A DNA stretch of 64,000 nt, taken from positions 1 through 64,000 of the forward strand of contig JAKAWY010000001.1 of assembly GCA_021816745.1 (NCBI GenBank). The letters are read 5' to 3'. The notes under the pieces are model-generated. The model was given only the letters and a program-made list of their open reading frames with translations. It searched no databases and had not been told where the DNA came from. How positions within the stretch are numbered: the first letter of the stretch is position 1; every line of letters begins with the position of its first letter. Both the position numbers and the translations under genes were made by a program. Shown here piece after piece: positions 1 through 64,000 of this stretch. The DNA is from Thermoplasmata archaeon (GTDB lineage Archaea > Thermoplasmatota > Thermoplasmata > Thermoplasmatales > Thermoplasmataceae).

Positions 1-247
1 GGACCTGTGATGTCATCATCACATTCACATGAGAAAATTTTCCAATAGCCACCTGCGTGGCATTCTCTCCATGGTTATTCAGCCATACTGTGGAAACCAG
101 AAGCACGAATTGAACGTGAGTCAATCCTGTTTCCCTCAGTGCCTTTTTCATTCTTCGTTGCCAGACATTAGTTACCTGCCAAAGTAGAAACCCTGGACTC
201 TTGTCTGGGGTCTCGAATCTTGTGGATATCTTACGCGAGGACGTCAT
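1..247 (-). CDS. MarR-family transcriptional regulator, 3' part cut by window edge
   Basis: Reading the minus strand from an ATG at 247 gives 82 open codons that run off the left edge. The visible residues include PGFLLWQVTNVWQRRMKKAL and then LTHVQFVLL, which is the N-terminal helix and start of the winged helix typical of MarR regulators. Members of this family are dimeric repressors that respond to small phenolic or oxidative ligands; the ligand here is unknown. A strong purine-rich Shine-Dalgarno stretch (GAGGGGAGGGGG) sits just upstream. The gene begins 16 bp after the stop of the SRPBCC gene and probably shares its transcript. The DNA-recognition helix and C-terminal dimerisation helices lie mostly outside the window, so specificity cannot be judged. 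Confidence 0.8.
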   Translation of the reverse strand, partial: MTSSRKISTRFETPDKSPGFLLWQVTNVWQRRMKKALRETGLTHVQFVLLVSTVWLNNHGENATQVAIGKFSHVNVMMTSQV

Positions 248-263
248 ACAGTTCCCCCTCCCC

Positions 264-713
264 TCAACGGAACTTGCAAAATTTATCCAGGAAAATGGCC
301 ATTCTTGCTAGGGACTCCATTGTGCCGGGTATCCCGAAAGATGTGCCCGTCCCCAATTTCTCTTCGAACTCTTCCTTTCCTGGGCAGGAAATGGAAACGT
401 GATGTGTGAGTTGAATTTTTCCATCAGAAAGATCTGTAAAAGTGTGAACGAATTTCAAGTAAGCACCTATATCATCCATTATGGTTTCATCAGAGAACCC
501 TTTATCAGGATCTGCAAAAACAATTCTATAACTCATTATTCCCTGTCCATCCGGCTCAATTTTTCCTTTTGCACCTTCCTTGAATTCCCCATCGAGTGAT
601 ATATTTTCGATTCCCTGATCCCAAATTGGCCAAGATTCAACATTACTATAAAGGGCCCACAGTGCTTTCTTACTCGCTTTGGTTGTTATGCTATGTTCGA
701 AATTCCATGTCAT
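264..713 (-). CDS. SRPBCC (START-like) family protein
   Basis: This 149-residue protein has the layout of the SRPBCC/polyketide-cyclase-like superfamily. It starts with a short beta strand and the helix ALWALYSNVESWPIWDQG, continues with alternating strands, and ends with a long C-terminal helix (SLARMAIFLDKF). Such proteins form a helix-grip pocket that binds hydrophobic ligands; many bacterial members paired with regulators are of unknown role. Here it is followed after 16 bp by a MarR gene in the same direction, which suggests that the regulator senses or controls whatever the pocket protein handles. That link is inferred from position only. No catalytic residues are evident. Confidence 0.75.
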   Translation of the reverse strand: MTWNFEHSITTKASKKALWALYSNVESWPIWDQGIENISLDGEFKEGAKGKIEPDGQGIMSYRIVFADPDKGFSDETIMDDIGAYLKFVHTFTDLSDGKIQLTHHVSISCPGKEEFEEKLGTGTSFGIPGTMESLARMAIFLDKFCKFR

Positions 714-973
714 GATACTACAATAGCGGTATGATATGCGTGTATATAATATGCGCGCTTATTATTTTTCGAATACTGATTTCAACCTAAAGGCATTCGT
801 TTAAAGCTAATCAAATCTCGACTGATCCATTCTCTCTATCTTTATTATGATCTATGAGACTTTTAGAATGGGGATAATTGTATGACTCTCATCCTTTTAC
901 TGCGATTAAGATTTTTACGCTAATTTGGTCCACTCTATCAGATTTTCATCCAAAATCTCTTTTACCTCTATAA

Positions 974-1440
974 GATATACTGACCACGGAAAGATATCGA
1001 CTAGACTACGACCCACGAGTCGATGCAGCATACATAAAAATTGGATCTGGTAAAGTAGTGGAATCCACAGAATTCGAAAGCGAGTGGTTATTGACCTTGA
1101 TCGCAACAGACGACTTGTTGGAATTGAGGTTCTGCATTTTTCCAAGAGCAAACTAGATCTTAATAATCTTACAGCAACCCGGTTCGGAAATCTCGCTTCT
1201 GAAGTCAGATAATTCTGTTCACGCCATGCAACGCAAAGAATGTGTGAATGAAGAGTAGGTTGGGCTGGTAGTGAACTTGTGCTTTCAAAGCCGGATAGAA
1301 CTATAGAGTTAGAAAAAGAAAAGAAAGACAGAAAGAAAATTGTTGATCATGCTTTGGTCGTAACATTTAGAGAAACAGAAGGAATGATTGCTGTCATAAC
1401 TTTGTTCTTTGCTTCAACAATAGATAAATACTTTTCATAA
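974..1440 (+). pseudogene. decayed DUF2283 / DUF4258-like gene pair
   Basis: No intact ORF exists here, but two family-like reading tracks can be followed. From about 998 one frame reads DYDPRVDAAYIKI...GKVVES, the DUF2283 N-terminus. Near 1070-1085 the frame shifts and continues as RVVIDLDRNRRLVGIEVL, the DUF2283 C-terminus, stopping at 1210-1212. Immediately after, SRHATQRM, an in-frame TGA at 1249, then LSKPDRTIEL and a tail with VDHALVVTFRETEGMIAVIT up to the TAA at 1438 resemble DUF4258. Both families are small and often adjacent in archaea and bacteria, where a toxin-antitoxin-like role is suspected. No ATG precedes the first part, so the unit is almost certainly dead. Confidence 0.7.
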
Positions 1441-1563
1441 CTTTAAGCGATTTTTTGAGTATAAATCAAAGACTTTAAACAAAATTGTATGTTGATTGTC
1501 GCCAATTATGATTTTCCCGATTTATATACGCATCAGGAATGGAATTTGATAAGGCAAAAAGAA

Positions 1564-1773
1564 TTATACGCGAGTGAACCCCACAATCACCAGTATTATC
1601 ATCATCGCTATGTAAATCCTGAGGAACCAGAATGCAATCTTTGTTCTCCTGCTGAAGGATACTTTGGTTACGTGTACTTTATCATGGATCTCAATCTCCT
1701 CCCTGCTTAAGAAATGCTCAAAATCAGGAAGATTTTGTTCGTTTCCTTTCTTTTCTGAATGATGCTTTGACAA
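1564..1773 (-). CDS. small single-pass membrane protein downstream of NRAMP-like transporter
   Basis: This 69-residue protein has a charged N-terminal half (HHSEKKGNEQ, REEIEIHDKVH) and one C-terminal hydrophobic segment around residues 47-66 (FWFLRIYIAMMIILVIVGF). It begins with TTG at 1773, preceded by a run of six G that serves as a Shine-Dalgarno site, 11 bp after the transporter stop. That spacing makes co-transcription very likely. I do not recognise the family. It could be an accessory subunit or a stability/regulatory peptide for the transporter. An ORF on the opposite strand (1489-1710) overlaps it but has no family-like features. Confidence 0.6.
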   Translation of the reverse strand: MSKHHSEKKGNEQNLPDFEHFLSREEIEIHDKVHVTKVSFSRRTKIAFWFLRIYIAMMIILVIVGFTRV

Positions 1774-1784
1774 CTTGTTCCCCC

Positions 1785-3200
1785 CTATAATAACGATATG
1801 AGATGGTTAAATACTGCAGGAAGTGCAACGGATATTCCATAAAAGGCATTCATCACTATCAGAAAGGCTATTATTCCAAATCCCACGGCATTTTGCCACT
1901 TTTTGTTGACATGATCACCCATAATTTCCTTATCATTCAAAAGCATCAGAAGAAACAGCATCGCGGCAGGCATGAATATTGTTGCAATCACCTGTACTGT
2001 AAGGTTCAGGTATCCCAACGGAGCACCGGGTATCAATGTTATAGCTGCTGCAGATATCAAAGCAGTAAAACTTGGAATATAAAACTTGAGTGATTTTCTG
2101 TCCCTTACTGGTAAGTTTATGCTTCCCTTCCATCCAAAAGCTTCACTTACAGCCCACGATGTGCTCGCTGATATGGCAATGGCAGCAATAAATCCAGCCT
2201 CCACGAGTCCCACGGCAAAAAGCTCCATGGGAAAAACACCAACTTTGGAGGCAAAAATCTGAAGGATTCTAGTGACGCCAATAGTACCGCCTGTGTCTGA
2301 ACCGTATACAGTCATTCCCGTAAGAATAATAATACAAATAGCGACGGTGACCATAATTACAGAACCAATGAATGTGTCTATCTGCCCTCTCCTGATGTCG
2401 CTCTTGGTCAGTCCTTTATCAACAACTGAAGATTGCTGGAAGAAAAGCATCCATGGTGCAATGGTTGTACCGAGGTTTGCCAGAATAACATATATGAAAA
2501 GTGATCCGACTCCACCGTTTATCCTCCAGTTTATGAAACTGCTGGAAACCAGAGACCAGTTGGGACTGGGAAGATAAAGAAGAAGTGGAATGAAGATTAA
2601 ATTGAATGACGCTATCAGTAGAGAAACTCTCTCCCAGCTGTAATATCTTAAAAACAGCTGGATTGAAATAACCAAGGCAACGAACACAATAGCCGATATA
2701 ACAGGCGGAACCCCAAAGATAGACAATCCTACCGTTATTCCTATGAACTCTGTTATGAATGTCAGGAAGTTTGCGATAACCAGGTCACCAAGCGAGAAGG
2801 AACCCCAAAACCTTCCATACCGTTTCCAGATCATTTCGGCATGTCCACGGTGTGTCACTGCACCGAGTCTTACTGTCATTTCCTGAACGAAATAAGCAAC
2901 TGGCAGCATCAAAATCATGAAAGGGATGAAGAAACCAATACCGAAAATCGATCCTGTTTGCGCATATGTTATGACACCACCAGCGTCGTTATCGGCAACC
3001 ATTACCAGGATCCCTGGTCCAAGAAGCATCAGGAAAAGCTCAAATCTCGATGCAAAGGTATGCTTCTCCTTATGAAGCAATACGTGAAGTCGATCCTCTG
3101 CCCTGAGTCTTTCCTCTGAGGGCATTACCTCTATTTTTTTAAGAAGTTCTGTGTCAGAAAGGTCGTGCTTATGTGTTTTCCATAAACTAATGGTTCTCAC
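1785..3200 (-). CDS. NRAMP-related metal ion transporter, probably Mg2+ type
   Basis: This 471-residue polytopic membrane protein has the SLC11/NRAMP fold with about 11 membrane segments after a 50-residue cytoplasmic extension. In true NRAMPs the metal is held by DPGN in helix 1 and MPHN in helix 6. Here these read DNDAGG (residues 70-75) and APWM (248-251), so the sulphur ligand for Mn2+/Fe2+ is missing. This pattern is that of the NRAMP-related magnesium transporter clade (NRMT), as known to me; Mg2+ transport here is inferred. The start is GTG at 3200, overlapping a 56-codon ORF by 14 bp; an AGGTGA motif covers this start, so an ATT start nine bases in or M26 are alternatives. A small membrane-protein gene follows. 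Confidence 0.85.
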   Translation of the reverse strand: MRTISLWKTHKHDLSDTELLKKIEVMPSEERLRAEDRLHVLLHKEKHTFASRFELFLMLLGPGILVMVADNDAGGVITYAQTGSIFGIGFFIPFMILMLPVAYFVQEMTVRLGAVTHRGHAEMIWKRYGRFWGSFSLGDLVIANFLTFITEFIGITVGLSIFGVPPVISAIVFVALVISIQLFLRYYSWERVSLLIASFNLIFIPLLLYLPSPNWSLVSSSFINWRINGGVGSLFIYVILANLGTTIAPWMLFFQQSSVVDKGLTKSDIRRGQIDTFIGSVIMVTVAICIIILTGMTVYGSDTGGTIGVTRILQIFASKVGVFPMELFAVGLVEAGFIAAIAISASTSWAVSEAFGWKGSINLPVRDRKSLKFYIPSFTALISAAAITLIPGAPLGYLNLTVQVIATIFMPAAMLFLLMLLNDKEIMGDHVNKKWQNAVGFGIIAFLIVMNAFYGISVALPAVFNHLISLL

Positions 3201-3357
3201 CTGCAGGTTTTAAAATAAATAACGCCCCTGGCACCATCTTATTGGCAACTTGATCTTCTTCAGCAACAATTCTGTGCGGAATTTCAAGATAGAAGTATCC
3301 GGCAGAACGAGTTCTTAATATTTCTGGATAGCAAAACTCCATTTCCAGGTGGCTCAT
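3187..3357 (-). CDS. 56-residue protein leading the transporter operon
   Basis: This short ORF starts with ATG at 3357 behind a good Shine-Dalgarno (GAGGAGGTTGAACG) and ends with TAG at 3187, overlapping the transporter start by 14 bp. The product begins MSHLEMEFCYPEILRTRSAG and has a hydrophobic-patterned centre, YFYLEIPHRIVAEEDQ, but no transmembrane segment. I do not recognise it. The overlap suggests translational coupling, so it may be a regulatory leader or a cytosolic partner of the transporter. The strong ribosome site and tight overlap argue that it is real; the lack of a known family argues for caution. Confidence 0.55.
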   Translation of the reverse strand: MSHLEMEFCYPEILRTRSAGYFYLEIPHRIVAEEDQVANKMVPGALFILKPAGENH

Positions 3358-3534
3358 CGTTCAACCTCCTCACTTCTCCCATTGGGGAGATTCTTCAATC
3401 ATATAAATAAGTCTCGTAACAGCTTTTTTCAATAATATCGGTAGAAGGATACTGTGATTTTTTCTGATTCTCATACCCATAAGAATGTTGTAAACAGGCA
3501 ATATTAATTCAAAATGTAACCAGTTATGGTATTT

Positions 3535-3966
3535 TCACTTATTTTTATTCTTAGATTTGGCTGAGTTTATTTCTATGGCCCCTAAGATGACAGATGCCAG
3601 GGCTGATCCATCAATGGCATCACTTTCATTAAAGTCAATTGCCCGTACTGTCCTGCTGTCCAGTCTGGTGTTAAAGATGCCCCCGGGATCCTGTACCTTT
3701 GCCCCCTGTGGGAAAGTCAGCCTGACTGCGTTCTTAAGAATATCAGCAACGCACACTATCCCATTATGAGACCAGACAGGAACACCCTCCGGCCTGCTTG
3801 GTTTCTTCCACTTGACCTCCTCAATTATCTCCAGATCTGTTTTCAAAATTATGGCTCTCAATTCTGACAATCTTCTGCCACGCCAGTCATCTGAAGCTTT
3901 GATTATATTGTCGATTTCCCGGGAAGGGGATAGAAAACCTGTAGAATTACCATTATCAGGCTTCAA
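3535..3966 (-). CDS. DUF1801 domain protein
   Basis: This 143-residue protein matches the DUF1801 (YdhG-like) pattern: an N-terminal helix pair (REIDNIIKASDDWRGRRLSELRAII), then IIEEVKWKKPSRPEGVPVWS and the strand HNGIVCVADILKNAVRLTFPQGA. The family is a small alpha/beta fold related to YdhG/YjhQ proteins and has no established enzymatic role. The start is taken as TTG at 3966, which overlaps the stop of the preceding ATPase fragment (TTGA); two stops lie in frame a little further upstream. The lysine-rich tail (KSKNKNK) is poorly conserved in appearance. Its neighbours are accessory or decayed genes, so recent acquisition is possible. Confidence 0.8.
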   Translation of the reverse strand: MKPDNGNSTGFLSPSREIDNIIKASDDWRGRRLSELRAIILKTDLEIIEEVKWKKPSRPEGVPVWSHNGIVCVADILKNAVRLTFPQGAKVQDPGGIFNTRLDSRTVRAIDFNESDAIDGSALASVILGAIEINSAKSKNKNK

Positions 3967-4151
3967 CTGGATCCCACCGCCTTTCTTGCAGGAAAATAAA
4001 CTCCCCTCTTATCAATAATTCTGTTAATAAGCTCAATCTTTTTCACTCGTTTCCTTCCATAAATGATAAAAAGTGAAGAACCCTCATTTGAATAAGCATT
4101 TTCAAGAATTTTTAACCTGTTTTTCCTGTCTGTGAATTTTTGTTGAGACAT
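3963..4151 (-). pseudogene. N-terminal fragment of an archaeal-type ATPase (PF01637-like)
   Basis: The 62 codons read like the first part of the archaeal ATPase family common in Thermoplasmata and Sulfolobales: FTDRKNRLKILENAY, a strand FIIYG, then RKRVKKIELINRII and KRGVYFPA. The family normally has GRRRVGKTEL as its P-loop and about 350-450 residues. Here the glycine-lysine-threonine core is changed to VKKIE, and the protein ends after the second strand. It is therefore both truncated and without a functional nucleotide site. It overlaps the following DUF1801 start by a few bases. I regard it as a remnant rather than a working gene. Confidence 0.65.
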
Positions 4152-4164
4152 AAGTATAATACTT
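4152..4164. repeat. short inverted repeat at the 5' end of the ATPase remnant
   Basis: AAGTAT and ATACTT face each other with a single A between them, directly before the ATG of the ATPase fragment, and the similarity extends outward imperfectly (ACATAA / TTTATGT). It could be a promoter or operator of the lost gene, or chance in AT-rich DNA. Confidence 0.35.
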
Positions 4165-4650
4165 TATGTTCAACAGTTATTTCTAAGTACCCAATAATCA
4201 TCAATTCTAAGTTTCAAATGCATCCAACCAGTTAATTTGTGCTTTTAGAGTAACATGATCAAATAATGGACCACTTCTATCAACAATTTACTTTTATAAC
4301 ATACATCCATTCAATGTAAACGTGGAAGATTACAAAATTGAATGAAGAATGGTTCTTGAAAACATAGAAAGATTCATAAGTAGTCATGAGTGAAGCGTCA
4401 GGATGCTACAAGGATCAATATTGCAATTTATACTGATGATCATCTCAACCTGAAAATTTATCATGCTTCATAATTCATTTCGTAATTCAAATCCCTGTCA
4501 ATGAATACATAATGAACTGATCCTTATCAAGGCTATAAACCGTTTATCCAAAACCAATCAAAACATACACAATCGGTAGTGTCAATCAAGCATGTTCATT
4601 TCAGTGTATACTGAACACCAGAAACCATTCACATCATGAGAATAAAGAAA
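4165..4650. other. intergenic stretch without recognisable gene
   Basis: About 490 bp of AT-rich DNA between the ATPase remnant and the VapBC promoter. I followed all frames for family-like fragments and found only short open stretches broken by stops. No tRNA-like fold or tandem repeat was seen. Confidence 0.5.
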
Positions 4651-4685
4651 AGAATATAAGTATTGTAATCACATGTAATCATATG
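4651..4685 (+). promoter_or_regulatory. promoter and direct repeat upstream of vapB
   Basis: A TATA-like element (AGAATATAAG, 4651-4660) lies about 25-30 bp before the vapB ATG at 4683, which fits a leaderless transcript. Between them a direct repeat, GTAATCACAT followed by GTAATCATAT (4666-4685), runs into the start codon. VapB/VapBC complexes commonly autorepress by binding repeated sites at their promoter; this is a candidate operator, inferred from position. Confidence 0.5.
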
Positions 4686-4934
4686 CGAACAAATGTTATC
4701 GCTATTCGAATAGATGATTACATGGCTGATCTGATTGAAAAACTCATAAAGTACAAAATTGCTAAAAACAAGACTGATGCATTGAGGTGGATTATGCAGA
4801 ATGGCACACAAAACACTAAAAAGACTATAGAAAGAAAAGAAAGAAGTGAACTCATAATTAAAAAATGGAAAAAAGAAGGTCTCCCGGTGATGCCCCAGGA
4901 TTTATCCGAAATTTCCATCAAGGACAGGGAGTGA
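4683..4934 (+). CDS. vapB: VapB-type antitoxin
   Basis: This 83-residue protein starts with RTNVIAIRIDDYMADLIEKL, a ribbon-helix-helix-like strand plus helix, and ends in a charged, flexible tail that would wrap the toxin. It sits one base upstream of a PIN-domain gene, the standard antitoxin-toxin order. Such antitoxins neutralise the VapC ribonuclease and bind their own promoter. The ATG at 4683 follows a TATA box at leaderless distance. The family assignment rests on size, N-terminal pattern and partner; I am confident of the role and less so of the exact subfamily. Confidence 0.85.
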   Translation: MRTNVIAIRIDDYMADLIEKLIKYKIAKNKTDALRWIMQNGTQNTKKTIERKERSELIIKKWKKEGLPVMPQDLSEISIKDRE

Positions 4935-4935
4935 T

Positions 4936-5346
4936 ATGAATTACATTGATACAAATGTAATAATCGCGTATTTGAATGAAAAAGACGTGAATCATTCCAG
5001 AGCTTTGAAGGTTCTGGATAAAAGTGAAAGAACAATTACATCTCCAATTGCACTCCTGGAATTGAGATCAGTATTTTCCAGAACAACAAATTTTGAAGTA
5101 GACGAGATCGAAGCTTTTGTGGATTATTTGCCCGAAATCAATCTGGAAGTTCCTGAAGTAGATATGAATACAATTTTCAACAATGCATCTGAGATCGCGA
5201 CCAAAATCAGAATGCGAACACTGGATATTTTGCATCTGTCTGCCAGTGCAATACTTAATGCCAGTGATTTTGTAACATTTGACAGCGAATTTAAAGAAAA
5301 AGAGATTGAAATAGCTGGGTTTGGCCTGAGAATCATATCGGGATGA
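4936..5346 (+). CDS. vapC: VapC-type PIN-domain ribonuclease toxin
   Basis: This 136-residue PIN-domain protein has the expected acidic metal-binding residues: D5 in YIDTNVIIAYL, E42 in SPIALLELRS, D96 in RTLDILHLSA and D115 in FVTFDSEF. VapC toxins are Mg2+-dependent endoribonucleases that cleave tRNA or rRNA and arrest growth until the antitoxin is restored. The start ATG follows the vapB stop directly, giving translational coupling. All four acidic positions are intact, so the toxin is probably active. Target RNA cannot be predicted. Confidence 0.92.
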   Translation: MNYIDTNVIIAYLNEKDVNHSRALKVLDKSERTITSPIALLELRSVFSRTTNFEVDEIEAFVDYLPEINLEVPEVDMNTIFNNASEIATKIRMRTLDILHLSASAILNASDFVTFDSEFKEKEIEIAGFGLRIISG

Positions 5347-5507
5347 ACAAAATTACTGTGAATTCCCTGAAGAACTGAGCCGCATTAAGTTTCAATGTCT
5401 GGATGAATGTGGTCAGATTTCTCAGAAAAAATGGTCATCGGTTTTGATCATTAATCTTAGTGAAACAATGAGGTTGATTTATTACTCACACATATGTGTA
5501 TGATTCA

Positions 5508-5738
5508 ATGGGAAGCAAAAACATTTCAATTTCTGATGAAGCATATTCCAGATTGAAGAAAATGAAAGGCAAAAATGAAAGCTTTACTGACTTAATCATC
5601 AGACTGACCAACAAGGTGTCTCTTCTGGACCTTAGAGGAATACTTACATCAGAGGAGGCTCATCAGATACTTGAGGGACTAAAAGAGTCCAGGAAACTGA
5701 GCAGGGAGAGGTTTGATCCCGTATCAGAAGAAGATTAA
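5508..5738 (+). CDS. orphan VapB antitoxin (DUF217/UPF0330 type)
   Basis: The product, MGSKNISISDEAYSRLKKMK followed by a helix with ESFTDLIIRL, is a textbook DUF217/VapB antitoxin of 76 residues from the ATG at 5508; a GTG four codons upstream (5496) is an alternative start. The C-terminal part (GILTSEEAHQILEGLKESRK) would bind a VapC. In intact systems the PIN toxin follows at once, but here only its last 32 codons remain. The gene may persist as a solitary antitoxin that blocks other VapC proteins or as a regulator. A TTTATTA element 24-30 bp upstream suggests it is still transcribed. Confidence 0.85.
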   Translation: MGSKNISISDEAYSRLKKMKGKNESFTDLIIRLTNKVSLLDLRGILTSEEAHQILEGLKESRKLSRERFDPVSEED

Positions 5739-5744
5739 CAGACA

Positions 5745-5843
5745 ATGATAGCTGGAATATGCAGAGTTAATGGAGAACCAATACTTACAAGAAATGTGAA
5801 TCATTTTTCTAATATTGATAGAGTCAGCGTTGAGTCATATTGA
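5745..5843 (+). pseudogene. C-terminal remnant of VapC toxin
   Basis: An open stretch of 32 codons from ATG 5745 encodes MIAGICRVNGEPILTRNVNH and ends VSVESY. This is the final helix and strand of a PIN domain, where VapC proteins normally read LIAGIALVNG...LTRN...FxRIEGLEVE. The first roughly 100 residues, with most catalytic aspartates, are missing. It lies six bases after the orphan antitoxin stop, so an internal deletion of the toxin gene is the simplest history. It should be catalytically inactive. Confidence 0.75.
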
Positions 5844-5937
5844 TTGACTTTGACGGTATTTATCAGTAATTTTCTATTCCAAATATTGCCAGATCGACCA
5901 CGTATTTCCAAGACATGTGATTGAGTCAAATAAATTG

Positions 5938-5947
5938 AAATATAATT
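5938..5947 (+). promoter_or_regulatory. TATA box of isocitrate dehydrogenase gene
   Basis: AAATATAATT lies 25-34 bp upstream of the ATG at 5972, the distance expected when transcription starts at or a few bases before the start codon. No Shine-Dalgarno is visible, consistent with a leaderless mRNA. Confidence 0.5.
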
Positions 5948-5971
5948 ACACATACTGTGAATTGAAACAAG

Positions 5972-7480
5972 ATGATTAACGAGGAAAACCCATCCAATGA
6001 AATTAATAAGAATTTAAATGAATACAGAAACACGATAAAAGAAGGAATACCTATAACGGTGGCCTACGGAGATGGAATAGGGCCTGAAATAATGGAGGCA
6101 ACTCTCCGCATAATCAGGGCAGCAGGTGCAAGACTCAACATTGAAACGATACAGATAGGAGAATCTGTTTACAATAAAGGGATATCATCAGGCATTGAAC
6201 CTTCAGCATGGGAATCACTGAGAAGGACTAAGGTGTTTCTCAAAGCACCCATAACGACTCCCCAGGGAGGTGGTTTCAAGAGCCTCAACGTGACAGTGAG
6301 AAAAACACTGGGCCTGTTTGCAAATATTCGCCAGTGTACATCATATGACCCGTATGTGGCTACAAAACACCCAGGTATGGATGTGGTGATTGTAAGGGAA
6401 AATGAAGAGGATCTGTATGGCGGGATAGAACACAGACAGACTGCTGATGTTTACCAGTGCCTAAAACTCATATCCGAACCGGGTTCTGAAAGGGTCATAA
6501 GGTATGCGTTCGAGTACGCAAGAAGATATGGAAGAAGTAAGGTCACCTGCTTCACGAAGGATAACATAATGAAGATGACGGACGGAATTTTCCACAAAAT
6601 TTTTGATAAGATCTCAAAGGAGTATACGGATATCCAGGCAGAACACTGGATTGTGGACATTGGTGCAGCAAAAATGGCTGACAGGCCCCAGGACTTTGAT
6701 GTTATTGTGCTCCCGAATCTTTATGGAGATATACTTTCCGATGTGGCTGCCCAGATTTCGGGCTCAGTGGGCCTGGTGGGAAGTGCCAACGTAGGCGATA
6801 ATATAGCAATGTTTGAGGCCATACACGGATCTGCCCCGAGAAGGGCAGGCCAGAACATGGCAAACCCGTCAGGGCTGTTACTCTCTGCTGTACAGATGCT
6901 GGTTCACATCGGCCAGGCAGATATTGCAGAAAAAGTGCATAATGCATGGCTTAAAACCATTGAGGACGGTATACACACCTATGATGTGTATGATTCAAAG
7001 GTTTCCACGGAGAAGGTCGGAACGAAGGAATTTGCAGATGCAGTCATACAGAGGCTCGGAAAAAAGCCAGTAAAGTTGAATCCCGTTCAATATAAGGGCC
7101 AGTTAAAGCCCATTGAAATAAAGCTGGAGAAGAAATCAAAACCAGTAAAACAACTGGTGGGCGTAGATGTATTCCTGGACTGGGAGGGCGATCCCAATAC
7201 CCTTGGAAAAAGTTTGGAGGAATTATCCTCTCCGGAATTCAAACTTGTAATGATCACAAACAGGGGGACTAAAGTATACCCGGGGGGAATGCCTGAGACA
7301 TTCTGTGTGGATCACTGGAGATGCCGTTTCCAGTCTTCAACAGGGGAAAATGAAGTAAGCAATGAAAATGTGCTGGCCCTTTTTTCCCGACTGGTATTAT
7401 CCGGTTATCCTCCAATCAAAACGGAAGGATTGTTCCTGTTTGACGGCAAACCTGGTTTTTCCATGGGCCAGGGGCAATGA
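5972..7480 (+). CDS. icd: isocitrate dehydrogenase (NADP-type, Thermus/Rickettsia-like long form)
   Basis: This 502-residue enzyme belongs to the isocitrate/isopropylmalate dehydrogenase family and should convert isocitrate to 2-oxoglutarate and CO2 in the TCA cycle. Visible motifs are GDGIGPE (33-39), the substrate loop KSLNVTVRK (103-111), RENEEDLYGG (142-151) and NLYGDILSD in the second half. The catalytic core ends near residue 340. A further 150 residues follow (from about KPVKLNPVQY), an extension shared with the Thermus and Rickettsia long-form enzymes. Ordinary archaeal enzymes are about 410-430 residues. It is transcribed alone from a leaderless-type promoter. Cofactor choice is inferred from the subfamily. 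Confidence 0.9.
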   Translation: MINEENPSNEINKNLNEYRNTIKEGIPITVAYGDGIGPEIMEATLRIIRAAGARLNIETIQIGESVYNKGISSGIEPSAWESLRRTKVFLKAPITTPQGGGFKSLNVTVRKTLGLFANIRQCTSYDPYVATKHPGMDVVIVRENEEDLYGGIEHRQTADVYQCLKLISEPGSERVIRYAFEYARRYGRSKVTCFTKDNIMKMTDGIFHKIFDKISKEYTDIQAEHWIVDIGAAKMADRPQDFDVIVLPNLYGDILSDVAAQISGSVGLVGSANVGDNIAMFEAIHGSAPRRAGQNMANPSGLLLSAVQMLVHIGQADIAEKVHNAWLKTIEDGIHTYDVYDSKVSTEKVGTKEFADAVIQRLGKKPVKLNPVQYKGQLKPIEIKLEKKSKPVKQLVGVDVFLDWEGDPNTLGKSLEELSSPEFKLVMITNRGTKVYPGGMPETFCVDHWRCRFQSSTGENEVSNENVLALFSRLVLSGYPPIKTEGLFLFDGKPGFSMGQGQ

Positions 7481-7716
7481 AAGAGAGGGGTGGATTTAAA
7501 GGTTGCCAGTTTTTCCACAATGCCAACCTTCCATTCATTTTCATACTACAATTTAGAAGTGGTGTTCCTGTGGTTTGAAACATCTCCCTCCTGATTACCA
7601 GTTGCTTCCAACTACTTCAATGAACTTTGAAAAAGACCATTTTATCCTGTCACCTTTTTCATTATAGGTTGTTGAAAAACGCAGTTTTATTATTAATGAT
7701 TGATATAAGAATCTAA

Positions 7717-8610
7717 ATGGTAGCACTTATGAACAGCCTCTTTGTTGAAGAATATGGAAATAAGGAATTCCCTCCATTGCTATATATTCATGGTGGCCCC
7801 GGAACAGGATCCTATGACTTTACATTACATCAAAAAAATCTACTGTCAGACCAATTAAGGCTCATTTCGTTTGATCAAAGGGGCGTGTTGCGTTCTGCCG
7901 CCATAGATGAAAAACATAGTTTGAAATTATCTGACCTGATCAATGATATTGAAGATATCAGGAAAGAAAAAGGGATTTCAAAATGGTCTGTTTTAGGTCA
8001 TTCCTTTGGAGGGCATCTGGCATTTTTGTACGCCACATCCTACCCTGACAAGGTAAATAAAATGATTTTCGAGAATGCCGGTTTTGATTTTGGGCTCTCC
8101 ATGAGATCAATATTGAAAGGGATGGCCATTGAATTTGCTATAATCGGAAAGACTGAAAAATCAACAAAATGCCTGGAGCTGGCATTTTCCTCCATGGATA
8201 TTGAAGTAAAATCACTTTTTAGTGATTTTGGTGAACTCATGGGAGAATTGGGATCTCAAGCTGACAATCTATACGTTCATGCCCTGGATCCACATTATTT
8301 TAACAAGTTGGTTGAATCTTCTCCATTTGAAAAAGATCTATGGAAGAGGGCAATGGTGCATCAGAGAAAACTGGTGGAAGAAGGGGCAATGTTCAATAGC
8401 CTTTTAGAGAATGCTCATAATTTCCCATCACAAAGTGCTATGATTATCAAAGGAAAATATGATTATGTCATGGGCGAAGACCAGATATATTCTTATTTGC
8501 GGAACAGGCCGGATACTAAATTTTCAATATTCGAAAACAGTGGGCATTTTCCTCATTTTGAAGAGCCTGAAAAATTTTCAAAAGAGGTGAAGAAGTTCAT
8601 TCTCGAATGA
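7717..8610 (+). CDS. proline iminopeptidase-like alpha/beta hydrolase
   Basis: This 297-residue protein carries the prolyl aminopeptidase signature: HGGPG (25-29) as oxyanion hole, FDQRG (52-56), and GHSFGG with nucleophile S96. The likely acid is D in GKYDYVMGE, and the histidine lies in NSGHFPHFEEP near the C terminus. The central cap region is helical, as in Thermoplasma tricorn-interacting factor F1, which trims N-terminal residues from tricorn/proteasome peptides. An M1 aminopeptidase like factors F2/F3 lies at the right end of the window, so the pathway probably exists in this organism. The start could be M1 or M5. Other esterase activities are possible. Confidence 0.8.
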   Translation: MVALMNSLFVEEYGNKEFPPLLYIHGGPGTGSYDFTLHQKNLLSDQLRLISFDQRGVLRSAAIDEKHSLKLSDLINDIEDIRKEKGISKWSVLGHSFGGHLAFLYATSYPDKVNKMIFENAGFDFGLSMRSILKGMAIEFAIIGKTEKSTKCLELAFSSMDIEVKSLFSDFGELMGELGSQADNLYVHALDPHYFNKLVESSPFEKDLWKRAMVHQRKLVEEGAMFNSLLENAHNFPSQSAMIIKGKYDYVMGEDQIYSYLRNRPDTKFSIFENSGHFPHFEEPEKFSKEVKKFILE

Positions 8611-8814
8611 ACCATGAAAGACCTGACTGGAACATGTATGGAGAATCTTTTAGATCGTCCATTTAGAATGAGTTATCACCATGCTCCACTGAATAAATTA
8701 CACATAAATTTCGAAATATTCAGAATTTTAAACGCATTCTGTACAAAATTAAGAAAATTTATTCCATTATTAAATCAACAACAGAACCCGTAAAACACTG
8801 AACTTTCACTTAAG

Positions 8815-8889
8815 TGCTCCGACCGGGATTCGGACCCGGGTCGTCGGCTCGAAAGGCCGATATGCTTGGCCGGACTACACCATCGGAGC
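8815..8889 (-). tRNA. tRNA-Glu (UUC)
   Basis: On the minus strand the sequence folds as a full cloverleaf. The acceptor stem GCTCCGA pairs with TCGGAGC. The anticodon stem TCGGC/GCCGA encloses the loop CTTTCGA, giving anticodon TTC. The T arm is CCGGG-TCCGAAT-CCCGG, and the discriminator is A. The CCA end is not encoded and no intron is present. It is a single tRNA gene between two protein genes. Confidence 0.95.
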
Positions 8890-8990
8890 TTTAAAAGTGT
8901 AGGATTCAACGATATATTTATTTTGCCATAGATTTCAAGAATTTCCAGAGGAAAATAAATTAAGCTTGGGCATATTTCCAGAAGATTGAA

Positions 8991-9635
8991 ATGGATTTCA
9001 GGGCAAAACTAGTCTCTTGGGCAGAAATAGAGAAATGGTGCGAAACCATAAACAAAAAGATGCTGGCAGATTTCCAGCCTGATGTTATCATAGGTCTCTC
9101 CAGGGGAGGACTTGTTCCAGCCAGGATTCTTTCAGACATGAATCTCATAAAGGATCTCTATGCAATTAAGACAGAACACTGGGGACTGACAGCCACCGTG
9201 GACGGAAAAGCAGTGCTGAAATATGGACTCAGCGTACCTGTGGAGGGAAAGAAAGTCATAGTGGTTGACGACATAACTGACACGGGACAGAGCATGAAGC
9301 TGGCCTATGATTATGCTTTGAGCCAGAAGCCTGCTGAACTGAAAACTGCCACCATGCTTCACATCACCCACTCAACCTATGAACCTGACTACTACGGCGA
9401 AAAAGTGGACGAGGCCCACTGGACATGGTTTATCTTTCCCTGGAACGTTTATGAAGATGTTACAAATCTTGCTGGAAAACTCAAGTTTAATTCAGCAGGC
9501 GTAGATAAGATTAGAGAGATGCTCAATGAGCATTATATGATGAAGATTGATGATCTTACTTTGGAAAAAGTTCTAAAACAGATGAAAACAATGAATAAAA
9601 TTAAGGAGAATGGTGGAAAATACAGCTCACTTTGA
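8991..9635 (+). CDS. purine phosphoribosyltransferase (hypoxanthine/xanthine-guanine type)
   Basis: This 214-residue protein has the type I phosphoribosyltransferase fold, with the PRPP-binding loop VVDDITDTGQS at residues 91-101 and the early strand DVIIGLSRGGLVPARIL (31-47). It resembles archaeal salvage enzymes that attach ribose-5-phosphate from PRPP to hypoxanthine, xanthine or guanine. Base preference cannot be read from the sequence. The last 40 residues form a lysine-rich helical tail. It is a single gene, convergent with carbamate kinase and separated from it by zero bases (stop codons at 9635 and 9636). Confidence 0.85.
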   Translation: MDFRAKLVSWAEIEKWCETINKKMLADFQPDVIIGLSRGGLVPARILSDMNLIKDLYAIKTEHWGLTATVDGKAVLKYGLSVPVEGKKVIVVDDITDTGQSMKLAYDYALSQKPAELKTATMLHITHSTYEPDYYGEKVDEAHWTWFIFPWNVYEDVTNLAGKLKFNSAGVDKIREMLNEHYMMKIDDLTLEKVLKQMKTMNKIKENGGKYSSL

Positions 9636-10589
9636 TTATTCAGCTGTAATTATAGTCCCGGATTCTCCCTTTACCACTTTCAGAGCTTCTGAGAGGTTCC
9701 CAATCATAGCAGATTTACCGCCATGTTCCAGGAATGTTATGGCAGCCCTGACCTTTGGCCCCATGCTTCCTTTTCCAAACTGCCCCTGGTCATAATATTT
9801 CCTTGCCTCGGAAACTGTGATGGAACCAAGGGCTTTCTGGTCTGCTTTTCCATAGTTGATGAAAACATTGTTTACGTCAGTAAGAATCACCAGTTGATCC
9901 ATTTCCAGAAGGTAAGCCAGAACTGCAGAAGCCAGATCCTTGTCGATTACTGCATCAACTCCATTGAAGGAGTTTCCATTTTTGGATACGGGAATTCCGC
10001 CTCCCCCGGTACAGATTGGAAGAAACCCGCTGATCAGGGTATTCTGGACTATGTCCTTCTCCAGGATATCCATGGGAAATGGTGATGGCACAACCCTTCT
10101 CCATCCCCTTTCTGTCTCTGACATCTTCCATCCCTTCTCTTTAACCAATAATTTCGCCTCTTCAGCTGAAAATGATTTTCCCACGGGTTTTGAAGGATTC
10201 TTAAAAGCTGGATCGCCAGGATCCACCACTGTTCTTGTAATAATCACAGAAGCAAGTTTTCCAATGCCTGATTCAGTCCTGACCCTGTCGTAGGATTCCA
10301 GAAGCATCTCCCCAATCAGACCCTGGGACATGGCACCGCTGGCATGAACTGGCATTGCTGGGGGTAACCCGTCATTCTGCTGGTTTCTTGACATGATGTC
10401 TCCAACCTGTGGACCATTTCCATGGGTTATGACCACATCTTCTTTTCCAAGAATATCCTTCATCAGGTTCAACGCAGAATAAGCCCTGTCACGCTGTTGT
10501 TCATATGTTCTTTCATCGCCATTCTGTAATAGTGCATTACCACCAAGAGCTATGAGAATTTTTGCCATTGGATCACGGAATGTAGCCAT
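9636..10589 (-). CDS. arcC: carbamate kinase
   Basis: The product is a carbamate kinase of the amino-acid kinase family: ILIALGGNALLQ near the N terminus, THGNGPQVGD, a glycine loop GGGGIPVSK, DAVIDKDLASA and the C-terminal FGKGSMGPKVRAAI. It interconverts ATP plus carbamate with ADP plus carbamoyl phosphate, either yielding ATP from arginine/citrulline breakdown or supplying carbamoyl phosphate. The ORF opens with MATFRDP, but the conserved start is more likely M8 at 10568 (MAKILIALGG). The usual length of about 310 residues is met. No arginine deiminase or transcarbamylase gene is nearby, so the direction of flux is unknown. Confidence 0.93.
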   Translation of the reverse strand: MATFRDPMAKILIALGGNALLQNGDERTYEQQRDRAYSALNLMKDILGKEDVVITHGNGPQVGDIMSRNQQNDGLPPAMPVHASGAMSQGLIGEMLLESYDRVRTESGIGKLASVIITRTVVDPGDPAFKNPSKPVGKSFSAEEAKLLVKEKGWKMSETERGWRRVVPSPFPMDILEKDIVQNTLISGFLPICTGGGGIPVSKNGNSFNGVDAVIDKDLASAVLAYLLEMDQLVILTDVNNVFINYGKADQKALGSITVSEARKYYDQGQFGKGSMGPKVRAAITFLEHGGKSAMIGNLSEALKVVKGESGTIITAE

Positions 10590-10690
10590 GTTAAGCGTCT
10601 ATTAAATTATTTTGAAGTGAGAAGCATAAAATCAGAATTGAAAAATCCGAATATTGGAAATATGTTTTATGAATGAAGCAATACTGAAAC

Positions 10691-11509
10691 ATGAAGTTGA
10701 CTGTAGCACACACACCAGACCCTGATGACGCATTCATGTTTTATGCAATGGTTTCTGGAAAAGTTGACACTTCCATGGAATATGAACAGGTGATCAAGGA
10801 CATTGAGACATTGAATTATGAAGCAAGAACCGGGATGTATGATGTTTCTGCAATTTCCGCCAGTGCTTACTCCATTATCCATGATACCTATGCACTGACC
10901 AGATCAGGTGCAAGCTTTGGCCTTGCCTATGGCCCAATGGTTGTGGCCAGAAGTGAAGTGGATACATCATCCAATGCCGTGATTGGTAGCCCTGGCCCGG
11001 GAACATCCTCAGAACTTCTTTACAGGATGTTTGTAAAAAAAGATGCAAACCTCAAGGCCATGAGATTTGATACCATTCCAGACCAGGTCAAGAATGGGCT
11101 TATCGACGCAGGCATAGTTATTCATGATGAGCAGCTTACCTTCCAGGAAAAAGGGCTCATCAAGATAGTTGATCTTTACCAGAAATGGAAAGAATTTGCC
11201 GGTGATCTTCCACTCCCGCTGGGATTCAATGCCATCAGGAAATCTTTGGGAAAAGAGGTAATTGCCACTTATATCAAGGATTTTGAGAATTCCATTAAAT
11301 ACGCCATGAATCACGTGGAGGAAGCAGCCAGATATGCCATGAAGTATGCCAGGTATTCCGATCTTGAGCTTGAAACAAAGTTTATCAGGATGTACGTGAA
11401 TGATCTTTCTGTTGATTTTGGTGAAAAGGGAAGAAAAGCCCTTGAAAAATATTACGGAAGGGCATACGACATGGGTCTTGTGGACAAGTTTCCCCTTGAA
11501 ATCGTGTGA
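10691..11509 (+). CDS. MqnD-like protein (1,4-dihydroxy-6-naphthoate synthase family)
   Basis: This 272-residue protein begins MKLTVAHTPDPDDAFMFYAM, the family's characteristic (S/T)xxPxDxFxFY opening, and continues with LPLPLGFNAIRKSLG and a helical end. It has the two-lobe periplasmic-binding-protein fold but no signal peptide. MqnD makes 1,4-dihydroxy-6-naphthoate in the futalosine route to menaquinone; MqnA is a related sister family. Menaquinone would serve the complex I operon downstream, which supports the assignment, but no other mqn gene lies in the window. MqnA or a generic ABC-type solute-binding homologue cannot be excluded. Confidence 0.75.
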   Translation: MKLTVAHTPDPDDAFMFYAMVSGKVDTSMEYEQVIKDIETLNYEARTGMYDVSAISASAYSIIHDTYALTRSGASFGLAYGPMVVARSEVDTSSNAVIGSPGPGTSSELLYRMFVKKDANLKAMRFDTIPDQVKNGLIDAGIVIHDEQLTFQEKGLIKIVDLYQKWKEFAGDLPLPLGFNAIRKSLGKEVIATYIKDFENSIKYAMNHVEEAARYAMKYARYSDLELETKFIRMYVNDLSVDFGEKGRKALEKYYGRAYDMGLVDKFPLEIV

Positions 11510-11557
11510 TTAATTTAAATTAGCAATGTATTTATATTTTTTATATATATACTAAAC

Positions 11558-11923
11558 ATGGAGAACGAAAAAATCATTCTGGTCTCCACCAATTATATTT
11601 CTGGCTACAGGATAACAAAGGTTTTTGGAACCATCTGGGGACTTACTGTGAGAAGCAGGGGCGTTGGTGGTAACGTAATGGCTGGCCTCAGGAGTCTAAA
11701 GGGCGGAGAAATAAAAGAATATGTCACACTACTGAACGATGCCAGGAAAATTGCACTGGACAGGCTTAGGCAGGAAGCTGTCAACGTAGGGGCCAATGCA
11801 GTATTGGATGTAAGATTCGATACTTCCGACATGGGCCAGATAATGACTGAGATCGTTGCATATGGAACAGCAGTGGTCGTAGAACAGTCTGGTGAGAAGG
11901 GACAGGGCGTCAGCCTTACTTAA
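11558..11923 (+). CDS. YbjQ/UPF0145 (DUF74) family protein
   Basis: This 121-residue protein shows the DUF74 pattern: ILVSTNYISGYRITKVFG at the start, RSRGVGGNVMAGLRSLKGGE, then a long helix and ANAVLDVRFDT. The family forms small pentameric barrels and is sometimes annotated as heavy-metal binding; its biochemical role is not firmly known. Length and motif order are normal. It is preceded by an AT-rich TATA element (TTTATATTTTTTATA) at leaderless distance and followed by the tatA promoter. Confidence 0.88.
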   Translation: MENEKIILVSTNYISGYRITKVFGTIWGLTVRSRGVGGNVMAGLRSLKGGEIKEYVTLLNDARKIALDRLRQEAVNVGANAVLDVRFDTSDMGQIMTEIVAYGTAVVVEQSGEKGQGVSLT

Positions 11924-11948
11924 TCCACGCAATTTCAAAAGCGAAATA

Positions 11949-11966
11949 TTAAGGTTAAAACCTTAA
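11949..11966. promoter_or_regulatory. perfect inverted repeat in the tatA promoter
   Basis: TTAAGGTTAAAACCTTAA has 8-base arms (TTAAGGTT / AACCTTAA) around AA. It ends 23 bp before the tatA ATG at 11990, overlapping the region where TATA and BRE elements should sit for a leaderless start. A second AT-rich stretch, TTTTTATAT, lies at 11972-11980. A dimeric repressor or activator site is the obvious reading; this is inferred. Confidence 0.5.
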
Positions 11967-11989
11967 ATAATCTTTTTATATCTACACTC

Positions 11990-12301
11990 ATGGCAATCGA
12001 CAGCATATGGGAGTGGGTAATAGTTGGTGCCGTTGTACTGGTTTTTTTTGGTAGTGCCAAGAAGATTCCAGATTTTGCCAGAAACCTTGGAAGAGCTACA
12101 GGGGAATTCAAAAAGGGACAGGTTGAAATCCAGGATGAAATCAAAAAAGCATTCAACCCCGATTTAAATTCAGCTGGAACAGCCAGCAAGGCAGATGAGC
12201 AGACAATGGAACTTGCCAGAAACTATGGTATATCCACTGATAACAGACCCATAGGTGATATTAAGAGGGAACTCTCAGAGAAGCTTAAAAGTGGTAATTG
12301 A
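11990..12301 (+). CDS. tatA: Sec-independent protein translocase TatA
   Basis: This 103-residue protein has the TatA/E layout. A short N-terminal membrane helix (IWEWVIVGAVVLVFFGSAK, residues about 5-23) is followed by the hinge KKIPDFARNLGRATGEFKKG, an amphipathic helix and a charged tail. TatA polymerises with TatC to export folded proteins bearing twin-arginine signals. It overlaps tatC by four bases (start 12298), so the pair is translationally coupled. No separate TatB is expected in a minimal archaeal system. The C-terminal 40 residues are variable. Confidence 0.93.
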   Translation: MAIDSIWEWVIVGAVVLVFFGSAKKIPDFARNLGRATGEFKKGQVEIQDEIKKAFNPDLNSAGTASKADEQTMELARNYGISTDNRPIGDIKRELSEKLKSGN

Positions 12302-13119
12302 TGGAGGATGGCCTCCTTAAGATCATTTTTGACAATATCGACGATTTACGAAAAACAGTTACCAGAATAGCGATTCCAATCATTGTTCTTTTTTGTATTT
12401 TTCTAATGGCCGATGTACGGACCATTACCGCTTTTGGAACTACTTTCTGGATATTATATCCTGATCCATACCAGAATGTGGGGGCCCAGTTCCTTACCAT
12501 AATGGAGGTACATACCATCGGAAACAAATTCACTCTGCTGGCCATAAAGCCCACAGATGGTGTGGTGGCAGACTTCTACTCCGTTATGTTCCTGGCACTG
12601 ATACTTACCAGCCCTTTTACTTCCTTTGAGATCTCAAAATTTGTGGGGCCTGCATTGAAAGCAAATGAAAAGCAGCTCTTCAGGATGATTACGGTTCCCT
12701 CCGTAATACTGTTCATCGCAGGTTCCCTTATTGCACTGGTATATGTTGCTCCACTGATGTTTGATATCCTTTACAGCTTTGACATAGGTGTTGGTGCTAA
12801 CGCCACCATGAGCATAAACTACTTCATATCCTTCCTTCTGATTTACGTGCTCTCCTTCGGACTCGCCTTTGAAACTCCAGTCATAATGGTTGGACTGACC
12901 TACATGGGCCTTGTAAAGGCTCAAACCTGGAAACTGGGATGGAGATATGCAGTGGTGGCAGCTTTGGTCTTCGGACTTGTATTTTCCCCGGGAGTAACAG
13001 GAATAACCATGATGCTACTGGCCATCCCGATTATAATCCTTTATTTTGCAGGAATAGTTGTGTCCAGTAGGGTAGAGAAAAAGAGAAATGGATTGCAGTC
13101 CACAGTTACAGAAAAATAA
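12298..13119 (+). CDS. tatC: Sec-independent protein translocase TatC
   Basis: This 273-residue protein has six predicted membrane segments and the TatC hallmark loop SPFTSFEISKFVGPALKANE, with the conserved phenylalanine-glutamate of the first cytoplasmic loop. FGLAFETPVIMVGL is the conserved fourth-helix region. TatC recognises the twin-arginine signal and recruits TatA. Substrates in this organism may include Rieske or other cofactor-bearing surface proteins, but none is identified in the window. A long extracytoplasmic loop after helix 1 (residues about 40-85) is larger than in E. coli. Confidence 0.92.
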   Translation: MMEDGLLKIIFDNIDDLRKTVTRIAIPIIVLFCIFLMADVRTITAFGTTFWILYPDPYQNVGAQFLTIMEVHTIGNKFTLLAIKPTDGVVADFYSVMFLALILTSPFTSFEISKFVGPALKANEKQLFRMITVPSVILFIAGSLIALVYVAPLMFDILYSFDIGVGANATMSINYFISFLLIYVLSFGLAFETPVIMVGLTYMGLVKAQTWKLGWRYAVVAALVFGLVFSPGVTGITMMLLAIPIIILYFAGIVVSSRVEKKRNGLQSTVTEK

Positions 13120-13124
13120 AAAAA

Positions 13125-13385
13125 TCAGTACATTGTGAGATTGTATCTCTGGTCCACTTCTTCGTAGGATTTCCTGTCCCTGATCCCGAGAACCTCAGAA
13201 ACATGTGACATTACTTCCTCAAATCCTGTATTCTTTTTTTGCAATAGTAAAGGAATCTCCCTGGCCAGAACCAGTCTGGAAACTGAATCCCAGAATAGGA
13301 ACTGCTCTCCCTGTTTCTTCAGCTCATGCAGCTCTTCTGAAATTTCCTTGGGATCCTTCATTTCAAGCAGTTTTTCGGTATGCAT
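13125..13385 (-). CDS. hypothetical protein, last gene of the complex I operon
   Basis: This 86-residue soluble protein is rich in charged helices (EISEELHELKKQGEQFLFWD, LAREIPLLLQKK, FEEVMSHVSEVLG). I recognise no family. It overlaps the preceding 118-residue gene by one base and is therefore part of the nuo transcript. Its position suggests a regulatory, assembly or peripheral-subunit role in complex I, which is inference from context alone. It ends close to the tatC stop on the opposite strand, so the two operons converge. Confidence 0.65.
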   Translation of the reverse strand: MHTEKLLEMKDPKEISEELHELKKQGEQFLFWDSVSRLVLAREIPLLLQKKNTGFEEVMSHVSEVLGIRDRKSYEEVDQRYNLTMY

Positions 13386-13741
13386 CAGAGATCACCGCAC
13401 CTTTTTCCGTCATAGGCAGGATAGTGTATGTTGTACCTGTCAATGGAATAAAATACCATGTAAGAGAAGGACTGGATAAATTTCTCTGAATTTCCATCCT
13501 CTGTAGAATAAGAATAGTTGTCATTCATGATTTTCATGAACTCTTCAATTCCTATGCTGTTCTTCAGCGATTCCATGACTGCTTCCATCACTTTCACATG
13601 TTTCCTGATTTTCTCACCATTCTTGCCTGAAGCAGGATTTTTATAGATATTGCATTTCTTCTCAATGAGTTTTACTGCATCATCCACCTCACCTGAAAGC
13701 AGTGCAGATTCAATCACATACAGATCGTACAGAGGGTTCAT
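13385..13741 (-). CDS. hypothetical protein downstream of nuoN
   Basis: This 118-residue soluble protein starts MNPLYDLYVIESALLSGEVD and appears all-helical until a tyrosine-rich end (YSIDRYNIHYPAYDGKRCGD). No cysteine motif or membrane segment is present, and I do not recognise the family. The ATG overlaps the nuoN stop by four bases, which implies tight co-expression with the membrane arm. Methanosarcinal fpo operons end in a small FpoO gene, but I see no iron-sulphur motif here. A complex I assembly factor or accessory subunit is plausible. Confidence 0.65.
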   Translation of the reverse strand: MNPLYDLYVIESALLSGEVDDAVKLIEKKCNIYKNPASGKNGEKIRKHVKVMEAVMESLKNSIGIEEFMKIMNDNYSYSTEDGNSEKFIQSFSYMVFYSIDRYNIHYPAYDGKRCGDL

Positions 13742-15168
13742 ATGCTCACCCCCAGGCCAGTGGCCATTGCACTAATCTGCGGGTATGCGAATATGAAAAG
13801 AGACAGGATAAGTGAGAGTGCTGCTGCCAAAACCAGTGGAGCAATAACTGCACGGGATGTGTTGAAATCTTTTCCATCAACGTCTTTCCTGAACATCACC
13901 ACGATAATCTTCAGGTAATAGAAAACGGAGATTGCACTGTTCAGTATTCCTATAACTGCAAGCCACCAGAGGTTGCTTCCAATCAGTGCAAGGAACAGGT
14001 AGTACTTGGCAAAGAAACCGGCTGTGGGTGGTATTCCTGCAAGGGAAAGCATCAGTATGGAGAAAGATATGGCAAAGGCTGGAGAAATAGTACCAATCCC
14101 TGCCATATCATCAATTTCCACATTATCCTTCCTTACTGCTGATACTGAAAGGAAGGCCCCTCCCTTCATGAATATGTAGACCAGGGAATAGTACATAGCC
14201 GTGAACATGGCAACAGTAAACACAAAGGCTGAGGTGGTGGATGCTGAAGTGGCTGCCACCACAAGTATAAGATATCCTGCCTGTGCTATGCTGGAATATG
14301 CCAGCATCCTCTTGACGTTATTCTCAGAGAGTGCAGCCATGTTTCCATAAGTCATGGTGATGATGGAGACGATCACGAAAAGGTAGAACACGTCAGTGCT
14401 GAAATTTCTGAATCCCTCTATGAATACCCTTAGAATGATAAGGAATGCCAGAACCTTTGTTCCCGTGGAAAGGAATGCGGATACAGGGTTGGCTGTCCCG
14501 TCATATGCATCCACTGCCCACTGCTGGAGCGGTACCAGTGCAAGCTTGAACCCAAACCCTACGAATAGCATGATCAGGGCCACAAGCATAGGCCCCCTGG
14601 ATACATTTACAGAAAGCAGGTTGAAAGTTCCGGTGGACAGGTAATAGAATGAAGAACCAAAAAGGATGAAACCTGTGGCAATGATTCCTGTAAAGAAATA
14701 TTTGGCTGAAGCTTCAAGGTTTCTTCTGGTTTTTCCATAGGCAGACATGATATAAGTCCCAATACTGACACCTTCGAAAGCTATGAAAATGTAAATGAGG
14801 TTGTTGCTGAAGGCTGCCACCATCATGGAGACATTCACCAGTAGAAATATGGAGAAGAAGGACTCTGGGTTGCTCTTAAGTGTTGCACCAGCGGAGAATG
14901 TCACGTAAAGTGATGATATAATCATTATAACGGCAAAATAAAGCCCGAAATTATTGATCAGGTATGAACCACCGAAAAGTGTTTCATTTCCGCTGTCGAA
15001 GGTTAACAATAGGAATAGGGCGATGAAAAGTGAAGCCATGGTGATGGCTGTATAGACCCTGGGGTTTTTTACAGACCTTCCCAGGAGCAGCATTCCAAAG
15101 GCCACGAGTCCAAGGAAAATTTCGGGGTACATGACCTGGATCTGATTAGTGAAAAGTATGCCAAACAT
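13738..15168 (-). CDS. nuoN: NADH-quinone oxidoreductase-like subunit N
   Basis: This 476-residue, 14-segment membrane protein belongs to the Mrp-antiporter-like subunits of complex I. FEGVSIGTYIMSAYGK, KLALVPLQQWAVDAYDG, KRMLAYSSIAQAGY and AGIPPTAGFFAKYYLF are conserved proton-channel regions of NuoN. It would pump protons in the membrane arm. The start abuts nuoM (gap zero), and the stop overlaps the next small gene by four bases. Confidence 0.93.
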   Translation of the reverse strand: MFGILFTNQIQVMYPEIFLGLVAFGMLLLGRSVKNPRVYTAITMASLFIALFLLLTFDSGNETLFGGSYLINNFGLYFAVIMIISSLYVTFSAGATLKSNPESFFSIFLLVNVSMMVAAFSNNLIYIFIAFEGVSIGTYIMSAYGKTRRNLEASAKYFFTGIIATGFILFGSSFYYLSTGTFNLLSVNVSRGPMLVALIMLFVGFGFKLALVPLQQWAVDAYDGTANPVSAFLSTGTKVLAFLIILRVFIEGFRNFSTDVFYLFVIVSIITMTYGNMAALSENNVKRMLAYSSIAQAGYLILVVAATSASTTSAFVFTVAMFTAMYYSLVYIFMKGGAFLSVSAVRKDNVEIDDMAGIGTISPAFAISFSILMLSLAGIPPTAGFFAKYYLFLALIGSNLWWLAVIGILNSAISVFYYLKIIVVMFRKDVDGKDFNTSRAVIAPLVLAAALSLILSLFIFAYPQISAMATGLGVSI

Positions 15169-16680
15169 CTAGATTCCTCCCTTGATATAAACAAAAATCA
15201 TATGATAGAATAATGAAGGGTATATGCCCAACAATAGTATGAGAATGAACAGCAGTGACAAAGCTGCAATCTCCCCTCTGCTTCCATCTTTTACCTTCCC
15301 CAGAAACTCGTTGTAAGGTCCATTCAGGGCCTTTTGTGCAGCCCAGACGTGATAGGAGGCTGTTATAATCATTCCAAATATCACAAGGAATATGAGCAAA
15401 CCCAGTGTTTCATAGGATGCAAGAACAATGGAGGCTTCAGATATGAATCCAGCAAGGCCCGGCAGACCCAGGGACGCCATAAGCCCACCCAGGAAGAATG
15501 CTGAAACCACTGGCATCTCCCTGAACAACCCCCTTACCGTGAGATTTGATTCACTTCCAGTGTTGAGTTTTATTATATAAAGTGATGAGAACACCAGCCC
15601 CATTATGAGACCATGGGCAAGTATCTGGAATATGCCTCCGGAGATGGAAGTATATGTGTTGTAACCGGTGGAAAGTATTCCCACACCCAGTGATATGCTG
15701 ATGAATCCCATGGATGCAGCAGACGCGTAGGCCATCATCTTCTTCATGTTCTCCTGGAACATGGCAACCATGGCAAAGTAGATCAGGCTGATTATTCCAA
15801 GCCCGATGATGATCCATGCCACAGTGGAGCCAACCAGGGATGCAATGGGAAATATGACTGCATAGAAACCGTATCCACCCATCAGTGAGATCGCACCTGA
15901 AAGAACGATTGTGACAGGATAAGGGGCGGCTGTATATGCATCAGGCAGCCATGAATGAAGCGGGAAAGAGGGCATCTTTACCAGGAAGGCAATGAAGAAC
16001 CCGAACAGGATGAAATCCGTCCAGAATGGCTGGCCCGGTGTTATGTATCCACTAATGAAGGCTGGTGACAGGAGTTTTCCCATGTTCAGGGTGAATCCAT
16101 GATGGTATGAATTGCTGTAGAAGGAGAATAATGTCAATATTGAAAGAAGGAGAAATACAGATCCTATCTGTGTGTAAACGAAGAACTTCAGCGATGCAGA
16201 TTCCTTTTTTTCACCGCCAAATATGGCAATTAACATGAAAACAGGTATGATTACTGCTTCCCAGAAAACGTAGAAGAAAAGGAAATTTCTTGAAATCAGG
16301 AGGCCAAAGAGGCCAGCCTCTGTAGTCATCATTAGACCGTAAAATCTTCTGTCATAACTTTCTCTTCCTGAGACAAATATGGCCATGGACATGATTGCCA
16401 CTGTAAGGAACAGAAGAACCATGGAAATGGGAGTTATTCCCACCGAGAAAGAGAAGCCTATGGACGTGTCAATGGGATACGAGAATGTGGATACCATTCC
16501 TCCTGTATAACCATAGAATCTTACAAATGCATATAAAATTGTCAGGATCAGAATGATGATTGATTCTACCGTGGCAATGGCGTATGCCTTCTTCTTTGCA
16601 ATGAATGAAACCAGTGCCATTACCAGCAGAAGTATGAAAATGTAAAGAATAAACATTTCAGATTCCCCCCATAATCTCAA
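15169..16680 (-). CDS. nuoM: NADH-quinone oxidoreductase-like subunit M
   Basis: This is a 503-residue antiporter-like membrane subunit. FYVFWEAVIIPVFMLIAIFG contains the conserved helix-5 glutamate, KMPSFPLHSWLPDAYTAAP is the helix-7/8 motif, and MKKMMAYASAASMGF follows. It starts inside the end of nuoL (22-bp overlap), so the natural start may be M8 (MFILYIFILLLVMALV) at 16659, which would leave almost no overlap. It works with NuoL and NuoN as the proton-pumping core. Confidence 0.93.
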   Translation of the reverse strand: MRLWGESEMFILYIFILLLVMALVSFIAKKKAYAIATVESIIILILTILYAFVRFYGYTGGMVSTFSYPIDTSIGFSFSVGITPISMVLLFLTVAIMSMAIFVSGRESYDRRFYGLMMTTEAGLFGLLISRNFLFFYVFWEAVIIPVFMLIAIFGGEKKESASLKFFVYTQIGSVFLLLSILTLFSFYSNSYHHGFTLNMGKLLSPAFISGYITPGQPFWTDFILFGFFIAFLVKMPSFPLHSWLPDAYTAAPYPVTIVLSGAISLMGGYGFYAVIFPIASLVGSTVAWIIIGLGIISLIYFAMVAMFQENMKKMMAYASAASMGFISISLGVGILSTGYNTYTSISGGIFQILAHGLIMGLVFSSLYIIKLNTGSESNLTVRGLFREMPVVSAFFLGGLMASLGLPGLAGFISEASIVLASYETLGLLIFLVIFGMIITASYHVWAAQKALNGPYNEFLGKVKDGSRGEIAALSLLFILILLLGIYPSLFYHMIFVYIKGGI

Positions 16681-18556
16681 GCAGGATCATTATGATGCCT
16701 ATGCTGATCACCAGGAAAACAAAGTAATATTCCACAACTCCGGACTGAATCCTCCTCAGGAGGCCCCCGAAGGCCATGGCTCCTCCGCCCGTCTTTTCCA
16801 CTGATCTGGAAAAACCGTCCTCTGTCCTTGAAAATCCTGAGGAAAGAGGGAGTATGACTCTCTCTGCTATTCCCCTGGTGTAAATTGCATCAAGATAATA
16901 TTTGGATTTTACAAGCCTGTATAGCCTGGATTTTGAAAGATCCATCTTTTTCCACAGCCCTGTTCCATAGATTGAAGCTATGATTACAAAGGCAATTCCT
17001 ACCATTATCAATGGCAGGTAAGTAGGCAATGTGGGCACTGAAATGATCTCTGCTGAAGGTGTAAGGAAATCATAAAACCTGTACTGGATCAGCCCCAGTC
17101 CCAGAGACAATGCTGCCAGGATCATAAGTGGAACAAGTACAATCAGTGGTGGATCCTTTGCCTCTTCAGCCAGTTTTGATCTTGGCTTGCCCAGTGCCAC
17201 CAGGAAGAACATCCTGAAGGTGTACAGGCCTGTGGTGAATGCACCCAGCAGAAGCATAATCCATGGCAGGAGGAACTGTATTCCCTGCCCATTGGCAAGG
17301 TAATACTGGTACGACGCATCTATAATAGTGTCCTTTGAAAAGAATGCTGCAGTAGGTGGAATTGCTGCCAGCGTGATTGATCCTATGAAGAAAAGCGTCA
17401 TTGTAATAGGCATCTTTCTCCAGAGGCCTCCCATCTGCTTGACATCTCTCAGATCCATCAGTACAAGCAGTACAACTGCTGCAACCATGAAAAGAAGTGC
17501 CTTGAAAACCGCGTGAACCACCAGATGGTAAAGTGAAAGCCCAACTGCACTCTGGCCAATCACTGAGACCATTCCCAGTGCAGCCATCATATAGCCTATC
17601 TGGCTTATGGTGGAATATGCAAGAATCCTTTTGAGATCATTCACGGCTATGCCTATGGTTCCTGCAAACACTGCAGTGAATGCGCCAATGAAGAGCACGG
17701 TATCGCTGGCAAATATTGAAGTGGCATAGATGGGAAGAACCCTGGCAATCAGGTATACACCCGCTGTAACCATGGTGGCAGCATGTATAAGTGCTGAGAC
17801 CGTTGTCGGGCCTTCCATGGCATCCGGAATCCACACATGTAGTGGAAATTGCGCAGATTTGCCCGCAGCACCGCCTAACAGGAGAAGCGCAACAATGGTC
17901 AGGTTCTGGCTTCCAATGGCATTTGCAACTGAACCGGCATTGGTTATGAGATAAGGAATGCTCAACGGGTCATTTACCCCGCTGGCATTCAAAGAGGAAT
18001 AGAGAATTGCAAGCCCGATAATGAACAGAAGATCCCCAACCCTGGTAACGATGAATGCCTTTTTAGCAGCAGAGGCTGCGTTTGGCTTAAAGAACCAGAA
18101 TCCAACCAGAAGGTATGAACATACTCCCACCAGTTCCCAGAACGTGAAAAACTCCAGTAAGTTTGAAGAAAGCACCAGGCCCAGCATTCCGCCGGTGAAA
18201 AGGGCAGTCTCTCCAAAATAGATATTCTTCCTTGGGTCCTCTTTCATATAATATAGGGCAAACAGGTGAATCATCAGTGAAACAAAGGAAACCATCAGTG
18301 CCATGACTATGGCGAGATGATCCACGTATATTCCTGCATTAATGTTCGCGAACCAGTTATAGGACTGGTAAATTGCAGCAGACTGATTCCTGATGCTCAG
18401 AAAGAGCAGGAATGAAAGTGCCAGGGAGATGAATATGGATATGGATGCAAGAATGCCTGCAATGTTTTTTCCTTTCCATCCTGCCAGTGCACTTATGGGT
18501 GCAAAGATGATTGGCGTGAGGAATATGAACCATGCATAATCTAACATCATTACCAC
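16658..18556 (-). CDS. nuoL: NADH-quinone oxidoreductase-like subunit L
   Basis: This 632-residue protein is the largest antiporter-like subunit. FTFWELVGVCSYLLVGFWF, KSAQFPLHVWIPDAMEGPT, and DLKRILAYSTISQIGYMM are NuoL signatures, and the C-terminal extension (from about residue 490) should supply the lateral helix that lies along the membrane arm. Length is normal for the family. The start may be M3 or M4 rather than the first codon. It overlaps nuoK by seven bases. Confidence 0.94.
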   Translation of the reverse strand: MVMMLDYAWFIFLTPIIFAPISALAGWKGKNIAGILASISIFISLALSFLLFLSIRNQSAAIYQSYNWFANINAGIYVDHLAIVMALMVSFVSLMIHLFALYYMKEDPRKNIYFGETALFTGGMLGLVLSSNLLEFFTFWELVGVCSYLLVGFWFFKPNAASAAKKAFIVTRVGDLLFIIGLAILYSSLNASGVNDPLSIPYLITNAGSVANAIGSQNLTIVALLLLGGAAGKSAQFPLHVWIPDAMEGPTTVSALIHAATMVTAGVYLIARVLPIYATSIFASDTVLFIGAFTAVFAGTIGIAVNDLKRILAYSTISQIGYMMAALGMVSVIGQSAVGLSLYHLVVHAVFKALLFMVAAVVLLVLMDLRDVKQMGGLWRKMPITMTLFFIGSITLAAIPPTAAFFSKDTIIDASYQYYLANGQGIQFLLPWIMLLLGAFTTGLYTFRMFFLVALGKPRSKLAEEAKDPPLIVLVPLMILAALSLGLGLIQYRFYDFLTPSAEIISVPTLPTYLPLIMVGIAFVIIASIYGTGLWKKMDLSKSRLYRLVKSKYYLDAIYTRGIAERVILPLSSGFSRTEDGFSRSVEKTGGGAMAFGGLLRRIQSGVVEYYFVFLVISIGIIMILLEIMGGI

Positions 18557-18855
18557 CTGATCTCCCTGAGAAGAGATATGTCAACCTTCCCAAACTTCCT
18601 GTAAATAGATACCAGCAGGCTGATACCCACTGCAGATTCAACTGCAGCAATGGCAATGGCAAACAGGGACATTACCAGTGGAGACACATGATTAACACCA
18701 GCTCCAATTGAGTCTGAAACCAGGCTCAGGATGGCTGAATTCAGTATAATTTCCACGGAAATCAACATCTTCAGGCCAAGCTTGGAAGTCATGATGCCAT
18801 AGAGCCCGATACTGAACAGGGCCAAAGCAATAAGTTGCACTACATACTGATCCAT
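18550..18855 (-). CDS. nuoK: NADH-quinone oxidoreductase-like subunit K
   Basis: This 101-residue, three-helix membrane subunit matches NuoK: IALALFSIGLYGIMTSKLGLK, then ISVEIILNSAILSLV with the buried glutamate important for proton coupling, and the third helix IAIAAVESAVGISLLVSIYR with the second glutamate. It sits between NuoJ and NuoL/N proteins in the membrane arm. The start codon overlaps the stop of the preceding nuoJ half by one base. Confidence 0.95.
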   Translation of the reverse strand: MDQYVVQLIALALFSIGLYGIMTSKLGLKMLISVEIILNSAILSLVSDSIGAGVNHVSPLVMSLFAIAIAAVESAVGISLLVSIYRKFGKVDISLLREIRW

Positions 18856-19073
18856 TATTCTTCATCCTCCGCGGTGTGAAACATCCCGATTATTCCTCCA
18901 ACAAGCACCACAGACAGAAGTTCAAATGGTATCACATAGGCATTGAACAGCATCTGGGATATGGCTGAAATGGATTGCTGGTTTGGCTGGTACGAACCAT
19001 TTAATGTAATCACTGACAGCGCCATGGCAATAAAGAATACGGCTGAAGCCACCATGGCTGGTATTTTATTCAA
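18855..19073 (-). CDS. nuoJ2: NuoJ-like subunit, C-terminal half
   Basis: This 72-residue protein has two hydrophobic segments: AMVASAVFFIAMALSVITL at the start and YVIPFELLSVVLVGGIIGMF near the end. The second matches the last helix of NuoJ (the FELxSxLLLxAxxG pattern). The gene overlaps the N-terminal half by eight bases. A two-gene NuoJ is known from methanogen fpo operons (fpoJ split), so this is a true split rather than a frameshift, in my reading. Confidence 0.88.
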   Translation of the reverse strand: MNKIPAMVASAVFFIAMALSVITLNGSYQPNQQSISAISQMLFNAYVIPFELLSVVLVGGIIGMFHTAEDEE

Positions 19074-19314
19074 ATTCCTTACCTCCTGTGATCATGACTG
19101 TAAAGACAAGAAGTGCAGATATTGCCCCTACATATACGAGAAGTTCTATGGCCCCAATGAGTGTCGCACCGAGATATATGAAGTTTGCAGCCATTATGGA
19201 GAGAAACAGCAAAAGGAAGATGATGCTTCTGACCACGTCTTTCTGTGCTACTGACAATGCGGACATTACGATGAGGAATGCACCAAATACGATTTCAATG
19301 ACCTCAAATATCAT
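19066..19314 (-). CDS. nuoJ1: NuoJ-like subunit, N-terminal half
   Basis: This 82-residue protein carries the first three helices of NuoJ. The most conserved one is NFIYLGATLIGAIELLVYVG, which includes the flexible helix-3 segment involved in coupling quinone reduction to proton pumping. It ends in KEFE and is followed at once by the second half. It overlaps nuoI by four bases. Together the two halves give about 154 residues, the usual NuoJ core. Confidence 0.9.
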   Translation of the reverse strand: MIFEVIEIVFGAFLIVMSALSVAQKDVVRSIIFLLLFLSIMAANFIYLGATLIGAIELLVYVGAISALLVFTVMITGGKEFE

Positions 19315-19751
19315 TTTATGACATCCCCCTCATCCTTTTCAAGCTCTACCGGGTTGTAGAAAAAGCTGTTCCTGGTTCTGGAAGTCTCAAAAACATCTTT
19401 CAGGTAAATGGCATCAGTAGGGCATATTTCTTCGCAATTCCTGCATACTGTGCATGTCCCGAAATTCACTGACGGGTATATTTTCCTCTTGTTCCTGGGA
19501 TTGTCCTTATCATGAGTCATCATGGTTATGGAAAGATTTGGGCACACCTGTTCACAAAGGGTGCATCCCACACAATCATCAGTGCTGAGGTATATCCTGT
19601 ACCTGAACCTGTCTCCCTGGTCATCTTTTTTCTCAGGATACTGTACTGTAACTGGTTTCTGGAAAGCATGCTTGAAAACAGTCACCATTCCCATCACCAT
19701 TCCAAAGAAGGGAATCCTTCTTGGAGTTTTAATTTCCTTTACTTCAATCAT
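19311..19751 (-). CDS. nuoI: NADH-quinone oxidoreductase-like subunit I (2x[4Fe-4S])
   Basis: From ATG 19751 the product has 146 residues and starts MIEVKEIKTPRRIPFFGM. Two ferredoxin motifs are intact: CVGCTLCEQVCP and CTVCRNCEEICP. They bind clusters N6a and N6b that pass electrons toward NuoB. The open frame extends 72 bp further upstream, but that part overlaps nuoH, and the ATG chosen gives a standard ATGA overlap with the nuoH stop. What donates electrons to it is unknown, because NuoEFG are absent as in other archaeal complexes. Confidence 0.94.
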   Translation of the reverse strand: MIEVKEIKTPRRIPFFGMVMGMVTVFKHAFQKPVTVQYPEKKDDQGDRFRYRIYLSTDDCVGCTLCEQVCPNLSITMMTHDKDNPRNKRKIYPSVNFGTCTVCRNCEEICPTDAIYLKDVFETSRTRNSFFYNPVELEKDEGDVIK

Positions 19752-20788
19752 GCTATGCCTCCTAGTGTCAAGAATCCAGCAGCTATGAGCTGAATGAATG
19801 ATAATGGAAGAAGGATCTTCCATCCGAAGTTAACGAATTTGTCGATCCTGACCCTGGGCATGGAAAGCCAAACTGTCAGGGTTATAACCACAAGGATCAT
19901 GGTTTTGATAAGAAGCCATACAAATCCAAGGTATCCAACCTCTGGCCCATTGTATCCTCCAAGATACATAATGCTCACAATCATGGAACCCAGGAAAATT
20001 GTTCCAAACAGGCCCAGATAGAACATTCCGAATCTAAGTCCGGAGTATTCAGTGGTGTTTCCGGTCACCAGTTCACTGTCGCTCTCCCCCATATCGAAAG
20101 GGGACTGGGATGCCCTTGCAATCATGGATATGAAGAATATAATGAACCCAAGCGGTTCCAGTATGATGAAAGGTATGCTCTGTGCCTGTATTATTCCATT
20201 TAGATCCAGTGGATTTGTTACATTGGCTGAAGCCATCACCACCACTGATAATATGGACAGCATCATGGGCACTTCGAAAGATATGTCTTTGGCAACTCCC
20301 CTTAGGGCACCAAGCATGGCATACTTGTTGTTAGATGCTATTCCTGAAAGGATTTCTCCAATTGGCATTATGGCAATAAGTGCAAAAAGAATGACAAGAC
20401 TGACATCTGAGTGTGTCACCGTAAGGCTTCCAAACCAGGCCAGTGGTCCATAAGGTATGAATACAAAACCCATCATAAGTCCAATAAATACCATTACCGG
20501 TGCGACCTTATATGCAAGATCATCCCTGCCGGATGGCATGATTGACTCTTTCTGGAAGAGTTTAAGCCCGTCTGCCATAACCTGGAGAAGACCAAATTTT
20601 CCGACCCTGTTTGGGCCGATCCTGATCTGTACCCTGGCCATGTATTTCCTGAAGAGATATACCATTCCAGCAACGGCCACTGTGCCGAATATTATTACAA
20701 TCAGTGTTTCAACAATGTATGCAATTGCATATGCAGGAAAATGGCCAAGGAAACCAAATATATCAGCTATTCTTGTGAGTAGATTCAT
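19748..20788 (-). CDS. nuoH: NADH-quinone oxidoreductase-like subunit H
   Basis: This 346-residue, eight-helix membrane subunit shows the NuoH signatures ARVQIRIGPNRVGKFGLLQV and ADGLKLFQKE. The quinone-chamber loop contains RASQSPFDMGESDSELVTG, where canonical proteins have RxPFDLPEAExELVxG. It links the quinone site to the membrane arm. Its start overlaps the nuoD stop by four bases and its end overlaps nuoI by four. Confidence 0.95.
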   Translation of the reverse strand: MNLLTRIADIFGFLGHFPAYAIAYIVETLIVIIFGTVAVAGMVYLFRKYMARVQIRIGPNRVGKFGLLQVMADGLKLFQKESIMPSGRDDLAYKVAPVMVFIGLMMGFVFIPYGPLAWFGSLTVTHSDVSLVILFALIAIMPIGEILSGIASNNKYAMLGALRGVAKDISFEVPMMLSILSVVVMASANVTNPLDLNGIIQAQSIPFIILEPLGFIIFFISMIARASQSPFDMGESDSELVTGNTTEYSGLRFGMFYLGLFGTIFLGSMIVSIMYLGGYNGPEVGYLGFVWLLIKTMILVVITLTVWLSMPRVRIDKFVNFGWKILLPLSFIQLIAAGFLTLGGIA

Positions 20789-21912
20789 CTGTCAACCTCT
20801 CCGAAAACAAGGTCTATGGAACCTGAAATTGCAACCATGTCTGCTATCAGGACATCCCTGGACAAATATGGCAGAATTGACAGGTTTTTGAAGGAGGGGC
20901 TCCTGACGTGCACCCTGTAAGGCTTTACAGTTCCATCCCCTATGAGATGCACCCCGAATTCACCCTTTGGTGATTCAGTTCTGGCGTAAACATCCCCCTC
21001 TCCCCTCAGTCTTATCATAAGTGATTTCTTTGCTTTTGGATTAAAATACGGGCCGTCAGGTATCTTGTCCAGTGCCTGCTGGACGATTTTAACGGACTGC
21101 CTCATTTCCTCAAATCTTACAATGAATCTGGACAAGACATCCTTCCCTTTTGAAATGGGAATATCGAAATTGAGTTTATCATAAACCAGGTAAGGTGCAT
21201 CTTTCCTTACATCATATGGAACACCGGATGCCCTCAGCATGGGGCCTGTCACTCCATAGCTCAATGCCACTTCCGGTTCAAGGATTCCTATCCCCTTTGT
21301 TCTTGAGATGAAAATATCATTTTTAACGAACAATGAATAAGCCTCTTCCAGTTTTTTTGGAAACTGCTTAAGGAATTCCCTGATTTTGTAAATAATCTTG
21401 TCGTTGAAATCCTGGTAAACCCCACCAATACTCATATAGTTTGTTTCCTGCCTGGATCCACTGACCTCCGTGAATATATTGAGTATTTTCTCCCTCTCCT
21501 CAAAGAAATAGAAGAAAGGGGTGAGCATTCCCAGATCAAGACCAAATGCGCCAGCCCAGACCAGGTGAGATGCAATTCTGCCCAGCTCTGCCATGACCAC
21601 CCTGATCCACTTGACCCTCTCTGTTGGCTCAATAGCCAGAAGCTTTTCTGCAGCTTCAAGGTAGCCTATCTCCATGTTCATGGCGGCCACATAATCCATC
21701 CTGTCGAAATAGATCAGAGAATCGCAATAATAATCCAGTTCACATATCTTTTCTGCATTTCTGTGAAGATATCCAATAACGGGTTCCACATGCTTTACTG
21801 TCTCCCCGTCAAGGAGGAGTTTCAGCCTAAGCACACCATGGGTGGATGGATGTTGAGGGCCCATGTTGAGCTCTATGTATTTTTTCTCCAGTCCGTTTTC
21901 CATGATTACCAC
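20785..21912 (-). CDS. nuoD: NADH-quinone oxidoreductase-like subunit D
   Basis: This 49-kDa-type subunit (375 residues) carries ELNMGPQHPSTHGVLRL close to the N terminus, HRNAEKICE, and the C-terminal LSILPYLSRDVLIADMVAISGSIDLVFGEVDR region of the hydrogenase-related fold. The conserved histidine and tyrosine region lines the quinone pocket with NuoB. The best start is M4 (MENGLEKKY, 21903). It overlaps nuoC by seven bases from the first possible codon. Confidence 0.95.
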   Translation of the reverse strand: MVIMENGLEKKYIELNMGPQHPSTHGVLRLKLLLDGETVKHVEPVIGYLHRNAEKICELDYYCDSLIYFDRMDYVAAMNMEIGYLEAAEKLLAIEPTERVKWIRVVMAELGRIASHLVWAGAFGLDLGMLTPFFYFFEEREKILNIFTEVSGSRQETNYMSIGGVYQDFNDKIIYKIREFLKQFPKKLEEAYSLFVKNDIFISRTKGIGILEPEVALSYGVTGPMLRASGVPYDVRKDAPYLVYDKLNFDIPISKGKDVLSRFIVRFEEMRQSVKIVQQALDKIPDGPYFNPKAKKSLMIRLRGEGDVYARTESPKGEFGVHLIGDGTVKPYRVHVRSPSFKNLSILPYLSRDVLIADMVAISGSIDLVFGEVDR

Positions 21913-22367
21913 CCGTCTCCAGGATCAAAGGAAACCCTGTCATTTCCCTCATCATCCATGTTAACGTACTGTGTCTTGCTCAGGTCATAATCCTTCCTGA
22001 GCGGGTATCCCACCCATCCCTCGGGAAGAAGTATTCTCTTGAGATCAGGATGCCCCCTGAAAACAAGTCCCATCATGTCATACTGCTCTCTTTCATCCCA
22101 GTTGGCACTTTCCCAGAGGGAAGTTACACTGTCCACAGTGCTGTCATTGACATCTGTCTTTACGGTTAAAATCTCAAAATTAGTGCTGGATCTCTCAAGA
22201 TGGTATACCAGTTCAATCCTGTCCCTGTAATCCACAGCTGTTATCAGGGCAAGATGATCATATCCCTGACCCTTCAGGTCTTTCATGAGTTCCAGTAAAT
22301 TTTCCTTTGGGATGCGAAGTATTTTTCTGCCATCCTTGCCAGCTTCTTCCCTGACCTCGTATGACAT
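21906..22367 (-). CDS. nuoC: NADH-quinone oxidoreductase-like subunit C
   Basis: This 153-residue 30-kDa-type subunit has YHLERSSTNFEILTVKTDVN, the signature WESANWDEREQYDMMGLVFRG, and GHPDLKRILLPEGWVGYPLRKDYDL. It packs against NuoD in the connecting arm. Length matches the separate (unfused) NuoC of archaea. The gene follows nuoB without a gap. Confidence 0.94.
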   Translation of the reverse strand: MSYEVREEAGKDGRKILRIPKENLLELMKDLKGQGYDHLALITAVDYRDRIELVYHLERSSTNFEILTVKTDVNDSTVDSVTSLWESANWDEREQYDMMGLVFRGHPDLKRILLPEGWVGYPLRKDYDLSKTQYVNMDDEGNDRVSFDPGDGW

Positions 22368-22832
22368 CTACTTCTCCTCCCTGTTCCTTATTTTTTCCTG
22401 TAAAAGCATGATTCCATGAGTTAATGCCTCTGGAGTTGGTGGGCACCCTGGCACGTATACATCCACCGGCACCACCCTGTCCACTCCCATTACCACGGAA
22501 TAACCCTGATTGTAAGGCCCACCCTGTATTACACAGACTCCCATGGCAATGACGTACTTCGGGTAAGGCATCTCATCGTACAGTCTCTTGAGCCTTGGAG
22601 CCATTTTTTTCGTAACTGTTCCAGAGACAATCATTAGATCTGACTGCCTTGGAGAATTTCTGAATACTTCGCTCCCGAATCTGGAAATATCTAATCTTGA
22701 AGCCTGAGTGGCCATCATTTCAATTGCACAGCATGCCAATCCAAAAGTGAAAGGCCAGATGGAATTGCTCCTTCCCCACTCCAGTGCAGTTTCCAGTGTC
22801 GTGGTAACGAATCCTGTATCCCCTGTTTTCAT
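22368..22832 (-). CDS. nuoB: NADH-quinone oxidoreductase-like subunit B ([4Fe-4S] N2)
   Basis: This 154-residue subunit holds the terminal cluster N2. The ligands are visible: the tandem cysteines in [12 protein letters not shown], one in [12 protein letters not shown] and one in [12 protein letters not shown]. It transfers electrons to quinone at the NuoB/NuoD interface. It overlaps nuoA by four bases. Confidence 0.96.
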
Positions 22833-23269
22833 TTAATCCACCTCATATATCCCTTCCTGAATGCATAGAAAACTGCGGTCATGGGCATAAGGATAAAAAT
22901 TATAGTTTCAATGAATGGAATCAGTCCAAGTGTCTTGAACTGGAACGCCCATGGCAGAAGTAGTGCCATATCCACGTCAAAAAGGATGAACAGCAGGATT
23001 ATGACGTAATACTGAACCCTGACAAAATTGTTGTATGAACCTCTGGCCACTTCTCCGGATTCGTATGGCTCAGTGTATCTTGACCCTTTTACAGGGGCAG
23101 ATTCTCTTGAAAGGTTATACAGTATATCAGAGGGTTTCAGAGATATGTGAGAACCCTTTGGTTTCGTTCTTGCTCCGCTTATGGATGGAAGAATATTAAA
23201 GACCAGGTACATGCCCGCAGCCATTAACACCAAGGTTATGAGGGCTGGAATGTAACCGTACAACAACAT
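22829..23269 (-). CDS. nuoA: NADH-quinone oxidoreductase-like subunit A
   Basis: This 146-residue subunit has three membrane helices. The loop after helix 1 contains [20 protein letters not shown], matching the conserved YExGExP...xxFxxxYY pattern, and helix 2 begins with [13 protein letters not shown]. It is the first gene of a twelve-gene complex I operon plus two unknown genes. ATG at 23269 is preceded by a TATA-like stretch at leaderless spacing. Confidence 0.94.
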
Positions 23270-23287
23270 GGAGAGGATATTTTTGAA

Positions 23288-23297
23288 AAATATTTAA
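23288..23297 (-). promoter_or_regulatory. nuoA: TATA-like element of the nuo operon
   Basis: AAATATTTAA on the plus strand (TTAAATATTT on the coding strand) lies 19-28 bp upstream of the nuoA ATG. No Shine-Dalgarno is present between them, so a leaderless transcript starting at or near the ATG is the likely reading. The remaining 240 bp up to the methyltransferase gene contain no gene that I can see. Confidence 0.45.
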
Positions 23298-23540
23298 GTG
23301 TTGTTTAACAGTTCTTGTAATGAGATTTTATGAGAAATTAATGCTTACGGATTCAATACACAAATGTTCCTGCATTTTAAAAAAAAGAAGATATTTGAAT
23401 AAGAAAAAATTTCATTTCAAACTAGAAATTTAATTTATAAAATGAGGGAAAAACTCATTTTCACATCCATGAAATACACTAATAAAGCCCAATATGAAAA
23501 GAAAACCACATTTACAATGGCTTCTCCTGAACATTGCAAA

Positions 23541-24128
23541 TTAGGAATTATCAGGCTTTACAATCAACAGATAATGATCATTCTGCATATCTTCTTCATG
23601 TATTACTGTTAATCCATGTTTCTCGAAAATGGCCCTGGCCTCATCAGGGTTCAGCCTGATGCTGAATGGTGGCCCGAATCCTGAACCAGTTTTCTTCCAG
23701 TCGAGATCCACTAGTTTTCCACCTTTCTTCAATATTCTTCTTGCCTCCCTGAAAAATAGCTGGTGATTCGTGATATCGTGGAATACGTTTGCTAGAAAAA
23801 TCACATCTACTGAATGATCCTGTATTGACGTGGATTCCATTGGTTCCTGCAATGTTTTTACAACTCCCTCAAGATTCTTTTCCTTCAGCCGTTCACGCAG
23901 CATCTCCAGCGCTTCACTGTTCCTGTCCACTGCAAACACCATTCCATTTTTTGATACTGATTCTGCAATAGGAATAGTGAAAGCTCCCGGGCCACATCCA
24001 AGTTCTGCAACCTTGATTCCCTGGATAATTCCTGCTTTTTTCATTATATCGTTCATATCGAACATGTTTCTGGAACGCTCGTACATCTCCCTGTAATGAT
24101 GAACATGAAATTCATTATCCTCAGCCAT
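23541..24128 (-). CDS. class I SAM-dependent methyltransferase
   Basis: This 195-residue enzyme has the UbiE/Methyltransf_11 fold. Motif I is VAELGCGPGAFTIPIA, the motif II acidic residue lies in VFAVDRNSEALEM, and motif IV is VIFLANVFHDI. The N-terminal region HVHHYREMYERSRNMFD is unlike quinone-biosynthesis UbiE. The substrate is unknown; small molecules or arsenite-like targets are possible for the family, but no cysteine pattern for arsenic is present. It stands alone between the nuo promoter and a divergent membrane protein gene. Confidence 0.88.
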   Translation of the reverse strand: MAEDNEFHVHHYREMYERSRNMFDMNDIMKKAGIIQGIKVAELGCGPGAFTIPIAESVSKNGMVFAVDRNSEALEMLRERLKEKNLEGVVKTLQEPMESTSIQDHSVDVIFLANVFHDITNHQLFFREARRILKKGGKLVDLDWKKTGSGFGPPFSIRLNPDEARAIFEKHGLTVIHEEDMQNDHYLLIVKPDNS

Positions 24129-24292
24129 ATTGATCGAATGTTAATCGTGGAATTGCTATTTATCTTTGGCTGATCCTCAATTTCTCCACTTCTATTCCAA
24201 TTCATACAGGCAAGATCAATTAATGTTGAATAATATCTGATTCATCAAAACGAAAAATCATATAATTGAATTATGATTACCCCCTAATTAAC

Positions 24293-24904
24293 ATGGCTCA
24301 TAAACTGTTTACCCTCATGCTTATAGGCACGCTTCTTCTGGTAGGAGCTTGGTCAATGTTCCAGGAGGTTAATTCTTCACATGCTGTCACTGGAAATAAC
24401 CAGGCAATCCCAATGACCACTAAACTTGATAATATAACCATTCCACCACAGTCTCTTCCTTCTGTAACCTATTATTATGGAAATCAGGGAGGGCACCAGA
24501 CCATCACAACTCCTGAATGGAATTCCATTCTGAAGAATGTCTTTGACAATAAAACCATCATTTCCTATGATTTCGCAAACAACACAACACAGGCCCTTAT
24601 TCTCTTTGACATAACATATACTTACATGAATCCCTATGGAAATGAATACGTTGCAGCTCTCGGACAGATTGGACCATTGAATACTGCCAATGAACAGAAG
24701 GCTTTCTGGATGACCGCCAATAAATCATCCCAGGTAAGCGGATATTCAAACTGGGGAGCATTGAATGTGGGTGCATATCCTGGATTCTCATGGTCTAAGC
24801 CGCAAATACTGCCTTCTTATCTGACAGAGGAATATTTTGCAATCTTTGGTGCTGTTGTAGCTTCAATTTTTGTGCTGTACTTTGTCTTTAACAGAAGAAA
24901 GTGA
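24293..24904 (+). CDS. membrane-anchored extracytoplasmic protein, unknown
   Basis: From ATG 24293 the product has 203 residues. It has an N-terminal hydrophobic helix (LFTLMLIGTLLLVGAWSMF), a polar region of about 150 residues rich in N, T, Q and aromatic residues, and a C-terminal helix (YFAIFGAVVASIFVLYFVFNRRK). The layout suggests an extracytoplasmic domain held at both ends. Several N-x-S/T sites are visible. I recognise no family. The C-terminal part overlaps the maximum open frame of the downstream UbiX gene but not its likely start. Confidence 0.7.
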   Translation: MAHKLFTLMLIGTLLLVGAWSMFQEVNSSHAVTGNNQAIPMTTKLDNITIPPQSLPSVTYYYGNQGGHQTITTPEWNSILKNVFDNKTIISYDFANNTTQALILFDITYTYMNPYGNEYVAALGQIGPLNTANEQKAFWMTANKSSQVSGYSNWGALNVGAYPGFSWSKPQILPSYLTEEYFAIFGAVVASIFVLYFVFNRRK

Positions 24905-24953
24905 AGAAAAAACATACAAAACTTTACTTATTAAATCAATATTTATCATTTAT

Positions 24954-25520
24954 ATGAATGAGCGAAAGATAGTCCTTGGCATAACCGGTGCATCAGGAAG
25001 TATAATGGCCAAGCGATTTCTGGAGACTGCCAGAGCGGAGATCCACCTTGTTATTTCTTCCAACGCAGGCCAGGTCATAGAGTATGAAACTGGTTTGAAG
25101 GAAGAGGATCTTAAAAAAATGTCTACCTTCAATTATGATGACAGGGACGTGGCTGCAAGAATTAGCTCTGGAAGTTTTATCTTTGATGCCATGGTCATAA
25201 TGCCCTGTTCCATGAACACACTTGCAAAAGTGGCATCAGGCATTTCAGATTCACTTATTACAAGGGCTGCTTCTGTGGCCCTGAAAGAAAGAAGAAGGCT
25301 GATCATGGTTCCAAGAGAAATGCCTCTTAGCAGGATTGCCATTGAAAACATGCTCAGGCTTACCGAGTCTGGTGCCATAATTTCTCCAGCTATGCCAGCA
25401 TTTTACACCCGCCCGCAGACCGTAATGGATATGGTGGATTTCATGGTGGGAAGAGTCATGGATCTGTGCGGCATAGATAATGAACTGGTAAAGAGATGGA
25501 AATCAGAGGAACGGGACTGA
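24954..25520 (+). CDS. ubiX: flavin prenyltransferase UbiX
   Basis: From ATG 24954 (MNERKIVLGITGASGSIMAK) the product has 188 residues, the usual UbiX size. GITGASGS is the FMN-binding start, and PCSMNTLAKVASGISDSLITRAA and LVPREMPLSRI-like VPREMPLSRIAIENMLRL are the conserved later motifs. UbiX joins dimethylallyl phosphate to FMN to make prenylated FMN for UbiD decarboxylases. No ubiD is in the window. The open frame extends 84 bp further upstream, but an ATTTATCATTTATATG context and the family start favour 24954. Confidence 0.92.
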   Translation: MNERKIVLGITGASGSIMAKRFLETARAEIHLVISSNAGQVIEYETGLKEEDLKKMSTFNYDDRDVAARISSGSFIFDAMVIMPCSMNTLAKVASGISDSLITRAASVALKERRRLIMVPREMPLSRIAIENMLRLTESGAIISPAMPAFYTRPQTVMDMVDFMVGRVMDLCGIDNELVKRWKSEERD

Positions 25521-25542
25521 ACTTTTTGCAGGCCAGCGGAAT

Positions 25543-26577
25543 GTGGATATTGTGAAGGCAAAAGATCTTGAAGGTAACTGGAAAGCAATACACACAGAGA
25601 GCATGGATGATCTCTGGTACCTCAAGAACATAATGACTCCCGGTACCATCATAAGAAAAACCGTTTTGAGAAGGGATGAAAAAAGGGATGACATGTCCAG
25701 GTCAAAGGAAAGTTCAAAACGTCCGGTCACAGTATCTGTGAAAGTTGAAGGGAGCGAATTCCAGCCCTACACTGACAGACTTAGGATACGAGGTATTGTA
25801 TGCCACGGCCCCATGGAACTTATGGGAGAACACCAGTCCGTGCAGGTTTCCTCCGACGATGATATTGATATTTTCAGGGAAAACTGGGGAGATTTTGCAG
25901 GCTCGCTTGTAAAGGAATCCATGATGAAGGGAAGTGGAGGTGGAGTGATTGTCATAATGGATGATGAAAACGCCATAATAACCATACTGAGGGATTATGG
26001 AATTCACAACGTGGGCACCATAAACTCAGGAAAAAGTGGAAAATATTATGCGTCAAACTATTCCAGGGATAATTACTTCAGGGAAATATTAAAGGTGCTT
26101 CTGTCCACTGAACCGGGAAAACCAGTGGTCATCACCGGCCCGGGATTTGAAGGGGCCAATTTCATGGAATTTGCAGTGGAGCATGAGCCTTCCAGGAAAT
26201 TCATGCAGGTTCAGTCCACGGGAAACACGGAGAGCGCAGTTTATGAAATTATTGGACTGGAAAACATCAAATCCTTCATTGGGAGTTCCAGGCTTTCCGT
26301 TGAAAAATCCTTCATGGAGGATTTCCTGAGAGAGCTTGGCAAAAATGGCTTGTGCACCTATGGAAGGGCTGATCTTGAAAAAAATGCCAGTGCTGGATCA
26401 ATTTCAAAATTACTGGTGCTGGAGACAGTCATAAGAGATCAATGGGTAAGAGACCTGATGGAAATGGCCTCATCCAGTGGTGCTGAAGTTGTGGTGGCCA
26501 GCGAGCATGGAGAACACTCCATGGCCATATCCGGTTTTGGTGGAGTGCTTGCAATTTTAAGATACAGAATCAACTAA
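25543..26577 (+). CDS. pelA: mRNA surveillance protein Pelota
   Basis: This 344-residue protein has the Pelota/Dom34 architecture: an Sm-like N-terminal domain (SMDDLWYLKNIMTPGTII), then RRPVTVSVKVE-like KRPVTVSVKVEGSEFQ, an eRF1 central domain without GGQ, and an eRF1 C-terminal domain ending in VVVASEHGEHSMAISGFGGV. With ABCE1 (44.4 kb) it rescues stalled ribosomes. The start is GTG at 25543; no ATG exists in frame before it. An ATG two bases earlier is in another frame and stops after four codons. It begins 22 bp after ubiX. Confidence 0.94.
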   Translation: MDIVKAKDLEGNWKAIHTESMDDLWYLKNIMTPGTIIRKTVLRRDEKRDDMSRSKESSKRPVTVSVKVEGSEFQPYTDRLRIRGIVCHGPMELMGEHQSVQVSSDDDIDIFRENWGDFAGSLVKESMMKGSGGGVIVIMDDENAIITILRDYGIHNVGTINSGKSGKYYASNYSRDNYFREILKVLLSTEPGKPVVITGPGFEGANFMEFAVEHEPSRKFMQVQSTGNTESAVYEIIGLENIKSFIGSSRLSVEKSFMEDFLRELGKNGLCTYGRADLEKNASAGSISKLLVLETVIRDQWVRDLMEMASSSGAEVVVASEHGEHSMAISGFGGVLAILRYRIN

Positions 26578-26642
26578 AATTGTATTTTGTAATAAAAATA
26601 TATATGTGAAAAGATTATTAAACATATATTGCATGAAGAGCT

Positions 26643-27482
26643 ATGGCAGGATTTACAGCACTTGAAGGTTTTGTTATCTTCATAATAATAGTAATAGTAC
26701 TGATACTCCTCTCCGGACTGAAGATCCTGAAGGAGTGGCAGAGAGCACCAATTTTGACTCTGGGAAGATTTGCAGGAATTAAAGGTCCAGGAATCATATA
26801 TGTAACACCATTCATCAGTAAAATACCCACAGTAATTTCAACCAGGGTGCAGGCCCAGGCCTTCAAGACAGAGGCAACCTTCACCATGGACAACGTGCCG
26901 GTAAACTGTGATTCAGTCATGTATTACCAGGTCATTGACCCACAGAAAGCAGTTCTTAACATTGAGAACGTGACAAATGCAACATCACTTTCCGCCCAGA
27001 CGACACTCAGGGAAGTCATTGGAAAGTATTCCTTTGATGAAATTCTCTCAGAGAGAGAAAAGGTGGGAGAGAGCGCAAGGGAAATTATAGATCAGAAGAC
27101 TGAGCACTGGGGAATCAAGGTAACTGCTGTTGAAATCAGGGACGTAGTGGTTCCACAGTCACTCCAGGAGGCAATGTCAAGACAGGCATCAGCAGAGAGG
27201 GAGAGAAGATCCAGGGTTACTCTGGCTCTTGCCGAGGTTGAGGCTGCACAGAAAATGGTGGAAGCATCAAAAATGTACGCTGACAACCCGTCTGCACTTC
27301 AGCTCAGGTGGATGAATATCCTCTATGAGATTGGTCTTGAAGGAAAAGGCACACTTATGATGATACCTGCAAACACGCTCACAGCAGGTGTATCAAACCT
27401 GGGTATAGCCGAATTTGCCAAGAACCAGTTAAGCAAATCAGTCAAAACAGTCACTGACGACAGTGACAGCGGTAAGAAATAA
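26643..27482 (+). CDS. SPFH/Band 7 (stomatin-like) membrane protein
   Basis: This 279-residue protein has one N-terminal membrane helix (residues about 8-24, EGFVIFIIIVIVLILLSGL), then the Band 7 domain: LKILKEWQRAPILTLGRF, GPGIIYVTPFI, VPVNCDSVMYYQVIDPQKA and TTLREVIGKYSFDEILSER. A coiled helix with alanine and glutamate repeats (ASAERERRSRVTLALAEVEAA) follows. Stomatin-like proteins form large rings on membranes and often pair with a NfeD protease, which is not adjacent here. The 3' end overlaps the convergent ksgA gene by 32 bp. Confidence 0.92.
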   Translation: MAGFTALEGFVIFIIIVIVLILLSGLKILKEWQRAPILTLGRFAGIKGPGIIYVTPFISKIPTVISTRVQAQAFKTEATFTMDNVPVNCDSVMYYQVIDPQKAVLNIENVTNATSLSAQTTLREVIGKYSFDEILSEREKVGESAREIIDQKTEHWGIKVTAVEIRDVVVPQSLQEAMSRQASAERERRSRVTLALAEVEAAQKMVEASKMYADNPSALQLRWMNILYEIGLEGKGTLMMIPANTLTAGVSNLGIAEFAKNQLSKSVKTVTDDSDSGKK

Positions 27483-28191
27483 TCTCTTTGATCTGTTCAG
27501 GGGTTAGCTGATCTACCCTTTTATCGGCGTAGAGGCCCCCTGAATATTCAGATCCAATTTTTTTCCTTTTTCTTGAAAACATCTCTTTTAAAATCGTGTC
27601 TGCACAATTCCAGTCCAGATCGGATTCTACAATCTTCTTTTCCAGGGTTACAATAGCACTGTCCACACCAGGAACCGGACTGAATAGTTTTTTGGGAACT
27701 TTTTTTTCAAGGGATGCATTGAAGAATATGCTGCAGAAAACACTTAGCCTGCTATAATCCTCTGATCCTGAAGGGGCCACCATCCTTTTGGCAAATTCCA
27801 GCTGCACCATCAGAACTGTTCTTTTAAATTTTAATTCCACAAGCCTTTCCAGTACTGGCGATGAGATTGAGTAAGGAATATTTCCGATTATGTATTCATA
27901 TTCCACTGAATCCAGTGTTGTTTCCAGAAAATTATCATGCAATACCTTCAGGCTTCCATCTGAAACATTGGAACGGAAATTGGATTCCAGGAGTTCAACA
28001 AACCTGTGATCAGATTCCACTGCCGTTACAGGATAACCATGGGATAATAGAATAGAAGTAAGGAACCCGGTTCCTGGGCCAATCTCAAGAATTCGTGATC
28101 CTGGTTCTGCCCCAAGGAGTTTTGTTTCCAGTTCACCTATGTTTTTATCCTTGAGAAAAACCTGCCCGTATTTTTTTGTATATTGCTTCAT
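27451..28191 (-). CDS. ksgA: 16S rRNA dimethyladenosine transferase KsgA/RsmA
   Basis: This 246-residue enzyme has KYGQVFLKDKNI at the N terminus, the SAM motif LEIGPGTGFLTS (35-46) and the catalytic NIPY (104-107). It dimethylates two adjacent adenosines in helix 45 of 16S rRNA. It closes the archaeal cluster rpl21e-rpoF-DUF655-ksgA, in its common order. It overlaps the DUF655 gene by four bases. The last eleven codons are antisense to the SPFH gene. Confidence 0.95.
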   Translation of the reverse strand: MKQYTKKYGQVFLKDKNIGELETKLLGAEPGSRILEIGPGTGFLTSILLSHGYPVTAVESDHRFVELLESNFRSNVSDGSLKVLHDNFLETTLDSVEYEYIIGNIPYSISSPVLERLVELKFKRTVLMVQLEFAKRMVAPSGSEDYSRLSVFCSIFFNASLEKKVPKKLFSPVPGVDSAIVTLEKKIVESDLDWNCADTILKEMFSRKRKKIGSEYSGGLYADKRVDQLTPEQIKEIISYRCHCRQ

Positions 28192-28733
28192 AGCCTGACA
28201 AAGAGCCTGTACTTCTCGTTCTTGTTTTCAAGCTCCTGAGCAATTCTTGCAGCGATCATCTTTTCCGGATTGTGTATCTTGACCCTTTCTGAAAGATTTT
28301 CCAGGCTGTCAAAGGGTTTTTTCTGTCTCTCATCGATGATTGCCCACATGGTTTTGTTTCCCAGGCCCGGCAACAGTTCAAGGCTGTGCATTCTTGGGCT
28401 GATGGGTTGTGCTTCGTTGAAAAACCTGAGATACTTCTCCTTATGTGTCTTTACAATGTTTTCCAGTGTATATGGAAGTTCGCTGGAGGCAGAGGCGGTT
28501 AATTCCTCAAATCCTATCCTTCTTTTGACTGTTGAAATCTTGTCTCTTTTGGCCTGATCCTTGCCTATGTATACCCTGTCCCCTATGGTGAGAATAGCAT
28601 TATCTCTTGGTATGGCTTCCAAAAATTTGAACTCATTTTCCCCTATGATGATTACCAGTGGTGTCTTATGGAAATTGTGGTCAGAAGCTCTCCCCTGCTT
28701 AAGATAATCCAGAACGTAGGCATAATCATCCAT
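28188..28733 (-). CDS. DUF655 family putative RNA-binding protein
   Basis: This 181-residue protein fits DUF655: AYVLDYLKQGRA at the start, an OB/S1-like central part with GDRVYIGKDQ and KRRIGFEELTASASSELP, and a C-terminal helix-hairpin-helix with LELLPGLGNKTMWAIIDERQKKPF. It is nearly always found between rpoF and ksgA in Euryarchaeota. A role in rRNA or transcription-linked processes is inferred from that context. The helix-hairpin-helix points to nucleic-acid binding. Confidence 0.93.
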   Translation of the reverse strand: MDDYAYVLDYLKQGRASDHNFHKTPLVIIIGENEFKFLEAIPRDNAILTIGDRVYIGKDQAKRDKISTVKRRIGFEELTASASSELPYTLENIVKTHKEKYLRFFNEAQPISPRMHSLELLPGLGNKTMWAIIDERQKKPFDSLENLSERVKIHNPEKMIAARIAQELENKNEKYRLFVRL

Positions 28734-28741
28734 TATATCAC

Positions 28742-29074
28742 CTAAACCGAATTTAGGTAATCCAGAAGCTTATTTAAAATATCCTCAGGAAGATTTAGTT
28801 TGTATGATATCATAATGGAACGCAACTGTTCAAGGTCAGATGGCTTTAAATCAGTCATTTTCACTGCAACTTCCTCGTCAACGCCTGACAGCTTGATGAT
28901 AGTTTCAGTAACTTCTCGCGCCTTTTTTGCAGTTCCGTACCTTGAGAATGCTGTTGCATAATCATATTCCCTGCTGACGCTCTGGTCTATGCTCTCCATC
29001 TCCCTGCCCTTCCTGGTCAGCTGCTCGTGTAACATGTCCCTGGCCTCGGAAGTGGTTATGAATTTTATCTTCAT
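28742..29074 (-). CDS. rpoF: DNA-directed RNA polymerase subunit Rpo4 (RpoF)
   Basis: This 110-residue protein matches archaeal Rpo4/RPB4: ITTSEARDMLHEQLTRKG, YDYATAFSRYGTAKKAREVTE, and a C-terminal HRDC-like bundle ending ILNKLLDYLNSV. With Rpo7 it forms the polymerase stalk. It lies two bases after rpl21e. Confidence 0.95.
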   Translation of the reverse strand: MKIKFITTSEARDMLHEQLTRKGREMESIDQSVSREYDYATAFSRYGTAKKAREVTETIIKLSGVDEEVAVKMTDLKPSDLEQLRSIMISYKLNLPEDILNKLLDYLNSV

Positions 29075-29075
29075 C

Positions 29076-29372
29076 TTACTCGCTGATCCTTTTCAGGTGC
29101 ACAGGATCTGCTATGATGTTCTTTGTAACTCCGCCGACCTTTATGGCCACAATATAGCATCTTCCCTGAGTCCCTTCAACTGTGCCAGTATACCCCTGAA
29201 AATTGTGGTAAGGCATCCCGGAATGAATGGAGGGGTCTATAACAATGGCTGCATGCTCTCCGACATCGAATTTTTTCATGAAGGAGTTGACTCTTGGCAT
29301 GCCTTTGTCCTTGATTCTCTTTGTGAGTTTATATCTTGATCCAGCCCTTGGTCCATGTGACATTTTGACCAT
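29076..29372 (-). CDS. rpl21e: 50S ribosomal protein L21e
   Basis: This 98-residue basic protein has [39 protein letters not shown] and [20 protein letters not shown], the L21e signatures. The start may be M4 ([10 protein letters not shown]), which would match most family members, instead of the first codon. It follows pus10 by four bases. Confidence 0.96.
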
Positions 29373-29376
29373 TTGT

Positions 29377-30543
29377 TCACCTCTTTATTTCTATTACGTC
29401 CAGTTCAGATATGGTTAAATCCATGCCTGAAACGTCTGAAAGATTCGGGTTTGTTCTTCCTCTATCCCCGGAAACCAGTTCCTTTATATATACACCAGCC
29501 TCGGCTTCAATCCTTAGCGTGGCGGTATTGCCCTGGAGATTTTCCATGGTAATTCCAAACACCATTCTTTCCCTTACAAGATCAGATCTTGAAGTGCTTA
29601 CCCTTAATGGTGTCCTTTGATAAATAACTTTCCCGTTAATTGCTTCCAGCGATTTGAGGAATGCTTCCTTATCTATGTCTTTATCTGCAACCACAGTGGC
29701 AAGGTATATTTTTGAATGCTTCTCCTCCTTGAGGATTCTGACTTTATCCCTGGTTGTGAAACTGAGGTCCTGAATTTCCACATTCTTCCCTGATGAATTG
29801 ACCATTTTTCCCAGTTTGTCCAGATCAATGCTCCTCTGTTTGGGATTACAGGATTCTATGATGAATTCCCTCCCATTTCCCAGCATTCTCACGTCAACGT
29901 CTTCCCTGCCTGCTCCATGGAGGAAATAGGCATCTCCACCTGTGAGAGAATTCAGGATTTCTCCAATGATGGATTCAATTGTATCCTTTTTCTCTGTATA
30001 CTTGATCCATCTGGTCTGGGGCATATCTCTGCTATATTTCCTGTAAGTGCCATAAACAAAAAGGGATTTTACCTGGAAATCCATGGACATATACCTTGTA
30101 TCAACCTTGATCATAATATCAGGATCGTCTTTCTGGAATGACTTCCCGGTATGCTGTTCAATAAGCTTCCCAATCTCCCTGTTAAATTCCTTCTTTATGC
30201 TTTCTCCCTTTGATCCAAAAGATGCCTGGATTGAACTTTCCATTTCAATTGTTTCCTCTGAGAATGTGCATCCTATGGTGAATCCAGCATACTCGTAGGA
30301 AGAAAGCCTTCTGGAAATTTCAGTGGAATATGTTTCTGCACTCTGGAAAATTCCCTGGCATATCCTGCATTCAGTTTCCTTGACAACAGATATTTCAATA
30401 CCATTTTGAGACTGGGATTCTATAAAAGATTCCCCTCTCTGATGGTTTGTTAAACCATGCCCCTCACTGGCAAAAATTCTTCCTATGCATCTTGTGCACA
30501 GGCCATCCAGTGGCATGGCCTCTTTTGAATCCAAGGCATTCAC
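29377..30543 (-). CDS. pus10: tRNA pseudouridine(54/55) synthase Pus10
   Basis: From GTG 30543 the product has 388 residues. The N-terminal THUMP-like region holds a four-cysteine zinc site (CTRC and CRIC). The catalytic aspartate lies in [16 protein letters not shown], followed by FIIESCNP; the C-terminal region includes [15 protein letters not shown] and [15 protein letters not shown]. Pus10 makes pseudouridine at tRNA positions 54 and 55. The open frame continues 66 bp upstream, but this covers rpoP; the GTG overlaps the rpoP stop as GTGA, so it is preferred. Confidence 0.93.
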
Positions 30544-30674
30544 CTTGAACTGACTTCTTTCTCTACGTTTGGCCTTTCCTTGAGGAAGACCCTGGAGCCG
30601 CACTCGCACTCAATTTCATTGGTTCCAATAGACTTCTCAAGAATCCGGCCACATCTAATGCATTTATACTGCAC
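30540..30674 (-). CDS. rpoP: DNA-directed RNA polymerase subunit Rpo12 (RpoP)
   Basis: This 44-codon gene encodes [15 protein letters not shown] (initiated with fMet-independent Met at GTG), then [20 protein letters not shown]. The CxxC...CxC motif is the zinc ribbon of archaeal Rpo12, and [10 protein letters not shown] matches the family end. The GTG at 30674 overlaps the rpl37Ae stop, and the TGA overlaps the pus10 start. In archaea rpoP usually follows rpl37Ae, so position and motif agree. It is easily missed because of its length. Confidence 0.9.
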
Positions 30675-30924
30675 TTTCCACCATTTCCTCTTTCAGCTTT
30701 TGTGAGTACTCAGGCGTGTATGAACCACCGGCAAACTTGTAATCACAGTGTTTGCACTGCCATATTCCTGTGGCAATCCTTACAACTTTCTTCTGAGTAC
30801 ACTTTGGGCAATCGTATTTTGTCTTTTTCTGCCTGTAGATATCAGTCCAGACCTTTCTTACAGTTACTCCGTATCTTGGACCGAATCTTCCTGCTGGACC
30901 TACCTTTAGCGTTCTTCTGCTCAT
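30664..30924 (-). CDS. rpl37ae: 50S ribosomal protein L37Ae
   Basis: This 86-residue zinc-ribbon ribosomal protein has [25 protein letters not shown] and CKHC pairs, and the conserved [10 protein letters not shown]. It binds the large subunit near L2. It overlaps rrp42 by four bases upstream and rpoP by eleven downstream. Confidence 0.96.
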
Positions 30925-31709
30925 TTTACTTCACCGAGTATATTTTCTCTGATCTGATTCCCAACCCTTTCGGACATGTCTATGGCGTACTTGATCTGAT
31001 CCACTGTGAATGAGCCAAAGTTGCCCTTCTGCATTGCCCTTATCTTCCCATCCTCAGTCATGGTGACTGTCAAACGGGCGGTGGACATCTGTTCTTCTTC
31101 CAGAGTGGGGTCGCACATAATGTCATCCCCTATCTTAACCATTGTGACTGAGATTGGGTGATTGTTTATGGGAAGAGCTATTTCCGGGCCTTCTGGATCT
31201 GGTTTGTATCTGGCGAAATTCAGTGCTTTGACAATACCCATGGTGCATGCGTCAATGATATTTCCATCAAAATCGATTACATCAATATCGATGAACACAA
31301 TCATTACCTTCTTTCCAGGTTCTATGCAAAGCTTTTCCATGTCTATCATTTTGCTTTCCCTGATTCCCCTGTCCACAACCCTGGCAATCTCTATGGAATC
31401 CTCATTTGGTGGGCCTGGTTCAAAGGTTGGAAAGGCCATTGGGAGCATTTCCACGTTGGTGGTCATGACACCAAGGTTAGGTGTATCCGGGAATGGTTCT
31501 CCATCCTCTATCTTCACTCCCACAATGACCTTGGTTCTTCCCAGTTGCACGAAGGCTGATCCCTGTGCCCTTGGTACAAAGTTCTCCTCAACGGTGAAAT
31601 TCCTGAACTGGTCAAGTTTTCTTCCATCTTCCCTTAATCCTGACTTCAATTTCTCAATCAGGTATGTCCTCTTAATTTCTGACAGTATTCCTGTTGCATC
31701 TTTCGGCAT
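30921..31709 (-). CDS. rrp42: exosome complex subunit Rrp42
   Basis: This 262-residue RNase PH-like protein has [40 protein letters not shown], and [19 protein letters not shown]. Rrp42 is the non-catalytic partner of Rrp41 in the archaeal exosome ring and shapes the active site for 3'-5' RNA phosphorolysis. It overlaps rrp41 by one base. Confidence 0.95.
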
Positions 31710-32449
31710 TATTCAGCACCTCCCATATCCATTTCCTTGTATTTCTCTGAGAGTGCAGTCCTCTGTATCTCGTGAATTCTGGCTGTGGCAGTCATGATCA
31801 TTGACATTCCCTCATTGAATTCTTCCTTGGAGAGATCTCCATCCATCTGGATCAGTACCACTTCGCCTGTTTTTGCCAAAACAGCAACCGGTAGGTCTGC
31901 CTGTCCGAAATTATCCTCTTCCTTTGAAAGATCCAGCACCACTTTACCTTCCACCTTCCCCACTGTGCAACCCACGACGAAATCCCTCATGGGTATTCCG
32001 GCGTTTGCCAGTGCCACTGAAGCAGCAGTAAGACTTGCAATCCTGGTTCCTGCATCAGCCTGTGCGACTTCAATAAATACATCAATCTGTGTCCTGGGGA
32101 ATAGCTCAACCATAACAGCTGCGGTCAATGCCTCAGAAATTACCTTTGATATTTCAACAGATCTCCTGTCTGGTCCTGGCCTCTTCCTCTCATCCACTGA
32201 GAATGCAGCCATGTTGTACCTTGCCTTGATCACAGCCTTCTCAATATCCTGAGTGTGTTTTGGATAGGCTTCTCTTGGCCCGTATACGGCCACTATTATC
32301 TTATTTCCTCCCCACTCAATCATTGCACTGCCATCAGCTCTTTCAAGAACATCTGTCCTCAACCTGATTGGCCTTAATTCCTGTGGTCCTCTTCCATCCA
32401 GCCTTATCCCGTTTTCATCCAATAACTTAACATTACTTGGTGTTCCCAT
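31709..32449 (-). CDS. rrp41: exosome complex exonuclease Rrp41
   Basis: This 246-residue catalytic RNase PH-like subunit has [15 protein letters not shown], a phosphate/RNA-binding arginine region ([20 protein letters not shown]), and [19 protein letters not shown] with the acidic residues for metal binding. It degrades RNA 3'-5' with phosphate. Start overlaps the rrp4 stop by one base. Confidence 0.96.
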
Positions 32450-33141
32450 TACTCATCACCTTTCTTCTCTATTTTCAGGAATTCTGTCATCCTGTCTGTC
32501 AGCCCGTTGGTGTGCGCCATGTTTCTTATCATCTCTATGGCTTCTGTGGCTTTTTCCACACCTTCTATAGGGCCATCAATCCATATTATTCCGTTTTGTC
32601 CTATTACAATTCTTGTGTCGGTGGCGTCCTTTATCATGTTTACCATGGCACCGCCCTTGCCAATGATCCTGGGCACCTTGGGAGATGGCACATAGATTAT
32701 GTGTCCGCCTTCCAGTTTTCTTAGCCCCTGCCCTGGCTCCTTCAGTGTAATCCAGCTCTCCTTGACCTCGTTTACAGTCTGCACTTTTCCATAGACATAA
32801 TCCCCGACCTTGAGAGCTCTCTTTATATCGCCTGAAGAAAGCCTCCACGGTGTGTCATTCATGTGCAGCATTGTCATGTATGGAGACTTGATATCCACTG
32901 TCCACATGGATGGGCCAACGTCCAGAATCTTTCCTATAACCTTGTCATTCCTTCTGGGGACATAGGTTCCATGGAATGGGACAACATCTATGAATTCTTC
33001 TCCTCTCTGGACTATTCCGAAATACTGTGACCTGAAGGACCCATCTTCTGCCCTGAAAAGTCCATTCCTCATTCCGAGATTTCCATGTTCAACAATATCT
33101 CCCGGAAATACCATTTCTTTTTTCTCGTCCGTACCAATCAC
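32449..33141 (-). CDS. rrp4: exosome RNA-binding subunit Rrp4
   Basis: This 230-residue protein has the N-terminal strand region ([19 protein letters not shown]), an S1 domain ([15 protein letters not shown]...[11 protein letters not shown]) and a KH-type domain with [19 protein letters not shown]. It forms the cap that feeds RNA into the Rrp41/42 ring. It is the first gene of this cluster; a TATA-rich stretch lies upstream around 33220-33235. Confidence 0.95.
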
Positions 33142-33281
33142 TTCCTGATTGGAATGAAAATAACCGCTTCTACAATATGAAGCCTGTCCTTATCCATCCC
33201 TTAGCATAAAGGAATAGGTTTTTATTATATATTATTTCTTAATCGAAACCTGATCTCTGAAAATGATGAATAAGATTGATT

Positions 33282-34208
33282 TCATGGTTGTGCTGAGAAA
33301 TAATTTGTATATCCATAATCCCAGAAATGCTTTCTTGGAATAATGGCACTTTGAGATGCATCCACTGACATTTTACATAAATAGTCATGGAAAAAGGAAT
33401 ATTCCTGCAAAAACTCACTTCCTCCCTTGAGGATTTTCATATAAATGGAATCAGTTATCTCAGTTGATCCGGATGATCCTTCTGTCGTTACACCGTATCG
33501 GTCTAGTATCCTGCACACTATTGACACATAGTGCCTTCCGGTGTCCATGCCATAGGTATGCTTAAGGAACAGGCAAATCACAAAGTCCCTGTCCTCAAGA
33601 TTCTCAGACATTGCTCTGGAGGTATCAGGATGCTGTGGAAAGAAATCAATAAACCCGCTTTTCAATAAGAAAGGAGACTCATGGAATAAAGCTTCCATTA
33701 CCGGAGGAGTGACACTGGATGACATAGACTGAGGTACAAGAAAGGCAACTGAAATAGGATTAATTCTTCGACCTTCACTGTCAATTTCACCGGAAGCAAT
33801 CCTTCTGGAACTTATTGGAAAAAGATCCTGGGCCAGTACCGTATCCACAAGCCTGATCTCTACTGGTTTGAGCCCTTTCTGGATTCTCTTTACATTTATA
33901 TCACGTACATTCTTTTCGGTTTCCCTGGAGGCCACTATCACTGCATAATCACTGTTATCAATGGCATCTCCCTGAGTGTTTCCCAGCTCCCTTACTTCGT
34001 AATCAGCATGGATGGAATCGAGATATTTGCTTATGGCCTTGTTCCTCTCTGAATAAACAGGCATTTTGTATCTCTTTGTCCTGGATGTGTACTGATCTGA
34101 TGTGAGACCCACCACGATCTTTAATCCAGTCTTATAAGCCTCATCCAGCAACTTCCTGTGACCAATGTGGAAGTATCCGAATGAACCGGCCACAATACAC
34201 AGTTTCAA
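33282..34208 (-). CDS. phosphopantetheine adenylyltransferase fused to a degenerate DUF84-like domain
   Basis: Residues 1-148 are an archaeal phosphopantetheine adenylyltransferase: AGSFGYFHIGHRKLLDEAY with the HIGH nucleotide site (14-17), TSRTKRYKMPVYSERNKAI, and ISSRRIASGEID (132-143). It makes dephospho-CoA. Residues about 150-308 follow with VSIVCRILDRYGVTTEGSSG, which resembles the central strands of DUF84 inosine/xanthosine triphosphatases; PPAT-DUF84 fusions are known in archaea. The DUF84 glycine-glutamate site (GIExG) seems replaced by ICLFLKHTYG, and the N-terminal NPxK motif is not seen. The second half is therefore probably not a phosphatase. It lies seven bases after the aminotransferase gene. 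Confidence 0.8.
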   Translation of the reverse strand: MKLCIVAGSFGYFHIGHRKLLDEAYKTGLKIVVGLTSDQYTSRTKRYKMPVYSERNKAISKYLDSIHADYEVRELGNTQGDAIDNSDYAVIVASRETEKNVRDINVKRIQKGLKPVEIRLVDTVLAQDLFPISSRRIASGEIDSEGRRINPISVAFLVPQSMSSSVTPPVMEALFHESPFLLKSGFIDFFPQHPDTSRAMSENLEDRDFVICLFLKHTYGMDTGRHYVSIVCRILDRYGVTTEGSSGSTEITDSIYMKILKGGSEFLQEYSFFHDYLCKMSVDASQSAIIPRKHFWDYGYTNYFSAQP

Positions 34209-34214
34209 GAAAAC

Positions 34215-35405
34215 TCATTCTCCGGTTATCTTCCCCAGCCTTCCGACTCCTTCCCTGATCTGATCAACAGATCCAAAGGTGAAATTCAGCCTCATGCTGG
34301 ATTTCTGGCCGCCATAAGTACTGAAGGCCTGCCCGCTGACATATGCAACACCGTTCTTGATGGCTTTCTCTTTCATCAGCTTGGTATCAGCACCGCTATT
34401 CAGTGTAAGCCATGAGAACATTCCACCGTCAGGTTCAGACCATACTCCCCTGCCCTGGAAGTTTTCCCTGAGAGATTCCACCATGGCATCCCTCTTTTTA
34501 GTGTATATTCTTATATTTTCCTGAATCTGCTTGTAGATTATTCCCCTCTTGATGTATTCATATGCGACAAACTGTGAAAATGAATTTGTAGCAAGATCAA
34601 GGGCCTGTTTTATCAGGTTGAATTTTTCCATTACTTCCACAGGGGCCACCGTATATCCCAGTCTAAGCCCGGGCGTCATCACCTTGGAAAAAGTACCAAG
34701 ATAGATCACATTCTCTCCCCCTTTCATAGATCTCATGGTTTTGACTTCCTTCCCATAATACCTGAGTTTTCCGTAGGGATTGTCTTCCACCACTGGTATC
34801 CCATGGCTCTCTGCAATTTCCAGTAGATGCTTTCTTCTTTCTTCACCCATGGTATATCCTGTGGGATTCTGGAATGTTGGAATTGTATAGATAAATCTTG
34901 GAGTTCTTCCCTCTGATTCCAGTTTTTTGATTAGTGGTTCCAGTTTCTCCACAATCATTCCATGGGAATCCATTTCAACCCCTTCCATTCTTAGCCTGTT
35001 GCCTGAAAAAGCAGATATGGCGCCAACATAGGTGGGTTCCTCCGTAATAATGGTATCTCCGGGGTTTGCAAGTACAGTGGCCAGTTCATAAAGTCCCTGC
35101 TGTGAACCAGAGTTCACTATGATCTGTGAAATATCAGGAGTGAATCCTTCAGTTTTTCCCAGCATTTCTGAAATAGCCTTAATTGCATAACTGATTCCCA
35201 GTGTATTCCCATATTGCATTGCCTGGTCACCATAATTTTCCATGACATAGACCATGATATCTGTCAGTTCTTTCTTTGGAAAGGATTCCGGCCCTGGCAT
35301 TCCACCGCCCAGAGATATCATCCCTGGAGTTGTGGCAATTTTGTTCATTTCCCTGATTTCTGACGGTTTCATTCCCAATACTGTATCGGAAAACCTGAAT
35401 GGCAT
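34215..35405 (-). CDS. PLP-dependent aminotransferase, class I/II (2-aminoadipate/aromatic type)
   Basis: This 396-residue fold-type I aminotransferase shows ISLGGGMPGPESFP, the MocR/LysN-like AGSQQGL equivalent NSGSQQGLYELA, VVEDNPYGKLRYYG with the PLP-binding aspartate and tyrosine, and the Schiff-base lysine in YLGTFSKVMTPGLRLGY. The subgroup includes 2-aminoadipate, kynurenine and aromatic amino-acid aminotransferases. The substrate is not decidable by eye. It is the first gene of a two-gene unit with PPAT. Confidence 0.9.
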   Translation of the reverse strand: MPFRFSDTVLGMKPSEIREMNKIATTPGMISLGGGMPGPESFPKKELTDIMVYVMENYGDQAMQYGNTLGISYAIKAISEMLGKTEGFTPDISQIIVNSGSQQGLYELATVLANPGDTIITEEPTYVGAISAFSGNRLRMEGVEMDSHGMIVEKLEPLIKKLESEGRTPRFIYTIPTFQNPTGYTMGEERRKHLLEIAESHGIPVVEDNPYGKLRYYGKEVKTMRSMKGGENVIYLGTFSKVMTPGLRLGYTVAPVEVMEKFNLIKQALDLATNSFSQFVAYEYIKRGIIYKQIQENIRIYTKKRDAMVESLRENFQGRGVWSEPDGGMFSWLTLNSGADTKLMKEKAIKNGVAYVSGQAFSTYGGQKSSMRLNFTFGSVDQIREGVGRLGKITGE

Positions 35406-35755
35406 AAACCCAATATCTCAAGGCAAGCAATAAAGTTATGTCACATCCAATGACATTTTAAGTGACCAGATAATCAACCGATGGTGTAGTTTTAAACAGT
35501 CTTCCCACAAAACTGTTTGTATTTTCACAAAAATTTCTCATTTTTAACAAACCTGGCTCAAATTTTCTATGATGTTTCGGGATAAATGTATATTCTATTT
35601 TCCCCAACCACGGGAAATGCTAAGTTTTACAACGCTTTGGCAGCAATGGAACAGGGCATGTATGGAATTATTTCAACATAAGAATGAATAGATTGTTTTC
35701 TATTCAAAGTGGTTCATAACAAAAACAATTATAATTAAGGAAAAAATGGAGCCCC
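35406..35755. other. divergent intergenic region
   Basis: About 350 bp separate the aminotransferase and the GTPase gene, which diverge. The DNA is AT-rich with several T- and A-runs. TAATTAAGG just before 35750 and ATAAAGTTATG near 35430 are possible promoter elements. No coding fragment, tRNA or repeat was recognised. Confidence 0.4.
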
Positions 35756-36271
35756 ATGATGAGCCGGCGCATTTGGAAGTTAAGCCTTATAGGGGCACCA
35801 GGAACCGGCAAAAGCTCTATCATCTCAAGAATTGTTTATGATACGGATGCTGCTGGCACCACTGCAAGAGGGCTTCTGACAAAGAAAATAAAAGTGAAGA
35901 AGGGTGGCCATAACCTTGATTTTGAGTTTATTTTCCAGGAAATAGATGGCCTTGAAGGGGATGCAAAACAGATTGCAGGTTCCAGTGGCATTGTTCTCAT
36001 ATTTGATGTAACCCAGCCCATGGATGGAGCGGAAGTTAACCGATTTGCTAAATTCCTTGGAGGGTTGGAGAAAAAACCCATGATTTTCCTTGCTGCAAAC
36101 AAGATAGACAGGAAATATGAGGCTGTGACATGGCAGGAGGACCTGGAACCCATTGCATCATCGCTGGATGCACCCTTGTACATGATTTCTTCCAGGCAGT
36201 CAGACACTGTGTCTGAAATGATAACTGACATTGCCATCAGGCTCTTGGAAAGGAAAAATGAAAAACGATGA
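35756..36271 (+). CDS. Ras-like small GTPase-domain protein with altered G3
   Basis: This 171-residue protein has a P-loop GAPGTGKS (13-20), a possible switch I threonine in AGTTARG, EIDGLEG (62-68) in place of the DTAGQE-type G3 motif, NKID (115-118) as G4, and ISSRQS near 144-149 as G5. Archaeal Ras-like GTPases act in signalling or trafficking-like roles that are mostly unknown. In G3 the first aspartate is glutamate, and the residue aligned with the catalytic glutamine is leucine, which in Ras would block hydrolysis. The gene overlaps the tRNA-splicing endonuclease by 14 bp, so they are co-expressed. Confidence 0.75.
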   Translation: MMSRRIWKLSLIGAPGTGKSSIISRIVYDTDAAGTTARGLLTKKIKVKKGGHNLDFEFIFQEIDGLEGDAKQIAGSSGIVLIFDVTQPMDGAEVNRFAKFLGGLEKKPMIFLAANKIDRKYEAVTWQEDLEPIASSLDAPLYMISSRQSDTVSEMITDIAIRLLERKNEKR

Positions 36272-37181
36272 AGAGGGACACAGAGTTATCCTAGAAGATT
36301 CGTTCTACCCGGTGATGGAGGGTAAAAGCGCTACTTATCTCCATAACAGATACCTCATGGGTAAAGTTGAAGGAAAATCACTTTTTGTAAACAAATTTGA
36401 ACTGTTTTTTCTTGCCATAAAAAAAAGGATATCGATGGAAAATGGTGAATCTCCACCTGAAAGGGAACTTTTCATTAAACTGTTCGAAGAAAAAGACATC
36501 CCCATGCTGAAGGTTTTTATTGATCTGAAAAACAGCGGTGGGAGAGTATCCATAAAGGGTGATTCCCTGATCCTTGTGGGAAAGAATGAAGCCAGATCAA
36601 AGAGAAGGATAATTTATCCCATGCGTGAAAACCAGGAAATATCCTTCGACCATCTGTCAAAACTCGATGGTTCAATCATTGCCTCAGTGGATGATGATGG
36701 TGATATTACCTATTACTCAGTTGAACATGCCTCACTTAAAGGGGAGAACAGGGGACTGACAGACAGGCCCCCCATAGACAGGATTGGAAACAGGGGCATA
36801 GCCAGTTCAAAGGATTTACCCCCATGGATTGGTGATTCCATGGGTGATGTGACTGTGCTCTCAGAACAGGAAATGCCGTTTCTCAATGACAAACCACCTG
36901 AAGACGATATTGCTGCAGTTTACATGCACCTGCTGGAAAATGGCTTCATTGTAAGAACCGGATTCAAATATGGCTGCAATTTCAGGGCCTATGGTGGGCC
37001 TATGGAACAACATGCACAGTTCCTGGTTCATGTTATGAGAAAAACTGTGCAGTGGTACGAAATAAGCAGGGCTGTCAGGGTAGCTGCATCAGTGAAAAAA
37101 AGAATGATTTTTGCGTCCCCATGGGAAGATACCGTGGGGACAATTGAAGTCACAAGACTTAAAAATGTAAGGGATTTCTAA
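36258..37181 (+). CDS. endA: tRNA-splicing endonuclease (two-unit homodimer type)
   Basis: From ATG 36258 the product has 307 residues, the size of archaeal EndA with a degenerate N-terminal repeat and a catalytic C-terminal repeat. The C-terminal unit contains GFIVRTGFKYGCNFRAYGG (catalytic tyrosine), EQHAQFLVHVM (histidine) and AASVKKRMIFA (lysine), the classic triad. It cuts introns at the bulge-helix-bulge of precursor tRNA. The open frame begins 27 bp earlier at GTG/ATG alternatives inside the GTPase gene. The tRNA-Glu in this window has no intron. Confidence 0.9.
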   Translation: MKNDEEGHRVILEDSFYPVMEGKSATYLHNRYLMGKVEGKSLFVNKFELFFLAIKKRISMENGESPPERELFIKLFEEKDIPMLKVFIDLKNSGGRVSIKGDSLILVGKNEARSKRRIIYPMRENQEISFDHLSKLDGSIIASVDDDGDITYYSVEHASLKGENRGLTDRPPIDRIGNRGIASSKDLPPWIGDSMGDVTVLSEQEMPFLNDKPPEDDIAAVYMHLLENGFIVRTGFKYGCNFRAYGGPMEQHAQFLVHVMRKTVQWYEISRAVRVAASVKKRMIFASPWEDTVGTIEVTRLKNVRDF

Positions 37182-37802
37182 TCAGATTTGTGATTCGAAA
37201 TCGTCCACGGTATATTTGAAGTCTGCATAGCTTCCAATGGTACCCCTGTGCAGAGAGATTTCCCTTGCCAGAAGCCAGTATACCAGTGCCAGTGATCTCC
37301 TTCCCTTGTTATTGCTGGGTATCACAACATCCACAAAGTCAGTCTTGTTGTTTGCATCACAGAAAGCTATGATGGGGACACCCACATCCTTTGCTTCCTT
37401 CATGACCTGTGTATCGGCCAGAGGGTCTGTGACAATTATTGCCTTTGATTCTGTATATGATGGCAACTGATAATTTGTTAAGGTTCCGGGGATAAATCTT
37501 CCCACGATGGATTTTGCTCCAACGATCTCTGCGAACTTGGTAACAGGCCTGAGAGCATACTGTCTCTGGGCAACCACAAGAATCTGATCTGGTGGGATCC
37601 TGGCGAGCATCTTTCCTGCTGTTCTTATCAACTTGTCTGTTATGTTGACATCCAGAAGGTAAAGCCCGTCATTCCTGATCTTGAAAATGTACTTCACCAT
37701 ATCCCTGGTTTTCACCTGGGTTCCAATGTGTACTCCTGATTTTTGATATTCTTCCTCTGATATAAGCAACTCGTTTTCCATTTGGTTCATCTCACTTGTC
37801 AT
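37182..37802 (-). CDS. rps2: 30S ribosomal protein S2
   Basis: This 206-residue protein shows HIGTQVKTRDMVKYIFKIRNDG, DVNITDKLIRTAGKML, RFIPGTLTNYQLPSY, and DPLADTQVMKEAKDVGVPIIAFCDANN, all S2 signatures. The start could be M1, M5 or M8. It stands alone, convergent with endA, without the usual rpo/enolase neighbours seen in many Euryarchaeota. Confidence 0.96.
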   Translation of the reverse strand: MTSEMNQMENELLISEEEYQKSGVHIGTQVKTRDMVKYIFKIRNDGLYLLDVNITDKLIRTAGKMLARIPPDQILVVAQRQYALRPVTKFAEIVGAKSIVGRFIPGTLTNYQLPSYTESKAIIVTDPLADTQVMKEAKDVGVPIIAFCDANNKTDFVDVVIPSNNKGRRSLALVYWLLAREISLHRGTIGSYADFKYTVDDFESQI

Positions 37803-38044
37803 GAAAGGTTTGGGTTTATTCTTTTAACATATATATTGATTTCACTTATTCTCTGCTGTCAAAATTTGTACAAAAATTTTGCACCTATCGAAAAATTGCA
37901 TCCCTATGATGATCAGAGACCCCTTTTAGAATTGAGCATATTTTATTAATCTGGATATTTACTTGATCTCTCCTGACATTTTTCTCAACTCCTGATAATT
38001 TTCCCTTATTATTATGGTAATAAATTATAAAAAATAGAGATTTA

Positions 38045-38911
38045 TTATTTTATATTAAAGATCGCAAAAATACTAGAACAATAATAAAGCGAAATATTAA
38101 CCGATGAAGTTCTGGAGTGACCAAATAAAGTTATCAGGTAACTATTTCCCGAACTGAATTGATTTGAATTGGATACAAGGGTTGCAATGGATGCATTGGA
38201 AGATGTGTTTCTTATATTTCCGTTAAGATACCCTTTATAGTTATATGTACCAGTTGAGTTTGTAATATTAAATATAATACCAATTAAAGAATTTGGAACA
38301 GACTTTGAAGTGGATGATATATTGAGATAGACACTTGTGTTATATCCAGAGATGTTATTTCCTGATGAAAAAAGACAAGAATATTCAAGAATGGAAAAGT
38401 CTTGAACGCAAGGTGAACTATAGTATATCTTACCTGAATTGTATACCGTATTTCCAGAATAATAAGCTATTAAGGATATGGTTATGGGCGCATAACTTCC
38501 ATAAATTTGGATTGTATACTTGGAATTTACAGAAAAATTATTCGATGAAGAAGTTACAGTGGAATTGTATGGAGACAGTGACTTTTCTCCAAGGTTGCCC
38601 TGATAGACAAAACTTCCTGAAGCATTGAAAACTAACAATGATATGCCAATTTTAGAATTATTGACTGATTTCAAAGTAAAGTTGGTTATGTCAAAACAGA
38701 CGGTGGTGTTAAAGCCTCCAAAAGCGCCACCTGTTGATGTTAAATTAGTGCAGGCGGAAACTTTCTCTGCGGGAGTGGATGAAAAAAACGGAATTTGCAC
38801 ACCTTGTGTTATTAATATTGAAAATGTTGACACTGCCACAATAGCAACAATGATAGAGACACCCAGTGTCCTTGAAATTGCACGGTCCCCTTTTGTAACA
38901 ATTTTTCTCAT
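38045..38911 (-). CDS. pilin-like surface protein with two tandem domains
   Basis: The 288-residue product starts with the archaeal type IV pilin-like signal KGDRAISRTLGVSIIVAIVA (positively charged, then a hydrophobic helix to residue 35). Two similar domains follow, from about C54 to 150 and from about C179 to 278. Both run through C..., G(F/Y)NT(T/S)V, KSV(N/P)NS(K/L)IGI and NST/NAS, and end in NIS/TIS-LxxYYS. Each is rich in S, N and T with many N-x-S/T sites. A subunit of a surface filament or an adhesin is likely. Weak Shine-Dalgarno CAGGTAA precedes the ATG. It is isolated, with no pilus assembly genes nearby. Confidence 0.65.
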   Translation of the reverse strand: MRKIVTKGDRAISRTLGVSIIVAIVAVSTFSILITQGVQIPFFSSTPAEKVSACTNLTSTGGAFGGFNTTVCFDITNFTLKSVNNSKIGISLLVFNASGSFVYQGNLGEKSLSPYNSTVTSSSNNFSVNSKYTIQIYGSYAPITISLIAYYSGNTVYNSGKIYYSSPCVQDFSILEYSCLFSSGNNISGYNTSVYLNISSTSKSVPNSLIGIIFNITNSTGTYNYKGYLNGNIRNTSSNASIATLVSNSNQFSSGNSYLITLFGHSRTSSVNISLYYCSSIFAIFNIK

Positions 38912-39167
38912 TTACCTGATGATAATTAAATTGTACATAAATATATTCCTTGACCAATCTATTGAAGGCAACTAGTATATTGAATAAACACAAGTAATTT
39001 TTATGTTTTCCATTTCTCTCAATGCTAATTTTTATTACCAAAAGGATGTTTTGTATTAGTTCGTATATTAACCCAATTACTAACCCATGTTTGAAAGAAA
39101 GTGTACAATTACAGTTTATTGTTCAGATCAATTTAAAAAATTTAATTTGAACTTTGGATAACTATTA

Positions 39168-39467
39168 TCATTCATCTCTAAATTTTTTACATAACTGATC
39201 CATTTTTTTCCTGTCATCTGTTCCATTTATCCAAGGTTTAGCCACTTCCGGATCCCCATTCCATGTTTCACAGGCATTAAAAAGCATTACATCTTTGGAA
39301 TATTCCTTACCCCTTACTACCAAAGGATATTCTTCATCCTTGAAATGAAGAAGAGCTTCCCAAATGGTAAATGCTTGACCTTCAGAATTATTCAATAACA
39401 ATTCCCCTCTCCCGACCAAGAATCTGAAAACCGGGTCTTCCCACGAAGGTATTACTCCTTTTACCAT
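39168..39467 (-). CDS. hypothetical protein, 99 residues
   Basis: This soluble protein contains SWEDPVFRFLVGRGELLLNN, FTIWEALLHFKDEEYPLVVR and a C-terminal charged helix (DDRKKMDQLCKKFRDE). Two tryptophans lie at NACETWNGDPE and AKPWINGTDD. I recognise no family. It is flanked by AT-rich spacers of 110-250 bp and transcribed alone. Codon pattern is protein-like, and no longer overlapping frame competes, so it is likely real. The role is unknown. Confidence 0.6.
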   Translation of the reverse strand: MVKGVIPSWEDPVFRFLVGRGELLLNNSEGQAFTIWEALLHFKDEEYPLVVRGKEYSKDVMLFNACETWNGDPEVAKPWINGTDDRKKMDQLCKKFRDE

Positions 39468-39578
39468 AACAATCTCATAATTACTTATTTTCGTTATATA
39501 AATTTTTGTAAAAGTAGCTTATTCCATTGAGCTTTAAATCTGATTCTCATAAAATATTGGATAACCAGGAGTGACTTT

Positions 39579-40508
39579 TCATTCCCACTCTATGGTTCCC
39601 GGTGGTTTGTTTGTAACGTCATAGACAACCCTGTTCACTTCAGGCAACTCGTTTGTTATCCTTGTAGAAATCTCTTCCAGAAGATCCCAGTCCGGCCTTG
39701 AAAAGTTTGCAGACATGGCATCTGAAGTGTCAACGCATCTTATGGCTATGGTGGCCCCATAGGATCTCTTGTCGCCATGAACTCCGGTGGTTTTGATGGG
39801 CAGGTATATTGCGAAAAACTGCCATGGCCTCTTTTCCCGATCCATGGAAGATTCTATGGTTTTCTCAACAATTTCAGTGGCACTCTTCAGAATTTCAAGC
39901 CTTTCCCTGGTAACTTCCCCCAGGATTCTCACTGCAAGCCCCGGTCCTGGAAATGGCTGAAGATATGGATCCAGCCCCACTTCTGCGCTAAGCTGCCTCA
40001 CTTCATCCTTGTACAGATCCCTCAGGGGTTCCACAAGTTTCAGGTTCATATTCTCCGGGAGGCCCCCGACGTTATGATGGGATTTGATGACGTCCCTGTT
40101 CTTTCCTCCGCTCTCAATCCAGTCAGGTGCTATGGTTCCCTGAAGCAGGAATTCTGCCTTGGATTCAATGGCTTCCTTTTCGAATATCCTGATGAAGGTT
40201 TCACCAATGATCTTCCTTTTTGTTTCGGGATCTGTGACATTCTCAAGATTTTTAATAAAAGTTTCAGAGGCATCGATAATCTTCCCTTTGATGCCGAATT
40301 TGTTGAACATTTCCCGAACCCGTTCCCTTTCACCTTTTCTGATCAGGCCCGTGTCGATAAAAATTGTGTGGATTTTGTCCCCGGCAATTCTGTTGCTCAT
40401 TACAGCAAGTACAGAACTGTCTGTTCCTCCGGAACAGGCCAGTATAGCCTTTCCCTTCAGTCCACGCTTTATGTTCTCAATTATTTCCTCATAAAGTTTT
40501 GATGCCAT
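39579..40508 (-). CDS. guaAb: GMP synthase subunit B (ATP-pyrophosphatase)
   Basis: This 309-residue protein is the ATP-PPase half of GMP synthase, which is split in archaea. The PP-loop is SGGTDSS (26-32), with T where many have [59 protein letters not shown] and the terminal PPGTIEWE are signatures. It adenylates XMP, and ammonia comes from the separate GuaAa glutaminase, not in the window. It is third in a unit with a RAM-domain gene and a membrane protein. Confidence 0.95.
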
Positions 40509-40512
40509 AGAT

Positions 40513-40836
40513 TCAGGTTTTCATTATGGCTCCGAGGAATATAAGCAATCCTATGGCCAGCCCGATAATGGCTGCTATAAGGTAAAACAGTGCTCCAACT
40601 ATAACCTCTTCTATCAGGCTTACATGGAAATTAAAATCAGCCAGGTAATATGTCAGGAATCCCAGGATAACGGCAGCAACTATTAAAACCACACCAACTC
40701 CCCTGGCCTTGTTCTTGCCAAAGTAGGCGGTGAGTATTCCAAAAACCAGCAGTGAAAGTGCAATTATACCCATGATGGTCAGGAAAAATATGTCCAGGTT
40801 CCATCCGGGGTACCAAGGTACAGTTACGTTAGACAT
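40513..40836 (-). CDS. three-helix membrane protein, unknown
   Basis: This 107-residue protein has three hydrophobic segments: [43 protein letters not shown] and [20 protein letters not shown], extending to LLIFLGAIM. The start [12 protein letters not shown] places an aromatic-rich N terminus outside or at the interface. No family is recognised. It lies four bases before guaAb and six after the RAM-domain gene, so it is in one transcript with both; a functional connection is not obvious. Confidence 0.75.
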
Positions 40837-40842
40837 GTTATA

Positions 40843-41091
40843 TCACAACTTAGTGGCAGTTAGTGTCTTTGTATCAATTACGCCGTCTATCTTCCTGATC
40901 TGATCCACCACGATCTTTCCAAGTTCGCTGAAATCCCCTGCATCAATTTTCACGATCAGGTCATATTCTCCGAACAATGGGTGGATTTCCACGACATAAT
41001 TTATTTTGGAAATCTTGTTGTAGACCTCAGTTTCTTTTCCTGGTACAGTTCCAACGAGAACGAATGCTACAGACATAACTTCACCAATCAC
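40843..41091 (-). CDS. Lrp/AsnC-type ligand-binding (RAM) domain protein
   Basis: The protein is a stand-alone RAM domain without a DNA-binding part: AFVLVGTVPGKETEVYNKI, VVEIHPLFGEYDLIVKIDAG, and the closing VIDTKTLTA. These domains form beta-sandwich dimers that bind amino acids and modulate full-length Lrp regulators by hetero-assembly. The better start is M6 (MSVAFVLVG, 41076), giving 77 residues. It heads a unit with a membrane protein and guaAb. An Lrp-like two-HTH protein is encoded at 62.3 kb, but any interaction is speculation. Confidence 0.9.
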   Translation of the reverse strand: MIGEVMSVAFVLVGTVPGKETEVYNKISKINYVVEIHPLFGEYDLIVKIDAGDFSELGKIVVDQIRKIDGVIDTKTLTATKL

Positions 41092-41157
41092 GCATAGATT
41101 ATTTATTTATAAATTTTTCATTGCCGTTAAACTATTAAAATATTAGAAAAATAAAAA

Positions 41158-42423
41158 TCAATGGATCTCATCCATCCTCTTCTCCTCCTGATTTCCACTG
41201 GATAAATCCCTAACAGTTACCTTTCCGGTTTCCATTTCCTTGGGCCCTACAATTATAGCATGGGTATAGAGTCCCGATGAGGCACTTTTAAGTGAATTGG
41301 ACAGACTCTTTACATTGTTCATCGTAGAACAGTCCACTCCTGATTTTCTCAGGGATCCTGCAAGCTCCAGTGCATATTTCCTGGTTTCTTCCTTCATCGG
41401 GATAATCAGGTACCTGGATCTTTCCCTGGGAATAACCCAGAGTTCTTTTTCCCTGAGCAGGTTTTCCAGGACAGCGTCACCCATTCCGAATCCCACTGCA
41501 GCCATATCCTGGCCGGAAATCAGTCCTGTGAGATTGTCGTACCTGCCTCCTCCAAAAATAGACCTGTACTTGCCATTGATGTCGAATCCTTCGAACACGA
41601 TCCCTGTGTAGTAAGTCAATCCCCTGACGGTTGCAGGATCGAACACCAGGTTGCTGTACCCCCATGATTCCAGTATTCGGATGGTTTCATCGATTCCCTT
41701 TACCAGTTCTGACAGATCAAGTGAAGGGAAGTGTTTGTGTATGGTTTTGGCAATTTCACTGGCCTTGGACTTATCCGATAGAAATTCTATGAGCAAACCT
41801 GCATTTTTGGATGATCCAAGGTTTTGCGTGAGTTCTTCCAACATATTTTCCCTGGTCTCTTTCCTGTACCTGTCAATTATATTCAGGCCTGCAACAAGAT
41901 CCTTTGTCCCAAGCATATTCATGATTTTCTCCATGATCTGTCTGTGATTTATCCTGACTTCAAAAGAGCCTTTGAGGCCCAGGCTTTCCAGTGTTTCACA
42001 TGCCAGCCCGATTATTTCAGCATCTGCTTCAGGTGAACTGTCCCCGAATATATCCGCATTGAACTGGGAATGTTCCCTTGTTCTTCCGGATTGTGGCTCC
42101 TCATATCTCCATAGCTTTGGAATGCTGTACCATTTCACCGGCCTAGGAAGATCTTTTCTTGAACCCATGAGCCTTACTGTGGAAGGTGTTGCCTCTGGAA
42201 TCAATGTCACCTCCCTTTTACCTTTATCGGTAAAGCTGTATGTCTGGGAAAGCAATTCATCCCCTGACTTGGTCCTGAACAGATCAAGAAGTTCTAGGCT
42301 CGGGTAATCAATTGGAAGGAACCCGAAAAGGCGTGCACATTTCCTCATGGTGCCGAACAGATTTTCCCTGACCAGCATATCCTCTGGATAGAAATCCCTG
42401 AAACCTTTTATTTTCTCAATCAA
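41158..42423 (-). CDS. hisS: histidyl-tRNA synthetase
   Basis: The conserved start is TTG at 42423 (LIEKIKGFRDFYPEDMLVRE), giving 421 residues, the normal class II HisRS length. Motif 2 is WRYEEPQSGRTREHSQFNADI-like KLWRYEEPQSGRTREHSQFN, the histidine-A loop is GLTYYTGIVFEG, and motif 3 is AAVGFGMGDAVLE. The C-terminal anticodon-binding domain starts near RSRYLIIP. The open frame continues upstream to 42735 but only as an antisense image of the divergent fur gene. No Shine-Dalgarno is seen, so a leaderless mRNA starting near TTG is likely. Confidence 0.93.
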   Translation of the reverse strand: MIEKIKGFRDFYPEDMLVRENLFGTMRKCARLFGFLPIDYPSLELLDLFRTKSGDELLSQTYSFTDKGKREVTLIPEATPSTVRLMGSRKDLPRPVKWYSIPKLWRYEEPQSGRTREHSQFNADIFGDSSPEADAEIIGLACETLESLGLKGSFEVRINHRQIMEKIMNMLGTKDLVAGLNIIDRYRKETRENMLEELTQNLGSSKNAGLLIEFLSDKSKASEIAKTIHKHFPSLDLSELVKGIDETIRILESWGYSNLVFDPATVRGLTYYTGIVFEGFDINGKYRSIFGGGRYDNLTGLISGQDMAAVGFGMGDAVLENLLREKELWVIPRERSRYLIIPMKEETRKYALELAGSLRKSGVDCSTMNNVKSLSNSLKSASSGLYTHAIIVGPKEMETGKVTVRDLSSGNQEEKRMDEIH

Positions 42424-42475
42424 ATTTGCACCTATTAATGGGAAACACTTAATAATAATTAAAATATGGCTATTC

Positions 42476-42889
42476 ATGGAAACAGTGGAGCAAACACTGA
42501 AAAGCTCCGGAATGAAGGTAACCCCACAGAGAGTAATGCTCCTGAAATACATCAAGGAAAACCCAGGCGAGCATCTTTCTGCTGAGTCCATACACGAGCA
42601 CGTGAAAAGTATAACCCCCAACATCCCGGCAGCCACAGTATACAACATATTGAAGGCGCTTTCCGATAAAGGGATTATAAACTTCATAGAGCTCGAAGGA
42701 AAAGCATTGTACGAGTCAAGAACTGATCCGCACATAAATTTTATGTGCCAGGCATGCGGAAAAATAGATGATTATGAAATTTCTGGAAGCATGGAGCCAA
42801 TTCTCTCCAATGTCAAAGGAATCATAACCAATTCTACGGTTCTGCTGAAGGGCATATGTTCATCGTGTACTAAATCCGCCGAACAGTGA
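42476..42889 (+). CDS. Fur-family metalloregulator
   Basis: This 137-residue regulator has a winged helix (KVTPQRVMLLKYIKENPGEH, PAATVYNILKALSDKGI) and a dimerisation domain with the histidine-bearing TDPHINFMCQ. The structural zinc cysteines are C91, C94, C128 and C131. PerR, Fur, Zur and Mur subtypes cannot be separated safely; the short DPHxNF motif resembles PerR-like proteins. It diverges from hisS with 52 bp between. Its 3' end overlaps the folP-like gene by 30 bp in antisense. Confidence 0.9.
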   Translation: METVEQTLKSSGMKVTPQRVMLLKYIKENPGEHLSAESIHEHVKSITPNIPAATVYNILKALSDKGIINFIELEGKALYESRTDPHINFMCQACGKIDDYEISGSMEPILSNVKGIITNSTVLLKGICSSCTKSAEQ

Positions 42890-43879
42890 AAAACCTCGCA
42901 AGGCGGCTTTATTTTCTATCACATCGTGCACACGAAGTATCTCGACACCACTCTTAGATAGAAATATAGTGGCTGAAATAGTTTCAGGAAGTCTTTTTTC
43001 CACAGCATTTCCACCTATATTTCCAAGGAATCTTTTTCGTGAATGCCCGAAAAGCCTTTTAAATCCATAATTAAACAACCATGGATTCCTGACGATTTCC
43101 AGGTTGGCATTAAAATCCTTTGCAAAACCAATGCCCGGATCCAGTATGATTTTCTCAGGCATGACATTTAATTCCTGCAATACCAGCAACTTTGAGATGA
43201 AAAATTCTGACATCTCTCCCATCAGATTCTGGTATTTTGTGTGACTTTCCATATCCTGCGGCGTTCCCCTTATATGCATCAGCACATATTCCTTCCCGTG
43301 TTCTGCTGAAAGCTCTGCAATTCCTTTATCCGCAAGACCGGAAATATCATTCACCATATCTATGCTGTCAATAAATCTCTCCACCGTTTCTATGTTCCTG
43401 GAATCCAGTGATATTTTCTTTTTAAAATTATCCCTGAGAAATTCAACATGCCCTGAAAGCCGTTCCTGTTCAGTCAATGGGTCAGTCAACGCTGAACCGG
43501 GCCTGGTGCTCTCACCTCCAATATCCAGATAATCCGGATCTGCATGGATCAGATCCATGATCTCCTCATTGGTGGACTTTCTGGATCCGGCAAAGAAAGA
43601 GTCCGGTGTCATGTTTATGATGCCCATTATTTCGGAACTGCCCGGCGATATCCCCCTGATCATGTTCCTGCTGCAGGAATCAGAATATTTTTCAAGCCCT
43701 GCTTTCCCAAATAATTCAGCCAGTTCTTTCCTTCCACATTCTATTTCGTTTGATGTGTATCCCGTTCCGTCCAGTGCACTTGAATCTTTAACTCCTTCCC
43801 CTCTTTCATAAGTTCTTATCTTTATGAATTTTCCATCAGGGATGGAGACCGGATGGAAGAAAAAACTACATCTTTCCAT
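42860..43879 (-). CDS. folP: dihydropteroate synthase-like protein
   Basis: Residues from about 84 match DHPS: IMGIINMTPDSFFAGSRKS, DPDYLDIGGESTRPGSAL, KISLDSRN, MVNDISGL, YVLMHIRGTPQDM, IILDPGIGFAKDF and a terminal FLSKSGVEILRVHDV. This is the complete TIM-barrel motif series for joining p-aminobenzoate to a pterin. The first 80 residues (MERCSFFFHPVSIPDG...) are extra and unlike bacterial FolP, though an N-terminal addition occurs in archaeal homologues. No other folate gene is adjacent. The 3' end runs into the fur gene on the other strand. Confidence 0.88.
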   Translation of the reverse strand: MERCSFFFHPVSIPDGKFIKIRTYERGEGVKDSSALDGTGYTSNEIECGRKELAELFGKAGLEKYSDSCSRNMIRGISPGSSEIMGIINMTPDSFFAGSRKSTNEEIMDLIHADPDYLDIGGESTRPGSALTDPLTEQERLSGHVEFLRDNFKKKISLDSRNIETVERFIDSIDMVNDISGLADKGIAELSAEHGKEYVLMHIRGTPQDMESHTKYQNLMGEMSEFFISKLLVLQELNVMPEKIILDPGIGFAKDFNANLEIVRNPWLFNYGFKRLFGHSRKRFLGNIGGNAVEKRLPETISATIFLSKSGVEILRVHDVIENKAALRGFSLFGGFSTR

Positions 43880-43969
43880 AGATTGTGATGAATTATACGT
43901 ATTAATTAGTAACGTTAAATAGCCCTCATTAAATATGGTAATCCTGCAAAGTTAACAGTAGGTTTATAT

Positions 43970-44377
43970 ATGGCAATTAGTGAGGAAAGGCGGAACTATA
44001 CACGGATCGAAGAGCTCTCCCAGGCTATCAGCGCTGGCATGGGCCTTCAGAACAGGAGAATGATTGCAGAAGAATCTATGTCTGCCGCTGAGCACATAAT
44101 AAATTTCTTCGGATACAGTACAAGGGTTATCGATAATATGCTGGAACCAGAGGACAGGGATGCATTTTATACCATGGAGGATATTGGAGTTCTCCAGACA
44201 GAGAGGGAAGAAACAACCCTTTTCGACGGAAGGGAGTGGCGAATTCACTACTGGATTCTTAATGTTCCCAAGATCATATCACTGTCAAAAATGAAGACAG
44301 ATGATATTGAGAAAGGAACCATGGAAACTTTTACCGTTTATGACGAGATCCCTGATGAATACTGGACTCTCAACTGA
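43970..44377 (+). CDS. small archaeal protein upstream of abce1 (possibly DUF6015)
   Basis: This 135-residue protein begins with the helix ERRNYTRIEELSQAISAGMG, then AEHIINFFGYSTRVIDNML, and a mixed region DRDAFYTMEDIGVLQTEREE and EWRIHYWILNVPKI. It resembles a small winged-helix-like protein found in Thermoplasmata that I believe is called DUF6015, but the name is from memory. It lies nine bases before the ABCE1 gene, so a role in translation or ribosome recycling is a reasonable guess. The start ATG follows an AGGT ribosome site. Confidence 0.65.
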   Translation: MAISEERRNYTRIEELSQAISAGMGLQNRRMIAEESMSAAEHIINFFGYSTRVIDNMLEPEDRDAFYTMEDIGVLQTEREETTLFDGREWRIHYWILNVPKIISLSKMKTDDIEKGTMETFTVYDEIPDEYWTLN

Positions 44378-44386
44378 GGGGATCGT

Positions 44387-46159
44387 ATGCATATTGCAGT
44401 TCTAGACAAGGAAAAGTGCCATCCAAAAAAATGCAACCATGAATGCGAGGCATACTGCCCTCCCGTGAGATCCGGAACCCCCACCATTGCTTTTAACGAT
44501 GAGGATATATTCCCGGTTATTACTGAAAACCTCTGTATTGGCTGCGGCATATGCATCAACCGGTGCCCTTTCGGTGCAATCAAGATTGTTACTGTTCCAG
44601 ATGAGCTGGACAAGGAAGTTGTGCACAGATACGGGGAGAATGCATTCCGTTTATACTCAATACCCATGCCCTCCGGGGGAATCACTGCAATTCTTGGGCC
44701 AAATGCCATGGGAAAAACTACCACCATGAATATTCTCAGTGGTGTAATTGTGCCGAATTTTGGTGAATATGAATCCACCCCTGACAGGGAGAGTGTGGTT
44801 AACAGGTATTCAAACAGCATACTTGGGCAGTATTTCAGGGACGTTTATGATAAAACAAAAGAAGTGGTGCTAAAGAGCCAGTTTGTGGATCAGATACCAC
44901 GAGTGGCTAAGGGAACCATTAAGGATATTATGCTAAAATCCGACAGGAATGGAAAATTCGATGAGATTGTGGCACAGCTTTCCATGGAGAATTCCATAGG
45001 AAAAGATGTGGGAAGCGCTTCCGGCGGTGAACTGCAGAAACTTGCCATTGCCACTGCCCTGCTGAAGGATGGTGACATTTACCTTATCGATGAAGTTTCT
45101 TCCTACCTGGATATATCAGAGAGACTCAGGGTTGCATCCATACTGATGGATCTTTCAAGAAAGGGAAAAACAGTTTTTGTTGTGGAACATGATCTTGCAA
45201 TTCTTGACTGGATATCAGACCAGATTCACCTGGTCTACGGATCACCGGGAGTATATGGAGTTATCAGCCCCCAGAAAACCCCTTCAAAGGCTGTGAACCA
45301 GTTCCTGGAAGGATATCTCAAGGAAGAAAATGTCAGGATCAGGAAAGAGAAGATTGTTTTTGAGCAGAAAGGGGCCACCAGGAGATCTGTCTCCCCCACC
45401 ATAGTGGAATGGAGTGGGATAAAGAAAACCCTGGGAGATTTCAGGATTAATGCACCGGGTGGAAAACTTGAAATTGGTTCAGTCACCGGAGTATTAGGTA
45501 AAAATGCACTGGGTAAAAGTACCTTCACCAAGATACTGGCAGGTGTCCTTGAAACTGATGAGGGCATTGTTGATCCAAAGTTGAAAATAGCCTACAAACC
45601 ACAGTATATTTCCACAGATTTTGATGGAACCTCTGAAGATCTCATATACAGGACTCTGAAAGACAGGGCAGGGGAAACATGGGTCAAGAATGAATTGTTC
45701 AGGCCACTGGATGTTGAACCCCTTTTCATGAAGGAAGTGAAAAACCTTTCAGGAGGAGAACTCCAGAGGCTGTCCATAGCCATTACCCTTGCCACAGAAG
45801 CAGATCTTTACCTTCTGGATGAACCCTCAGCAAACCTTGACAGTTCAGCCAGGATGGAGGTTGCAAAGATCATAAGAAGAACCATGGAAAACAGGAAGAA
45901 AACCGCCATGATTGTGGATCACGACATATATTTCATCGACATAATCTCTGATTTCCTTCTGGTGTTCATGGGAACACAGGGGCTGGAAGGAACTGCCTAC
46001 GGGCCCATGACCATGAGGGAGGGGATGAACATGTTCCTTAAAGACGCAGGAGTCACCTTCAGAAGGGATCACAATACAAGAAGGCCCAGGATAAACAAGA
46101 CTGGAAGTGGGCTTGATCGGGAACAGAGGAATTCAGGCGAATATTACTATTCAGAATAG
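44387..46159 (+). CDS. abce1: ribosome recycling ATPase ABCE1/Rli1
   Basis: The 590-residue protein has the ABCE1 order: a ferredoxin-like region (CHPKKCNHECEAYCP at 11-25 and CIGCGICINRCP at 50-61), then two ABC domains. The first Walker A is GPNAMGKTT (104-112) with signature SASGGELQKL and VSSYLD; the second is GKNALGKST with LSGGELQRLS and LDEPSANLD. ABCE1 splits ribosomes after termination or Pelota rescue. All eight cysteines and both ATP sites look functional. The TgtA gene follows with no gap. Confidence 0.96.
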   Translation: MHIAVLDKEKCHPKKCNHECEAYCPPVRSGTPTIAFNDEDIFPVITENLCIGCGICINRCPFGAIKIVTVPDELDKEVVHRYGENAFRLYSIPMPSGGITAILGPNAMGKTTTMNILSGVIVPNFGEYESTPDRESVVNRYSNSILGQYFRDVYDKTKEVVLKSQFVDQIPRVAKGTIKDIMLKSDRNGKFDEIVAQLSMENSIGKDVGSASGGELQKLAIATALLKDGDIYLIDEVSSYLDISERLRVASILMDLSRKGKTVFVVEHDLAILDWISDQIHLVYGSPGVYGVISPQKTPSKAVNQFLEGYLKEENVRIRKEKIVFEQKGATRRSVSPTIVEWSGIKKTLGDFRINAPGGKLEIGSVTGVLGKNALGKSTFTKILAGVLETDEGIVDPKLKIAYKPQYISTDFDGTSEDLIYRTLKDRAGETWVKNELFRPLDVEPLFMKEVKNLSGGELQRLSIAITLATEADLYLLDEPSANLDSSARMEVAKIIRRTMENRKKTAMIVDHDIYFIDIISDFLLVFMGTQGLEGTAYGPMTMREGMNMFLKDAGVTFRRDHNTRRPRINKTGSGLDREQRNSGEYYYSE

Positions 46160-48025
46160 GTGTTGTTATTGGGAAAAGAAAGAATTACCCTGGAAATCCT
46201 CGGAAGAGAGGGACTGGCGAGAACTGGAAGATTTCACACTCCACATGGAGTTGTGATGACTCCCAACATTATGCCTGTGATCAATCCAAACATCAGGACT
46301 CTTTCCATGGATCAGATGAAAAAAGCAGGAACCACCTGCCTCATAACAAACAGCTACATTATCAGGAGAAATGCTGATCTGCGGGAAAAGGCACTGAAGG
46401 ACGGCCTGCACAGCCTGATTGGATTTGATGGCCCCATCATGACTGATTCAGGCACATTCCAGAGTTACGTTTACGGTGACGTGGAATTCCAGAACAGGGA
46501 TACCGTTGAATTCCAGTTGTCTGTGGGAAGTGACATTTCCACCATTCTTGACATATTCTCCACCCCTGATGATTCCAGGGATAAGGCTGCTGATGCAGTC
46601 AGGGTTACAGCCGAAAGATTCCATGAAGTTGAGGATCTGGCAGAAACAAATGATCTCTCCGGGCCCATACAAGGTTCAATTTATCCTGAACTCAGGGAGG
46701 AAAGTGCCAGGATCATGTCATCCAGCGGTGCATCATATTTGCCCATTGGTGGTGTAGTCCCACTCCTGGAACAGTACCGATACGCAGAACTTGTGGACAT
46801 CATCATGTCTGCAAAGCTGAATTCCAATTTTTCAAAACCTATTCACCTCTTTGGAGGCGGACATCCCATGTTCATGGGAATGGCTGTACTGCTTGGAGTG
46901 GATATGTTTGATTCTGCATCCTACGTGAAATATGCCAAGGACGGCAGGATGCTATACCCCGAAGGAACCAGGGATCTGAAGGATATCATGGAATTGCCCT
47001 ACTGGTCACCTTTGAGAGACAGGTATACGGCGGAGGAACTAAGGAGGGAGGGAGAAGAGAAAAGAAAATCCCTGCTGGCAGAACATAACCTTTATGCCAT
47101 ATTCATGGAAATTTCCGAGATTCGGGAAAGAATCCATGAACAGACACTCTGGCAGTATGTGGAATCCAGGGCAAGATCACATCCTTCCCTGTTTAACGCC
47201 TTCAAAAGAATACTGGAATATTCTGGAAAAATGCAGGATTATCTTGAACTTTACCGTAAACCGCCATTCATGGGCTTTGACAATCTTTCCATGAAGAGCC
47301 CCTATGCAGAAAGGCTGAAATCCCTGGAGATCAGGCCTGACTCGGTGGATGCATCCTATTACTATTCCCAGGGAACCGGCATGTCCAAAAAGTTTCTGGA
47401 TGAATATTATGAGAACTCTGACAACAATTACCATTTCACATGGGGGGAACTGGAAATCCCTGTGGAGATGGAGGAATCGTATCCCGTACAGCAGGCCATA
47501 ATGGATGGTTTTCCTTCCATCAGGGTACAGAGGCCCACATTAATAAATTCAGGGCATGCAAGGAATTTCAACCTTGAAAAAATAAGATTCCTTGCAGATT
47601 TCCAGTTCGGCAAGAATTCGGGAAAAGCCCTCTTCCCTGATGACAGCCAGATTACCGTATCCAGGAGCACCGGCAGGATAAGAACCGTCAGCCTTGAAGG
47701 AAAGATACTGGCCACCATGAGGGTTCATGATGGTTATCTGGCCCTGACCATGGAGGGTGGAGAAAGAATAAGGAAGTCATCCCCTGAAATGAAGAACAGG
47801 GTGATGGTGACAAAGGAGAGTGCAGAATTCAATTCCCAGGGGAAAAGTGTATTCTTCAATTTTATCAAAGAGTGCGATCCAGGCATAATCCCCTATAATG
47901 ACGTTCTAGTGGTGGATCCTGATGATGTGCTGGTGGCAGTGGGAAGGCCCCTGGTCTCGGGAAAGGAAATGATGCAGTACAGGAAAGGCGTTGCTGTTTC
48001 CATAAACCACCACCTTAAGCCATGA
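46160..48025 (+). CDS. tgtA: archaeosine tRNA-guanine transglycosylase TgtA, zinc cysteines missing
   Basis: The 621-residue protein has a TIM-barrel transglycosylase domain with the catalytic region GPIMTDSGTFQSYVYGD (91-107) and GGVVPLLEQYRYAELV, a middle region, and a C-terminal PUA domain ending VVDPDDVLVAVGRPLVSG. It swaps guanine-15 of tRNA for preQ0 in archaeosine synthesis. Archaeal TgtA usually has a CxCxxC zinc knuckle followed by histidine; here that stretch (279-290) reads LPYWSPLRDRYT, so all three cysteines are gone while H309 in LLAEHNLY remains. The start may be TTG 46169 rather than GTG 46160. Confidence 0.92.
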   Translation: MLLLGKERITLEILGREGLARTGRFHTPHGVVMTPNIMPVINPNIRTLSMDQMKKAGTTCLITNSYIIRRNADLREKALKDGLHSLIGFDGPIMTDSGTFQSYVYGDVEFQNRDTVEFQLSVGSDISTILDIFSTPDDSRDKAADAVRVTAERFHEVEDLAETNDLSGPIQGSIYPELREESARIMSSSGASYLPIGGVVPLLEQYRYAELVDIIMSAKLNSNFSKPIHLFGGGHPMFMGMAVLLGVDMFDSASYVKYAKDGRMLYPEGTRDLKDIMELPYWSPLRDRYTAEELRREGEEKRKSLLAEHNLYAIFMEISEIRERIHEQTLWQYVESRARSHPSLFNAFKRILEYSGKMQDYLELYRKPPFMGFDNLSMKSPYAERLKSLEIRPDSVDASYYYSQGTGMSKKFLDEYYENSDNNYHFTWGELEIPVEMEESYPVQQAIMDGFPSIRVQRPTLINSGHARNFNLEKIRFLADFQFGKNSGKALFPDDSQITVSRSTGRIRTVSLEGKILATMRVHDGYLALTMEGGERIRKSSPEMKNRVMVTKESAEFNSQGKSVFFNFIKECDPGIIPYNDVLVVDPDDVLVAVGRPLVSGKEMMQYRKGVAVSINHHLKP

Positions 48026-48907
48026 TTATACAGGAAGTTCTGCCAGTTCCCTGCTCTTTTCCTCACCCTTGCTGTATACTTCCCATACCATTGCCAGAAC
48101 CATGATGGCCCCTCCTGCAATGGTGAAATATGAGAGGATTGTTCCTGTGAAAGCCACAGAGAATCCTGCAGCAAAAACAGGTTCAGTAACCATTATGATG
48201 CTGGCCCTCTCAGGACTCACATAAACCAGGGATGCGTTCATGATGAGGTATGCCAGCACTCCTGCCACGATAGCAGTGAAGAATATGCCGATTATCACCA
48301 CAGGAGAAGAGAAATCAGCGTAGATCGGGTATGTTGGGATAAATACAGTGGAAAGGACGCAGACTGTTAGCATCTGGTAAAACGTGAATTTGATCATGTC
48401 CACCTGGGTGTGCCTTGCCACATAGATGATCTGCATTGCATATCCGAAGGCACAGATCAGCGTTAGAACATCCCCCAGTTGTAGAGTGGCATTTGAAAGC
48501 TGGCCCGATGTGATGATCAAAAGGCCCACCAGTGATAGGGAGGCAGCAGCCCAGTCCTTCCTCCCTATGCCTTTTTTGAAGATCATGAAGGAAAGTATTG
48601 GCACCAGTACCACATAGAATCCTGTTATGAGGCCCGAAATGGCGGGTGATGTGTATTTCAGCCCCACAGTCTGGAAATAATAACCGACGAATAGGAATGT
48701 TCCTGCGATAAACCCCTCCCTGATGTTTGAAAGGTTAAGGGGGCGCTTCAGGAACGGGAACATGACTGCAGAGGATACGGCAAACCTCACTGCCAGGAAT
48801 ACCACTGGTGACATGTATTCCAGTGAAAATTTCACCAGTGGAAATGTGCTCCCCCATGCAGCTGTGGAAAGAATCAATAGAATGGAAAACTGGAGCTGCC
48901 TGTTCAT
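48026..48907 (-). CDS. EamA-family (DMT superfamily) transporter
   Basis: This 293-residue protein has ten hydrophobic helices in two homologous halves. WGSTFPLVKFSLEYMSPVVF begins the first EamA unit, and PTYPIYADFSSPVVIIGIFF with TEPVFAAGFSVAFTGTILS belongs to the second. EamA proteins export amino acids, nucleotides or metabolites; the substrate is unknown here. It converges with tgtA (no gap) and overlaps the geranylgeranyl reductase by four bases, suggesting one transcript with it. Confidence 0.9.
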   Translation of the reverse strand: MNRQLQFSILLILSTAAWGSTFPLVKFSLEYMSPVVFLAVRFAVSSAVMFPFLKRPLNLSNIREGFIAGTFLFVGYYFQTVGLKYTSPAISGLITGFYVVLVPILSFMIFKKGIGRKDWAAASLSLVGLLIITSGQLSNATLQLGDVLTLICAFGYAMQIIYVARHTQVDMIKFTFYQMLTVCVLSTVFIPTYPIYADFSSPVVIIGIFFTAIVAGVLAYLIMNASLVYVSPERASIIMVTEPVFAAGFSVAFTGTILSYFTIAGGAIMVLAMVWEVYSKGEEKSRELAELPV

Positions 48908-50052
48908 CCTGATTCCTTTACCGGGAAAAATACGTGCTTCATTAAACCAGGCTTCCTCATCAGTATGCTTCCCACCACCCTTGTTGGATAGTCGATATCA
49001 CCGATGTTGTTGATTCTCTCACTTAGCTTGGGATCAGAGAGCATCTCCCCCATGGCGTTAAAGGAACTGTCGGTGATGTTTGCAAATTTTTTCTGTACCC
49101 AGAGAGCCTTTCTAAGCTCTCCACCGATCTCCTTCTTCCACATCTTCTGGTAAGTTTTCAATGATGATGGTGAAAAATCTTCATTCTCATAGGCATTGTC
49201 CAGAGCGTAGGCGGCAAGTTTCCCTGAAAGCATTCCAGTGTAGATTCCACCACCTGTCAGTGGTTTGGCAAGCCCTGCTGCATCCCCCACGAGAAGGGAT
49301 CTTTCAGAATATGTCTTCTGCAGCGGTGCAATGGGAATCAAGCCACCTGTGATGGAAACCTTGGAAGGATCCAGGAATCTTTTGTATATATTCAGGAATG
49401 ATTCTCTGCTCATTCCGAAACCTGCGCTTCCAATCCTTGAAAGATCGCCTGCAGGTACGGCCCATCCAAAGAACCCTTTACTGTATGGTGAGCCAAGATA
49501 CACATCCACGCTGTCCTGATCCTCCATTTTCTTTGCTGCCTCCACCTGGTAGGCTGAAACTTTCCTACTGATCTCCTGATCACTGTACAGGGTGCGCCTT
49601 ACCATGCTTCCTGCACCGTCTGCACCAACCAGGGCAATGGCCTTTTCCTCCACTATGTTCCCTTCCTTCCTGTATTTCACCAGGATATGTCCATCCCCAG
49701 GTTCAGCGGAAATAAAGGAAGAATTGACACTCAACTGGACTCCTGCACCTATGGCTGCAGCAGATACGTCCTGGTCAAACCTGTCCCTTTCGATGATTAT
49801 GGTTTCCTCGTTTTTCTTCACATGAATTTCCTTGCCCGATGGAAAATATATGTGAGCTCCATGAAGCCTGTTTACCACATTATCTGTTTTGATCATGGAG
49901 GTAACCCTTTTTGACACGACGCCGGTGCATTCCACGGGCTTACCCACAGAGCGATCCTCCTCAAGCTGAAGGACGTTGTATCCCATCTTCCCAAGCATGT
50001 AAGCGGAATATGAGCCTGAGGGGCCTGCACCAACCACTATGAAATCGTACAT
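48904..50052 (-). CDS. geranylgeranyl reductase family protein (archaeal lipid saturation)
   Basis: The 382-residue flavoprotein opens with the FAD dinucleotide motif DFIVVGAGPSGSYSAYMLG, followed by GKPVECTGVVSKR (the PxxCxG motif of the family), ALVGADGAGSMVRR, and LLVGDAAGLAKPLTGGGIYTGM. It should reduce double bonds of digeranylgeranyl-glycerolipids to saturate archaeal membrane lipids. It begins three bases after the DNA polymerase stop, so it is probably in one operon with polB and the transporter. Confidence 0.9.
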   Translation of the reverse strand: MYDFIVVGAGPSGSYSAYMLGKMGYNVLQLEEDRSVGKPVECTGVVSKRVTSMIKTDNVVNRLHGAHIYFPSGKEIHVKKNEETIIIERDRFDQDVSAAAIGAGVQLSVNSSFISAEPGDGHILVKYRKEGNIVEEKAIALVGADGAGSMVRRTLYSDQEISRKVSAYQVEAAKKMEDQDSVDVYLGSPYSKGFFGWAVPAGDLSRIGSAGFGMSRESFLNIYKRFLDPSKVSITGGLIPIAPLQKTYSERSLLVGDAAGLAKPLTGGGIYTGMLSGKLAAYALDNAYENEDFSPSSLKTYQKMWKKEIGGELRKALWVQKKFANITDSSFNAMGEMLSDPKLSERINNIGDIDYPTRVVGSILMRKPGLMKHVFFPVKESG

Positions 50053-50055
50053 TTT

Positions 50056-52431
50056 TCACTCCTGAAAGAAACTGTCCAGGGTAGTGTTGTTTTTACTGGC
50101 TACCGGCCTGGAATGCTTCCTCTGGGTGACATAGGCATCCGTGACATTAATTTTCCTTCCAAGTCCCTCCATTATCCTGTTCACGGTCTCCTCCACTCTC
50201 TTACCATAATATGCCCAGTCAGGAGTGGCTGTGAACACCTGTGCATCTATAAATGGTTCCACCTCCTGCGGGGCCACTGAACTGTCAGTCACAATCCATG
50301 CAACCTTCATCCCGGGTATGAATCTTTCTCCCATTTCCTGGAGTTTCCTGGCTGCCCTAACATTTGCCATGGAATCTGCATTGGCATAGTTCTTCTCCTC
50401 CTTCACAGATCTTGAAATGGCCAGTTTTTCTATGTTGATGTCTGAACTTCCTTCCATGATCTTCTTGACAATATCCCTGGAATAGGACTCTGCACCGTCT
50501 ATATCTCTCTTCATCAGGCATGAAAACACGGTTTCCAGTGCTTCACTCTGAAGGTCAAAGGAATCTGTCCTCCTGACCTCGTATCCTCTCACCAGCATGG
50601 TGCCTGAATCCTGCAGCGGGTAAACGATCATTCCCACATACCTTTTCTTGGCCCCATGGGAGAAGAATGGATCCATGATCTTCTCGAATTCTATGGACAT
50701 GTCTAGTTTTTTTGAAATGTCAGCAGAGATTGATTTCCCAAGTTCTATGGCTTCTGCAACATCTGATTTACCTGTCTCTATGAACACACTGTCCGTATCA
50801 CCGTAGATAACCCTGAAACCATCCTTCTTCAGGTCAGCTATGAGTTTCATTATGGTATCCCTGGAGAAAGCCGTTACTGAGGCTCCCAGTTCTGAATTTG
50901 TGAAACGGTAGAAAGCTGAGGCAAGAACTCCGTAAAAGGTGTTCATGAGGATCTTGATTGCACCCTGTACACCATCCAGATATTCCTTTTCCTCACCGGT
51001 GGCACTCTTCATGTCCTTCTTTACCTGATCCCTGCTGTCCATGAGGCTCCTGAGCAGTTCAGGTATGATTCCCTTCCTTTTGGATGGGGAAAGAAATCTA
51101 ATGCCTGTGGGTGAAACTATATCTCCCTCAGGACTTAGTGTGGTGAAGCAGATATTGTACTTCATGATCATGGAGGGGTACATACTCTTGAAATCCATCA
51201 CAGCCACCATATTGTAGAGGCCTGCACCAATGGATTCCACATGGCCCCCCTCAATGGGCCTGTTTTTCAGGTTTGATGAGGATGTCATGGGTACTGCAAT
51301 ATCCCTCTGGAATGCCAGCCTTATGAGAAGAGAGTCAACATAGTTGCTTGTTCCTCCGTTGGTTGTGTCTTCCAATGGTAATTTTGTCACAGTGGCCATG
51401 AACATATTGTGATCCACAACCCTGAGCTTGATAAGTATTCCAAGGGTAAGATCTGCATCCTTGATGCAATACTTGATCACGTCATCAGGCCTGTTGGTGT
51501 ATTCTTCCTGAATCCTCAGCCTGTCCACGTCATCCTTCCCTTCACCCAGCAACTCCATGGCAACGTAGTTCAATGTTTCCTGCTTGGGTTTCAGGTATTT
51601 CTTCACATTCCACCAGACATCGCTGATAATTCTGCCCCTGACCCTCCAGAACTGGCTGTTTATCCTTCTTGCCTTTGATCCGTCCCTTCCAATATTAAGT
51701 TCCATTTTATAGAGGGCCATCCTGTATTCTATAACAGGGAGATCATATCCATCAATGTTGTAACCTATGAGAATATCTGGATCTTTTTCCCTTATGAGTT
51801 CATTGAATTTGCGCAGTATATCCTTCTCTTCCCCTGTGATGGCCCCCGTTTCATGAACTGGGGATTTTCCCGTGGATATGGAATATCCTATGACAAGTAT
51901 TGTCCCAAATTCCTTCCCGTCTTCAGGTGGGAATACATTTTCAATGTCAAAACTGAGTATTTTAAGTTCAGGGTTGAAATCATCACAATTCTTAATCCTG
52001 CCAATGGATGTTTCAATTACAATGTCAGATGAGTATCGTCTCTCCTCATTGGGTTCACCTTCCACTTCGACGCATGATCCAAGATCAAGATCGTAAATGA
52101 ACCTGTGATGGAACGGTATGTCAGCAGACATCACCTTTGAGAGAAAAAGCGTCCTGATCTCAGGAACCTTGAAAGGATGCTTTATGTAAATTCTTGAGGA
52201 TCTTCTTTCTTTCCCGTCGTACCAGAGCGTTTTATCCTCAATTCTCTTGAATTCAGTATTCTTCTTTATTCCTGCAAGTTCTGCGTCTGATGGCTCAATG
52301 ACATCAATATATGGATCGAAACCTCCGCAGATTACTGTGGCTGATCTTCCGTCATCACATCTCCCGAAAAGTTCCACCTTGGTGTCATCTGTCCTGTATG
52401 ATGCGGAAATTATCCTCATCTTCAATTGCAT
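50056..52431 (-). CDS. polB: family B DNA polymerase (PolB)
   Basis: From M20 of the open frame (ATG 52431, MQLKMRIISASY) the product has about 791 residues; ATG 52419 is a second option. The exonuclease domain has LSFDIENVFP (ExoI) and GYNIDGYDLPVIEYR (ExoII). The polymerase domain has MDFKSMYPSMIMKYN (motif A), the motif B region KILMNTFYG and YGDTDSVFIE (motif C), plus KKRYVG. All catalytic acids are present and no intein interrupts the motifs. The C terminus ends NNTTLDSFFQE, a PIP-box-like QxxLxxFF-type PCNA-binding tail. The first 19 codons lack conservation. Confidence 0.95.
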   Translation of the reverse strand: MQLKMRIISASYRTDDTKVELFGRCDDGRSATVICGGFDPYIDVIEPSDAELAGIKKNTEFKRIEDKTLWYDGKERRSSRIYIKHPFKVPEIRTLFLSKVMSADIPFHHRFIYDLDLGSCVEVEGEPNEERRYSSDIVIETSIGRIKNCDDFNPELKILSFDIENVFPPEDGKEFGTILVIGYSISTGKSPVHETGAITGEEKDILRKFNELIREKDPDILIGYNIDGYDLPVIEYRMALYKMELNIGRDGSKARRINSQFWRVRGRIISDVWWNVKKYLKPKQETLNYVAMELLGEGKDDVDRLRIQEEYTNRPDDVIKYCIKDADLTLGILIKLRVVDHNMFMATVTKLPLEDTTNGGTSNYVDSLLIRLAFQRDIAVPMTSSSNLKNRPIEGGHVESIGAGLYNMVAVMDFKSMYPSMIMKYNICFTTLSPEGDIVSPTGIRFLSPSKRKGIIPELLRSLMDSRDQVKKDMKSATGEEKEYLDGVQGAIKILMNTFYGVLASAFYRFTNSELGASVTAFSRDTIMKLIADLKKDGFRVIYGDTDSVFIETGKSDVAEAIELGKSISADISKKLDMSIEFEKIMDPFFSHGAKKRYVGMIVYPLQDSGTMLVRGYEVRRTDSFDLQSEALETVFSCLMKRDIDGAESYSRDIVKKIMEGSSDINIEKLAISRSVKEEKNYANADSMANVRAARKLQEMGERFIPGMKVAWIVTDSSVAPQEVEPFIDAQVFTATPDWAYYGKRVEETVNRIMEGLGRKINVTDAYVTQRKHSRPVASKNNTTLDSFFQE

Positions 52432-52754
52432 TATATTACAATAGTAATCTTCCTTAAAACCTATATGCAAACAATGCCCTTTTGGCAATCTCTGTTAAAG
52501 TGCTCAGGTAAGTGACTTCCTGGAGCAGAATATAGTTTGGAATGCGAAAAGTTTGAATCTAAGTTGCAATTATGAAATTTGTTGGTGCATAGAAAGAATA
52601 TATTACTCCGTTCTGGGTGAATGTAAAGGGTTGAAGGACTGGTAATCGGATATATTGTATGAATAATATCCTGAAAAATCGAGGTAGCTTTGAATATCGT
52701 ACCCACATTCTGAAAAACCGGGTATTGTCATAAACCCCACAGAGGCAAAATCAC

Positions 52755-53164
52755 TCAGTAGCTTGATCTCATGAATAAGGAAACTTTCAAAATTTCAAAG
52801 TCGGTTTGAGGTAGTTTACTATTAAAAAATTCCAAAAGTTTCTTGTCCGGATTCTCTCTGCTGTAATCATCCAACTCCCCGGAGTACTCCAATAGATTTT
52901 CTTTGAGCAATTCACCTTCCTCAACGTAAGATTCTTTCACAATTGCTCCAAGTTCTTTTTGTTGTTCTAAAGTGAGTTTTGCAATATTTACTGAAATCTT
53001 GCTTCCATCCTTATCGATGCTGATAAAGTCTTTCTCCGGACTGTTGTCACAACAATGCTATTTTTAATCTTAACCTTAATTTTTGAGGAATTACCACTAA
53101 TGGTGCTTATATCAACATTGAAAATACTATCAATGAATGATTTAAGTTTGGAATACCAAGCCAT
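52755..53164 (-). pseudogene. frameshifted hypothetical gene
   Basis: Reading from ATG 53164 gives MAWYSKLKSFIDSIFNVDIS, then SKIKVKIKNSIVV. Near 53045-53055 the frame is lost and continues in another as DNSPEKDFISIDKDGSKISV, NIAKLTLEQQKELGAIVKES and on to a stop at 52755. The two parts join into one sensible soluble protein of about 135 residues with a helical C-terminal half. I do not recognise the family; the abrupt end at SLFMRSSY also looks truncated. It is probably dead unless programmed frameshifting occurs, which nothing suggests. Confidence 0.55.
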
Positions 53165-53398
53165 ATCTACTATTTCCTAGACTTTTGCCTATAGAGTGAT
53201 ACGACATTATTTTCAATAAAGGATCTCTTTAACTCTTTGGGGGTAAGCAATAAACCCCGCTCATTTTCTTTGCGTTAATTATGAGGAACTGTTCAAGAAT
53301 CTTCTGAAAATGGAATTTCAATAAGAGAAGGCGTAATCGAGATGAAGAGAACAGAAAATAGTGAAAGTCTTATGCACAATAATCAGCCTTTCACAACA

Positions 53399-53953
53399 TT
53401 AGTCTCGTTTTCCAGAGAATCTTGCAGCATACTCCTTGAGCTTTGATTCATTCGTGTTTTTCTTTAGCTCATCCATGGTTACGGGATCAAGCTTTATTCC
53501 ATAATAAATGAAGTCCAGAAGAGTTTTTTCTGGATCGGAAACAGGAACAAAAAGCCCACCGTAATTCAGGTACTCAACCCCAAAGAACCCTTTTTCGTTT
53601 ATTCGGTGTAGTATAACCCTGATTCCCATGAGTTCTCTTACACCCGGATTCGCTTTACTCTTCGTTATGATCACCGGAACTGACTGTTGTGTCCAAAGTT
53701 TTCTAATTGTTAAAGCGTACTCCAACCCATAGTAGAAAGGTCTGAATCCAAATCCAACTACAGCTTCATTTCTTTGGAAAGTGTATGTTCCTTTCCCGAT
53801 TCTATGAAGTTGCCCTGATTGCACCAGATTGTGAAGCATGAGCCTTATGTAGGCTTCACTTGCGCCAAGCCTGATCAGAAATCTTCTTGCATCATCAGAC
53901 GTAAACATACTCTGTTTTGAGAAGAACTCAGCAAAAGCAGATTCATATTTCAT
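53399..53953 (-). CDS. AbiEi-like antitoxin/transcriptional regulator
   Basis: This 184-residue protein has an N-terminal winged helix (FTSDDARRFLIRLGASEAYI, LHRIGKGTYTFQRNE) and a C-terminal domain typical of AbiEi, with GLEYALTIRKLW, IITKSKANPGVRELMG and PEKTLLDFIYYG. In type IV AbiE systems this protein represses the promoter and counteracts the nucleotidyltransferase toxin without direct binding. Here it follows the toxin gene and overlaps it by 11 bp, the reverse of the usual order. The fold call is from motif pattern. Confidence 0.8.
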   Translation of the reverse strand: MKYESAFAEFFSKQSMFTSDDARRFLIRLGASEAYIRLMLHNLVQSGQLHRIGKGTYTFQRNEAVVGFGFRPFYYGLEYALTIRKLWTQQSVPVIITKSKANPGVRELMGIRVILHRINEKGFFGVEYLNYGGLFVPVSDPEKTLLDFIYYGIKLDPVTMDELKKNTNESKLKEYAARFSGKRD

Positions 53954-54584
53954 TTAGCCACCTGTGAATATATTCAACCATCCGGGAAAAATTCAGATCT
54001 TTCATACCTGCATAAAGCAATGAACTCAGTATACCTTCGTCAATTGGCCTGTGAATCTCATGCAGGAACCCGGAAAGCCTTGTTCTCACAATATAGTCTG
54101 AATTATTCAACCAGTTTGTCAGGATGAAAAGATCATAAATATCACGTATTAACCTCCTGCCCTGATATGCTTCTATCTTCCTGATCATCAATTCAGTGGG
54201 ACTGAGCACGCATATTGTCTTGGTAGTGCCATCTGAACGGGAGTAAGTCCTTATTTCGTTTTCAGCGTACCCTGGCTTGGTTTCCAGCAGAAGTTCTGTT
54301 TCATTATTGGCTATTCGTATTCTGGTTGGAAATTCAGGATCCTGCCATGTGAGTCTCAAATTGTACTTTCCCAGCGCCATAATAAAATTGTTCAAAGACA
54401 TGTCGTCCATATAAATGTCAATATCCTCAGAGAATCTCATACCACCAAAGCATCTCCAAATGGCAGTCCCACCATAGAGAAGTGCATCTGGCTGGAAAAC
54501 GTCATAAATGATGTCAATGACGTAATCCTGGAGCTCGGCTAGTTTCAACCTCTGTCCACTGAAATATGATCCAATTGGTATCAT
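53943..54584 (-). CDS. AbiEii-like nucleotidyltransferase toxin
   Basis: This 213-residue protein contains the nucleotidyltransferase core of the AbiEii/MenA group: LLYGGTAIWRCFGGMRFSED with GG and the two aspartates of DIDIY (54-58), an acidic strand ELLLETKPGY, and PTELMIRKIEAYQGR with the family lysine followed by RDIYDLFIL. MenA-type relatives add nucleotides to tRNA acceptor ends and stop translation. The catalytic acids are intact. It is shorter than many AbiEii (about 300 residues). ATG 54584 is preceded by a palindromic AT element. Confidence 0.82.
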   Translation of the reverse strand: MIPIGSYFSGQRLKLAELQDYVIDIIYDVFQPDALLYGGTAIWRCFGGMRFSEDIDIYMDDMSLNNFIMALGKYNLRLTWQDPEFPTRIRIANNETELLLETKPGYAENEIRTYSRSDGTTKTICVLSPTELMIRKIEAYQGRRLIRDIYDLFILTNWLNNSDYIVRTRLSGFLHEIHRPIDEGILSSLLYAGMKDLNFSRMVEYIHRWLNEI

Positions 54585-54598
54585 TAGAATAAGTAATT

Positions 54599-54616
54599 GT
54601 TATATTATATTATAAC
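54599..54616. promoter_or_regulatory. AT-rich inverted repeat at the abiE-like promoter
   Basis: GTTATA and TATAAC face each other across six bases, 15-32 bp upstream of the toxin ATG and overlapping its TATA region. AbiEi proteins bind inverted repeats in their own promoters, so this is a candidate operator. AT-rich composition makes chance possible. Confidence 0.4.
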
Positions 54617-54838
54617 TTTCACTTATCATTAATTCTGGATAACGAAGATATTTCCTTTAATTATTATTTTCCCAACCACAACGGAATGAAAATATTTGAC
54701 CCTTTTACGATGCATTTTGTCTTTACCAGTTTCATTATTGCAGCGTGATTTCAACAATGCTGGTTACAATGTCTAGTGGATTCCTTGTTCATTCAATGGA
54801 GCATGAAAAATTGCCTTCTAAGATTTATATAATAAAAA

Positions 54839-54935
54839 CCAATCTCTAAGGGATCATGGGGAGCCAATTTGGCTGAGAGGATCTTAAAGATCGACCCTTT
54901 GAACCTGATCCGGGTAATACCGGCGGAGGGATTGG
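54839..54935 (+). promoter_or_regulatory. TPP riboswitch (THI box)
   Basis: The conserved TPP aptamer pieces are in order: GGGGAGCC (54858-54865), GGCTGAGA, a short GATC-TTAA-GATC hairpin, then GACCCTTTGAACCTGATC and CGGCGGAGGG. The distances fit the three-way junction of the aptamer. The Shine-Dalgarno GGAGGG is inside the 3' part, four to fourteen bases before the ATG at 54939, so TPP binding would hide it and stop translation of the transporter. CCAATCTC at 54839-54846 can pair with GGGATTGG at 54928-54935, but a TATA box at 54823-54830 would place the transcript start after it, so the exact P1 stem is uncertain. Confidence 0.93.
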
Positions 54936-54938
54936 AAA

Positions 54939-56207
54939 ATGTTAGAAGGAAATAAATCAAATCCATTTAAGAACAACATGTACACAGGTACCTCAGCGTC
55001 ATTTTTTTTCTGGGGTATAGTTGCAACAATAGGACCGCTAGCTGCATCAGAGAGCATTTTAACCGGACTGAATTCCAGTGAAAGGCTGTTATTTCTTTTA
55101 ATTGGGCCTATTGTAGTACCAGTTGGAAACCTGCTGCTTGGAATACTTTCAGATCTTTTTGGTAGAAGAAAAATATTCTTCCTTTCCATGCTGTTTTACT
55201 CTTCCGGAATTATTATCATAGGATTCAGCTATTCGGTAATCACCCTTATCTTAGGACTCATCCTGGCAGAATTTGGAGTTGGAGGGCAGGAGCCATCCGC
55301 ACTCTCACTGGTTGCAGAAAACACGGATTCTGAAAAAAGGCCTTTCTGGCTCACAATTATAACCAACATGAACAACATAGGAAGTGCTTCCATAGCATTT
55401 GTGTTCATATTTTTCGGTGGCACAGAAATTGCAAGAATATTGCTGGTTACCATATCCATGTTGATTGCTGGCATTATTATCTACACAATGCTTTCCACCC
55501 CTGAATCATATATATGGGAGAGGAAGAAAAACAAAGAGGAATGGGTTGATGACAAGAAAGAACTGGGAATAGAGAATGAAGGAGAGGAGACGCCCATGAA
55601 CAACCCAATATTCTCCTATGTTTTCCTTGTAATTATTGGAATTTCCCAGTACCTTACCTTTGGCCTGATGGCATATGTCCTTGCACCTGTTGAATTTCCT
55701 GGCGCAACCCTGGATGCAGAGATAATATGTGTTGCCCTTGCAGGTGCTTCCATATCTGGTTTTATCGCAGCAAAACTGATCTCAAGGGAGACAAAAAACT
55801 ACACATTTTTCTCCTTTGCATTCGGGACACTTACCACAATCATCATGCTGATTCTTTATCCATACCTGTACAACATGTATATTTTCATGCCACTCCTGTT
55901 CCTGAATATGGCAGCCAGCGAATTTGCATGGGCCTCCAGATCGGTACTTGAACCACAGGTAGTTGGGACCGGTATAAGATCCACATTCATAGGGCTTGTC
56001 AGACTTGGACCCATGATTGCATACCCCATTTTCACCGCCTTTTCATATTCTATGAGCATCCGGCAGTTTATCTCCACAAATCTGTTGCTCTGGGCACTTG
56101 GGCTTGCTGCATCTGTGGTCTGGTTAGTATACGGAATAGATGTCACAAGGAAGAACATAGATTATGGAGCAAAACACAGCATTGATGCGGAATTCTCCAC
56201 TAAATAA
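54939..56207 (+). CDS. MFS transporter under TPP control, probable thiamine(-precursor) importer
   Basis: This 422-residue protein has twelve hydrophobic helices and MFS loop motifs such as GILSDLFGRRKIFFLS between helices 2 and 3. A long charged cytoplasmic loop (KKNKEEWVDDKKELGIENEG) separates the two halves. The TPP riboswitch directly upstream implies import of thiamine or its precursors; this genomic arrangement has been noted before in Thermoplasmata. The substrate is inferred from regulation, not from residues. It lies 67 bp before the SHMT-like gene. Confidence 0.85.
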   Translation: MLEGNKSNPFKNNMYTGTSASFFFWGIVATIGPLAASESILTGLNSSERLLFLLIGPIVVPVGNLLLGILSDLFGRRKIFFLSMLFYSSGIIIIGFSYSVITLILGLILAEFGVGGQEPSALSLVAENTDSEKRPFWLTIITNMNNIGSASIAFVFIFFGGTEIARILLVTISMLIAGIIIYTMLSTPESYIWERKKNKEEWVDDKKELGIENEGEETPMNNPIFSYVFLVIIGISQYLTFGLMAYVLAPVEFPGATLDAEIICVALAGASISGFIAAKLISRETKNYTFFSFAFGTLTTIIMLILYPYLYNMYIFMPLLFLNMAASEFAWASRSVLEPQVVGTGIRSTFIGLVRLGPMIAYPIFTAFSYSMSIRQFISTNLLLWALGLAASVVWLVYGIDVTRKNIDYGAKHSIDAEFSTK

Positions 56208-56274
56208 GGCTTGTGCATCTACCGTACCCTATTAATATTTATTTATCCCTGCATGTATTATAGGTATTGAGAGA

Positions 56275-57444
56275 ATGACTTCTATTACTGAACTGGTTGA
56301 CAGGTATGGAAGGTTCAGGAGCAACGTGCTGAATCTACAGGCCTCTGAGAATTATATTTGCCCGCACGTCAGGATGGCACTGGGTTCTGATCTTGGATCC
56401 AGGTATGCACATATTATGCCGGATGGCAACAATGCCTACGGCGGCACAAGCCTGACAGATGAGATATACAAGGAAACACAGGACTCCATAAAGAAACTTT
56501 ACAATTCAAGATTTGCAGAGGTAAGGCCCATCGGTGGCCATGTGGCAGCTGAGATCGCACTCCTTATCAGCGTGAAACGTGGTGGAAAGATAATGGCCAT
56601 AGACGAGAACCATGGAGGATATACCGGTTATATGAAAGGGTACCTTCCAGAAATGTTTGGCTTCAGTTCAGGCACGATTCCGTACATACAGGAAAAACAG
56701 GAAATTGATTATGAAAGGCTGGAAAAAGAGGCACTTACATACAGGCCGGATGCCATTGTCCTGGGCCAGTCATTTTTCCTGAAACCCTATGACCTGAAGA
56801 GAATAAGGGAGTTATGCGACAGAATTGGTTCCAAACTTCTTTACGATGGTTCACATGTGATGGGGCTCATAGCAGGAAAGAAGTTCCAGAATGATGCCCT
56901 GAAATATTCTGATATCCTGTTTGGATCAACCCACAAGTCTTTCTTCGGGCCCCAGGGGGGAATACTCCTGACAAACCAGGAGGAACTATTCCACCAGGCT
57001 GAATTCAACACAGTATGGAGAACCATGGACAATTACCACCCCAACAGGGTTGCAGCACTGGGAATAGCTGCACAGGATCTGATCGCCTTTGGCGAGGATT
57101 ATGCATCCAAGATCGTAAACAACTCCAAAGGCCTGGGAAAAGCCCTGGAGGAAAGGGGAATACCAGTGCAGTTCCAGCCATGGTACTCCGAATCACACCA
57201 GATTCTTCTTTCCCCGAAGATTAATGAAAGATATGGATCATTCCTGGAGATAAGCAGGAAACTGGAAAAGAACGGAATCATCTGCGACAGGGAGGGAAGG
57301 ATTGGACTCTCTGAGGCAACCAGGAGAGGATTCAATGACATGGACAGGATAGCCTCAGCCATTTCAGAAGCCATCAAAGGAAAGGATATGAGAAGTGAAA
57401 TTACGGACATAATGAGAGGAGCAGGGCTTAGATACTGTAAATAA
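56275..57444 (+). CDS. serine hydroxymethyltransferase-like PLP enzyme
   Basis: This 389-residue fold-type I enzyme shows NLQASENYICP (20-30), RYAHIMPDGNNAYGG, the PLP-phosphate region GGHVAAEIAL, DGSHVMGLIAGK (191-202) and the Schiff-base lysine K221 in STHKSFFGPQGG. These correspond to GlyA's NLIASEN, DAAHVxGLI and TTHKTLRGPRGG. SHMT moves one-carbon units between serine and glycine. The protein is 30-40 residues shorter than GlyA and has FFGPQGG instead of LRGPRGG, so a related aldolase or a different acceptor is possible. It precedes the CBS gene by ten bases. Confidence 0.8.
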   Translation: MTSITELVDRYGRFRSNVLNLQASENYICPHVRMALGSDLGSRYAHIMPDGNNAYGGTSLTDEIYKETQDSIKKLYNSRFAEVRPIGGHVAAEIALLISVKRGGKIMAIDENHGGYTGYMKGYLPEMFGFSSGTIPYIQEKQEIDYERLEKEALTYRPDAIVLGQSFFLKPYDLKRIRELCDRIGSKLLYDGSHVMGLIAGKKFQNDALKYSDILFGSTHKSFFGPQGGILLTNQEELFHQAEFNTVWRTMDNYHPNRVAALGIAAQDLIAFGEDYASKIVNNSKGLGKALEERGIPVQFQPWYSESHQILLSPKINERYGSFLEISRKLEKNGIICDREGRIGLSEATRRGFNDMDRIASAISEAIKGKDMRSEITDIMRGAGLRYCK

Positions 57445-57454
57445 AGGTGAAAAT

Positions 57455-58540
57455 ATGAAAACGGTTGAAGAAATAATGACAGAAAATCCGCAGCACGTGG
57501 ATGGAAACGCCACGGTAATGCTGGCCATGAACAGAATGAAGGAAAATTCCATAGGGCAGATTGCAGTGAACCTGGATGGAAAATATGCAGGGATGCTGGT
57601 ATACAGGGACATCATCAGGAAGAAGAGGATCCACCTGAATTCAAAGGCAAGAAATTTTGCCATGAATACACCTTCCCTGAAAAAGGGAGACAGCCTTGAG
57701 CATGCAGTGGAGCTTTTTAACGAAACAGGCCTGGGAGCCATCCCGGTGATTGAGAAGGAAAAAATTATCGGAATTGTCTCCATGACAGACATTATCAGAA
57801 ACATAACTGAATTCCCGGATTTTGGTGAATTCAAGGTTGAAAACCTGATGCTTGATCCATATAGTGTTTCACAGGACGAGGCACTGGAGCATTCCATCGA
57901 GATAATGAGGCAGCATGAATCGGATCTTGTTCCTGTAGTTGAAGACGGAAACAGGATTTCAGGCATCATCAGGCTGGAAAATATCGCTGATTATGAGGTA
58001 AAGAGCCGGGAGAATGAAACGGGGACAAGAAATCCTGGCGGGAATGAGAGGGCAGATATCTCAATTAAATCCATTATGGATCCTCCGGTGTTTGCCTATG
58101 AGGATGAAAACCTGATCACTGTCTGCGAGAGGCTTATCTCAAACCATATGCACAGGATACCTGTGTGCAATAAGGGCATGAACCTCACCGGGATGCTGGA
58201 AGTTGAGAACATAATATCACTGATCGGGAAAACAGAGGAAACCGAGGGTATGCTCATCAACGTTTCAGGTCTTTCATCCGGAGACATAGATCTTTACGAA
58301 ACCATTTATTCCATGGCAGACAAGTTTATCACAAGATTTTCCAGGATTACGAACCTGAAGGGCGCAACCTTCCGTATCCATGTGGTAAAACACCAGAGCG
58401 AACAGAGCAGGATAAAATATTCCATAAGAACGAAACTCTTTGCCAGGAAACTGAACATGTCAGTCAGTGATTCCGGATGGAACTTTGGAAAGGTGCTCTC
58501 TGGCATTTTCGATACCTATGAAAAAAGAGCTAAAAAATAA
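57455..58540 (+). CDS. four-CBS-domain protein with HPF-like C-terminal domain
   Basis: The 361-residue protein holds four CBS motifs: about 5-58 (EEIMTENPQHV...GMLVYRDIIRKK), 62-125 (AIPVIEKEKIIGIVSMTDII), 126-180 (DLVPVVEDGNRISGIIRLENI) and 198-262 (RIPVCNKGMNLTGMLEVENI). Such pairs bind AMP, ADP or ATP in archaeal AMPK-gamma-like proteins. The last 95 residues (LINVSGLSSGDIDLYETIYS to SDSGWNFGKVLSGIFDTYEK) resemble the beta-alpha-beta fold of ribosome hibernation factors (HPF/RaiA): INVSG start, IHV strand, KYSIRTKL strand and a final helix. An energy-sensing ribosome-binding role is inferred. Shine-Dalgarno AGGTGA precedes the ATG; the gene is coupled to the SHMT-like gene. Confidence 0.75.
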   Translation: MKTVEEIMTENPQHVDGNATVMLAMNRMKENSIGQIAVNLDGKYAGMLVYRDIIRKKRIHLNSKARNFAMNTPSLKKGDSLEHAVELFNETGLGAIPVIEKEKIIGIVSMTDIIRNITEFPDFGEFKVENLMLDPYSVSQDEALEHSIEIMRQHESDLVPVVEDGNRISGIIRLENIADYEVKSRENETGTRNPGGNERADISIKSIMDPPVFAYEDENLITVCERLISNHMHRIPVCNKGMNLTGMLEVENIISLIGKTEETEGMLINVSGLSSGDIDLYETIYSMADKFITRFSRITNLKGATFRIHVVKHQSEQSRIKYSIRTKLFARKLNMSVSDSGWNFGKVLSGIFDTYEKRAKK

Positions 58541-58626
58541 ATTTTCGTAAATATAAAACTATTTTTACAATCTATTACTGGGTTTGTTGCCATTAAATGG
58601 CAAAATCCGGCATAGAATTTACTGTA

Positions 58627-58637
58627 TTTTATTATAT
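58627..58637 (+). promoter_or_regulatory. TATA box of the surface-protein gene
   Basis: TTTTATTATAT lies 22-32 bp before the ATG at 58659. No ribosome site follows, so a leaderless mRNA is expected. This supports the start at 58659 over the earlier in-frame codon at 58584. Confidence 0.55.
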
Positions 58638-58658
58638 AACGTTGTAAAATTACTTTCC

Positions 58659-61600
58659 ATGGCATTTAACAACATTAAATGGAAGGAATTCGCTGTTTTG
58701 TTGCTCATCGCAATCTTCCTCTTTTCAGGGTTTCAGTTCGCAAATTCTGGAACGAATACATCTGGAAGCAGCTTATCACACCATATATCACCAGCCATTG
58801 AAAAACAGGTTCAAAGCGTTTCCGGAACAGGTTCTGTGAAAGTGCAGGCCCCGGTAACTATAATGATTCCTAACTTGAAAGGATATTACACTGTGAGTTT
58901 TAGCCAGACTGGCTTAAATCCAGGACTCTCATGGGGAGTTTACATCCTTAATAACTCCATGAAAGAGTTCATGACATCTGTATTCCAGTCTTATTATAAC
59001 TCCACATCAAACAACTATACAAACGCAAATACTCCTCATCTTTCAGAATTCACTGCATACGGTTTTTCCAACGGCAACAACCTTAACTTTTCACTTAAGA
59101 ACGGATCTTACTTCTTCTTTCTCGCAGTGATGAATTCCACCTATTTTTCAAGCCTGAATTCATCCATGACTAGTATGCCTTTTACAATCCAGGGGGCCCC
59201 CCTCAGTATATCCATTCAGTTTCCTGCAATGAAAAAGGTGGACATCAATGCCTTGGGGATGAACGCTGGATCCAAGTGGACAATGAGCATGTGCTTGTCT
59301 CCAAACGGAAACGTTGTATATTACAATTCCACATTCTCAAATTCAATGATTGCCTTCCTGCCGCTGGGCAATTACAGTTATTCATACACTGAAGGAATAA
59401 ACAAAATAACTACTCCGGATCCGTCCAATATTGTTGTTACGTCAACGAACACCACATTTTCTATTCATATGGTGAAACTGGTTCCTGTAACCTTTACTGA
59501 AAATGGCTTAACAGCAGGTTTTGGATGGAGATTGATGGTTTTATGGGGAGGTCTTGGATCTACATATTCCAATGAATCTGATATTTCTTCATTTACACTG
59601 GAACTTTCAAATGGAACCTACGATTATTCGGTATATACCGGCCCTACGGCACAGTCTTACCAATTGGTAATTAATACCTCAGCCTATTCCATATACACTG
59701 TTATTATAACACTCCCCTATCTGAACAAGTTTACCTTCAGCGAAAATGGACTCCCCGTGGGTACAAACTGGGGATTAATTGTGTCCGGATCAGCCTCCAG
59801 TGCAAACATTTGCAATCTGAACGGATCTAACTCCACATCCCTCAACATGTATCTACCCAACGGAACATTTCAGTTCACACCAGTAACTGGTTTAGTCGCA
59901 CTTGGTTACTCAGTTCCCGGAACTGGAATCAAAGGCACCAAATTTCCATCAGGAAGTTTCTCAGTTTCAGGCATAGGCAGTACCACCATTACTTTCCCCA
60001 TTGTACAGAAAATTAACGTGAACGTTCATGGCGTATTCCCTGGATTAATCTATTCAGTAACAGTAAAAAACACCACTACCGGATCACAAATTTACGGGAA
60101 TTACAGTTCAAATGCTTCATTCGTGATGCTTTTGCCAGGCGGACCATACAACATCTATGTTAATTCAAGCTATAAACTCATCAATGAGGATTTCACCCGG
60201 TTCCTAAACATAACCACGTATGGATTTACCTTAAACTTCACTATTCCATTTTACAAAGTCAATGTAATGGCTACTGGCCTGCTAAGTGGAATGTACAAGG
60301 AATTTACATTCACGGGCCCTGTCAACGGACTTTCCCATTCTTCAAATTCCACTTTCTATTTGATCAATGGAACATATTCGTACTCATTCTATGTTGGATC
60401 CATACCTGGAGGTATTCTTAAAACTTCATTTTACAATTCAACCAGTGGTGAGTTCAATGTCACAGGAAGCAATGCTAATGTGTCGATCCATTTCCCGCAA
60501 TATTACAGGTTTTTCTTAAATGAATCTGAAATTACTTCCGGTAATGAATGGGCTTTCCAGTTGACCACCCCCGGCGGAACTACTGGAATATTCAACGAAA
60601 CCACAATCCCGCAGCAGATGGTGGTGTTCCTCAATAATGGCACTTACGATTATTCCTTCGGAGCTTTCAATTCAACATCCAATGCCATAATCAGCCCAAT
60701 GCCAGGCACTTTCACCGTTTCCTCAAATTCCCCCCAGATCATAACTCTGAAAATAGTTGCACGGTACACTGTGACATTTGTAGAAACTGGATTGAGTTCC
60801 TTCACCCTGTGGTCAATTGATCTCTCGGGTGTGATAAATTCAAGCATGACTTCAAGCATATCATTTGTGGAGTTTAATGGAACATACAACTATTCAGTAC
60901 TTTCTGTTACTGGTTATTCTTCATCCAAATCTGGCGGAACTGTGACTGTGAATCAGAATAATGTTACCGTAAATATTGTGTTTACTTCATTAACTCCGCC
61001 AAAACCAGAATACACAGTATATTTCAATGAGACTGGATTGCAATCAGGAACCACATGGGAGGTTGTGCTGAATGGAACAGCGTTGACATCCACTTCAAGC
61101 TCAATTCAATTCCATGAACCCAATGGTTCATACGCATTCTATGTAGAGCCAGTTTCAGGATATGGAGATTCACCCATTAACGGAACTATCAGTGTGACAG
61201 GCCACAACACCACAAAGAACATATCATTCACCGTTTTTTCCACAAAGCAACCAGTCTGGGCCTTTGTGGGAGCATATGCTGTATACAATGCAACATTTAT
61301 CTACAAAGGTGCAGCACATTACTATAATGCTACATTTACCATCAGTGCAGTCAATGTATCGAACGACACTGTCCAGATGACCATCACATCTTCATCCCCG
61401 AACTTTACCACTTCAATTATATATCAGAACTGGAACCAGCCAGGCATATGGATGGGGGTTGGATACATGTCAGAGTTCAACAATGGAACCTTGCCATTTC
61501 CCGTAAACTTAACCACCAACGTTAAGGTAAAAACCCCCATAGGCACATTCTTGACAGATAAAATCACTTATCCTTCAGCAAACACTACGGAAAGCGTGTA

Positions 61601-62282
61601 TTATGATATGAATTCAGGAATAATAATAGAGGATACCATAGCAAATTCCACTGGGAACATGACAATCACCCTGATCAACACAAATATCCCTCAGGGGAAT
61701 TCTGTGGTTATCAACAATTACAGTGTTACTTTCACCGAAACGGGACTACCATCCGGTACTGCATGGTATGTGAATCTTTCCAATGGCAATAAATCTGGAG
61801 CAATCACTGGATCAACATATACATTCACTCTGGTGAACGGGACGTATTCATACACCATAGCAACAACGGACAAAACTTACCATGCCAGTGCAGGTTCAAT
61901 CATAGTAAACAACGGCAATGTAAATAGTTCTGTCATCTTTTCAACATTCAAATATACAGTAACATTCACTGAATCAGGCCTCTCCAGTGGAACACACTGG
62001 AACATAACCTTTAATGGGGCTACTTCCAGTTCGAATGGCACAACCATAACATTCAGTGCGGTCAATGGAACCTATTCATACACAGTTGCAGGAGTATCAG
62101 GGTATTCTGTTTCTTCTTCAACCGGATCAATCACGGTGAATGGTTCGAACACTGCCAAGGATATAAAATTCACCAGTTCACCCTCTTCTGGGCTGAGCCA
62201 GACAGAACTGTATGAAATATCAGGTGCAGCAGTGGCCATAATCGGGGGCCTGGGAGTTGTTATGTTCCTGAGGAGAAGATAA
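58659..62282 (+). CDS. large repeat-built cell-surface protein
   Basis: From ATG 58659 the product has 1207 residues. It starts with a signal helix (KEFAVLLLIAIFLFSGFQFA) and ends with a membrane anchor and stop-transfer arginines (GAAVAIIGGLGVVMFLRRR). Between them are about eleven copies of a beta-rich repeat of 85-110 residues whose start reads YTVTFTETGLPSGTxWxVxL and whose middle contains NGTYxY. The last four copies are closest to the consensus; earlier ones have diverged. A non-repeat block of about 150 residues (AYAVYNATFIYKGAAHYYNA onward) sits between repeats 9 and 10. More than 60 N-x-S/T sequons suggest heavy glycosylation. Similar repeats occur in thermopsin-linked and other Thermoplasmata surface proteins. 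Likely an S-layer-like or adhesive protein. Confidence 0.8.
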   Translation: MAFNNIKWKEFAVLLLIAIFLFSGFQFANSGTNTSGSSLSHHISPAIEKQVQSVSGTGSVKVQAPVTIMIPNLKGYYTVSFSQTGLNPGLSWGVYILNNSMKEFMTSVFQSYYNSTSNNYTNANTPHLSEFTAYGFSNGNNLNFSLKNGSYFFFLAVMNSTYFSSLNSSMTSMPFTIQGAPLSISIQFPAMKKVDINALGMNAGSKWTMSMCLSPNGNVVYYNSTFSNSMIAFLPLGNYSYSYTEGINKITTPDPSNIVVTSTNTTFSIHMVKLVPVTFTENGLTAGFGWRLMVLWGGLGSTYSNESDISSFTLELSNGTYDYSVYTGPTAQSYQLVINTSAYSIYTVIITLPYLNKFTFSENGLPVGTNWGLIVSGSASSANICNLNGSNSTSLNMYLPNGTFQFTPVTGLVALGYSVPGTGIKGTKFPSGSFSVSGIGSTTITFPIVQKINVNVHGVFPGLIYSVTVKNTTTGSQIYGNYSSNASFVMLLPGGPYNIYVNSSYKLINEDFTRFLNITTYGFTLNFTIPFYKVNVMATGLLSGMYKEFTFTGPVNGLSHSSNSTFYLINGTYSYSFYVGSIPGGILKTSFYNSTSGEFNVTGSNANVSIHFPQYYRFFLNESEITSGNEWAFQLTTPGGTTGIFNETTIPQQMVVFLNNGTYDYSFGAFNSTSNAIISPMPGTFTVSSNSPQIITLKIVARYTVTFVETGLSSFTLWSIDLSGVINSSMTSSISFVEFNGTYNYSVLSVTGYSSSKSGGTVTVNQNNVTVNIVFTSLTPPKPEYTVYFNETGLQSGTTWEVVLNGTALTSTSSSIQFHEPNGSYAFYVEPVSGYGDSPINGTISVTGHNTTKNISFTVFSTKQPVWAFVGAYAVYNATFIYKGAAHYYNATFTISAVNVSNDTVQMTITSSSPNFTTSIIYQNWNQPGIWMGVGYMSEFNNGTLPFPVNLTTNVKVKTPIGTFLTDKITYPSANTTESVYYDMNSGIIIEDTIANSTGNMTITLINTNIPQGNSVVINNYSVTFTETGLPSGTAWYVNLSNGNKSGAITGSTYTFTLVNGTYSYTIATTDKTYHASAGSIIVNNGNVNSSVIFSTFKYTVTFTESGLSSGTHWNITFNGATSSSNGTTITFSAVNGTYSYTVAGVSGYSVSSSTGSITVNGSNTAKDIKFTSSPSSGLSQTELYEISGAAVAIIGGLGVVMFLRRR

Positions 62283-62325
62283 TTATTTTTTATTCCCTCT
62301 TTTTTTCAATCTTTAGATAAAAAAT

Positions 62326-63237
62326 TCAAAAATATTTCACGTGAGGGTTGTTAAAGGATCCATTCCTGTAAGAAATCATGAAATCTTCAGTCACTTTTGA
62401 AAATTCAGATGAAAGGGTTCCAAGTTCATTGAAGTTCCTTACATGATATATCATGAAAATAAAATCACCATATTTTTTCATGATGAGCCATTTTTTATCA
62501 GAAAAATGCATATTCCTGAGTGTGTTCATATTCAATTCCGGACTTGATTTCACAATGATGCTGGGCATTATTCCCTGTTCAAGCTTTCCAGTGTCGAAGG
62601 ATATCTCCTCATAAATTGCATCCCTTTCCAGCAATTTCTCCACTCTTCTCCTCACTGTCCTAAGGGGTATCCCGGTCTCATGGTGTATTTTGTTTATGTT
62701 GAAGTTCAGCGGGTTTTGTTTAATCATGGATTTAACAATGGTGATGTCAGTGCTGTCCAGGGGTGTTTTTTTCTCGTCATTCTCTTTCATGATCAGATAA
62801 AATTTATCAATGTCAGGGATCAGTTCTGAAAGCTGCCTGATTTTACGGTTCAGATCAGATTCTGTTTTGCAGATCAGGGATATTCCTGCAAAAAATCCGA
62901 TATCGTTCAGGTTCCTGTCTGTAAGGTGGCCGTAACTCACCCTTTCAACATAGGGAAGGGATTGAAATGCCCCGGAAATTATTTCTACAATTTTTGTGTT
63001 GTTGTATATCAGCACAAAATAACGGTTCCATTCATTAAAACGATCGTCAATGTAATACCTGATGTTCCTGATTATCCCCATGGAAAACATTTCGTTGATC
63101 TTCTTCTTTATGGTCAGAGGATGGATTCCAAGTGTCTTCGATATCTTGTATATGGAGGGCCTGCTTTGCAAATCGCAGGATTCGCCACGAGGCCATTCGA
63201 ATGATCTGATTATGTTCTGGCAGGTTTCATCGATCAT
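62326..63237 (-). CDS. Lrp/AsnC-like regulator with two winged-helix domains
   Basis: This 303-residue protein contains two helix-turn-helix units: residues about 28-58 (PSIYKISKTLGIHPLTIKKK) and about 170-205 (NINKIHHETGIPLRTVRRRV). Each is followed by a strand-rich region. In the first half IRYYIDDRFNEWNRYFVLIY resembles the hinge and RAM beginning of archaeal Lrp proteins. It is longer than ordinary Lrp (about 150 residues) and looks like a fused duplication. Target and ligand are unknown. It converges with the surface-protein gene, with about 40 bp between stops. Confidence 0.75.
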   Translation of the reverse strand: MIDETCQNIIRSFEWPRGESCDLQSRPSIYKISKTLGIHPLTIKKKINEMFSMGIIRNIRYYIDDRFNEWNRYFVLIYNNTKIVEIISGAFQSLPYVERVSYGHLTDRNLNDIGFFAGISLICKTESDLNRKIRQLSELIPDIDKFYLIMKENDEKKTPLDSTDITIVKSMIKQNPLNFNINKIHHETGIPLRTVRRRVEKLLERDAIYEEISFDTGKLEQGIMPSIIVKSSPELNMNTLRNMHFSDKKWLIMKKYGDFIFMIYHVRNFNELGTLSSEFSKVTEDFMISYRNGSFNNPHVKYF

Positions 63238-63339
63238 CAGAATGCTTTAACTGTGGAAGAATAATAAAGGTTTTTATTTCATACAATTTTAAAAAACTGG
63301 TTTATGATTATTATTAAAAATAGATTTTCAGTGAACCTT

Positions 63340-64000
63340 TCAGTTCACCCTTTTGTTAAGATTCCTGTATATTTCCAGGTACTCCATTCCTTTCTTGATT
63401 CCAAGTTCCCAGGCCTTGTCGTGTTTCTTGCCTGAAAACTTCTCAACGGGTTCAGGGAAGTCAAGACCCACCAGTGGAATCACTATTTCCAGTGTCCTGG
63501 AGGTGTAACCGGTTCCGGAGAAGAATCTCTCAATGGTGTTGATGATGGTTTCAAACCTGTCAGCAACAAATTTCCTTCCATTTTCTGACCTTGCTGCACC
63601 GAATACGAATCTTATGGAATCCTGTTTCTTGATTCTTCCGTTCTCGATCATCTCCCATGCAGATTTCAGCTTGTCCTCACCCTTCAGGTATCCCATGGCC
63701 AGAAGGATCTTGTTCCTGTCCTCATCCACTTTCATGGCTTCCATTTTCTTTACCATGGCATCCAGGTCGTTGTTGTGCATGGCAAAGGCAAGTGCAAGGG
63801 CCTGCCTGGTATCAGGTGATTTCTTCTCGAACATTGCGAATTCAGGGGCCCTCTCTGCAGCATACTTCTCATCAATAAGGACAAGTGTGCTCTCCATCCT
63901 TCCCCTGATAACTGAATCATTTATGGGTTCCCCTTCCTTTACCGGGCCCATGGAAGTAAGGTGCTTCCTGAGGTATTCCTTTCCAAAGGATGTGATCTTT
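63340..64000 (-). CDS. C-terminal part of M1 aminopeptidase (tricorn factor F2/F3-like), cut by window edge
   Basis: The frame is open from the right edge to the stop at 63340 (about 219 residues). It is the helical ERAP1-like C-terminal domain of M1 aminopeptidases: FGKEYLRKHL, helical hairpin repeats (TRQALALAFAMHNNDLDAMV, RNKILLAMGYLKGEDKLKSA) and SIRFVFGAARSENGRKFVADRF, as in tricorn-interacting factors F2 and F3. The zinc-binding HExxH domain lies outside the window. These enzymes trim short peptides from the tricorn protease. An internal ATG at 63951 is not the start. Confidence 0.85.
   Translation of the reverse strand, partial: KITSFGKEYLRKHLTSMGPVKEGEPINDSVIRGRMESTLVLIDEKYAAERAPEFAMFEKKSPDTRQALALAFAMHNNDLDAMVKKMEAMKVDEDRNKILLAMGYLKGEDKLKSAWEMIENGRIKKQDSIRFVFGAARSENGRKFVADRFETIINTIERFFSGTGYTSRTLEIVIPLVGLDFPEPVEKFSGKKHDKAWELGIKKGMEYLEIYRNLNKRVN

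Follow-up and report, generated by a model that had tools for sequence, protein, structure and literature searches.

Can an archaeosine tRNA-guanine transglycosylase (TgtA, or ArcTGT) work without the cysteines that bind its structural zinc? The question is raised by a gene in a 64,000-nucleotide stretch of DNA from a Thermoplasmata archaeon (the window), whose product reads ELPYWSPLRDRYT at residues 278-290 (positions 46991-47029). Mutating cysteines in E. coli TGT reportedly costs the enzyme both its zinc and its activity. In the available portions of the respective papers, work on QTRT1 presents the zinc-binding domain as a hallmark of TGTs (PMC6165067), and part of the dimer interface of bacterial TGT is placed in this domain (PMC4425180). 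Literature searches on zinc in ArcTGT, judged by titles and abstract openings, listed no paper describing a zinc-less ArcTGT.

The tgtA ORF (Table 1) encodes 621 amino acids in an intact frame, without stop or frameshift, and its product scored 499.1 bits against the equivalog profile TIGR00432, above the cut-off of 350, with P. horikoshii ArcTGT (1iq8) as its best solved relative (phmmer, E 5.5e-127). Of the features that mark an ArcTGT, two catalytic Asp residues, C2 and PUA domains and the ArcTGT fold were found; of the two aspartates, D251 is presumably the nucleophile, a role assigned by homology. Scores against the ArcS profiles were below cut-off (NF040592, 134.2 of 440 bits; NF053620, 27.5 of 600 bits), and a search of the organism's own assembly, which is 79% complete, found no second TgtA copy. 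Comparison with genus mates gave dN/dS values of 0.06-0.14 in three of seven pairs (dS 2.1-3.2); in the other four dS was saturated, and the three computable pairs point to purifying selection on tgtA. We assign the ORF as a full-length ArcTGT that, from homology and by analogy with the T. acidophilum enzyme, most likely exchanges G15 for preQ0.

Table 1. Coordinates of tgtA, its domains and key residues, and the adjoining gene, in window positions
Feature	Position	Strand	Evidence
ABCE1/RLI-type ABC ATPase, directly upstream, abuts tgtA	44387..46159	+	Fer4_RLI, Fer4, ABC_tran
tgtA, archaeosine tRNA-guanine transglycosylase (TgtA/ArcTGT)	46160..48025	+	TIGR00432, Pfam, 1iq8; GTG is the predicted start
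TGT catalytic domain, residues 20-342	46217..47185	+	PF01702, 246.8 bits
Catalytic Asp D96 of DSGTFQ	46445..46447	+	Alignment; D in all order rows covering the column
Asp D251 of FDSASY	46910..46912	+	D in 107/107 order rows
Rebuilt zinc-knuckle loop P280-T290, PYWSPLRDRYT vs PCSCPVCSKYT	46997..47029	+	Gapless phmmer alignment to 1iq8; order-wide loss; loop composition; pLDDT 97-98
Y281, first zinc-Cys column	47000..47002	+	106 order rows: Y 30, P 17, E 12, R 10, F 8, others; outside the order C 77/77, L185 excluded
S283, second zinc-Cys column	47006..47008	+	106 order rows: S 104, T 2; outside the order C 77/77, L185 excluded
R286, third zinc-Cys column	47015..47017	+	104 order rows: Y 28, F 27, L 17, R 8, N 7, others; outside the order C 77/77, L185 excluded
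H309, fourth zinc ligand of canonical TGTs, retained	47084..47086	+	H in 106/106 order rows covering the column
C2 domain (TGT_C2), residues 474-542	47579..47785	+	PF14810, 84.1 bits, above cut-off
PUA domain, residues 547-619	47798..48016	+	PF01472, 58.2 bits, above cut-off

An earlier note on this DNA had read the protein as an archaeal TgtA in which the three zinc cysteines are replaced by Y, S and R, with the following histidine and the catalytic DSGTFQ kept. TIGR00432, Pfam and 1iq8 agree on TgtA, and the alignment to 1iq8 bears out the rest, placing the replacements at Y281, S283 and R286 and retaining H309 and D96, as well as D251. Of the CxCxxC and His ligands by which a canonical zinc-type TGT is recognized, H309 alone is retained. 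We take this ligand set to characterize the canonical form of TGT and not ArcTGT in general, since the triplet is missing throughout the order to which the experimentally identified T. acidophilum enzyme belongs. The two findings that the note had named as contrary to its reading, cysteines supplied by another loop and absence of transglycosylase activity, did not appear: the whole protein has two cysteines, C60 and C572, neither at a position where Cys is conserved across the order, which rules out a substitute from another loop, and the available text of PMC11298593 reports the T. acidophilum enzyme as experimentally identified and active. The intact frame, together with 106 other order rows that lack the triplet, rules out a frameshift or assembly error in the window.

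The distribution of the triplet was followed by TIGR00432 profile searches of 300 genomes of the class, 117 of the order, 31 of family f13 and 155 of the phylum. The order sample, which covered every listed place, yielded 107 TgtA rows from 105 genomes, among them genomes that we take to be T. acidophilum DSM 1728, T. volcanium GSS1 and Aciduliprofundum boonei T469. Left out of the order and class counts were the window itself (L001), named contigs duplicating other rows (L060-L077, all zinc-less), and repeat stretches and ArcS loci (L204-L213). Alignment across the Thermoplasmatales, the check that had been proposed at the outset, found the Cys triplet in none of the 107 rows of the GTDB order: 101 lack Cys at all three columns, three carry a single Cys, each at the third column (L059, L145 and L146), and three are gapped or cut (L167 and L183 missing the third column, L181 cut off). 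Outside the order, CxCxxC was present in 77 of 78 class rows, a count and not a frequency, the rows outside the order being top-scoring or hand-picked by family; the exception, L185 of family f7, has siblings (L184 and L186) that carry CxCxxC. The triplet state changes twice on a FastTree tree of 179 rows built from an alignment that left out the loop. In these alignments the cysteine loss is order-wide, not local to one genome, and we infer that the triplet was lost in an ancestor of the order.

The replacement residues form a recognizable pattern. In family f1, that of the window gene, all 72 rows have P280, W282 and S283 unchanged and 70 have P284, giving a loop of the form P-x-W-S-P, which becomes mostly x-x-S-P across the order, where the S283 column admits only Ser and Thr, P284 is Pro in 100 of 106 rows, and columns 281 and 286 are freely variable. 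Such conservation fits a turn that its backbone and side-chain packing keep in place rather than a newly built metal site. An AlphaFold2 model computed from 96 aligned rows had a mean pLDDT of 95.3, with residues 271-290 at 97-98, although the program knows the zinc-TGT fold and may draw the loop as though zinc were present. From conservation and model, we read the loop as rebuilt and not decayed. Away from the loop, the order-specific aromatics Y193, Y208, F238 and Y333 may help to fill the vacated space.

The known relatives of the enzyme fall on both sides of this change. The model superposed on P. horikoshii ArcTGT (PDB 1iq8, 1j2b) over 566 residues at an rmsd of 2.1 Å (Z 52.0), and the two share the TGT-C2-PUA order and the catalytic Asp residues, but the P. 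horikoshii enzyme has its own CxCxxC...H zinc knuckle where the window enzyme has Y, S and R. Queuine TGTs (Z. mobilis TGT and human QTRT1) share the TIM barrel and the catalytic Asp pair, with 333-348 residues superposing at Z about 40, whereas they have the zinc domain, act at another tRNA position and lack C2 and PUA. The closest experimental counterpart is the ArcTGT of T. acidophilum, reportedly the subject of work by Kawamura et al. in 2016, which belongs to the same order and family as the window enzyme but to another genus; the genome that we take to be T. acidophilum DSM 1728 encodes the same kind of zinc-less loop, PQWSPLYDRYT. In the part of PMC11298593 available, this ArcTGT is described as insoluble in E. 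coli, which may hint at lower stability, and archaeosine is given at positions 13 and 15 of T. acidophilum tRNA-Leu.

Beyond what the earlier note had claimed, the loss recurs elsewhere in the phylum. Outside the class, 66 further TgtA rows comprised 51 with all three Cys and 15 without; one of the 51, L219, comes from genome G003, where it is an additional and more distant TGT, and without it the count is 50 of 65. The 15 fall in families f48 (6/6 rows), f56 (5/5), f38 (2/2), f53 (1/1) and f60 (1/2), so that none of the 11 rows of f48 and f56 has the triplet. A search for rhodopsin (PF01036) was positive in six of seven f48 and three of seven f56 genomes (9/14) and in none of ten other genomes queried; rhodopsin and genome sizes suggest that f48 and f56 are marine group II, presumably lineages of neutral-pH marine habitats. 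All 126 rows with the full triplet keep the zinc His, as do 112 of the 119 zinc-less rows. The seven replacements fall on the zinc-less side without exception, as expected if the His were freed from its role as ligand. In these seven rows (L298, L299, L303 and L318-L321, of f48 and f53) the His is Y, F or A, the three Cys are also replaced, and both catalytic Asp are kept.

The number of losses was counted on trees of thinned row sets (140 rows for a quick tree, 58 for a careful tree and 58 for clade tests), with the loop columns excluded. Six state changes were needed on both the 140-row quick tree and the 58-row careful tree, a count that leans on poorly supported deep branches and on taxonomy. 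A single origin for all zinc-less rows was rejected (p-AU 1.5e-27). Constraining the order and f48/f56 to one clade was not rejected (p-AU 0.967), and the constrained tree outscored the quick tree by 34.8 log units; taxonomy codes place the order and f48/f56 in different classes, and therefore two losses or a transfer are required, a gene transfer between them being possible. L185 (f7), L303 (f53) and L313 (f60) are each the sole row behind one of the six events, and assembly errors may be among these three. The zinc loop of L185 (G003:C37) is proline-rich, PSPSPSPPRPTPTP, with a C-rich coding run and a Pro-Ser-Thr stretch, and would reflect either an assembly error or a recent, independent loss.

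We consider it very probable that the window TgtA is a functional ArcTGT that folds without structural zinc. That the zinc-free form works follows from the experimental identification of T. acidophilum ArcTGT in an order that lacks the triplet throughout. After loss of CxCxxC in an ancestor of the order, the knuckle would have been re-stabilised by a proline/aromatic/serine turn; in catalysis, guanosine would flip into the TIM barrel, D251 would attack the ribose and guanine would leave, after which preQ0 would be inserted at G15, and possibly also at G13 of tRNA-Leu, and ArcS and RaSEA would complete archaeosine. The genome carries the partners for these last steps: ArcS at G000:C50 (640.6 bits, cut-off 600), separate from tgtA, and at G000:C14 a gene of TIGR01210, which we take to be the RaSEA-type family. 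QueC was found in eight of 11 other genus members searched (E below 1e-70) and was not found in the organism's own 79% complete assembly beyond a weak profile match to a GMP synthase-type gene in the window (39579-40508, minus strand), which is not QueC. Of the 41 distinct tRNAs, which were read from 42 loci, 40 have G15; G13 occurs in four of five tRNA-Leu genes and in tRNA-Cys. Two tRNA genes of the same genome, tRNA-Asn (L246) and tRNA-Met (L252), were 103 and 94 bases long by ARAGORN, suggesting introns.

An order without zinc cysteines, one member of which has been experimentally identified, suggests that the metal is dispensable for the chemistry; a role of zinc in folding, dimer formation or tRNA docking becomes directly testable by loop swaps, and annotation rules that expect four ligands could misjudge zinc-less tgtA genes. 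A far broader proposition would hold that structural zinc is dispensable in archaeal TGTs and was lost several times in Thermoplasmatota, in acidophiles and in presumably zinc-poor surface-ocean lineages, with the loop rebuilt differently each time and the Thermoplasmatales loop also widening the target to G13 and G15; that all of this holds jointly seems to us unlikely.

The order is largely acidophilic, and its TgtA proteins are poor in cysteine (0-7 in 99 order rows over 550 amino acids vs 4-16 in 77 outside), as would suit a purge of Cys where zinc-thiolate sites fail in acidophiles. However, the adjoining ABCE1 served as a control for retained metal-binding Cys, and none of its eight Fe-S cysteines is missing from any of the 46 rows aligned at these positions, another 11 rows being gapped there. 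The Fur-type regulator and Pus10 of the window retain CxxC motifs, and the triplet is absent throughout the presumably marine f48 and f56. Because these rhodopsin-bearing families are zinc-less as well, acid is unlikely to be a general cause, and the acid or metal stress put forward in the earlier note is unsupported as such; as an explanation for the window enzyme we think it improbable. There is a similarly small chance that the Cys loss itself relaxed tRNA recognition, letting the enzyme exchange G13 besides G15. In favour of this, T. acidophilum tRNA-Leu carries archaeosine at both positions and, in the excerpts of the two papers available, ArcTGT serves both (PMC6313347, PMC11298593), and four of the five tRNA-Leu genes of the genome analysed here have G13; changed substrate handling is possible by analogy with this known G13 and G15 specificity.

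A substitute metal site, in which H309 and acidic or His side chains would hold a metal, could explain why all 106 order rows that cover the H309 column have His there, as do all 126 rows with the triplet, and why E293 is conserved at 94% in the order vs 52% outside. Yet the first and third Cys columns vary freely (Y, P, F, L, A), the order has no new conserved Cys or His column, and seven of 119 zinc-less rows, all outside the order, replace the His too, leaving this reading decidedly unlikely. Least probable, with only a slight chance, is a degenerate or repurposed paralogue without base exchange. Its model would be ArcS (archaeosine synthase alpha), a TGT relative in the same pathway that lost base exchange and has the C2/PUA region in common with TgtA, and the best stretch of the 134-bit NF040592 match indeed lies in the C2/PUA part. 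That score is far below the cut-off of 440, however, D96 and D251 are retained, ArcS has its own gene elsewhere in the genome, the assembly yielded no other TgtA, and the T. acidophilum ArcTGT is active, as given in the accessible part of PMC11298593.

The surroundings of tgtA are also shared within the family. At 60 f1 loci, examined with flanks of up to 3 kb, some of them cut by contig ends, ABCE1 was present in 47 and a DUF6015-type neighbour in 45, and the tgtA cluster is therefore conserved in the family. Farther upstream, the HisRS ORF as listed (41158-42735, minus strand) overlaps the Fur-type gene on the opposite strand (42476-42889, plus strand); the true HisRS start is probably internal, because the Pfam match begins only at residue 111.

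Follow-up and report, generated by a model that had tools for sequence, protein, structure and literature searches.

The hibA Locus and Its Host Genome

The analyzed stretch of DNA, referred to here as the window, comprises 64,000 nucleotides of a draft archaeal genome (1.3 Mb in 95 contigs, about 79% complete). An intact open reading frame extends along its + strand from the ATG at 57455 to the stop codon at 58540 and encodes a protein of 361 amino acids, in which four CBS domains are followed by a C-terminal domain of the HPF/RaiA type. The reading frame itself, Pfam matches, the comparison of orthologues, profile searches and the predicted fold all contributed to its annotation as a very probable orthologue of the archaeal protein HibA, and the gene is called hibA below.

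The ATG is located 10 nt from the end of a gene for an SHMT-like PLP enzyme (56275–57444, + strand), which was identified by Pfam and NCBIfam searches and by the comparison of loci as a paralogue of the canonical SHMT of the same genome and is apparently co-transcribed with hibA. The sequence GGTGA at 57446–57450 on the + strand, between the stop codon of the SHMT-like gene and the ATG, is the probable ribosome binding site of hibA. Upstream of the SHMT-like gene lies that of an MFS transporter (54939–56207, + strand), which occupies the same position in the same-genus loci with enough flanking sequence. An AbiEi/AbiEii-type pair (53399–54584, − strand; Pfam PF13338 and PF08843) is likely a type IV toxin–antitoxin system. 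Downstream of hibA, the segment 58584–62282 of the + strand encodes a protein of 1232 amino acids with repeated units, a C-terminal hydrophobic stretch and no Pfam match; this is probably a surface protein.

A single-sequence search of genome contigs returned only two close relatives of the window protein, both from metagenome assemblies of Thermoplasmata archaeon, to which it is 73% and 50% identical along its entire length. Meanwhile, matches were obtained in 99 of the 101 genomes searched in the order (Thermoplasmatales), and most of them were full-length and colinear. Since such orthologues are conserved through the order, the architecture seen in the window is not a matter of chance. The alignments used below contained 44 full-length orthologues and 30 C-terminal domains, all from this order.

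Domain Composition of the Window Protein

The window protein was matched by Pfam PF00571 four times, each time above the curated cut-off (1.3e-37 for the whole protein), which bears out the four CBS domains named in the initial annotation. They are encoded on the + strand at 57464–57622 (CBS1), 57671–57805 (CBS2), 57836–57994 (CBS3) and 58064–58225 (CBS4). The loop between CBS3 and CBS4 (57989–58060, + strand) was recognized by alignment as the counterpart of the PTC loop of P. abyssi HibA (residues 190–207 there), which extends to the peptidyl-transferase centre in P. abyssi. Over the same alignment columns it is 24 residues long in the window protein and 25 in P. abyssi HibA. The window protein lacks the loop signature YGExxGEK, which P. 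abyssi shows and several Thermoplasmatota have in a similar form. In the AlphaFold2 model, this loop is of low confidence, being unreliable at residues 188–198 (pLDDT < 50).

The C-terminal domain, about residues 265–361 (58247–58537, + strand), was assigned to the HPF/RaiA type from the PF02482 matches of its orthologues, AlphaFold2 and Foldseek. Residues 265–361 of the window protein alone gave no Pfam or NCBIfam match, the search with PF02482 over the whole genome missed the domain, and phmmer with just the last 113 residues gave no meaningful match. As the single-sequence search was uninformative for this part of the protein, profiles and fold were needed. PF02482 (Ribosomal_S30AE, the HPF/RaiA family) was matched by 20 of the 30 orthologous C-terminal domains at E ≤ 10, with the best value of 2.8e-8; the domain of the window protein was not among them. 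Across the 44 aligned full-length sequences, G272 and R325 do not vary, and K321, Y322, S323, W342 and N343 are nearly invariant. The elements that had initially been pointed out as HPF-like were all located at predicted secondary structures, namely INVSG in a strand of residues 266–271, IHV in a strand of residues 304–314, KYSIRTKL in a strand of residues 320–330, and the final helix at residues 344–360.

The AlphaFold2 model of the C-terminal domain showed the HPF topology with pLDDT values of mostly 80–98. When this model was compared with the PDB using Foldseek, ranks 1–29 were all occupied by HPF, RaiA, protein Y or their chloroplast or mycobacterial equivalents (best E 7e-5, probability 1.00). 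The structure prediction of residues 265–361, suggested at the outset as a check that might speak against the annotation, thus yielded the HPF/RaiA fold, and the claimed resemblance of this region to HPF/RaiA stood. The TM-scores to bacterial HPF were moderate, reaching 0.45–0.67 of the query for ranks 1–8. Foldseek with the full-length model listed only CBS proteins in the top 50, presumably since the score is determined largely by the CBS part; the problem disappeared once the C-terminal domain was folded by itself. P. abyssi HibA was not among the Foldseek matches from a library extending to 8 April 2026, and we assume that its entries were released after this cut-off, the paper being dated 27 April.

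The bacterial HPF, RaiA and protein Y have the same predicted fold as the C-terminal domain of the window protein, but they lack a CBS module and their sequence similarity to this domain is at the noise limit. In a search with the C-terminal profile only, 9l96_a and HibA came first and bacterial hibernation factors next, with E-values of only 0.01–0.9. Therefore, as far as sequence is concerned, the homology of the C-terminal domain depends on the alignment of the whole protein, and the fold provides independent support. Of the 72 Thermoplasmatota genomes with a match to the same C-terminal profile, 71 had just one, usually in an open reading frame for ~360–470 amino acids; a single HPF-type protein was thus found in nearly all of these genomes.

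Relationship to HibA and Other Ribosome-Associated Proteins

In April 2026, HibA was described as a hibernation factor widespread among archaea; it combines four CBS domains with an HPF/RaiA domain and occurs in 47% of archaeal genomes (PMC13324472). Further hallmarks of HibA are two archaeal-specific insertions in the HPF/RaiA domain and a CBS module that falls in the CM-5 clade of the CM-1 to CM-6 phylogeny, and its reference structure is 9SRE at 2.1 Å. It was observed on P. abyssi ribosomes by cryo-EM with three CBS positions, P. abyssi HibA inhibited translation in vitro, and its deletion in Thermococcus barophilus resulted in fewer 70S ribosomes and delayed recovery (PMC13324472).

When the profile of 44 orthologues was compared with the PDB, P. 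abyssi HibA (9sr9 chain H; the protein is present in 7 further entries) was the first of 113 sequences with an E-value of 8e-50, the alignment spanning positions 2–362 of the profile and 5–371 of HibA. The next matches were 9znf_4, a CBS protein from a Methanosarcina acetivorans ribosome entry (7e-39), 9l96_a (7e-36) and Dri (2e-34). The profile of the CBS module alone also placed HibA first with 157 bits, followed by 9znf_4 from the M. acetivorans SriA/SriB–ribosome entry (124) and Dri (121). We conclude, with a probability of roughly 0.93, that HibA has its Thermoplasmata orthologue in the window protein, which would, as such, be a ribosome-hibernation factor. The two proteins are alike in the four tandem CBS domains followed by the HPF/RaiA domain, in the colinear homology over the full length and in the CBS3–CBS4 loop. 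The window protein differs from P. abyssi HibA in its C-terminal domain, which is diverged in sequence, in the PTC loop without YGExxGEK, in the CBS domains that have an intact ligand motif and in the co-location of its gene with the SHMT-like gene. The first three of these differences and the moderate TM-scores are counted against this identity.

The kind of protein is thus already known, as its architecture is the same as that of the published HibA. The gene had been proposed to code for a ribosome hibernation factor, which is supported by the profile, the fold and the characterized homologue; the accompanying statement that CBS-domain hibernation factors had been reported in archaea was right, as HibA has the same architecture (PMC13324472). 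With 99 of 101 genomes matched, most of them over the full length, the published HibA family is placed firmly in an order of Thermoplasmata.

By analogy with the proteins of P. abyssi and T. barophilus, the window protein would bind ribosomes, inhibit translation and preserve the 70S particles. Its C-terminal HPF/RaiA domain would occupy the 30S mRNA/tRNA channel, and the four-CBS disk would fill the vacant tRNA sites on the 50S subunit; idle 70S ribosomes would be held inactive and protected until growth resumes. The genome of the window protein also contains aSBDS, a companion found in P. abyssi. A search of the literature for an experiment on a Thermoplasmata member of HibA found none.

Several other proteins resemble the window protein in part. 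HVO_2384 of Haloferax volcanii, likened here by description, reportedly has the same architecture, and the report on it is limited to its co-purification with an inactive Pat2 variant (PMC12607858). The PDB entry 9l96, for which a paper was sought and none was found, contains in chain a a 'CBS domain-containing protein' of 406 amino acids, whose match to the full-length profile includes the C-terminal domain and whose CBS3–CBS4 loop is longer than that of the window protein. SriA–SriD of M. acetivorans (9znf, 9zng, 9zni) are likewise CBS-domain proteins on the 70S ribosome, but their chains do not match the profile of window orthologues over its C-terminal HPF region. Dri of Pyrobaculum calidifontis (9e6q, 9e7f) is also built of CBS modules and blocks the ribosome. 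An identity with Dri was rejected, as Dri has two fused CBS modules without an HPF/RaiA domain, whereas the window protein has one CBS module with an HPF/RaiA domain.

Instead of a ribosome factor, the window protein could be an HhpR-type (CM-3) transcription regulator, since HhpR shares the four-CBS module and is a relative of such modules (PMC13324472), and the NCBIfam model of HhpR does match the window protein weakly (36 bits). The same genome, however, encodes a better candidate, a four-CBS protein of 282 amino acids at L001:614–1462 (contig C37), which is matched with 139.8 bits over 274 residues and is itself under the NCBIfam cut-off of 520. Moreover, HhpR is a stand-alone CBS module, while the window protein carries the additional HPF/RaiA domain. 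The identity with HhpR was rejected on these two grounds, and we consider such a regulator highly improbable.

Ligand Motifs of the CBS Domains

The usual ribose-contacting motif of CBS domains is G-x-x-[ST]-x-x-D. It was compared for each of the CBS domains as a guide to ligand binding and not as proof of it. The [ST]xxD part is intact only in CBS3 and CBS4 of P. abyssi HibA, whereas in the window protein it is intact only in CBS2 (GIVSMTD). CBS1 (GMLVYRD) retains the Asp and has lost the Ser/Thr, while the degenerate motifs of CBS3 (GIIRLEN) and CBS4 (GMLEVEN) are without both residues. None of the 44 orthologues from the order has the Ser/Thr of CBS3, and the motif of CBS2 is intact in 43 of them.

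P. abyssi HibA binds AMP, ADP and ATP with Kd values of 12, 65 and 113 µM, respectively, at the CBS3/CBS4 interface (PMC13324472). As CBS2 alone retains the full motif and CBS3 and CBS4 lack it, any nucleotide site of the window protein has probably moved or been lost. We infer from the motifs that such a site, if present at all, would be formed by CBS1/2 and not by CBS3/4 as in P. abyssi. This shift of the ligand motif from CBS3/4 to CBS2 is a lead absent from the main text of the HibA paper (PMC13324472).

Linkage of hibA to an SHMT-like Gene

At each of the 24 primary hibA loci analyzed from the host family (Thermoplasmataceae), as in the window, an SHMT-like gene was found directly upstream of hibA, on the same strand and with a gap of −11 to +10 nt. 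Meanwhile, no SHMT-like gene was present within 4 kb, where the contig extends that far, at 16 hibA loci from other families of the order. The coupling of the two genes, which had been noted as unusual, is therefore real but confined within the order to the host family.

The canonical SHMT is encoded separately in the same genome (contig C40). The SHMT-like paralogue retains its stretches ASEN, STHK and RIG, to which a functional meaning is generally ascribed, and scores 230 bits, below the NCBIfam cut-off of 335 for SHMT. Across the phylum, relatives of the SHMT-like gene are widespread and often accompany a second SHMT. In two other families of this order, the gene is separate from hibA, lying next to threonine-synthase-like and formate-THF ligase genes in one and to a PyrE-like gene in the other, these neighbors being assigned by eye from the sequence. 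Since it stands elsewhere in other families, the SHMT-like gene looks like that of a metabolic enzyme whose link to hibA arose and stayed in one family. A literature search for an SHMT paralogue in Thermoplasma gave nothing relevant by title, and the main text of the HibA paper mentions neither hydroxymethyltransferase nor operons (PMC13324472). That hibA and an SHMT paralogue are paired so consistently in the host family is thus a second lead absent from that text.

What the CBS module of this HibA orthologue senses can be read in several ways. The initial annotation had proposed energy sensing, in which AMP or ATP at the CBS module would turn ribosome binding on or off. The preference of P. 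abyssi HibA for AMP over ADP and ATP speaks for it, as does the motif of CBS2 kept in nearly all of the aligned orthologues. However, neither AMP nor ATP had a clear effect on the ribosome binding of P. abyssi HibA (PMC13324472), and in the window protein both motif residues are gone from CBS3 and CBS4 and only the Asp is left in CBS1. Energy sensing is thus supported only in part, and such a switch seems unlikely to us. If the motif shift abolishes adenylate binding, this would argue against a universal energy-sensing role of the CBS module.

Alternatively, nucleotide sensing may have been lost and the module may respond to a different signal, such as a metabolite of the SHMT-like enzyme encoded next to hibA, or bind no ligand. 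The degenerate motifs of CBS3 and CBS4 and the invariable linkage in the primary loci of the family are consistent with this. Yet gene linkage alone shows no ligand, the SHMT-like gene stands beside other genes in other families, and the motif of CBS2 is intact, which makes the loss of sensing a doubtful explanation as well. Both leads would be combined in a HibA variant that binds its nucleotide at CBS1/2 in place of CBS3/4, or has taken a different ligand, and that is linked to the SHMT-like enzyme in its production or activity. Hibernation would then be coupled to serine/glycine one-carbon metabolism in the host family; we regard this as a speculative and quite improbable arrangement.

In addition to the primary loci, three further loci of the family (L057, L080 and L030, in genomes G062, G066 and G085, respectively) are unlinked to an SHMT-like gene, and each of their genomes has a second hibA-like match. 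In G062 and G066, this second copy is an SHMT-linked hibA (L058 and L079, respectively). The CBS3–CBS4 loop of the three unlinked copies is 30–41 residues long, compared with about 24.
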